32,908 nucleotides of DNA, from the NCBI GenBank assembly GCA_947305805.1, contig CAMZEM010000009.1, positions 1 to 32,908 of the forward strand. The letters run 5' to 3'. The translations under genes were made by a program, and so were the position numbers. Within the stretch, counting starts at the first letter, position 1. The number at the start of each line of letters is the position of its first letter. The notes below the pieces were generated by a model that worked only from the letters and a program-made list of their open reading frames with translations, was not told the origin of the DNA and did no database searches. Source of the DNA: an uncultured Clostridia bacterium (GTDB taxonomy: Bacteria > Bacillota > Clostridia > Oscillospirales > UBA644). This document shows, one piece after another, positions 1 to 32,908 of this stretch.

Positions 1-1
1 T

Positions 2-220
2 ATTCAGGATCTTATAGTAAAACCGTCACATTTCAGAAAAGGCATAGGAAGCGAACTTATACGCAGAGTATCCGAAAAATATGCCGACGTAAGACAGTTT
101 GTGCTTATAACCGACCGTGAAGACACCGTTGCAAACGCTTTTTACAGATCTGTCGGGCTCGTTCCGGATATTAACGGCTTTCCCGTTAATATCTATTTCA
201 GAAAAATCGGAGATACTTAA
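2..220 (+). CDS. GNAT family N-acetyltransferase, C-terminal fragment (truncated by window edge)
   Basis: Open frame from base 2 to TAA at 218-220 reads IQDLIVKPSHFRKGIGSELIRRVSEKYADVRQFVLITDREDTVANAFYRSVGL; RKGIGSELI is a GNAT acetyl-CoA binding motif. Confidence 0.8.
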   Translation: MQDLIVKPSHFRKGIGSELIRRVSEKYADVRQFVLITDREDTVANAFYRSVGLVPDINGFPVNIYFRKIGDT

Positions 221-299
221 ATATATATCCGAAAACCGCCCCGATTTTGTTCTGACGGGACAAAAACTGTAAAAGACGGCAGTCGGTTGCGGTTATGTA

Positions 300-328
300 T
301 TGAAAAAACGAAAGAAATGTGATATAAT
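300..328 (+). promoter_or_regulatory. sigma-A-like promoter (TTGAAA-17-TATAAT)
   Basis: TTGAAA 300-305, 17-nt spacer, TATAAT 323-328 upstream of the 373 CDS. Confidence 0.7.
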
Positions 329-372
329 TGACAAAAACAGTCTGAAGTCCGATTTTCGGGGAGGAAATACTT

Positions 373-1500
373 ATGAAAAAAAGAATAATGGGATTATTGA
401 TTGCCGTAATTATGATTATTCCGCTGGTTTCGGGATGCGTAAATGCGGATACGCTGACGACGGGATCCGTTGCCGTTTTGCGGGACGAGGAATTCGGGAA
501 CGTATATATAGAGCCGACGATTGAAGAATTCAATGCGATGGGATTTTCTTTCGGAGACAGTTTAAATATCTCGTTTGACAACGGAAAAACTTTTAACGAT
601 ATTCCGTATTATTCCGGATACTACTGCCCCGTCGGGTCAATGCTTGCCTGCGGATACCCGGGATATCCCCACGTTGTTATAGCAAGAAACTACGGCGCGG
701 GAACGTGGGAAGAATTTGAGATGACTGAGTCCTCGCGCGTAACCGTTACGCTTAACGAAAAAGGGAAATATCTTGCCGTGCAGGAGCTTTACGCCCTTCA
801 GTATTCTGACGACCGCAACGATTACGACTCCGACGTTATGTTTTCCAATTTCCGCGCAGTTAAAGGCGGGTCTCTTAAAGATAATCTGATATACCGCTCT
901 GCCTCCCCCTGTGACAATCAGCATCTTCGCGCCTCATGCACAAATGCGCTTACGGAAGAGGCGGGCATACGATTTGTGCTGAATCTTTCGGACAATGAGA
1001 AAAAATACACGGCTTATACGGAAGCCGAAGATTTCAATTCCGCCTACTACGATTCGCTTTACCGTGAAGGAAAAGTCCTTCTTCTGGGGCTGAATGCGAA
1101 TTACCGCGCGGAAACGTTTGCGAAAATCATATCGGAAGCCCTTCTGACAATGGCTGAAAACGACGGTCCGTGTCTTATTCACTGCGTTGAGGGTAAAGAC
1201 AGAACGGGGTTTGTCTGCGCGCTCATACTTGCCCTTGCCGATGGCACGGCTCAGGAAATAATTGACGATTACATGATTACGTACTACAATTATTACGGAG
1301 TTACGAAAGAAAAAATGCCCGAACGGTATGCGGCGGTACAGGGCAACGTAAACGATTTTATTTACTTTCTCTGCAATGCGGAAACGGGAACGGCGTTTGA
1401 CGGTCTTGACCTTAAAAAAGGCGCGGAAGACTATCTTACTCTGGGCGGACTCGACGCTGACGGCATCGCGCGCATAGAGGAGTATTTAACAGGCAAATAA
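373..1500 (+). CDS. Tyrosine-protein phosphatase-like lipoprotein
   Basis: Lipobox LVSGC at N-terminus; HCVEGKDRTG matches the HCxxGKDRTG (CX5R) phosphatase P-loop; GGAGG RBS. Confidence 0.8.
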   Translation: MKKRIMGLLIAVIMIIPLVSGCVNADTLTTGSVAVLRDEEFGNVYIEPTIEEFNAMGFSFGDSLNISFDNGKTFNDIPYYSGYYCPVGSMLACGYPGYPHVVIARNYGAGTWEEFEMTESSRVTVTLNEKGKYLAVQELYALQYSDDRNDYDSDVMFSNFRAVKGGSLKDNLIYRSASPCDNQHLRASCTNALTEEAGIRFVLNLSDNEKKYTAYTEAEDFNSAYYDSLYREGKVLLLGLNANYRAETFAKIISEALLTMAENDGPCLIHCVEGKDRTGFVCALILALADGTAQEIIDDYMITYYNYYGVTKEKMPERYAAVQGNVNDFIYFLCNAETGTAFDGLDLKKGAEDYLTLGGLDADGIARIEEYLTGK

Positions 1501-2006
1501 AAAAGCGGAAGATTATCGTAATAGGCAGTCCCGGAGCGGGAAAAAGCACTTTTGCGAGAAAACTTCGCGACATAACCCACCTGCCTCTTTACTATCTTGA
1601 CATGATATGGCACAAAGCCGATAAAACGCATATTTCGCGTGAAGAATTTGACGGAAAACTCACGGAAATACTTAAAACCGACGAGTGGATAATCGACGGA
1701 GAATATTCACGAACGCTTGAAATGCGTATGCGGGAGTGCGATACGGTATTTCTGCTGGATTTCCCGCCTGACGTCTGCATTGACGGAATAAAAAGCCGCA
1801 TCGGTAAGAAACGCGAAGATATGCCCTGGATTGCAGAAAGCGACGACGGGGATTTTTTGCGGTACGTCCGTGATTTTCAGACGGAACAGCTGCCTGAAAT
1901 ATACAGACTGCTTGAAAAATACAAAAACAGCGCGGAGATTCATGTTTTCCTATCAAGAGCGGAGGCAGACGGTTTTTTAAAGGAGTATATAAATGGCAAG
2001 CGATAA
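1497..2006 (+). CDS. P-loop nucleoside kinase-like protein (adenylate kinase / 'topology modulation' FlaR-like), non-canonical start
   Basis: Reading through gives (I)KKRKIIVIGSPGAGKSTFARKLRDITHLPLYYLDMIWHKAD...; Walker A lies upstream of the ATG at 1602 and no ATG/GTG/TTG exists between the in-frame TGA at 1458 and 1602. Confidence 0.7.
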   Translation: MKKRKIIVIGSPGAGKSTFARKLRDITHLPLYYLDMIWHKADKTHISREEFDGKLTEILKTDEWIIDGEYSRTLEMRMRECDTVFLLDFPPDVCIDGIKSRIGKKREDMPWIAESDDGDFLRYVRDFQTEQLPEIYRLLEKYKNSAEIHVFLSRAEADGFLKEYINGKR

Positions 2007-2313
2007 AGAATATCTTGATTACATTCTTGAACAGCTGTCTAAAGCCGACGGGATAACATACAAACCGATGATGGGCGAGTATATTCTTTACTGTCGGGGA
2101 AAGATTTTCGGAGGAATATACGACAACAGATTTCTTGTTAAACCGACGAAATCCGCAAAAGAGCTGATGCCCGACGCGGAAAGTGCGCTGCCTTACGAAG
2201 GGGCAAAAGAGATGCTGCTTGCTGACAACGTTGAAGACAAAGATTTTTTAAGAGATCTTATAAATGCGATTTGCGAAGATCTACCCGAAAAGAAGAAAAC
2301 GAAGAGGAATTAA
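1993..2313 (+). CDS. TfoX/Sxy N-terminal domain protein
   Basis: KPMMGEYILYCRGKIFGGIYDNRFLVKPT...ADNVEDKDFLRDLI resembles the TfoX_N family; 14-nt overlap with the previous CDS. Confidence 0.75.
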   Translation: MASDKEYLDYILEQLSKADGITYKPMMGEYILYCRGKIFGGIYDNRFLVKPTKSAKELMPDAESALPYEGAKEMLLADNVEDKDFLRDLINAICEDLPEKKKTKRN

Positions 2314-2314
2314 T

Positions 2315-3061
2315 ATGGAATATATCAGAGTAACAAAAGAAAACATTGAAACAGAACATATCTGCTGCGCAATTTCAAACAATAAAGACGTGCAGGTGTC
2401 GTCAAAAAAAGCGTGGCTTACGGAACGCTTTGACGAAGGGCTTGTTTTTCTGAAAAGCGCGGAGCGCGGAAAATGCTTTATTGAATATATTCCCGCGGAA
2501 AACGCCTGGAATCCGATTAACGCAGACGGGTATACGTTTATTGACTGTCTTTGGGTTTCAGGCTCATTCAAAGGACACGGTTATTCGAACGATCTGCTCG
2601 GAGCGTGTATCGACGACAGCAGAAAAAAGGGGAAATCGGGGCTTTGCATACTGTCTTCCGCAAAGAAAAAACCGTTTCTTGCCGACCCTAAATTTTTAAA
2701 ATACAAGGGGTTTTCCGTCTGTGACGAGGCGGACAACGGTATTCAGCTGTGGTATCTGCCGTTTGACAAAAGCGCGCCCGCGCCGTCTTTTAAGGAATGC
2801 GCAAGGCATCCCCGTATAAACGAAAACGGATACGTCCTTTTTTATACGAGCCAGTGTCCGTTCAACGCAAAATACGTGCCGATCCTCGAAAAAACCGCAG
2901 AAGAAAACGGAATACCGTTCAAAGCGGTTCATATAACGAATAAGGCGGAGGCACAAAACGCACCTACGCCCATAACGGTATACGCTCTGTTTTACAACGG
3001 GGAATATCTTACAAACGAACAGATGAACGACACGAAGTTTCTGAAACTTGTATCACAATAA
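2315..3061 (+). CDS. GNAT N-acetyltransferase with YoaP-like C-terminal domain
   Basis: MEYIRVTKENIETEHICCAISNNKDVQVSSKKAWL... C-terminal YTSQCPFNAKYVP / NGEYLTNEQMN typical of YoaP-like proteins; adjacent to the TfoX gene. Confidence 0.7.
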   Translation: MEYIRVTKENIETEHICCAISNNKDVQVSSKKAWLTERFDEGLVFLKSAERGKCFIEYIPAENAWNPINADGYTFIDCLWVSGSFKGHGYSNDLLGACIDDSRKKGKSGLCILSSAKKKPFLADPKFLKYKGFSVCDEADNGIQLWYLPFDKSAPAPSFKECARHPRINENGYVLFYTSQCPFNAKYVPILEKTAEENGIPFKAVHITNKAEAQNAPTPITVYALFYNGEYLTNEQMNDTKFLKLVSQ

Positions 3062-3067
3062 ATAATA

Positions 3068-3099
3068 CGGCAAACTGCTAAACAGTTTGCCGGTTTTTT
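3068..3099. terminator. Intrinsic (possibly bidirectional) terminator
   Basis: CGGCAAACTG-CTAAA-CAGTTTGCCG followed by GTTTTTT-type tract, between convergent genes. Confidence 0.85.
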
Positions 3100-3100
3100 A

Positions 3101-4498
3101 TCAGTTAAGATAATCGTTGTAGAGTTTATCAAGACTTGCCTGCATTTTATCCGCAATGCTTTCAAGGGTTTCCGATACGCCTGCGGTGCCTCTTGTCATG
3201 GCAAGAAGTTTGGGCTGAAGAAGGTCGCTGAACGGAGTGTATGCGGTGTAGTCAAAAAACGCCTCGTCTCTGAGAATCTGGAAATACTCGAAAGATTCTT
3301 CCGTAAAGAACGTAGTTCTTCTGAAATCGTCCTGCCACGTTTCTGTAGTTTCTCCGGGAAGCGGCTGGAACATATAGGGAAGCAGAATTTCCATTACTTC
3401 GGGATCGGTGCTCAGAGTGGCATACATAAACCTTGTCCAGTAAGAGTATGCCGTTCTCGATTTTGTTCCCGCTCCGCTCGGTCCTTCGGGGAAATAAATC
3501 CATTCGTATGCGTCTTCCATGCGGTATGAAAGGTTGTCTGCGCCCTCGTCGGAAAGGCCGAGATGAGTGTATTCAACGAAAAACGCGCGTCTGTTTTCTA
3601 TAAACGGGGTGATATTCTGTCTGTTGCCGCCGTCACAGATAAGATCGCGCTCGGCAAGATCGCGGATAAAATCCATTGCCTCTCTCGCCTCTTTGCTGTT
3701 AAGCGCATAAGAAAGGGTTCCGTCTTCGTTTTTAACCGCGACTCTGGCATTGTTTGAATAAAGCGCGGCAAATTCAAGATACGGTTCGCTTGTATAGGCA
3801 CGCGCGTAAGTGCACATTTCGGGATCGGGGTCGGACGTATCGTGAATTGCTTCGCACAGCTTTTCGAGAGTGGCCCATGTCCATTCGCCCTGTTCGTCAA
3901 GCTCGTGAGGAGAAGTTTGCCGATAATCGGATATTACCCTCGGGTTAAACCACATTGCGGGCATGGTGTCAGCAGCGGGAAAGCCCCAGTAATACGATAT
4001 AATACCGTAGTATTCGCCCGCAAAGCTGCCGCCTTCAAGAATGCTCGGAGTGCCGTAAAGTCCGGATTCAAGGTCTAAATTCATATTCGAAAACGGAATG
4101 AAATATCCGTTCTGTATATATTTGCCGTTTACGATTTCGTTTATTTTTACCGCCATAAGGTCTGCGTATTTCATGCCTGCCGCCGAACGGATTACAAGCT
4201 CTCCCGCGCTGCAGTCGTCACGCACGGTAATTTTAACGTTGAAGTTTTCTTCCGTATCTTTATACCGCTGAAGAAGGCGGTCGCCTCTTGCGGTGTTACC
4301 CGACTGAGGGTTCAAAGGGTTTTCGGACCCCGCGCGGGCAGACGCCATAATAAACTCGTATCCGCCGAGATCCGTTTTGCCGTCGTTTACCGCGGAAGAG
4401 TATTCGGGAACGGTTTCCTGTTCCGGATTCTGCGCGCACGCAACTGCAAGAATAAGTATTATTATGAAAATCGCAACGGTTTTTATTGTTTTTGTCAT
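3101..4498 (-). CDS. Extracellular solute-binding-protein-like lipoprotein (divergent paralog)
   Basis: MTKTIKTVAIFIIILILAVACAQ lipobox; ETVPEY...DLGGYEF N-terminal motif shared with three other window proteins; WTWATLEKLCEAI SBP-like motif. Confidence 0.7.
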   Translation of the reverse strand: MTKTIKTVAIFIIILILAVACAQNPEQETVPEYSSAVNDGKTDLGGYEFIMASARAGSENPLNPQSGNTARGDRLLQRYKDTEENFNVKITVRDDCSAGELVIRSAAGMKYADLMAVKINEIVNGKYIQNGYFIPFSNMNLDLESGLYGTPSILEGGSFAGEYYGIISYYWGFPAADTMPAMWFNPRVISDYRQTSPHELDEQGEWTWATLEKLCEAIHDTSDPDPEMCTYARAYTSEPYLEFAALYSNNARVAVKNEDGTLSYALNSKEAREAMDFIRDLAERDLICDGGNRQNITPFIENRRAFFVEYTHLGLSDEGADNLSYRMEDAYEWIYFPEGPSGAGTKSRTAYSYWTRFMYATLSTDPEVMEILLPYMFQPLPGETTETWQDDFRRTTFFTEESFEYFQILRDEAFFDYTAYTPFSDLLQPKLLAMTRGTAGVSETLESIADKMQASLDKLYNDYLN

Positions 4499-4561
4499 TT
4501 ATATTCCCCCGAATCGGTGCAATTGCCGCAAAGCACCGCTGTCTGTTGTTTATGTAAATAA

Positions 4562-4591
4562 ATTATATCATATATCCGCCGGAAAAATCAA
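4562..4591 (-). promoter_or_regulatory. Candidate sigma-A promoter for the 4498 minus-strand gene
   Basis: On minus strand TTGATT-18-TATAAT. Confidence 0.45.
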
Positions 4592-4632
4592 TACCCGACA
4601 CAAACTTTTTTGATACGAGTCTTAAAGCGAAC

Positions 4633-4661
4633 TTGACACAGAGTTTGAAATATAGTATAAT
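4633..4661 (+). promoter_or_regulatory. sigma-A promoter (TTGACA-17-TATAAT)
   Basis: TTGACA 4633-4638, TATAAT 4656-4661, upstream of CDS 4698. Confidence 0.85.
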
Positions 4662-4697
4662 GATTAAGAACAATCCGTCAGTTTGAGGAAAAAAGCA

Positions 4698-5096
4698 ATG
4701 GAATATGAAGACGAACGCCGTTTTATACAGCAGTTTATACGCAAAGAAAGGCGTGAACGTTTGCTTTACGAAATTACTTCACCGAAAAAGCGCATTCGCG
4801 GGCTTAACAGATTCTGTCATCAGGCAGACGAGTTTATCGACCAGTCGAAAATCTTTCTGCAGGGAAACGACATTGAAAGCAAGAAAGAATTTGAGCATTT
4901 CGTTGCCGGTCACAACGAACTTTGCCGAGTGATTTCCGCGGATTTATGGATTGACGGTTATTTTCCCCTTTCGGATGCGGTCTTGCAGGCGTCGGCGTGT
5001 TTTGATGCGGTGATTGTCATCGGAAGCTGCTTTGCTCTGGTGTATGCGGAAACAATGAAAGGCGGAAGAGACAAATATCTGCTTTTTGAGCAGTGA
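4698..5096 (+). CDS. Hypothetical protein
   Basis: ORF with GAGG RBS 9 nt upstream of ATG 4698 and a consensus promoter; no family recognised. Confidence 0.7.
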   Translation: MEYEDERRFIQQFIRKERRERLLYEITSPKKRIRGLNRFCHQADEFIDQSKIFLQGNDIESKKEFEHFVAGHNELCRVISADLWIDGYFPLSDAVLQASACFDAVIVIGSCFALVYAETMKGGRDKYLLFEQ

Positions 5097-5123
5097 AAAC
5101 CATTATTTATAAAGGAGAGAAAA

Positions 5124-6164
5124 ATGAGTATGACTAAACCCGTTGCGGGAAAAGACGGCAACAGATATGTACCGTTTGAAAAGCGCACAGGAGAGAGCTC
5201 CACGGTATTTTTTACGAGAGATCTTTCGGAAGAGGGACTTAAAAAAGTATTCGACAAAATAAGTTCCGTGCTTTGCGGAAAAATCGCAGTTAAACTTCAT
5301 ACGGGCGAAGCCGAAGGTCCGAATATAATACCGCGTCCGTGGGTAAAGGAGCTTTTTGCATCCCGTATTAAAGATGCGACGATAATTGAAACGAACACAT
5401 ACTATGAGGGCAGCCGCTATACAACCGAAGCGCACCGCAAAACGCTTGAAACGAACGGATGGACGTTCTGTCCCGTTGATATTACGGACAGCGAAGGCGT
5501 TGCCGCTCTTCCCGTAAAAGGCGGAAAATGGTTTAACGAGATGCACGTCGGCAAGAGCATGCTTAATTATGACTCTCTGCTCGTTTTAACGCATTTTAAA
5601 GGGCATACGATGGGCGGTTTCGGCGGCAGCAACAAAAATATCGGCATCGGATGCGCCGACGGACGGATAGGCAAGGCGGAAATTCACACCGCAAAAGGTT
5701 CCGACAATATGTGGAGCATTGCCGAAGAGGAGCTTATGGAGCGAATAAGCGAAAGCACGAAAGCAACAATAGATTTCTTTGCGCCGCACGTATGCTATAT
5801 AAACGTTATGCGCAATATGTCCGTTTCGTGCGACTGCGAAGGTCCTCACGCGGAACCCGTTGTAACGCCCGACGTGGGAATAGTGGCATCGCTTGATATT
5901 CTGGCTGCAGACAACGCATGCATAGACCTTATTTACAACCTGAAAGACGGCGGAGGAAAGGCGATGATTGAGCGCGTTGAGACCCGTCACGGACTCAGAC
6001 AGCTCAGCTATATGAAGGAACTCGGCATGGGCAACGACCGCTACACTCTTATAGACGTTGACAACGCCGATGCGGTAATTACGGCGGCAGAGGCGGTAAA
6101 AGACGTCAGTCCCGAATGGAAACCCGATAAATACAATACGTTTAAGGGAAGAAACAGGATCTGA
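5124..6164 (+). CDS. DUF362 domain-containing protein
   Basis: GKIAVKLHTGE..., LVLTHFKGHTMGGFGGSNKNIGIGCADGRIGKAEIH, VGIVASLDILAADNACIDL typical of DUF362 proteins; AAGGAGAG RBS. Confidence 0.85.
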   Translation: MSMTKPVAGKDGNRYVPFEKRTGESSTVFFTRDLSEEGLKKVFDKISSVLCGKIAVKLHTGEAEGPNIIPRPWVKELFASRIKDATIIETNTYYEGSRYTTEAHRKTLETNGWTFCPVDITDSEGVAALPVKGGKWFNEMHVGKSMLNYDSLLVLTHFKGHTMGGFGGSNKNIGIGCADGRIGKAEIHTAKGSDNMWSIAEEELMERISESTKATIDFFAPHVCYINVMRNMSVSCDCEGPHAEPVVTPDVGIVASLDILAADNACIDLIYNLKDGGGKAMIERVETRHGLRQLSYMKELGMGNDRYTLIDVDNADAVITAAEAVKDVSPEWKPDKYNTFKGRNRI

Positions 6165-6180
6165 TTACATAATGAGATAT

Positions 6181-6217
6181 GACCCGACATGAAACACTGT
6201 CGGGTCGACTTTTGTTT
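6181..6217 (+). terminator. Intrinsic terminator
   Basis: GACCCGACA-tgaaacac-TGTCGGGTC followed by T-rich ACTTTTGTTTT. Confidence 0.85.
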
Positions 6218-6266
6218 TACGGTTGTTATCCGATTTTGCCATCGCCCTGTTTTATTGCAAAAAAAC

Positions 6267-6295
6267 TTGACAAACGGCGTTGAATGAATTATAAT
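6267..6295 (+). promoter_or_regulatory. sigma-A promoter (TTGACA-17-TATAAT)
   Basis: TTGACA 6267-6272, TATAAT 6290-6295, upstream of CDS 6339. Confidence 0.85.
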
Positions 6296-6338
6296 CTTAT
6301 AAAGAGTTTTTAATAAAACAATAATATTCGGAGAAATT

Positions 6339-6968
6339 ATGGCTGAAAAAGATAAAATGCATACGGGAGAGCTGTATCTGCCCGGAGACCCCGAAATAAT
6401 GGAATGGCAGACGAAGTGTCTTGACCGTCTTTACGATTTTAACGCCACGAGGCCGACGGAGTTTGAAAAGCGTGAAAAACTGCTGAAAGAGATGTTTGCC
6501 GAAATCGGGGAAGGATGCTATATAGAGCCGCCGTTTCATTCGAATTTCGGAGGAGCGCACTGTCATTTCGGCAAAAACATATACGCAAATTTCGGACTTA
6601 CGCTTGTTGACGATACGGATATATACGTAGGAGATCATACGATGTTCGGTCCGCACGTTACGGTTGCAACGGCGGGACATCCGATATACCCTGCGCTGCG
6701 CGAAAAGCAGTATCAGTACAATATACCCGTTCATATCGGCAGAAACTGCTGGATAGGCGCAGGTGTGCTGATTATGCCGGGGGTTAATATAGGAGACAAC
6801 ACGGTTATCGGCGCGGGAAGCGTTGTAACAAAAGATATTCCCGCAAACGTGCTCGCTTTCGGCAGTCCGTGCAGAGTGCAGAGAGAGATAAACGGACACG
6901 ATGCGGAATTTTACTGGAGAGACAGAAAAATTCCGACTGAAATAGCTGAAAAATACGGTATTAAATAA
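6339..6968 (+). CDS. Maltose/galactoside-type sugar O-acetyltransferase (left-handed beta-helix)
   Basis: HFGKNIYANFGLTLVDDTDIYVGDHTMFGPHV...IGRNCWIGAGVLIMPGVNIGDNTVIGAGSVVTKDIPAN hexapeptide repeats. Confidence 0.92.
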   Translation: MAEKDKMHTGELYLPGDPEIMEWQTKCLDRLYDFNATRPTEFEKREKLLKEMFAEIGEGCYIEPPFHSNFGGAHCHFGKNIYANFGLTLVDDTDIYVGDHTMFGPHVTVATAGHPIYPALREKQYQYNIPVHIGRNCWIGAGVLIMPGVNIGDNTVIGAGSVVTKDIPANVLAFGSPCRVQREINGHDAEFYWRDRKIPTEIAEKYGIK

Positions 6969-7000
6969 CGGCTAAAATCTGACGCTGACCGGAGACAATA

Positions 7001-7780
7001 ATGAAAAACAGTTATAATACGGATGTTGCCCTGCTTACGGTTACAACAACGGAATACCGCGCGGTTATGCATTTTCATGACTGGAAGGCAAAAACGTTTG
7101 TAAACGACGAGCAGATATACGATGTAACGACATTTGAAAACAACGGAAAAGAGCGCTCGCTTATACACGCAAAAATAGGAGAAATGGGCATGACCGCGGC
7201 AGCCGCCACGGCAATGAAAGTAATATACACTTTCCGCCCGAGATATCTCATAATGACGGGAATTGCGGCGGGAGTTGCGCAGGAGGATATTGAGGAGCAG
7301 ATATACGGTGACGTTATCGTTCCGGATATAGTATGGAATTATTCCGCGGGAAAATTCGTCAGCCCCGACAAAGCGAACATAGTATACGGGAATATCGGTT
7401 TTCTGCCAAGATCGTCTTCGGAATCAATTCCGGAGGAAATAATGCCTCTGATCAAAAAAGCCGCCGAGTCGGACGAAAACCCCTGTCACGTATTTATCGG
7501 CCCGATGGCATGCGGAAGCACCGTAGTTGCGAGCAGGGAACTTCTGGAAAAACAGGTTTATTCGCAATACAGACATACGGCGGGTCTGGATATGGAATCA
7601 TACGCCGTGGTTTACGCGGCAAACCATTCAAGCGATCCGAAGCCGATACCTCTGATAGTAAAGAGCGTATGCGATTTTGCGGACAGCAACAAATCGGACG
7701 ACTATCAGCGTTTTGCGGCATACTCAAGCTGTGAATTTGCAAAGCATCTTTATGAAAAAGTTTTGCCTATGGATGACTGA
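7001..7780 (+). CDS. Nucleoside phosphorylase / MTA-SAH nucleosidase superfamily protein
   Basis: MTGIAAGV, GPMACGSTVVAS, GLDMESYAVVYAA, KSVCDFADSNK: PNP_UDP-type motifs. Confidence 0.82.
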   Translation: MKNSYNTDVALLTVTTTEYRAVMHFHDWKAKTFVNDEQIYDVTTFENNGKERSLIHAKIGEMGMTAAAATAMKVIYTFRPRYLIMTGIAAGVAQEDIEEQIYGDVIVPDIVWNYSAGKFVSPDKANIVYGNIGFLPRSSSESIPEEIMPLIKKAAESDENPCHVFIGPMACGSTVVASRELLEKQVYSQYRHTAGLDMESYAVVYAANHSSDPKPIPLIVKSVCDFADSNKSDDYQRFAAYSSCEFAKHLYEKVLPMDD

Positions 7781-7825
7781 ATCGGTAAATGACAATAACT
7801 AAACATAAGAATTCGGGATTTAATT

Positions 7826-9184
7826 ATGAATGCAACTGAACTGATTTCAAAACTTATAGGAACTCTTGCGGTAATACTCGTTATTTCCGCATTTATCGGC
7901 GGAAGCGATCTTGTTTCAAAAGTTTTTAAAACCGAAAAAAAATGGATTTATTCGCTGATAATGGGTTTTCTCGGCGGTATATTCGGTATTTACGGCAATA
8001 TTTCGGGCTTTGAGCTGAACGGCGCTGTTATTTCCGTTCGCGATATAGGCCCGATGCTCGCGGGTTTTACGGGCGGTCCGTTAGGAGGACTGCTTGCGGG
8101 ACTTATTGCCGGCATACACAGACTGACAATGGGCGGTCTGACGGCGCAGGCATGCGTGGTGGCAACCTGCCTGATAGGTCTTATCTGCGGCCTTCTTTCG
8201 ATTAGGTGGTATAAACAAATAGCAAAGCCGTATTTTGCGCTGCTTTTAAGCGCGGCAATGGAAGCGTTTCACCTGTGCATTGTGCTTTTAATGGTAAAAC
8301 CGTTTGAAACCGCGCTTGACATAGTTAAACAGATCGCTTTGCCGTTTATTGTGATAAATGCGCTCGGCTTTATGATGATGATAGCGATTATGACGTATAC
8401 CGAAAAGCAGCGCACGCTTGCTCTCGAAAAAAGCCGTCTGCAATCGGAGCTTGAAGTTGCAAACGTTATTCAGCATTCTCTTCTGCCGACCGTAAACGAA
8501 GACTACCCCGGATGCAGGGAGCTTGACGTCAGCGCTTCGATGGAAGCGGCAAAAGAAGTGGGCGGCGACTTTTACGATCTCTTTTTTGTTGATTCCACGC
8601 ATATTGCGTTTGTTATAGGCGACGTTTCGGGAAAAGGCGTTCCCGCAGCGCTGTTTATGGCAACATCGAAAATCACGCTGCAAAACTGCATAAGAGATAT
8701 TCCGAATCTTTCCGAAGCGATAGAAACCGCAAACAACTCTCTTTGTGCGCGCAACGATGCGGAAATGTTTGTTACGCTCTGGGTAGGTGTTCTTGATTTG
8801 ACAAGCGGACTTATGACGTTTGTAAGCGCAGGACACAACCCCCCTGTCCTTCTTCACAACGGCAAAGCGGATTTTATGAGAATAAAAAACGGATTTGTGC
8901 TTGCCGGCATGGAGGGAATGAAATATAAACAGAACAGCGTTCAGCTTGAAGAGGGCGACACGGTTTATTTATATACAGACGGCATTACGGAAGCGGAGGA
9001 CGCAAAGCACAATCTTTTCGGTGAAGAAAGACTGATTAACTGCTTTGAAAACAAAAGCGAAAGCAGTTCCGCACAGATACTGGAGGATGTTAAAAATTCA
9101 ATTGACGGTTTTATTAACGGCAACAGTCAGTTTGACGATATGACGATGCTTTGTTTCAGGTTTAAAGAGAAAAGAAAAGACTGA
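7826..9184 (+). CDS. SpoIIE-type PP2C protein phosphatase with N-terminal 5TM-LYT-like membrane sensor
   Basis: N-terminal TM segments with DIGPMLAGFTGGPLGGLLAGLIAGIHRLTMGG (LytS-like); C-terminal GGDFYDLFFVDSTHIAFVIGDVSGKGVPAALFMA and FDDMTML. Confidence 0.9.
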   Translation: MNATELISKLIGTLAVILVISAFIGGSDLVSKVFKTEKKWIYSLIMGFLGGIFGIYGNISGFELNGAVISVRDIGPMLAGFTGGPLGGLLAGLIAGIHRLTMGGLTAQACVVATCLIGLICGLLSIRWYKQIAKPYFALLLSAAMEAFHLCIVLLMVKPFETALDIVKQIALPFIVINALGFMMMIAIMTYTEKQRTLALEKSRLQSELEVANVIQHSLLPTVNEDYPGCRELDVSASMEAAKEVGGDFYDLFFVDSTHIAFVIGDVSGKGVPAALFMATSKITLQNCIRDIPNLSEAIETANNSLCARNDAEMFVTLWVGVLDLTSGLMTFVSAGHNPPVLLHNGKADFMRIKNGFVLAGMEGMKYKQNSVQLEEGDTVYLYTDGITEAEDAKHNLFGEERLINCFENKSESSSAQILEDVKNSIDGFINGNSQFDDMTMLCFRFKEKRKD

Positions 9185-9188
9185 TACT

Positions 9189-9641
9189 ATGCGAAAATAT
9201 GCGATTTTATTAACGGCAGTTGCATTGCTGTTTGCGCTTACAGGATGTTTTTCCGCGATAGATTACACGCTGCCGCAAAATCCGACCGAATTTATCACGG
9301 AAACATTTGTTAATCCCGATGATTCCGAAGACACCTATGCGTCGTTTGAATATAACGGAAGAACGTATATCCCATACGGAACGCTGAAAAACAGAATAAG
9401 CGGAAATGATATCGGGCAATGTCTCGGATATATTGTTCAGGACGGAGAAAAACTGACGGATGCGCGGGTTTTTACGCTAAAAGACGACACGGGCAACAGT
9501 TTTCTTGCCGTTTTAACTTATGAGGGATTTATGGATCCTCCCTTTTTTTACAGGGCGGTTGATACTGCGGGGAAAGATATAGCAATTCCGAAGATTGTCG
9601 ACTCGCTCGGATACGATTTCTGGAAGGACGGAAATAATTGA
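9189..9641 (+). CDS. Hypothetical lipoprotein
   Basis: MRKYAILLTAVALLFALTGC lipobox; 4-nt gap after the SpoIIE gene. Confidence 0.65.
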   Translation: MRKYAILLTAVALLFALTGCFSAIDYTLPQNPTEFITETFVNPDDSEDTYASFEYNGRTYIPYGTLKNRISGNDIGQCLGYIVQDGEKLTDARVFTLKDDTGNSFLAVLTYEGFMDPPFFYRAVDTAGKDIAIPKIVDSLGYDFWKDGNN

Positions 9642-9642
9642 G

Positions 9643-10245
9643 ATGAATGCCGTACTGTATATCCACGGCAAAGGCGGCAGCGCAGAAGAATCGGAGCATT
9701 ACACCCCTCTGTTTCCTGGCTGTAAAGTAATTGGCCTTGACTATGTGCATTTTACTCCGTGGGAAGCAGGAAAAGAGATTAAAGAGGCGGCACTCCGCCT
9801 TAAAAAGGATTATAAAAATATAATTATAATTGCCAACAGTATCGGAGCGTATTTTTCGATGCACTCGGATATCGAAAACGATGTTTCGCGAGCTTTTTTC
9901 ATTTCTCCGATAGTTGATATGGAAAAGCTGATTGCAGATATGATGCGCTTTTCGAATGTTTCCGAAGAGGAACTGAAGGACAAAGGCACTGTTTTAACCG
10001 ATTTCGGCGAAGAGCTTTCGTGGGAATATCTTTGCTATGCCAGGAAACATCCCGTAAAATGGAGCGTAAAAACCGATATCCTTTACGGTGAAAAAGACAA
10101 CCTTACTTCAATTGAAACAGTAACCGCCTTTGCAATAAGCCGCGGAGCCTCTTTAACAGTTATGCAAAACGGCGAACACTGGTTTCATACAGAAGAACAG
10201 ATGCGGTTTCTCGATGAATGGATTGTCGGGAAAATGCGGTTTTAA
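9643..10245 (+). CDS. Alpha/beta hydrolase
   Basis: MNAVLYIHGKGGSAEESEHY; IIIIANSIGAYFS nucleophile elbow; DILYGEKDNLTS; GEHWFH; start chosen at ATG 9643 immediately after the preceding TGA. Confidence 0.8.
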   Translation: MNAVLYIHGKGGSAEESEHYTPLFPGCKVIGLDYVHFTPWEAGKEIKEAALRLKKDYKNIIIIANSIGAYFSMHSDIENDVSRAFFISPIVDMEKLIADMMRFSNVSEEELKDKGTVLTDFGEELSWEYLCYARKHPVKWSVKTDILYGEKDNLTSIETVTAFAISRGASLTVMQNGEHWFHTEEQMRFLDEWIVGKMRF

Positions 10246-10255
10246 TCAGCATAAA

Positions 10256-10294
10256 AAAACTGCCCCGGAGTTTTTCAGGGCAGTTTTGATTTTA
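10256..10294. terminator. Intrinsic terminator, probably bidirectional
   Basis: AAAACTGCCC...GGGCAGTTTT then GATTTT, between convergent genes. Confidence 0.85.
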
Positions 10295-10301
10295 TACAGG
10301 T

Positions 10302-11705
10302 TTATTCGCCGTAAATAGCAACTTTTGCGCTGTAGTGATGCTGAATATATTTTTCAACTATATCCTGATACTGCGATTCGTGACTGTCAACAAGCGTTGA
10401 AACGGCGCTGTTTGACTCAACCGATTCCTGAATAAGCGAGCGAGCGCCTTCAAGGAAGAAGCCGTATTCGGTATTTTCAAGCATATTTGCGTAAACACGG
10501 GCGTCTCTTATATCAAAGAAAGTCTGAGTTGCCATATATTCTATGATATCTTCCTTTGTTTTGTATTCGTCAAACGGTTCATACATTTCGCTTAATATGA
10601 ACGCAGCGGTTTCGGGGTCCTTTGCGTTTACGGGAATCGACGTTGAATACAGCATACTTTCGTGATATCCCTTATACTCGCCGGGCGTTGCGTTCGGTCC
10701 CTGCGGATAGGGAAGAATGCCTACGTTATCCATAACGTACATTATGGAGTTTGAGTGACCGAGTATTTCGTATGCGTTTGTTGTAAGAAGCATGGCGTTG
10801 CCGAGTTTGAAGTTTGAAACCACGTTTGACGTATTGTCGTCGGGATGGAAACAATCATGGCATGTTTCGCGGTAAATTGAATGCGCCCGTTCAAGAGCAA
10901 CGAAGCCGGGGTTTGTATATGCGCCGCATACAACCTGTCCGTCAACGTATTCCGAAAGCGTTACGCCGTTTGAAAGGAACATCATCATTGCAAAATAAGC
11001 ATCGTGGGTTGCCATGCCGTATATGATATTTTCGCCTTCCTGATGCGTATACAGGTGAAGGACTTCCTCAAATAAATCCCAGTTCCACGTACCCGCTTCA
11101 ACGTATTCTCTCGGGTCGTCGTGGGCGTATTGCGCAATAAGATTTTCGTTTACGATAATCGGATATCCGAACGACGTATAGAGGAGATCGGGCCATGCAT
11201 ACGGTAAAACGCCATAAAGATCGTTTTTCCACATAAGCGACTGCAGCATATTGGGAGTGCCCCATTTTGCGGTGTTTGTCGCGTCTATCAGGGCGGTAAG
11301 TCCCGCAAGATAGCCTGCGCGCATATACTGAACGAAAACGAAGCTTTCGTTTGTGGCAATATCGTATATCGATTCGCCGGACATTGCGGAAGTCTGAACG
11401 GCGCTGCCGATTGTACCGAAATCGCTGTATATTACGTCAATGGTACAGTTGTTATTTGTTTCAATGTTTTTCTTTCTCTCAAGAGCCATATCAGCAAACG
11501 CTGTTCCGGGTATAAAGCCGAAAACGTTATCTTCTTTGCTTCCCGATTTTGCGTAGCCCCATTTGAGTTTGAATCCGCCGAGATTAACGGAACCGACGGC
11601 TCCGTCCTCGTATTCGGGAATAATTTCGGGCTCCTCCGACTGACAGGCGGAAAAGACAAAAACGGCGGCAATCAAAACAGCCAGGATTTTAATAAATCTT
11701 TTCAT
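10302..11705 (-). CDS. Extracellular solute-binding-protein-like lipoprotein (paralog B)
   Basis: Lipobox FSAC; EIIPEYEDG...NLGGFKLKWGYA; WNWDLFEEVL; MDNVGILPYPQGPNATPGEYKGYHESM; C-terminal VAIYGE. Confidence 0.8.
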   Translation of the reverse strand: MKRFIKILAVLIAAVFVFSACQSEEPEIIPEYEDGAVGSVNLGGFKLKWGYAKSGSKEDNVFGFIPGTAFADMALERKKNIETNNNCTIDVIYSDFGTIGSAVQTSAMSGESIYDIATNESFVFVQYMRAGYLAGLTALIDATNTAKWGTPNMLQSLMWKNDLYGVLPYAWPDLLYTSFGYPIIVNENLIAQYAHDDPREYVEAGTWNWDLFEEVLHLYTHQEGENIIYGMATHDAYFAMMMFLSNGVTLSEYVDGQVVCGAYTNPGFVALERAHSIYRETCHDCFHPDDNTSNVVSNFKLGNAMLLTTNAYEILGHSNSIMYVMDNVGILPYPQGPNATPGEYKGYHESMLYSTSIPVNAKDPETAAFILSEMYEPFDEYKTKEDIIEYMATQTFFDIRDARVYANMLENTEYGFFLEGARSLIQESVESNSAVSTLVDSHESQYQDIVEKYIQHHYSAKVAIYGE

Positions 11706-11757
11706 ATTTTTCTCCTATTCCGGCAATTTATGTGAAATTTGATTACTGTATATCCGT

Positions 11758-11786
11758 ATTATACAACAAAAGGCCGTAAATGTCAA
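11758..11786 (-). promoter_or_regulatory. sigma-A promoter on minus strand (TTGACA-17-TATAAT)
   Basis: Plus-strand ATTATA 11758-11763 and TGTCAA 11781-11786, 17-nt spacer, upstream of the 11705 minus gene. Confidence 0.8.
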
Positions 11787-11919
11787 TATAAAAAGGACGC
11801 TGTTTTATGCGTTTTAAAAGACGGAAACCTGCCTGACGGAGATGAAAACGGATGCGGTTTACCCGCTTTTGAGTATATGATTATCCGTTATTTTCCGCCT
11901 CCTGAATAATATATGATAC

Positions 11920-11948
11920 TTGACACCCGTTTAAATTTGTAGTATAAT
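11920..11948 (+). promoter_or_regulatory. sigma-A promoter (TTGACA-17-TATAAT)
   Basis: TTGACA 11920-11925, TATAAT 11943-11948. Confidence 0.85.
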
Positions 11949-11988
11949 CTTAACAGTTAAAAACGTGGTGAAAGAAAGGGCTTTCGTT

Positions 11989-13380
11989 ATGAAAAAAGCA
12001 ATAGGGATTATTCTTTGTCTGATTTTTGTTTTTTCCGTTTGCTCGTGCGCCGCTCCCGAAGCGGAAACCGTGCCCGAATTTGAAGAGATGTCATCGTCGG
12101 GATACGATCTGGGCGGATACAGTGTTCTCTGGGGCTGGACAGACGGCGCGGGGCTTGACAACGATTCGAATTTCGGCTTTATTGAAGGAACGCCGAATTC
12201 AGATCTGCTGCTTGAGCATAAGAAAAACGTTGAACAGAAGCTGAACTGCAAAATCACTCTTGACCACACCGCAAACAACACTATTTTACGCGCGGGAGTT
12301 ATGGCGGGAGACCAGAAAATAGATATTATTACCTCGGGTTCTCTCAGAATGATGGACTCGATACGCGGCGGATATCTCACCGGTCTATCTTCGTTTATCG
12401 ACGTTGACAACTACGAAAAATGGGGAACGCCGAACATGCTTGTTTCGGTTCTCTGGGAAGACGACCTTTATGCGGTAGTCCCCTTCTCGTGGCCGGAAAT
12501 AATGTATACAAACTCCGCGCACGTGCTTGCAGTTAACGAAAACCTTATTTCAAAGCTTTCGCTGACCGATCCGCGCGAATATGTTGAAGCGCTTGACTGG
12601 ACGTGGGACCGTTTTGAGGAGTGTATGGAAAACTTCACCTTTGAAGATGCGGGGCGTACTGTTTATTCCTACAAAGGCGGATTCGGCAGATATTACTACA
12701 TCAACATGGTTATCTCAAACGGCGTTTCGTTCATTGACGGAAAAAACGGCACGGTATCGTGCGGTATTCTTTCCGACGCGGGCAGAGAAGCAATGGAAAG
12801 AGGAAGATACATAGCGGAAATGTACCGGGATAAAGCTAACGGAGGCAGCGACAACCCCACCGGATTTATAAACGGCGAAGCGGTAATGTATCTTGCGTGG
12901 ACATACGAGCTTACCCGCAACACGCAGTATATTATGTATCAGATGGATAACGTAGGCGTTGTTCCCTTCCCGCAGGGTCCGAATGCAACACCGGGTCAGT
13001 ATTCCTCCTACCATCAGTCGCTTGCATACGCTACGGGCATACCTTTTAACGCAAAGGATTTCTATACGTCGCTGACGGTGCTTAATGAAATGTTTGAACC
13101 GTTTGAACAGTATAAAACAAAAGACGATATCATTGACATGATGGCAAATCAGATCTTCTTTGACAGAAGAGACGCAGAGATTATTTATCAGGTTGAAAAA
13201 GCGTCTCAGTACGGATTTTTTGACGAAAAGCTCGGAAACATTCTTGAACAGGCAGGAACAACGAACACGCCGATTTCCCAGCTTTGCGAAGAGCAGGAAT
13301 CAACGATAGCAAAAATCGTTGAAACATATCTTGAACCGTGTTATCGCGGACTGACTGCGGTATACGGAGAACAGAAATAA
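11989..13380 (+). CDS. Extracellular solute-binding-protein-like lipoprotein (paralog C)
   Basis: MKKAIGIILCLIFVFSVCSC lipobox; ETVPEFEE...DLGGYSVLWGWT; WTWDRFEECM; MDNVGVVPFPQGPNATPGQYSSYHQSL; C-terminal TAVYGE. Confidence 0.8.
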   Translation: MKKAIGIILCLIFVFSVCSCAAPEAETVPEFEEMSSSGYDLGGYSVLWGWTDGAGLDNDSNFGFIEGTPNSDLLLEHKKNVEQKLNCKITLDHTANNTILRAGVMAGDQKIDIITSGSLRMMDSIRGGYLTGLSSFIDVDNYEKWGTPNMLVSVLWEDDLYAVVPFSWPEIMYTNSAHVLAVNENLISKLSLTDPREYVEALDWTWDRFEECMENFTFEDAGRTVYSYKGGFGRYYYINMVISNGVSFIDGKNGTVSCGILSDAGREAMERGRYIAEMYRDKANGGSDNPTGFINGEAVMYLAWTYELTRNTQYIMYQMDNVGVVPFPQGPNATPGQYSSYHQSLAYATGIPFNAKDFYTSLTVLNEMFEPFEQYKTKDDIIDMMANQIFFDRRDAEIIYQVEKASQYGFFDEKLGNILEQAGTTNTPISQLCEEQESTIAKIVETYLEPCYRGLTAVYGEQK

Positions 13381-13433
13381 TTACTGTGTATTAAACGGCG
13401 GTAAAAATGCCGCCTGAAAGAAAGGATATAAAA

Positions 13434-14066
13434 ATGAAAAAAACAATAGCGCTTATTCTCACTGCAATTTTGCTTCTTTCGGTATTTGCGGGATGCGGAC
13501 AGACCGATAACGGCGACGACGGCGGTTCGGAACAGACAAACATCGCTAATGCGCAAACATTGCGGGATATTATCGATTCTCTTACAGAGGAAGATGATTA
13601 TGAGAGCGCATATTCCGATGAATTGTTTATTTTTGCATACAGTAAAAACGGCGTTTATTACCGCGCATTTATGGATATGACGGAAGAAATGTCCGACGAT
13701 GTATGGAATATGGAATACGACGACAGCTGGCTTGAAGGCCTTAAAAATATTGCAGGTGATCTTGAAGTAAAGAAGGTTGAAAATCTCAGCGAAAAAATGC
13801 CTTCTCAGGAAGAACTTGACAAACTCGTAGGCAAAACCGGTCAGTATCTTATGGACGAAGGATGGGATTACAATTATTACAATCTCGTGGATATGGAAAC
13901 AGGTATGACCCACAAGGAGTTTTCATATACCGTAATATTCGAATACGACGGCGAACCGATGGAAAACTCGGACGATTTTGATTTCTGGGAAAACTTCAAG
14001 GATCTCACGATCAAGTCCGTTACTTGCGACGGAATAGGAAACGCAACATACATTGAAGAAGAATAA
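13434..14066 (+). CDS. Hypothetical lipoprotein
   Basis: MKKTIALILTAILLLSVFAGCGQ lipobox; acidic mature protein; GAAAGGA RBS. Confidence 0.7.
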   Translation: MKKTIALILTAILLLSVFAGCGQTDNGDDGGSEQTNIANAQTLRDIIDSLTEEDDYESAYSDELFIFAYSKNGVYYRAFMDMTEEMSDDVWNMEYDDSWLEGLKNIAGDLEVKKVENLSEKMPSQEELDKLVGKTGQYLMDEGWDYNYYNLVDMETGMTHKEFSYTVIFEYDGEPMENSDDFDFWENFKDLTIKSVTCDGIGNATYIEEE

Positions 14067-14117
14067 TCAAGAATAATAAAAATCGCACTCTTATCATCTG
14101 AGAAACGGGAGGACTGC

Positions 14118-14864
14118 ATGAGAAGCCTATCGATCGGAAACAGTTTTTCCCAGGATGCATGCGCATACCTGCATAAAGCCGCGGCATCCGCACAGACCGA
14201 CTGGGAGTGCGTCAATCTGTATATAGGCGGGTGTTCTCTTGAATATCACGCCGAAAACCTGAGAGAAAACAGGCAGAATTATGCGCTTGAAATCAACGGA
14301 GAAGATACGGGGCGCAAAATATCCGTATCAGATGCGCTTTGTACTCTCGGAGATTTCGATTTTATTACTCTGCAGCAGGCGAGCCATTTCAGCGGAATGA
14401 AAGAAACGTATTTCCCGTTTATCCGAGAGCTTTACGCCGCCTGCCGCAAATATCAGCCGAATGCGGAAATCGTTATTCACCAAACGTGGGCGTTTGAAGA
14501 GGATTCAGCGCACGAAGCGTTTGTAAATTACGGCTCAGATCAGAAACGGATGTATAATAGTCTTTGCAGCGCATACGCCGACGCCGCAAACGCTCTCGGA
14601 ACAATAATAATTCCCGTCGGCGATACTATACAGTATCTGCGTGAAAACATTATTGACTTTGACCGAAGAAAGGGCGGCGCTCCCCTCACACGCGACGGAT
14701 TTCATCTTTCAATTCCGGAAGGACGGTTTATCGCTTCCCTTGTATGGCTCGAAACGCTTGCGGGAATTGATGCACGCGATATAAGTTTTCTGCCAGACGG
14801 AATGACGGAGGACAGACGTATTACCCTTGCAAAAGCAGTTCATTCTTTTCTTAAAGGGAAATGA
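14118..14864 (+). CDS. DUF4886 / SGNH-hydrolase-like protein
   Basis: MRSLSIGNSFSQDACAYLHKAA; DFDFITLQQASHFSG; HQTWAFE; LTRDGFHLS: DUF4886-type blocks. Confidence 0.78.
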   Translation: MRSLSIGNSFSQDACAYLHKAAASAQTDWECVNLYIGGCSLEYHAENLRENRQNYALEINGEDTGRKISVSDALCTLGDFDFITLQQASHFSGMKETYFPFIRELYAACRKYQPNAEIVIHQTWAFEEDSAHEAFVNYGSDQKRMYNSLCSAYADAANALGTIIIPVGDTIQYLRENIIDFDRRKGGAPLTRDGFHLSIPEGRFIASLVWLETLAGIDARDISFLPDGMTEDRRITLAKAVHSFLKGK

Positions 14865-14907
14865 TCTGCCCAAGCTCCTCTGTAAAGCAAAACACCTTTA
14901 TAATCAT

Positions 14908-14943
14908 AAAACACCGTGATTCTTTATCACGGTGTTTTTTTTT
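14908..14943. terminator. Intrinsic terminator, probably bidirectional
   Basis: AAAACACCGTGAT-TCTTT-ATCACGGTGTTTT followed by TTTTT, between convergent genes. Confidence 0.92.
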
Positions 14944-14963
14944 GTTATTTACTGATTATTTAA

Positions 14964-16349
14964 TCATTCGCCGTATACGGCTATGCGTCCCTGATAGTGG
15001 GGAGTCATATATTCTTCTGCGATCTGATCGTATTTTGCCTCATTCGATTCAAGGAGCGCCGAGATAGCGGTCGATACTTCCGTTGCACTCTCTATAACTC
15101 CGCGCGCGCCTTCGCGGAAAAAGCCGTATTCTGTGTTTCTTGTAAGATTTGCAAGCACTTCGGTATCTCTTCTGTCAAAAAAGATCTGATCTGTCATATA
15201 TTCAAGAATATCTTCTTTTGTTTTGTATTCGTCAAACGGTTCGAGCATCGCAGATAAAACGACTGCCGCGGCGAACGGATCTTTTGCATTGAATGGAATA
15301 CCTATTGAGTTTGTTAAACTTTCGTGATATGAAAGATATACGCCCGGGGTCGCATTAGGTCCCTGCGGGAAAGGAAGAAGCCCGATATTGTCCATCTGAT
15401 ACATGATCGAGGTCGTGCCGACGATAAGTTCGCTTGTCCAGGCGGCATACATTACGCATTCGCCGTTTACAAATTCGGTATGGTCGCCTGCGGACTCGGA
15501 AGGATGGAAGCAGTCTTTATGAGTTTCCTGGATTATCTGTTTTGCCCTTTCCAGAGCTACCCTGCCCGGTTCGGTATACGCGCCGCAGACTACTTTTCCG
15601 TTATCGTATGCCGATAATGCAACGCCGTTTGAAAGGAACATATTCATGGCAAAATATGCGTGATGAGATTTCATGCCGTAAACGGTATCGCCGCCGTCGT
15701 TATGCGTATATGCGGAAAGACATTCCTCAAATTTATCCCATGTCCACGTCAGGTCCTCGACAAATTCTCTCGGGTCCGGCTGAGCGAGCTTTGATACGTA
15801 CGACTCGTTGACCGCTATAATATGTCCCGTTGCGGTATAAAGAAGGTCGGGCCATGCGTAAGGAGTAACGCCGAAAATATCGTTTTTCCAGATAAGAGAC
15901 TGGAGCATATTCGGAGTTCCCCATTTTTCGACGTTTTCGATATCGATAAGAGAGGAAAGGCCCGTAAGATATCCTGCGCGGACATCCGTGATCATGTAAT
16001 AGCTTTCCGCCTTGATAAGATCAAGAAGCTGTGCGCCGGACATGACCCCCGAACGGAGGACGTTGAGGATATCCTCATTGTATTCGATATTTATCTTGCA
16101 GTTATAGGCGGTTTCAACGTCCTTCTTTTTCTGCATGACCATATCTGCGTGCGAAGTGCCGGGTGTAAAGCCCAGAACAGTATCTCCGTCCTTGCCGCTC
16201 CAGCCCCACGTTGCTACAAAACCGTCGAGGTCTGATCCCCCTGCCGTTGCCTCGTATTCGGGGACGATTTCTTCTTCAGTCTGACCGCAGGCACAAAGGA
16301 TAAAAGCGAATATCAGCGCAAAAACAACTGTGTGAATTAAGCGTTTCAT
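14964..16349 (-). CDS. Extracellular solute-binding-protein-like lipoprotein (paralog D)
   Basis: Lipobox FILCAC; EIVPEYEAT...DLDGFVATWGWS; WTWDKFEECL; MDNIGLLPFPQGPNATPGVYLSYHESL; C-terminal IAVYGE. Confidence 0.8.
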   Translation of the reverse strand: MKRLIHTVVFALIFAFILCACGQTEEEIVPEYEATAGGSDLDGFVATWGWSGKDGDTVLGFTPGTSHADMVMQKKKDVETAYNCKINIEYNEDILNVLRSGVMSGAQLLDLIKAESYYMITDVRAGYLTGLSSLIDIENVEKWGTPNMLQSLIWKNDIFGVTPYAWPDLLYTATGHIIAVNESYVSKLAQPDPREFVEDLTWTWDKFEECLSAYTHNDGGDTVYGMKSHHAYFAMNMFLSNGVALSAYDNGKVVCGAYTEPGRVALERAKQIIQETHKDCFHPSESAGDHTEFVNGECVMYAAWTSELIVGTTSIMYQMDNIGLLPFPQGPNATPGVYLSYHESLTNSIGIPFNAKDPFAAAVVLSAMLEPFDEYKTKEDILEYMTDQIFFDRRDTEVLANLTRNTEYGFFREGARGVIESATEVSTAISALLESNEAKYDQIAEEYMTPHYQGRIAVYGE

Positions 16350-16422
16350 TGTTTTTCCTCCCTGTTTTTTTCTATTTTATCATATATCAGAGTATTTTTC
16401 AAGCGGTTTTAAGGCATATCGT

Positions 16423-18315
16423 TTATTTTTCGTCAGATCCGGATTTTTTTATAATGTCGGGCAGCATCATACCCATAAGTATTTCCGCATCCGTCCAGCC
16501 CGTTTCGCTGCATTTCGGCGCCCAGCCGATATCGTGAGGACAGCCGTATACTTCTACGGAGTCCATATCGAATGCCCTGCACCATGAGCCGTTTATTTTC
16601 GGGTCGTCGGAAATAATCTGACAGTTGATAAAAAACTTAACCGTTTCGCTCCAGAGTGAAAAGTATTTTTCCTCCCCCGTAGCGTAATACGCAAAAGCAA
16701 AGCCCAGAGGAAGCCAGTTGTTTGAATAAAGAAGGTCGGCAACGGGATCTCCGTTTTCGGCAAGAAGCGAGCACTCGCCCCTTGATTCCCTCGAATAATG
16801 TGCCTTGTATCCCGTATCCCATTCGCGGAATCCGCCGAAAGGATGCTTTTGCGCGAGCAGGTCTTCCGTTACGCGGTGAAGCATATCAAGATGCTTTTTA
16901 TCTTTGGAAACATAGTAAAGAACCGCAAGCGGAAGAATAAGGCGGCACATTTCTTCGGTTTCGCTCTGTTCGCGCCCCGTTTCGGGATAAAGCGACATAA
17001 TATATTCAAGTCCCCTGCGGGCAACATCGTAATAAGTCTGATTTCCGCAGCATTTGTAAGCGAGTAAAAGCGCGGCGTGATAATATGCGTTGTAATGCGC
17101 GGAAGGTCTTCCGTGCTCCGCTTTTGCAAGCTCCGCTATTTTTTCCTCTGAAAGCTGCGGACCGTCGGTTCTTGCTACTCTGCATCCGTCCTTTGCCGTT
17201 GTTTTTACGAGAAAATCGAGCGCTTTGCAGACGTTGGGCAGTTTTTCGTCATTTTTAAGAAACAGGCAGTTGAAAAGCGCAGGCAGAACCGCGCGCGCAA
17301 CGTCGTCCTGATAGCAAACCTGCCATGCGGTATGAGTCCAGCGCATCATACCGTCTAAAAGTCCGCCTCGGATCTGCATGTTGTCAAAAATGAACTCAAA
17401 CAGGTTTTTTGAATAATCCAGATATTCCGGGTTGCCTGAAAGCGTACCGTAAAAAAGAAAGGCGCCGGCAGATTCGCCCGAACAGTCGTTTCTTACCGCA
17501 TCTGCTGTCTTCTGAACTCCGTTGTAATCGATTTCGTGCCTCAGTCCTTCTTTAATTCCGCCTTTTCCGCCGTCCGTAAGAAATGAGCTAAGCCACAGAA
17601 TGCCCCTGTCAAGAGCTTCTTTTCTGCATTTTTCAAATGTTTTTTCGTCAGAAAGATCTTCGGCGCAAAAACGGACGGGCGGCTCGGGATAAGCGGACGG
17701 TTTATTCCCCGTTATCCACTCTGCGATATAGTCAATAAGGCACTTCCACGCCTTTTGAGGCGCAAATCTTGCGCGGACGTAATTATGCAAAACAAAAGAG
17801 CACATCATAACGTTTTCGCCGATTTTCCACAAAGCGGGAAACGAATCTTTCATTATTTCGTCTTTACCCGCATTCCAGTGTTTATGCGCGATTATATGAT
17901 CTCTGTATACAAGAAGCGGTTTGTAGCCGGGGACGGTGCACCACGGACGCAACATGGCATTGCTTCCGTCGTCAAGAAGATCCCCTACCGAAAGACCGGG
18001 TATACCGCCTTCTTCGGGAGATGCGACAGCAACAAGGCGCATGCGGGTTGTATTTGCAGGTTCGTCGGAGTATATTCCGTCCCAGCTGTTAAGCCCTTCG
18101 GTAAAAAGGCGTTTGCCCTTTGCAGCTTCGTTTTCAAGACGGATGCGAAGCCTCGGGTCAAGCACTTTTCCGCAGGCAAGAATAATATACGAATCAAACG
18201 AACTTAAATCCAAGTACAATGCGTTTTCAAAAGTTGAATAAGTTGCGTTTACGCCGCAGCTTTCGATAACCGAACAAAAATCAGACTGTTTGTTTTCAAG
18301 AATCAGACAGTTCAT
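16423..18315 (-). CDS. Large cytosolic protein, (alpha/alpha)6-barrel/glycoside-hydrolase-like with N-terminal GATase1-like domain (tentative)
   Basis: Start at ATG (CAT 18313-18315) with AGAGG RBS; repeated aromatic-rich helix motifs (GLEYIMSLYPETG, HPFGGFREWDTG, LYSNNWLPLGFAFAYYATGEEKYFSLW); no signal peptide. Confidence 0.6.
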   Translation of the reverse strand: MNCLILENKQSDFCSVIESCGVNATYSTFENALYLDLSSFDSYIILACGKVLDPRLRIRLENEAAKGKRLFTEGLNSWDGIYSDEPANTTRMRLVAVASPEEGGIPGLSVGDLLDDGSNAMLRPWCTVPGYKPLLVYRDHIIAHKHWNAGKDEIMKDSFPALWKIGENVMMCSFVLHNYVRARFAPQKAWKCLIDYIAEWITGNKPSAYPEPPVRFCAEDLSDEKTFEKCRKEALDRGILWLSSFLTDGGKGGIKEGLRHEIDYNGVQKTADAVRNDCSGESAGAFLFYGTLSGNPEYLDYSKNLFEFIFDNMQIRGGLLDGMMRWTHTAWQVCYQDDVARAVLPALFNCLFLKNDEKLPNVCKALDFLVKTTAKDGCRVARTDGPQLSEEKIAELAKAEHGRPSAHYNAYYHAALLLAYKCCGNQTYYDVARRGLEYIMSLYPETGREQSETEEMCRLILPLAVLYYVSKDKKHLDMLHRVTEDLLAQKHPFGGFREWDTGYKAHYSRESRGECSLLAENGDPVADLLYSNNWLPLGFAFAYYATGEEKYFSLWSETVKFFINCQIISDDPKINGSWCRAFDMDSVEVYGCPHDIGWAPKCSETGWTDAEILMGMMLPDIIKKSGSDEK

Positions 18316-18351
18316 ACCGTTTTTCCTCTCCCCGTTCCGATTTACAAAATC

Positions 18352-18380
18352 ATTATAACGGCAATAAAACGATTTGTCAA
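18352..18380 (-). promoter_or_regulatory. sigma-A promoter on minus strand (TTGACA-17-TATAAT) for 18315 gene
   Basis: Plus-strand ATTATA 18352-18357 and TGTCAA 18375-18380. Confidence 0.8.
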
Positions 18381-18409
18381 GATAAATTTCGCTGATTAGC
18401 CCGAACATA

Positions 18410-18438
18410 TTGAAAAATACGTTAATATATGATATAAT
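18410..18438 (+). promoter_or_regulatory. sigma-A-like promoter (TTGAAA-17-TATAAT)
   Basis: TTGAAA 18410-18415, TATAAT 18433-18438, upstream of CDS 18469. Confidence 0.75.
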
Positions 18439-18468
18439 ATATAAAAAGCCGAAAGAAAGCATTGCGAT

Positions 18469-18879
18469 ATGGAAATGATTGCTTACTGCGGGCTTAACTG
18501 CGCAAAATGCGACGCATACAGTGCGACCGTAACTGACGATAGCGCTTTAAGAGCAAAAACCGCGAAGCTGTGGTCCGAGCTTAACGGAATAAAGATTCTG
18601 CCCGAACATATAAACTGTGAAGGCTGCAAAAAGGACGGGGTTAAAACCGTATTTTGCGAAAGTCTTTGCGAAATAAGACGGTGCGCGCTGAAAAAAGGCG
18701 TGAAAACCTGCGGATATTGCGGCGGGTTTGACGGATGCAAAACCGTTGCGGCGATTGTTTCAAACAACGAAGAAGCGCTTAACAATCTGAAAACAACATT
18801 TAACATACACAGGGGGCGATATATTTGTATCTCGAACTTAAAGACATTGAAAAGTCCTTCGGAGAAAAAAAGGTTCTGA
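18469..18879 (+). CDS. DUF3795 domain-containing cysteine-rich protein
   Basis: MEMIAYCGLNCAKCDAYSAT...INCEGCKKDG...CESLCEIRRCALKKGVKTCGYCGGFDGC is typical DUF3795. Confidence 0.85.
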   Translation: MEMIAYCGLNCAKCDAYSATVTDDSALRAKTAKLWSELNGIKILPEHINCEGCKKDGVKTVFCESLCEIRRCALKKGVKTCGYCGGFDGCKTVAAIVSNNEEALNNLKTTFNIHRGRYICISNLKTLKSPSEKKRF

Positions 18880-19724
18880 CGGGTGTGTCCTTCGGAGCGG
18901 AAGGCGGAAAGGCATTCGGGCTTCTGGGAAGAAACGGCGCAGGAAAAACGACTGCAATACGTATTTTAATGAACGTTTTTCCGGCAAACAGCGGAGAAGT
19001 GCTTATTGACGGAAAACCGATTGATTACAAAGAAACAAAAATCGGTTATCTTCCCGAAGAAAGAGGACTTTATCCGAAAAAGATAATTATAGATCAGCTT
19101 ATATACTTTGCCGAGCTGAAGGGAATGAGCCGCAAGGCAGCCGTGCAGTCTGTTGATTACTGGCTCGGCAGACTGGGTATGGCCGAATACCGCAACAAAC
19201 GTCTCGATACGCTCTCAAAGGGCAATCAGCAAAAAATACAGCTTGTAACCGCTCTTGCACATGACCCCGACATTATAATACTTGACGAGCCGTTTTCGGG
19301 ACTTGACCCGGTTAACGCAATGCTGCTGAAAGATGTTGTAAAAGAGCAGATATCGCAGGGAAAAATTGTTTTGTTTTCAAGCCATCAGATGAGCTATATA
19401 GAGGAATTCTGCGACAGTATCGCAATTTTAAACAAAGGGGTTGTTGTTCTTCACGGTGACCTTCATCAGATCAAACGCGATTATCCGCGAGACCGTCTTG
19501 TTGTAAGAACGCAGACGCCCGATGCAGTCCGCGCCGATTTCGGTAACGATTGCACGGTTGCGGAAGACGGAAGCCTTATGATAAAGCTTTCAAGCCCCGC
19601 AGAAAAGAAATCCGTTATGGCAAATCTCACGGAAAACTACGATATTGACGAGGTAAAGGTGTTTGAGCCTTCGCTTAACGACATCTTCGTGGAATATGCG
19701 GGAGACGCACCGAAGGAGGCATAA
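18825..19724 (+). CDS. ABC transporter ATP-binding protein (NatA-like)
   Basis: TTG start with AGGGGG RBS; GLLGRNGAGKTTAIRIL Walker A; LSKGNQQKIQLVTALAHDPDIIILDEPFSGLDPVN. Confidence 0.92.
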   Translation: MYLELKDIEKSFGEKKVLTGVSFGAEGGKAFGLLGRNGAGKTTAIRILMNVFPANSGEVLIDGKPIDYKETKIGYLPEERGLYPKKIIIDQLIYFAELKGMSRKAAVQSVDYWLGRLGMAEYRNKRLDTLSKGNQQKIQLVTALAHDPDIIILDEPFSGLDPVNAMLLKDVVKEQISQGKIVLFSSHQMSYIEEFCDSIAILNKGVVVLHGDLHQIKRDYPRDRLVVRTQTPDAVRADFGNDCTVAEDGSLMIKLSSPAEKKSVMANLTENYDIDEVKVFEPSLNDIFVEYAGDAPKEA

Positions 19725-19727
19725 AAA

Positions 19728-20972
19728 ATGAAACAGTTTGGAACAATACTCAAATTTGAGCTTAAGTATTATTTAAAAAACAAGGTTTTTATCGGGATTA
19801 CGGTTTTTCTGGTTGTTCTGATTGCCGCGGTTATGTTTTTCCCGAGGATTGTCACGGTGTTTGAAACAGACGAATCGGATACAGGCGTTGAATTACTGTC
19901 TCGTCCGATTATGTATGTTAAAACCGACTCGGCGCAGCCGGATGCCGTAAAAGAGATATTTGCATCGTCATTCCCCGACTATGACGTTTATATAACCGAA
20001 GACGGTACGGACGAAATAGAAACCGCGGTTTTACACGGAGTTGCGGAATGCGCTTTCGTTCTGACGGGCGACACTTCGTTTACTTATTATGTAAACAACC
20101 TTTCGCTTTACGATATGAATGCCCAGATTGCTTCGGAAACTCTTTCGCGCGTATATCAGATGAACGCGATGATAAACGGCGGAATTTCCGCGCAGGATGC
20201 CGCAGGTATTATGAATATACAGATTGAAGGCGAAACGGTCAGCCTCGGCAAAAGTCAGTTTCAGAATTTCTTTTATACTTACATTATGATTTTTGCCCTT
20301 TATATGGTCATTCTGCTTTACGGACAGATGGTTGCGACAAACGTGGCAACCGAAAAGAGTTCGAGAGCAATGGAGCTTCTTGTTACAAGCGCAAAACCGA
20401 CTTCAATGATGTTCGGCAAAGTGCTCGCGTCGTGCCTTGCGGGACTTATTCAGCTTATTGCGATATTCGGCTCGGCACTTGTGTTTTACAATATCAACAA
20501 GCCGTACTGGGGCGAGAATATGATAATTGAGTCGATTTTCAACATTCCGCCTGAACTGCTTATATATATGCTTGTTTTCTTTATTCTCGGTTTTCTCATT
20601 TATGCTTTTATGTACGGAGCGGTCGGCTCAACAGCGTCCAAGCTTGAAGATATAAATACTTCCGTTATGCCTATAACAATGCTTTTCATTATTGCGTTTA
20701 TGGTTGTTATGATGTCTATGAGCTCGGGAGAAATAGACAACCCGGTAATGAAGGTATGTTCGTTTATTCCGTTTACGTCACCCATGTCAATGTTTACAAG
20801 AATAGCCATGAGCACGGTGCCCTGGTATGAAACAGCGATTTCTATAGTAATTCTTATTGTATCCACAATCGGAGTAGGCATTATTTCCGCAAAGATTTAC
20901 CGTACGGGCGTTTTAATGTACGGAACGACGCCGACAGTAAAAAATATAATAAAAGCAGTCTGGAAATCTTAA
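19728..20972 (+). CDS. ABC-2 family transporter permease (NatB-like)
   Basis: N-terminal TM, large extracytoplasmic region, multi-TM C-terminus with ATNVATEKSSRAMELLVTSAKPTSMMFGKVLA. Confidence 0.9.
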   Translation: MKQFGTILKFELKYYLKNKVFIGITVFLVVLIAAVMFFPRIVTVFETDESDTGVELLSRPIMYVKTDSAQPDAVKEIFASSFPDYDVYITEDGTDEIETAVLHGVAECAFVLTGDTSFTYYVNNLSLYDMNAQIASETLSRVYQMNAMINGGISAQDAAGIMNIQIEGETVSLGKSQFQNFFYTYIMIFALYMVILLYGQMVATNVATEKSSRAMELLVTSAKPTSMMFGKVLASCLAGLIQLIAIFGSALVFYNINKPYWGENMIIESIFNIPPELLIYMLVFFILGFLIYAFMYGAVGSTASKLEDINTSVMPITMLFIIAFMVVMMSMSSGEIDNPVMKVCSFIPFTSPMSMFTRIAMSTVPWYETAISIVILIVSTIGVGIISAKIYRTGVLMYGTTPTVKNIIKAVWKS

Positions 20973-21013
20973 TATTCCGGGCGTCACAGTTAAATTTTTA
21001 TTAAGGAGGGGCT

Positions 21014-22564
21014 ATGCTGCAAGTTAAATCACTTACAATCACGCAGAAAAAAGACCTTAGAACGCTTATTAAAGACTTTAACCTGACGCTTAACCGCGGC
21101 GACAAAGCCGTGATTATAGGAGAAGAGGGCAACGGAAAATCCACGCTTTTAAAATGGATTTACAGTCCGTCTCTTATTTCGGATTACGCAGATGCAGACG
21201 GGATACGAACGACACAGGGCGAAGTGATCGGATATCTGCCGCAGGAACTTGCCGAAAACGACAAAGAAAAAACGGTTGCCGAATTTTTTACAGATACAGG
21301 TGCTTTTGACGAAGGGTATTCGGAAGATTTATACAGAGTTGCAGCGGAAATGGGTTTTTCCGATACGCTGATTTATTCTGACCGTAAAATGAATTCGCTT
21401 TCGGGCGGTGAACGCGTTAAGATACAGATGGCGGGCATACTGCTTTCCTCGCCCGACATTCTGCTTCTTGACGAACCCTCAAACGATATCGATCTTACAA
21501 CGCTTCGCTGGCTTGAAAACACAATCAACGGCTTTTCCGGCGCGGTTTTGTATATTTCCCACGATGAAACGCTTATTGAGCGCACGGCAAACAGGGTAAT
21601 ATTGCTTGAACACCTCAGGCATAAATCCGTTGCGCGGGCAACCGTTGCAAACGTTCCTTTTGCCGCCTTTGTCGAAGAACGAAAAAGAACGTTTGATAAT
21701 CAGGAACGCGAAGCGTTAAACGAACGGCGCGAAGAGAAAAAGGCACTGGAAAAATTCCGCCGTATCGAACAGGCTGTGGAATCGGATCTGAACAGTATTT
21801 CAAGAAGAAATCCGTCGGGCGGAAGACTTCTTAAAAAGAAGATGAAAGCAGTAAAGTCCATGGAGCGGCGATACGAAAGAGAGCACGGCGAAATGACAGA
21901 GCTGCCCGAAACGGAGTCTGCAATCACGGTACGTTTTTCGCGTCAGAAGGCAATTCCGTCGGGGAAAACGGTAGCCGATTTCTCTTTCCCTCAACTGAAA
22001 ATACCGGACGGAACAGTAATTGCAAAAGACATCTGTTTTACCGTTAAAGGTCCCGAAAAAATCTGTATTGTCGGCGCAAACGGAACGGGGAAAACGACTC
22101 TTATAAGAAAAATCGCAAAAGAGCTGGCTACAAGAACCGATATTTCGGTATGCTATATGTCGCAAAACTACGAGGAAACGCTTCCTTATGATTTAACGCC
22201 TACAGAATATCTTGCCCCTTCGGGCAGCAAAGACGACGTTACTACCGCAAGAACGTTTCTCGGTTCGATGAACTATACCGCAGAAGAGATGTTTCACCCA
22301 ATAAAAGAGCTTTCGGGCGGGCAGAAAGCGAAGCTGTTTTTTTTGAAAATCAGCGTTTGCGAAACCGACGTGCTTATTCTTGACGAACCGACAAGAAATC
22401 TTTCGCCTCTGTCGGGGCCGGAAGTGCGGAAAATACTCAAACAGTTTCCCGGAGCCATAATAAGCGTTTCGCACGACAGAAAATATATTTCGGAAGTCTG
22501 CGATAAAGTATACGAATTGACCGAAGAAGGATTAAAACGGACGGATATTGCAAAAACGCTCTGA
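21014..22564 (+). CDS. ABC-F family ATPase
   Basis: Two NBDs: GEEGNGKST...LSGGERVKIQMAGILLSSPDILLLDEPSNDIDL and GANGTGKTT...LSGGQKAKLFFLKISVCETDVLILDEPTRNLSPLSG; no TM; charged linker. Confidence 0.92.
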   Translation: MLQVKSLTITQKKDLRTLIKDFNLTLNRGDKAVIIGEEGNGKSTLLKWIYSPSLISDYADADGIRTTQGEVIGYLPQELAENDKEKTVAEFFTDTGAFDEGYSEDLYRVAAEMGFSDTLIYSDRKMNSLSGGERVKIQMAGILLSSPDILLLDEPSNDIDLTTLRWLENTINGFSGAVLYISHDETLIERTANRVILLEHLRHKSVARATVANVPFAAFVEERKRTFDNQEREALNERREEKKALEKFRRIEQAVESDLNSISRRNPSGGRLLKKKMKAVKSMERRYEREHGEMTELPETESAITVRFSRQKAIPSGKTVADFSFPQLKIPDGTVIAKDICFTVKGPEKICIVGANGTGKTTLIRKIAKELATRTDISVCYMSQNYEETLPYDLTPTEYLAPSGSKDDVTTARTFLGSMNYTAEEMFHPIKELSGGQKAKLFFLKISVCETDVLILDEPTRNLSPLSGPEVRKILKQFPGAIISVSHDRKYISEVCDKVYELTEEGLKRTDIAKTL

Positions 22565-22580
22565 AAATCATTTTTTTTAA

Positions 22581-22615
22581 GAGTTCCTGCGGGTAAAGTC
22601 GCGGGAACTCTTTTT
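22581..22615 (+). terminator. Intrinsic terminator
   Basis: GAGTTCCTGCG..CGCGGGAACTC followed by TTTTT. Confidence 0.85.
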
Positions 22616-22655
22616 ATCGCCTTAAAAAAAATTTTTAAAAATCTGAAATTACCTA

Positions 22656-22684
22656 TTGACAAATTGAATACTTCGTGATATGAT
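22656..22684 (+). promoter_or_regulatory. sigma-A-like promoter (TTGACA-17-TATGAT) with overlapping dyad, likely PadR operator
   Basis: TTGACA 22656-22661, TATGAT 22679-22684; imperfect dyad ATAC-T-TC...GA-T-GTAT at 22668-22688. Confidence 0.75.
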
Positions 22685-22708
22685 GTATTACACGAGAGGA
22701 GGTATATG

Positions 22709-23026
22709 ATGGATATACAACTGAAACGCGGTCTTTTGGACGTATGCGTTCTTGCGGCAATAAAAAACGAGGATTCATACGGGTATAAGATAATAAAAGA
22801 TATGAAACCCTATATCGAGCTTTCCGAATCAACGCTCTACACCATCCTGAAAAGACTTGAAATTGCAAATATGCTTACGGTGCGAACAGCCGAACATGAC
22901 GGAAGACTTCGAAAATACTACAGGATTACCGATGCCGGACTGAGGCGTATTGAAGAATTCAAGTCTGAATGGAAAGAAGTAGTATCTATCTACCGGTTTG
23001 TTGTTAAGGAGGACAGCCATGAATAA
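22709..23026 (+). CDS. PadR family transcriptional regulator
   Basis: MDIQLKRGLLDVCVLAAIKNEDSYGYKIIKDM...LSESTLYTILKRLE...RKYYRITDAGLRRIEEF; GAGGAGG RBS (ATG 22706 also possible). Confidence 0.95.
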   Translation: MDIQLKRGLLDVCVLAAIKNEDSYGYKIIKDMKPYIELSESTLYTILKRLEIANMLTVRTAEHDGRLRKYYRITDAGLRRIEEFKSEWKEVVSIYRFVVKEDSHE

Positions 23027-23615
23027 AGAGGAATTTTTGAACGGACTCGGAAACGCGCTTGCGGGTCTGCCGCAGGACGAAGTTAACGAGCGTATTGCGT
23101 TTTACGGTGAAATGATAGACGACCATATTGAAGAGGGTGCAAGCGAAAGCGATGCCGTTGCGGCTATCGGATCGGTTGAGGAGATTGCATCTCAGATAAT
23201 CGCCGAGATACCGATCACAAAAATAGTTAAAGAGAGAATTAAGCCGAAACGCAGCTTACGCGCGTGGGAGATAATACTTATTATTCTCGGTTTTCCGCTG
23301 TGGTTTCCGCTGGTTGTTGCGGCGTTTGCCGTTTTACTTTCACTGTATATAGTTTTATGGTCGCTTGTAATTTCGCTCTGGGCGGTTGAAATATCGCTTT
23401 GGGCAAGCGCGCCGGCGTGTATTGCGGCTTCGGTTGTAGGATTTGTTCACGGAAACATTTTTTTCGGACTGATGCTGCTTGGCTGCGGACTGTTTATTGC
23501 GGGGATATCGATATTTTTGTTTTTCGGATGTGTTGCCGCAACTAAGGGAACCGTGACACTTACAAAGAAAATTGCTTTGGGAATAAAATCAATGTTTATT
23601 AAAAAGGAGAGCTGA
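23019..23615 (+). CDS. DUF1700 domain-containing membrane protein
   Basis: MNKEEFLNGLGNALAGLPQDEVNERIAFYGEMIDDHIEEGASESDAVAAIGSVEEIASQI plus TM segments. Confidence 0.92.
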   Translation: MNKEEFLNGLGNALAGLPQDEVNERIAFYGEMIDDHIEEGASESDAVAAIGSVEEIASQIIAEIPITKIVKERIKPKRSLRAWEIILIILGFPLWFPLVVAAFAVLLSLYIVLWSLVISLWAVEISLWASAPACIAASVVGFVHGNIFFGLMLLGCGLFIAGISIFLFFGCVAATKGTVTLTKKIALGIKSMFIKKES

Positions 23616-23616
23616 A

Positions 23617-24576
23617 ATGAAAAAAGGATTGATTGTAACTGCCGTTATACTTACTGTTGCCGGGCTTGTTCTCATAATCGGGTCATTCTTTTTCAACGGT
23701 CCGAATTTTGCGATTTCGGAAAATGCAAAAACTGAAACAAACACGTATACCGTAACCGACGGTTTTGACAATATATACATTCAAACGCTTGAAGCGGACG
23801 TTAAGCTGATTCCGTCCGAAAACGGGGAATGCCGTGTTGTTTGCGAAGAACGCGCATATACCAGACATAAAGTTTCGGTTGAAAACGGGGCGCTGAAAAT
23901 CGAAGCGGAAGATACGAGAAAATGGTATGATTTCATTCTCCTCTTTTCGTTAAATTCACAGTCCGTAACCGTATATCTTCCGTCCGACCGCTATGAAGAA
24001 CTTGATATAAACTGCGCTACGGGCGGCGTATCAGTATCTGAACGGTTCACTTTTGAAAAAGCGTCGGTTTCGTCGAGCACGGGCAGCGTATCGTTTAAAG
24101 CGTCGGCAGAAGGTGATGTGAAAATCAAAACGACCACGGGAAGCATACTTATTGACGGGGTTACCGCCGACAGTATCGAGCTTGCCGTTTCAACGGGTTC
24201 GGTTACGGCGGAAAACATAAACTGCCGTGAGAAAATCTCGGTTAACGTATCAACGGGAAGAGCATTGCTTGACGGAGTAAAGTGCAAATCGCTGAGTTCG
24301 GACGGAGGCACGGGTAAAATTACGGTTAAAGACACCGTTGCAACCGAAAGTTTCAGAATTGAGCGAAACACGGGCGACATTCATTTTCAGAACTCGGACG
24401 CGGGAGAAATTTTCGCCAAAACATCAACGGGAGACGTTACGGGAACGCTGAATTCCTCAAAAGTGTTTGTTGCAAAAACCTCAACCGGCAAAATTACGGT
24501 TCCCGACACCGTATCTGGCGGAAAATGCGAAATTACAACCGCAACGGGAGATATTAATATAAGCATCAACGACTGA
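23617..24576 (+). CDS. DUF4097 family beta-strand repeat protein
   Basis: N-terminal TM then repeated STGxV/TGxI motifs (SSTGSVSF, TTTGSILI, VSTGSVTA, TSTGDVTG, TSTGKITV). Confidence 0.92.
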   Translation: MKKGLIVTAVILTVAGLVLIIGSFFFNGPNFAISENAKTETNTYTVTDGFDNIYIQTLEADVKLIPSENGECRVVCEERAYTRHKVSVENGALKIEAEDTRKWYDFILLFSLNSQSVTVYLPSDRYEELDINCATGGVSVSERFTFEKASVSSSTGSVSFKASAEGDVKIKTTTGSILIDGVTADSIELAVSTGSVTAENINCREKISVNVSTGRALLDGVKCKSLSSDGGTGKITVKDTVATESFRIERNTGDIHFQNSDAGEIFAKTSTGDVTGTLNSSKVFVAKTSTGKITVPDTVSGGKCEITTATGDINISIND

Positions 24577-24670
24577 TACTGTCTGAAAACAAAAGAGGGA
24601 ATGAGATTTATGTCCGCTTCACTTAAGGATTTGGTGAAATGGCACAAATGACGTCTTCAAGCGGAAATAA

Positions 24671-24727
24671 AAAGAGCGATCATATCGGATAAAAATGAGT
24701 CCGACACGGTCGCTCTTATTTTGTTTT
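24671..24727. terminator. Intrinsic terminator between convergent units
   Basis: AAGAGCGA...TCGCTCTT with inner TCGGA/TCCGA, followed by ATTTTGTTTT. Confidence 0.75.
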
Positions 24728-24770
24728 CGGCATGAGTATGAGTGCCGCCGCAGAATAGGCGGCGGGGAAA

Positions 24771-25358
24771 TCATCTGCCGTACGTTTTTATAATCTCCTC
24801 TGCAACAAGGCGTTTCTGTATGCAGCGGTCCATTGCCTGTTTTTCTATATAACGGTGTGCGTCAGCCTCGTTCATTTTAAGCTCGGATATAAGAAGCAGT
24901 TTCGCGCGGTTTACTGTTCTGATTTCATCCATCTTCTGTTCGACGGATATAACTGTTTTCTCTGTCTGACGCAGGCGCTCACGCGCGCTTGCAAGCCAGT
25001 CCAGAGCGAGACTCATGGAAGATTTTGATATCGGTCTGGCGATGAGGAACACGCCGAATTCGGCGGATCTGTCAAAAAACTCCGCATACTGTTCAGATCG
25101 CACCAGAAGCAGCACGACGGTATTTTTTCTGCCTCCCGCGTCGATCGAGAAGCGCATTCCGTCCTCGTCCGGCAAGGGAGAGTTGACTATTACGAAATCA
25201 TAGTCCCTCTCCGACAGAGCGCGTTTTGCAGATGAGATGTTCCCGACTGTTCTCACCGGATCGTATCTCGAAGAAGGGAACATTCCGGCAAGACCGCTGT
25301 TGAGACTTGCAGACGCGGAAACAATAAGAACGCTGTATATCCGCTCTTTCAGACTCAT
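24771..25358 (-). CDS. ANTAR-domain RNA-binding antiterminator with atypical receiver domain
   Basis: Receiver-like N-terminus, coiled coil, C-terminal RAKLLLISELKMNEADAHRYIEKQAMDRCIQKRLVAEEII (ANTAR); last gene after glnA. Confidence 0.88.
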   Translation of the reverse strand: MSLKERIYSVLIVSASASLNSGLAGMFPSSRYDPVRTVGNISSAKRALSERDYDFVIVNSPLPDEDGMRFSIDAGGRKNTVVLLLVRSEQYAEFFDRSAEFGVFLIARPISKSSMSLALDWLASARERLRQTEKTVISVEQKMDEIRTVNRAKLLLISELKMNEADAHRYIEKQAMDRCIQKRLVAEEIIKTYGR

Positions 25359-25393
25359 GTTGTTCCCTCCTTTACATTATTTCCGCCCGGGGT

Positions 25394-26599
25394 TTATTTG
25401 CAGTATATATCAATGATATCTGAAGGCAGATGTTCTTTTATAAATCCGCCGGAACATGCCGCTTTGTGCGCTTCCGCAAGATTCTGAGGGAGCTTTTTCA
25501 GCGATTCGAGCACGGATGTCTCTGCGCTGAAAAGATTTATATCTTCGGGATCGGGCAGTACGGTCCCTTTTTTTATTCCGTCAAGTCCGGCATAGATAAT
25601 AAGCGCGAACGCAAGGTAAGGATTTGCAGTCGGATCCGGCGAGCGCAGTTCGGCGCGGCGGTATTCCCCCACAGCCGCCGGAACGCGTATAAGCTGGGAA
25701 CGGTTTTCGTGAGACCAGGAGATGTAGACGGGTGCTTTGTTTCTGCCGAGGCGGAGGTAAGAATCCGCGGTAGGATTCAGAAAAGCGGTCATTTCGCCCA
25801 CATGGTCCAGTATACCCGCTATCATGCCCCGAAGAACGCCGTCATCATGCGGTCTTACGGAAAGATTGACATGAAACCCGTTGCCCGGTCTGTCAATTAT
25901 GGGCTTTGGCGAAAAGTCGGCGAATAGTCCGTTGCGGTGCGCCACAGTCCTTACAACGGTCCGGAACGTGCAGGCATTGTCTGCTGCGTTCAGTGCGTCC
26001 GAATATCTGAAATCGATCTCGTTCTGTCCCGGGCCCTCCTCATGGTGCGAGCTCTCGGGCTGTATTCCCATCTGTTCAAGTGTCAGGCAGATCTCTCTGC
26101 GGATGTTTTCGCCTTTGTCTGCCGGAGCGATATCCATGTATCCCGCCCTGTCATACGGTTTATCGGTTTTTTCACCGTTTTCGTCAAGCTCGAAAAGATA
26201 GAACTCCTGCTCTGCACCGAAATAAAACGTATACCCCTCCGAAGCCGCTTCTTTCACGGCTTTTTTCAGCAGACTTCTCGTGTCGTATTCGAACGGAGTG
26301 CCGTCAGGATACGTTATATCGCAGAACATACGCACTACGCGCCCGTGTTCGGGACGCCACGGAAGGGGAACAAGCGTATCCGGTTCCGGGTGCAGAAAAA
26401 GATCGGAATGTGCCTCATCTCCGAATCCCGAAATCGCGGACGCATCGAATGCAATGCCGTAATCGAATGCACGGCCGAGTTCATCGGGCATGATGGAAAT
26501 GTTTTTCTGCTTCCCGAAAACGTCGCAGAAAGCAAGACGTATGAATTTGACGTCCTCCTCGGCGACATATTGCATTACTTCTTCTTTTGAGTAATTCAT
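25394..26599 (-). CDS. glnA: Glutamine synthetase, type I (short form)
   Basis: DVKFIRLAFCDVFGKQKNISIMP; GAEQEFYLFE; HHEEGPGQNEIDFRY; NGFHVNLS; SYLRLGRNKAPVYISWSHENRSQLIRVP; start at ATG with AGGAGG RBS. Confidence 0.95.
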   Translation of the reverse strand: MNYSKEEVMQYVAEEDVKFIRLAFCDVFGKQKNISIMPDELGRAFDYGIAFDASAISGFGDEAHSDLFLHPEPDTLVPLPWRPEHGRVVRMFCDITYPDGTPFEYDTRSLLKKAVKEAASEGYTFYFGAEQEFYLFELDENGEKTDKPYDRAGYMDIAPADKGENIRREICLTLEQMGIQPESSHHEEGPGQNEIDFRYSDALNAADNACTFRTVVRTVAHRNGLFADFSPKPIIDRPGNGFHVNLSVRPHDDGVLRGMIAGILDHVGEMTAFLNPTADSYLRLGRNKAPVYISWSHENRSQLIRVPAAVGEYRRAELRSPDPTANPYLAFALIIYAGLDGIKKGTVLPDPEDINLFSAETSVLESLKKLPQNLAEAHKAACSGGFIKEHLPSDIIDIYCK

Positions 26600-26612
26600 A
26601 AAAACCTCCTGA

Positions 26613-27332
26613 TCAGTTGGGTACGTAAAGCCGTTTGTACGGGTTTCCGCTGTCCGGCGTAACAACGGTGAACGCGCAATCCATGATCGTTTCCGCGTCA
26701 TCTCCGAACAGTCTGCAGTATTCCTCCACATAATCTCTTGTTTCTCTCAGATCTTCGGCAGACGCCGGTCTTGCCGTCACCTGGTCCGGGAAGTTTATTC
26801 CTTTGCAGTCGGAGCGGAGAATCATTTTTCCTCCGTGCATTCCCGTGCACGGGAAATTGCCCACTATACGCCTTTCGCTTTCCGTAAGGCCGAGCACTAC
26901 GATGACTCCGCCTGCCTGGTATTCCCCGAGAAAACTTCCCGTCTTTCCGCCTATTATCATAAGGGGTATCTTTTCCCTGTATGCTTTCATGTGAATGCCG
27001 GCGCGGTATCCCGCGTCTCCCTTAACTATGATTCTGCCGCCTCTCATGGCGTATCCGGCAGCGTCGCCCACATTTCCGTATATGGCAATACTGCCCTCGT
27101 TCATGGTATCTCCCACGGCGTCCTGCGCATTGCCGTCCGTGATGACGGTCGCCCCGTTGAGATACGCACCGAGAGCGTTTCCCGGTGTGCCGCTGATACG
27201 AACGGTAATTCCTGCCATTCCGGCAGCTATAAAGCGCTGTCCCAGACAGTTGATTATTTCGTATTCGCTCTCGCCGCCGCGCAGCTTCTCGTTTATCTCG
27301 CGGTAGTTCATATTGTCGGCATCTATTCTCAT
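26613..27332 (-). CDS. Glutamate synthase GXGXG domain subunit (GltB3-like)
   Basis: GTPGNALGAYLNGATVITDGNAQDAVGDTMNEGSIAIYGNVGDAAGYAMRGGRIIVKGDAGYRAGIHMK beta-helix repeats. Confidence 0.92.
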   Translation of the reverse strand: MRIDADNMNYREINEKLRGGESEYEIINCLGQRFIAAGMAGITVRISGTPGNALGAYLNGATVITDGNAQDAVGDTMNEGSIAIYGNVGDAAGYAMRGGRIIVKGDAGYRAGIHMKAYREKIPLMIIGGKTGSFLGEYQAGGVIVVLGLTESERRIVGNFPCTGMHGGKMILRSDCKGINFPDQVTARPASAEDLRETRDYVEEYCRLFGDDAETIMDCAFTVVTPDSGNPYKRLYVPN

Positions 27333-27333
27333 A

Positions 27334-28566
27334 TTATACCACACCTCCGAACTTTTGTCTACGGATTTCGGATGAAAAAACAGAACTTGACGCTGTTTTT
27401 TTAGAAGATTCGAAATCAATCGTATTAAGAGGCACTCTGTTCCTGATAAGCGACGTGTAAATACCTGCCCTGACTGTATCCCCTATAATGATGAATCCTT
27501 TAAGATATCCTTCTTTGACGAAGAACCTCTTTACAGAGTCCCCTTCTCTGACCTCGGAATATTCTCCCTCGTATGTGCCTGCGGTCATTATATGAAGCCC
27601 GAAAAATCCGATCGAGTTCATCGGTATGGCCTTGTCAAAAACACCGTCGCCTCCTGCCATATTTACGCCGGCAGTATACCCCTGCATATACGCGTTGGGC
27701 ATTATTGCCAGCACGCGCTTTGCTCCGAGAGAGATATCGTTGCCTTCGGCGCAGTCGCCCGCGGCATATATTCCGTCCAGAGACGTTTTCATCCGCTCAT
27801 CAACGACTATGCCCCTGTTCACCTCGCCTCCGGCGTTTTTAACAAGAGCCGTCTTCGCTCTGACACCGACAGCAAGTATGAGTATGTCGAAACCGACCGT
27901 TGCACCGCTTTTCATATACGCCGTGTTACCGTCGAATCTGACTGCGCTGTCGCCGAGCATGAATCTGATGCCCTTCTTTTCGAGATGATTTTGGACTGTG
28001 CCGGCACACTCCGCGTCAAGGATGCTTGAAAGCACTCTGTCCGCAAGGTCGCACACCGTTATGCTGGCCACTCTGCCGTATATGCCTTCTGCGCATTTAA
28101 GGCCAATAAGTCCCGCTCCCACTATGAGCACCCTTGCGGTGTCACAAAGTTTCTTTTCAATTTCGAGCGCGTCGTCGAGTGTCATGAACGAAAATCTGTT
28201 CTCCACCGTTTCCAGTCCTTCGAAAGGGGGAACGAAAGGCGACGAGCCTGTTGCAACGCAGAAAGCGTCGTATGAAATAATCCTGCCGCTGTCGGTGGTC
28301 ACGGTCTTCGCTGAAGGATCTGCGCCTGAAGCCTTCTCCCCGTAAAGCACCTCGCACCCGTTTCTTTCGTAGAAGCCGGCATCGCGGTATCTCATGCGTT
28401 CGGTATCGGTTTTTCCCTCAAGATAGTATGATATGAGAGGTCTTGAGTAAACATGATGCTTTTCCGCGGAAATCACGGTTATCTTTCCGGTTCTGTCGAT
28501 GCTTCGTATTCCTTCGATGCATCCGACCGCGGCGGCTCCGTTGCCCGCTATGACATAGTTTCTCAT
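27334..28566 (-). CDS. NAD(P)/FAD-dependent oxidoreductase
   Basis: MRNYVIAGNGAAAVGCIEGIR Rossmann; VLIVGAGLIGLKCAEGIYG; DGIYAAGDCAEG. Confidence 0.93.
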   Translation of the reverse strand: MRNYVIAGNGAAAVGCIEGIRSIDRTGKITVISAEKHHVYSRPLISYYLEGKTDTERMRYRDAGFYERNGCEVLYGEKASGADPSAKTVTTDSGRIISYDAFCVATGSSPFVPPFEGLETVENRFSFMTLDDALEIEKKLCDTARVLIVGAGLIGLKCAEGIYGRVASITVCDLADRVLSSILDAECAGTVQNHLEKKGIRFMLGDSAVRFDGNTAYMKSGATVGFDILILAVGVRAKTALVKNAGGEVNRGIVVDERMKTSLDGIYAAGDCAEGNDISLGAKRVLAIMPNAYMQGYTAGVNMAGGDGVFDKAIPMNSIGFFGLHIMTAGTYEGEYSEVREGDSVKRFFVKEGYLKGFIIIGDTVRAGIYTSLIRNRVPLNTIDFESSKKTASSSVFSSEIRRQKFGGVV

Positions 28567-29000
28567 TCAGCCTCTCCCCTTTCCTCGTAAACTATAGCTC
28601 TGTTAGGACATCCGGTTACGCACGCCGGAGCGCCGCACGTGTTGTTGAGACAAAGCTCGCATTTCTGCATTGCGCCGTCTTCGCCCGGTGCAAGAGCTCC
28701 GTAAGGGCAGACAAGAACGCATGTAAGGCATCCGACGCACTTCGTCCTTTCAATGCAGACAACGCCGTCCTTTTTTGAAATTGCACCTGCAATGCAGCTC
28801 TTGACGCATATCGGATCCTCACAGTGGCGGCAGGAGACCGCAAAAGTAATTTTGTCATCGCCCTCCACATGGATACGGGGGAATATCTTTTTACCCCTGA
28901 GAGCTGTAATGCTCCTGAATCCGGAATTGGCAAACGCACAGTTGTATTCGCACAGATGGCACCCAAGGCACCATTCTTCGTTGACATAGACTCTTTTCAT
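28563..29000 (-). CDS. 4Fe-4S dicluster/polyferredoxin electron-transfer protein
   Basis: CxxCxxC..C motifs: CLGCHLCEYNC, CRHCEDPICVKSC, CVGCLTCVLVCP, CELCLNNTCGAPACVTGCP; 4-nt ATGA overlap with the next gene. Confidence 0.93.
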   Translation of the reverse strand: MKRVYVNEEWCLGCHLCEYNCAFANSGFRSITALRGKKIFPRIHVEGDDKITFAVSCRHCEDPICVKSCIAGAISKKDGVVCIERTKCVGCLTCVLVCPYGALAPGEDGAMQKCELCLNNTCGAPACVTGCPNRAIVYEERGEAE

Positions 29001-29002
29001 AT

Positions 29003-30508
29003 TTATTCTCCCGCATGAGATATGCCGAGTATCCCAAGTTCCTTTTCTGTCATTCCTACTCCGCGCAGCATAAGACGGTTGCCTCTGAGAGCCTCAATGG
29101 AGTTTATGCCCATTCCGCCCATGATTTCCATGATCTCGTGTTTCCATGCCGTCATGAGATTAATAAGACGCGCGCTGCCGATGTCGGGATTGAGGCGCTT
29201 GACGAGGTCGGGACGCTGTGTGGCGATGCCCCAGTTGCATTTACCGCTCTGGCAGGTTCTGCAGAGATGACATCCGAGAGCGAGAACCGCCGCTGTGGCG
29301 ATATAGCACGCATCGGCGCCAAGCGCCACCGCCTTTACGACGTCTGCCGCGCTGCGTATCGAACCGCCTACAACGAGCGAAACGTTGTTTCTGATGCCCT
29401 CGTCGCGGAGACGCTGATCGACTGCCGCGAGAGCGAGCTCAATCGGAATACCCACATTGTCCCTTATCCTGGTAGGCGCGGCGCCCGTGCCTCCGCGGAA
29501 TCCGTCTATGGCTATTATATCCGCTCCGCTTCGTGCAATGCCGCTGGCAATTGCCGCAATATTGTGAACCGCGGCGACTTTGACTATTATCGGTTTTTTG
29601 TATTCGGTGGCTTCTTTAAGAGAGAAAACGAGCTGACGCAGGTCCTCAATTGAATATATGTCATGATGAGGTGCGGGAGAGATCGCGTCCGAACCTTCGG
29701 GAATCATCCTTGTGCGCGAAACGTCTCCGACTATCTTCGCTCCGGGAAGATGTCCGCCTATACCGGGCTTCGCGCCCTGCCCCATTTTAATCTCTATGGC
29801 GGCGCCAGCCTTGAGGTAGTCCTCGTGCACGCCGAAACGTCCGCTTGCAACCTGAACTATCGTGTTTTTCCCGTATTTATAGAAATCCTCGTGAAGCCCG
29901 CCCTCGCCGGTGTTGTAAAGCAGCCCCAGTTCGGTTGCCGCCCTCGCGAGAGAGGCGTGGGCATTGTAGCTTATTGAACCGTAGCTCATAGCCGAGAACA
30001 TGACGGGCATTTCAATATCTATCTGAGGAGAGAGATCGCATATAATTCTGTCTTCGGAGTCACGGCTGATTTTTGACGGCTTCTTGCCGAGCGAGACCTT
30101 CGTTTCCATAGGCTCGCGAAGCGGATCAATTGACGGATTCGTAACCTGGGACGCATTTATAAGTATACGGTCCCAGTATACGGGCAGAGGATTGGGGTTA
30201 CCCATCGATGACAGCAGTACCCCGCCGCTTCCCGCCTGTCTGTATATCTCCTTTACGGTGCTGTCCTGCCAGTTCGCATTCTCCCTGAGCCGGCAGTCGC
30301 TCTTCACTATCTTCAGCGCTCTTGAGGGACAGAGAGACACGCATCTCTGACAGTTGACGCACTTTGTCTCATCCGATACCATGACGCCGCGTTCGGGATC
30401 GAATGAATGCACCTCGTTGGCGCACTGTCTCTCGCATACGCGGCACGCTATGCATCTTTCCTCATTTCTGACGACTTCAAATTCAGGATATATAAACTCG
30501 ATACCCAT
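29003..30508 (-). CDS. Glutamate synthase FMN-binding subunit with N-terminal 2x[4Fe-4S] ferredoxin domain (GltB2-like)
   Basis: CIACRVCERQC, CVNCQRCVSLCP; GMGQGAKPGIGGHLPGAKI-type block (KMGQGAKPGIGGHLPGAKIVGDV); IIAIDGFRGGTGAAPT; CRTCQSGKCNWGIATQ. Confidence 0.95.
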   Translation of the reverse strand: MGIEFIYPEFEVVRNEERCIACRVCERQCANEVHSFDPERGVMVSDETKCVNCQRCVSLCPSRALKIVKSDCRLRENANWQDSTVKEIYRQAGSGGVLLSSMGNPNPLPVYWDRILINASQVTNPSIDPLREPMETKVSLGKKPSKISRDSEDRIICDLSPQIDIEMPVMFSAMSYGSISYNAHASLARAATELGLLYNTGEGGLHEDFYKYGKNTIVQVASGRFGVHEDYLKAGAAIEIKMGQGAKPGIGGHLPGAKIVGDVSRTRMIPEGSDAISPAPHHDIYSIEDLRQLVFSLKEATEYKKPIIVKVAAVHNIAAIASGIARSGADIIAIDGFRGGTGAAPTRIRDNVGIPIELALAAVDQRLRDEGIRNNVSLVVGGSIRSAADVVKAVALGADACYIATAAVLALGCHLCRTCQSGKCNWGIATQRPDLVKRLNPDIGSARLINLMTAWKHEIMEIMGGMGINSIEALRGNRLMLRGVGMTEKELGILGISHAGE

Positions 30509-30509
30509 A

Positions 30510-31607
30510 TCAGTATGCCCCCTCTTGCACTCTTACTATGAAAGGCTCTCCGCCCGACGGGGCAAATATCCGCTCCGCATCCGGTTCCATCATCCTTATT
30601 GCGGATTCCTCGCTTGCCACGAAGACCCTGTCTCCCTTTTCGCCGACAACCATAGATCTCAGTTTCAGTCGGTCGTTTAGAGCCATCAGGCCGCCGTCGA
30701 ACCCGAGTATTATCGAGAACGGTCCCGTAATGAGCAGGCTCGGGAAGACCTTGCGCAGATATGTAAGCTTTCTTTTCTCGTATTCGTCTTCCTTTCCGGC
30801 GATAGTGCTCCAGAAAGGAGCCGCAATAACGTTTGCAGACTCTTCAAGAGTCAGTCCCTGAACGCGTAAGAGATAATCGAGAATGTACGTTATTACTTCG
30901 GTATCCGTCTGAAGATTGCACTTGTATCCGAACATCTCTATGAATCTGCGGTTCGCGTCGTATGAGGATATCTCGCCGTTGTGAACAACCGATCTGTCGA
31001 GAAGGGTGAACGGATGAGCGCCGCCCCACCATCCGGGCGTGTTTGTAGGGTAGCGTCCGTGAGCGGTCCAGCTGTAACCTTCGTATTCATCGAGCCGGTA
31101 ATACAAACCTACGTCCTCGGGGAAACCGACGGCTTTGAACGTACCCATGTTCTTTCCGCTTGAGAACACATACGCGCCTTTCATCTCGGTGTTTATTTTC
31201 ATAACCGTTCTGACAACGTATTCCCGCTCATCGAGCTGAAGGTCGGCGAGTCTGGACTTAAGCGGCGAAACGAAATATCTCCATATCACGGGTTCGTCGG
31301 TGATTTCGGGCATTTTCCTTGTAGGAATCAGCTCGCCCTTCACCACTTCGAATCCCTCTTTCAGAAACGCCTCGCATGCCTTTCTCGTATCTCTGCAATC
31401 GAAAAAGAAATGGAAAGCGTAAAGATCCCTGTATTCAGGGTATATGCCGTAGCCGGCAAACCCTCCTCCGAGTCCGTTGGAACGATCGTGCATCGGTTTC
31501 ATCGCGGAGATTATCTTTTCCGCGGTCATACGTTCCCCGGATCTTGATATCACCGCTGCAACGGCGCAGCCTGACGGGATACGGATATCTTCTTCAAATG
31601 CTCTCAT
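30510..31607 (-). CDS. Class II glutamine amidotransferase subunit of glutamate synthase (GltB1-like)
   Basis: SGCAVAAVISRSG; WTAHGRYPTNTPGWWGGAHPFTLLDRSVVHNGEISSYDANRRFIE; TDTEVITYILDYL. Confidence 0.93.
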   Translation of the reverse strand: MRAFEEDIRIPSGCAVAAVISRSGERMTAEKIISAMKPMHDRSNGLGGGFAGYGIYPEYRDLYAFHFFFDCRDTRKACEAFLKEGFEVVKGELIPTRKMPEITDEPVIWRYFVSPLKSRLADLQLDEREYVVRTVMKINTEMKGAYVFSSGKNMGTFKAVGFPEDVGLYYRLDEYEGYSWTAHGRYPTNTPGWWGGAHPFTLLDRSVVHNGEISSYDANRRFIEMFGYKCNLQTDTEVITYILDYLLRVQGLTLEESANVIAAPFWSTIAGKEDEYEKRKLTYLRKVFPSLLITGPFSIILGFDGGLMALNDRLKLRSMVVGEKGDRVFVASEESAIRMMEPDAERIFAPSGGEPFIVRVQEGAY

Positions 31608-31645
31608 TATATGTATATCCTTTCGTTCTGATGACCTGAAAAAAG

Positions 31646-31701
31646 AAAAAAGGCGCTATTCCAGACGGGATTAACCCGTTTGAAATGAACGCCTTTGCTC
31701 A
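31646..31701 (-). terminator. Leader hairpin/terminator of the glutamate synthase operon (putative ANTAR-controlled attenuator)
   Basis: Minus-strand GCAAAGGCG...ACGGG-TTAAT-CCCGT...GCGCC followed by TTTTTTCTTTTTT, between promoter and gltB1-like start. Confidence 0.65.
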
Positions 31702-31710
31702 TTTTTCAGT

Positions 31711-31739
31711 ATTATACTCTTCAAGTACCGTTTTGTCAA
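31711..31739 (-). promoter_or_regulatory. sigma-A promoter on minus strand (TTGACA-17-TATAAT) for the glutamate synthase operon
   Basis: Plus-strand ATTATA 31711-31716 and TGTCAA 31734-31739. Confidence 0.9.
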
Positions 31740-31800
31740 GAGCAAAATCGCGGCAAAAACGGGTTTTTGATAAATTTTTAAAAAAATTCAAAAAAGGGAC

Positions 31801-31829
31801 TTGACAAATCGCTTCCTGCGTTGTATAAT
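31801..31829 (+). promoter_or_regulatory. sigma-A promoter (TTGACA-17-TATAAT) for type III glutamine synthetase
   Basis: TTGACA 31801-31806, TATAAT 31824-31829. Confidence 0.9.
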
Positions 31830-31845
31830 GCATCACATAAAAGGC

Positions 31846-31955
31846 AAAGGCGTCTTTGAGCTTCATACTCGAAGACGCTTTATCTTTAAATTGAAATAAA
31901 ATATTAATGAAGGCAAAGGCGTCTTTCGTGCATTTATGACATGAAAGACGCCTTT
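31846..31955 (+). promoter_or_regulatory. Tandem hairpin 5' leader of type III glutamine synthetase
   Basis: Hairpin 1 GCGTCTTTGAG/CTCGAAGACGC (31850-31878); hairpin 2 AAAGGCGTCTTTC/GAAAGACGCCTTT (31915-31955); both begin GGCAAAGGCGTCTTT. Confidence 0.75.
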
Positions 31956-31978
31956 ATCATTTAGAAGGAGCAAAAAAC

Positions 31979-32908
31979 ATGAAAACAGTATCGGAATACT
32001 TCGGAGACATGGTCTTTGACGACAGAGTGATGAAAGCGACCCTTTCTGCAAAAGTATACGCTTCCCTCAAAAAGACGATTGACGAGGGCGCACAGATCGA
32101 TATAGGCGTGGCGAACGCAGTGGCGGACGCCATGAAGGACTGGGCGCTTTCAAAGGGCGCAACCCATTTCACGCACTGGTTCCAGCCGCTTACGGGCATC
32201 ACTGCCGAGAAGCACGACAGTTTCATCTCCCCGTCTCCAGACGGCGGCGTTATAATGGAATTCTCGGGCAAGGAGCTTATAAAAGGCGAGCCCGATGCGT
32301 CATCGTTCCCGTCCGGCGGCCTGCGCGCCACATTCGAGGCAAGGGGATATACCGCATGGGATCCCACGTCGTATGCATTTATAAAAGGCAGAACTCTGTG
32401 CATCCCGACTGCGTTCTGTTCATACGGAGGTCACGCTCTTGATAAGAAAACGCCTCTGCTCCGTTCAATGGAGGCTCTCAACAGGCAGTCGCTCCGCATT
32501 CTGCGCCTGTTCGGCAACGACACCGCAAAATGCGTAAGGTCTTCCGTAGGACCTGAGCAGGAGTATTTTCTCATAACAAAGGAGATGTACGATGCGCGTC
32601 CCGATCTCAAATTCACGGGAAGAACGCTGTTCGGAGCGAAACCTCCGAAAGGCCAGGAGATGGACGACCATTATTTCGGAGCTATCAAGCCGCGCGTAGC
32701 CGCGTATATGGAGGATCTGAACGACGAGCTCTGGAAACTGGGCATAATGGCAAAGACAGAGCACAACGAAGTTGCTCCCGCACAGCACGAGCTTGCTCCG
32801 ATATATACAACGACAAACGTGGCAACAGACCATAACCAGCTGACGATGGAAATCATGCAGAAAGTGGCGGCAAAGCACGGACTTGTCTGCCTGCTCCACG
32901 AAAAGCCG
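31979..32908 (+). CDS. glnN: Glutamine synthetase type III, N-terminal part (truncated by window edge)
   Basis: [103 protein letters not shown]. Confidence 0.95.

Follow-up and report, generated by a model that had tools for sequence, protein, structure and literature searches.

Probable ANTAR-type attenuators, with one hexaloop for each terminator, in divergent nitrogen-assimilation leaders of an uncultured Clostridia bacterium

Introduction

The published signature of an ANTAR target is a hexaloop, a loop of six bases in which the first is A (A1) and the fourth is G (G4). Targets of this kind have been predicted before glutamate synthase and glutamine synthetase genes (PMC3369931). In eut systems the signature occurs as a dual motif, P1 and P2, with a linker of 5-12 nt; a survey of actinobacteria allowed 2-25 nt (PMC8164766). 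For the EutV target, deletion of P1 lowered induction; a linker of 14 nt abolished function in vivo, as did an extension of 20 nt in vitro (PMC3369931, PMC8934654). In a 2022 paper on the structure of EutV with RNA, a single hexaloop was taken as the new definition of the minimal ANTAR site; the authors considered that natural single sites may exist and called for more bioinformatic work, while their model still needs two hexaloops for antitermination during transcription. This paper was the only description of a single-hexaloop ANTAR site found in our literature search; an earlier one in the NitR literature is possible.

Here we describe two divergent leaders in a 32,908-nucleotide stretch of DNA (the window) from an uncultured Clostridia bacterium (assembly GCA_947305805.1, contig CAMZEM010000009.1). 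A preliminary description, made from the letters alone, had proposed that both leaders are controlled by an ANTAR protein encoded in the same operon.

Results and discussion

Promoters and gene neighbourhood

The divergent region, positions 31608-31978, holds two perfect sigma-70-type promoters placed back to back. Transcription on the plus strand runs into a type III glutamine synthetase gene, and on the minus strand into an operon that encodes a split glutamate synthase together with a second glutamine synthetase and the ANTAR protein:

31801-31829, plus strand: promoter of the glnN leader, TTGACA-17-TATAAT, 12/12 consensus matches
31979-32908, plus strand: type III glutamine synthetase gene glnN, truncated by the window end (PF12437, E 3e-80)
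31711-31739, minus strand: promoter of the gltB leader, TTGACA-17-TATAAT, 12/12 consensus matches
30510-31607, minus strand: glutamate synthase glutaminase-domain gene (gltB1-like), first after the minus leader (PF00310)
29003-30508, minus strand: glutamate synthase core-domain gene (PF01645, E 9e-139)
26613-27419, minus strand: glutamate synthase GXGXG-domain gene (PF01493)
25394-26731, minus strand: glutamine synthetase gene (GlnA-like), candidate sensor partner (PF00120/PF03951; TIGR00653 alignment)
24771-25358, minus strand: ANTAR protein with a degenerate receiver domain, proposed antiterminator (PF03861, 48.4 bits, cut-off 27.3; phospho-Asp replaced by Asn)

Glutamate synthase is thus made up of three polypeptides (26613-31607, minus strand), with ferredoxin-like and FAD oxidoreductase genes in between. 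The real start of the GlnA-like gene is probably downstream of 26731, since the match to the GlnA model begins at residue 50. Elsewhere in the window, positions 21014-22564 on the plus strand encode an ABC-F ATPase scoring 382 bits against an NCBIfam cut-off of 380 for ribosomal-protection-like ABC-F proteins.

Motif copies and large hairpins

The motif GCAAAGGCGTY is present in three copies, one in the minus leader (31688-31698) and two in the plus leader (31844-31854 and 31913-31923). The preliminary description had placed all three a few bases downstream of the -10 boxes; the copies and the promoters are as it reported, but only two copies lie just past a -10 box, the third being 69 nt further on. 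Each copy forms the 5' side of a very stable large hairpin, as had been claimed, with folding z-scores of -6.0, -6.2 and -5.9 relative to shuffles and -8.6 for the whole plus leader. The perfect 13-bp stem reported for the second plus hairpin is likewise present. Downstream of the minus hairpin, the T-rich tract GCGCCTTTTTTCTTTTTT adjoins directly, in agreement with its reading as an intrinsic terminator before the gltB1-like gene. U-tracts of both plus hairpins are weak in this genome and strong in several relatives.

With one mismatch allowed, the motif has 8 matches in the window, against 1.46 expected from shuffles, none of 100 shuffles reaching 8. Across the genome, the bare 11-mer shows no enrichment, with 21 exact copies against 27 of a reversed control, and none of the copies fetched from outside the window carries a comparable hairpin. 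The signal is therefore the combination of motif, hairpin and promoter, not the word alone. A search of the window with Rfam gave no family at gathering score, and chance-level matches only at a loose cut-off.

The hexaloop and its competing fold

In each copy, a second, smaller hairpin arises when the bases immediately before the motif pair with those that immediately follow AAAGGC. The two in the plus leader are AAAGGC[AAAGGC]GUCUUU and GAAGGC[AAAGGC]GUCUUU (loop in brackets), and the one in the minus leader is AAAUGAGC[AAAGGC]GUUCAUUU. Positions of these hairpins and of the folds that compete with them are as follows:

31840-31857, plus strand: hexaloop hairpin 1 of the glnN leader, stem 31840-31845 / 31852-31857, loop AAAGGC 31846-31851 (sequence; stem covaries in relatives)
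31846-31881, plus strand: large hairpin 1, terminator-like and competing, covering the loop and 3' arm of hexaloop 1; U-tract weak (folding; covariation in relatives)
31909-31926, plus strand: hexaloop hairpin 2 of the glnN leader, stem 31909-31914 / 31921-31926, loop AAAGGC 31915-31920 (sequence, covariation)
31915-31955, plus strand: large hairpin 2, competing, with the perfect 13-bp lower stem; ends about 11 nt 5' of the ribosome-binding site (sequence, folding, covariation)
31683-31704, minus strand: single hexaloop hairpin of the gltB leader, AAATGAGC[AAAGGC]GTTCATTT; stem starts 6 nt past the -10 box (sequence, covariation)
31649-31696, minus strand: intrinsic-terminator hairpin of the gltB leader, competing, followed by a U-rich tract (~31635-31648) (folding, covariation)

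An ANTAR target can be defined by a six-base loop, with A1 and G4, closed by a stem of 3 bp or more; by this definition all three copies are canonical, with the loop AAAGGC and stems of 6-8 bp. The preliminary description could not confirm such a hexaloop and assigned the motif solely to the large hairpin, as its 5' arm. In fact, the loop and 3' arm of the hexaloop double as that 5' arm, so the two folds are mutually exclusive. Folding energies are -2.7 to -6.1 kcal/mol for the hexaloop and -19 to -25 kcal/mol for the large hairpin, and without protein the latter should win. The overlap of hexaloop and terminator known from ANTAR targets is accordingly found here as a shared arm with two covarying helices, followed by a U-tract that is clear at gltB and purA (see below) and weak at glnN in this genome.

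Covariation and distribution in relatives

Leaders of glnN and gltB1 were collected from relatives in the correct orientation. The element is conserved upstream of the orthologous genes, being found in 20 of 30 glnN and 22 of 24 gltB1 leaders. A gap-free alignment of 51 distinct modules shows the six pairs of the hexaloop stem to be 94% paired, with exchange among AU, UA, GC, CG and GU. Double-change cells number 74; shuffles gave 24 and slid controls no more than 16. Modules were chosen by a stem of at least 4 bp plus A1 and G4, a choice that partly accounts for the inner pairs and for the loop. Within the loop, A1 and G4 never change while the 5' arm and stem vary; this invariance is owed in part to the search pattern, which required both bases. 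The competing terminator helix also covaries, more strongly in glnN than in gltB leaders (93% and 95% paired, respectively). Both helices thus covary across many genera, and an arm held to two partners is the hallmark of a two-state switch.

An mRNA can be stabilised by a strong hairpin at its 5' end. The large hairpins might then be plain stabilisers of this sort, or unregulated terminators, with the small hairpin as a by-product, a view with which the weak U-tracts of the glnN hairpins here would agree. Nevertheless, the large hairpin has no need of the 5' arm of the hexaloop, and across genera this arm still covaries with the 3' arm. Moreover, among 80 gltB1 loci from named records (Ruminococcus albus, Massiliimalia timonensis and many rumen MAGs), none was seen that keeps the loop and terminator and has lost the 5' arm. 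We give this explanation hardly any credence and regard the hexaloop as one state of a switch.

One hexaloop per terminator

A single canonical hexaloop is present in 74 of the 80 gltB1 loci. Among the other six, locus L222 has a U-G-closed version, and none was seen in the printed stretch of the remaining five. A -10 box can be recognised in 63 loci, and in 50 of these the hexaloop stem starts 4-8 nt past it, where transcription is expected to begin; a P1 could not fit upstream. A second hexaloop near the gltB one was also considered. An extra match within 45 nt occurs in three of the 74 loci; that of L202 is the canonical element itself, and the remaining two fall at unrelated places, apparently by chance. 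Beyond this order, the gltB-type element was found in 24 sampled genomes of the class, and a single hexaloop is again seen in the 14 loci read from them.

The purA leader is a single module. The glnN leader of this genome consists of two separate hexaloop-terminator modules, each with its own competing hairpin and with a linker of 51 nt between the hexaloops. Among the 20 glnN leaders with the element, eleven have two modules, with linkers of 44-61 nt and one of 154, and nine have one within about 260 nt. In a relative (L134 in G103), two hexaloop modules precede a gdhA-like gene (glutamate dehydrogenase, identified by eye), and a further module lies ahead of glnN in the same operon.

Set against the limits known for EutV linkers and P1, these leaders fall outside the dual-motif definition of the eut type, gltB and purA having one hexaloop and glnN a pair 51 nt apart. 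Two hexaloops could nonetheless still be required if glnN is an ordinary dual target with a long linker and if, in single leaders, an ANTAR dimer bridges to a second RNA. The dual motif is the published rule, and eleven glnN leaders do have two modules. Yet the glnN linkers far exceed the lengths at which EutV failed, each glnN module has its own competing hairpin, and gltB leaders have one hexaloop in many genera and in other orders; in addition, the crystal structure rules out one dimer on both hexaloops of one RNA. A requirement for two hexaloops is thus unlikely in our judgement, and, as far as comparison of sequences can tell, a single-hexaloop variant of the ANTAR-type attenuator is the best reading of the leaders. 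The variant target class suspected in the preliminary description holds in this respect, because each terminator has a single hexaloop; the loop itself is not odd.

Targets in the genome and association with ANTAR genes

Covariance models of the glnN-type and gltB-type elements were used to look for targets in the genome of origin. With the glnN-type model, three strong places were found, two in the plus leader and one before purA (adenylosuccinate synthase), and with the gltB-type model the minus leader scores 67.7 bits. The strong targets are thus few, and all belong to metabolic genes. The third target (L113; G000 C148:1139-1199, minus strand) has one hexaloop and a terminator, and would tie purine synthesis into the same control.

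The preliminary description had also suggested a covariance-model search of related Clostridia for co-occurrence with ANTAR genes. Across 197 genomes, 110 of them with an ANTAR domain, the element tracks the ANTAR gene. Hits of the gltB-type model at E<=1e-5 occur in 42 genomes with ANTAR and in none without, and at 1e-4 in 50 with and one without (p=1e-14); the glnN-type model at 1e-3 gives 68 with and 6 without (p=1e-16), the p-values overstating independence as the counted genomes are related. At 1e-4, five genomes (G004, G005, G035, G040 and G110) have the element and no detectable ANTAR gene. A profile search for overlooked ANTAR genes in six genomes gave receiver-only matches or none, and no full ANTAR protein. 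The purA leader element is kept in the congeners G004 (C4:4247-4308, L146) and G005 (C32:3256-3317, L147), where no ANTAR gene was detected.

These five genomes, and the conserved purA leaders of G004 and G005 in particular, would be expected if attenuators of the same shape were read by a factor other than an ANTAR protein. Against such a factor stand the A1 and G4 that do not vary in a loop on a variable stem (partly by selection), the strong genome-wide association with PF03861 and the ANTAR gene in the same operon; G004 and G005, furthermore, are draft genomes, 83% and 93% complete. We consider another factor very unlikely. The proposal that the ANTAR protein would act on both leaders is strongly supported by comparison of hexaloops, covariation and co-occurrence.

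The ANTAR protein and the adjacent glutamine synthetase

The receiver domain of the ANTAR protein lacks the phospho-acceptor Asp (VIVNSPLPD, compared with VIMDVKMP in Rv1626) and the acidic pocket is lost, so that it departs from the EutV type, which has both, and is a pseudo-receiver as in AmiR. Asn59, at the phospho-Asp position, is invariant in six aligned family members. Kinase control was rejected as unlikely given this receiver. With contact positions mapped by hand from the HMMER alignment, the protein retains the EutV RNA contacts Lys149, Glu160 and Met172. It has Arg at positions 143 and 147 and, like AmiR, His where EutV has Tyr164, and it differs from EutV at Arg142, Arg168, Asn173, Arg175 and Arg177.

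Since the receiver cannot be phosphorylated in the usual way, the signal probably arrives via a partner protein. In all 55 loci with a visible ANTAR gene, the gene immediately upstream encodes a glutamine synthetase, and this adjacency makes the enzyme the leading candidate. It is suggestive of a possible enzyme-as-sensor pair of glutamine synthetase and an ANTAR protein with a dead receiver.

Proposed mode of action

The best explanation as a whole, to which we assign a probability of roughly 85%, is that both leaders are transcription attenuators run by the operon's own ANTAR protein. As each transcript starts, the small hexaloop hairpin with A1 and G4 would emerge. Unaided, its loop and 3' arm would be captured by the far stabler hairpin with its U-rich tract, and transcription would stop; this would be the state in nitrogen excess, when the ANTAR protein is presumed inactive and terminators form. 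When active, probably under nitrogen limitation, the protein would bind the emerging 5' hexaloop and the terminator could not form. Read-through would then allow transcription of glnN, of the glutamate synthase operon and, elsewhere in the genome, of purA. Positive feedback would follow because the ANTAR gene itself belongs to the regulated glutamate synthase operon. In this scheme gltB and purA would be one-hexaloop switches, and glnN would have two full switches, one after the other. Where a leader has a single hexaloop, the terminator hairpin's long apical part may give the protein more time to bind. In C. thermocellum, the expression of an ANTAR gene fell along with its ammonia-assimilation cluster (PMC4676874), which is consistent with the proposed working but not specific to it.

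Several points count against this explanation: one nearby hexaloop per terminator, whereas EutV antitermination needed P1 and a short linker (PMC3369931, PMC8934654); several EutV RNA contacts not kept; the five genomes with the element but no detectable ANTAR gene; and the weak U-tracts of the glnN hairpins in this genome.

A broader reading, which we offer tentatively and would not yet back, is that one-hexaloop attenuators are widespread at the 5' ends of nitrogen transcripts in Clostridia, that ANTAR proteins antiterminate there without the recruitment hairpin P1, and that their activity is set when the dead receiver contacts the co-encoded glutamine synthetase, which would be the nitrogen sensor for control at the RNA level. 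In any case, 74 gltB leaders together with the glnN and purA leaders provide a natural conserved set with one hexaloop per terminator, which makes the need for P1 directly testable. Natural single-hexaloop sites, whose possible existence was raised by the 2022 structural study, had not been catalogued at that time, and search models built on dual hairpins could miss them. The leaders also hint at how nitrogen control may work in rumen and gut Clostridia.

Comparison with known systems

The EutV/EutW system of the Enterococcus faecalis eut genes (PMC3369931, PMC8934654) shares with the present one the six-base loop with A1 and G4, the ANTAR output domain and a hexaloop that overlaps and excludes an intrinsic terminator. 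It differs in its paired hexaloops, P1 and P2, joined by a linker of 5-12 nt, and in a receiver that is phosphorylated, while here there is one hexaloop per terminator and a receiver without phospho-Asp. As here, ANTAR targets have been predicted before nitrogen genes such as those for glutamine synthetase and for glutamate synthase, the latter for example in Desulfotomaculum reducens (PMC3369931); they came from a search with a dual-hairpin model, which could miss leaders that have one hexaloop.

Antitermination of the amidase genes by AmiC/AmiR in Pseudomonas aeruginosa (PMC8934654; structure 1qo0) also employs an ANTAR protein with a pseudo-receiver, and His at the position of EutV Tyr164 is common to AmiR and the protein described here. 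AmiR is governed by its partner AmiC; at this locus no AmiC homologue is adjacent, and a glutamine synthetase takes that place. NitR of solvent-forming Clostridium (PMC4676874) is an antiterminator tied to glutamine synthetase and ammonia assimilation, as is proposed here, and the two systems are probably related. Finally, GlnR and the feedback-inhibited glutamine synthetase of Gram-positive bacteria (PMC9249791) offer the analogy proposed here, glutamine synthetase as nitrogen sensor for a co-encoded regulator. GlnR is a DNA-binding repressor, whereas the regulator of this locus would act on RNA.
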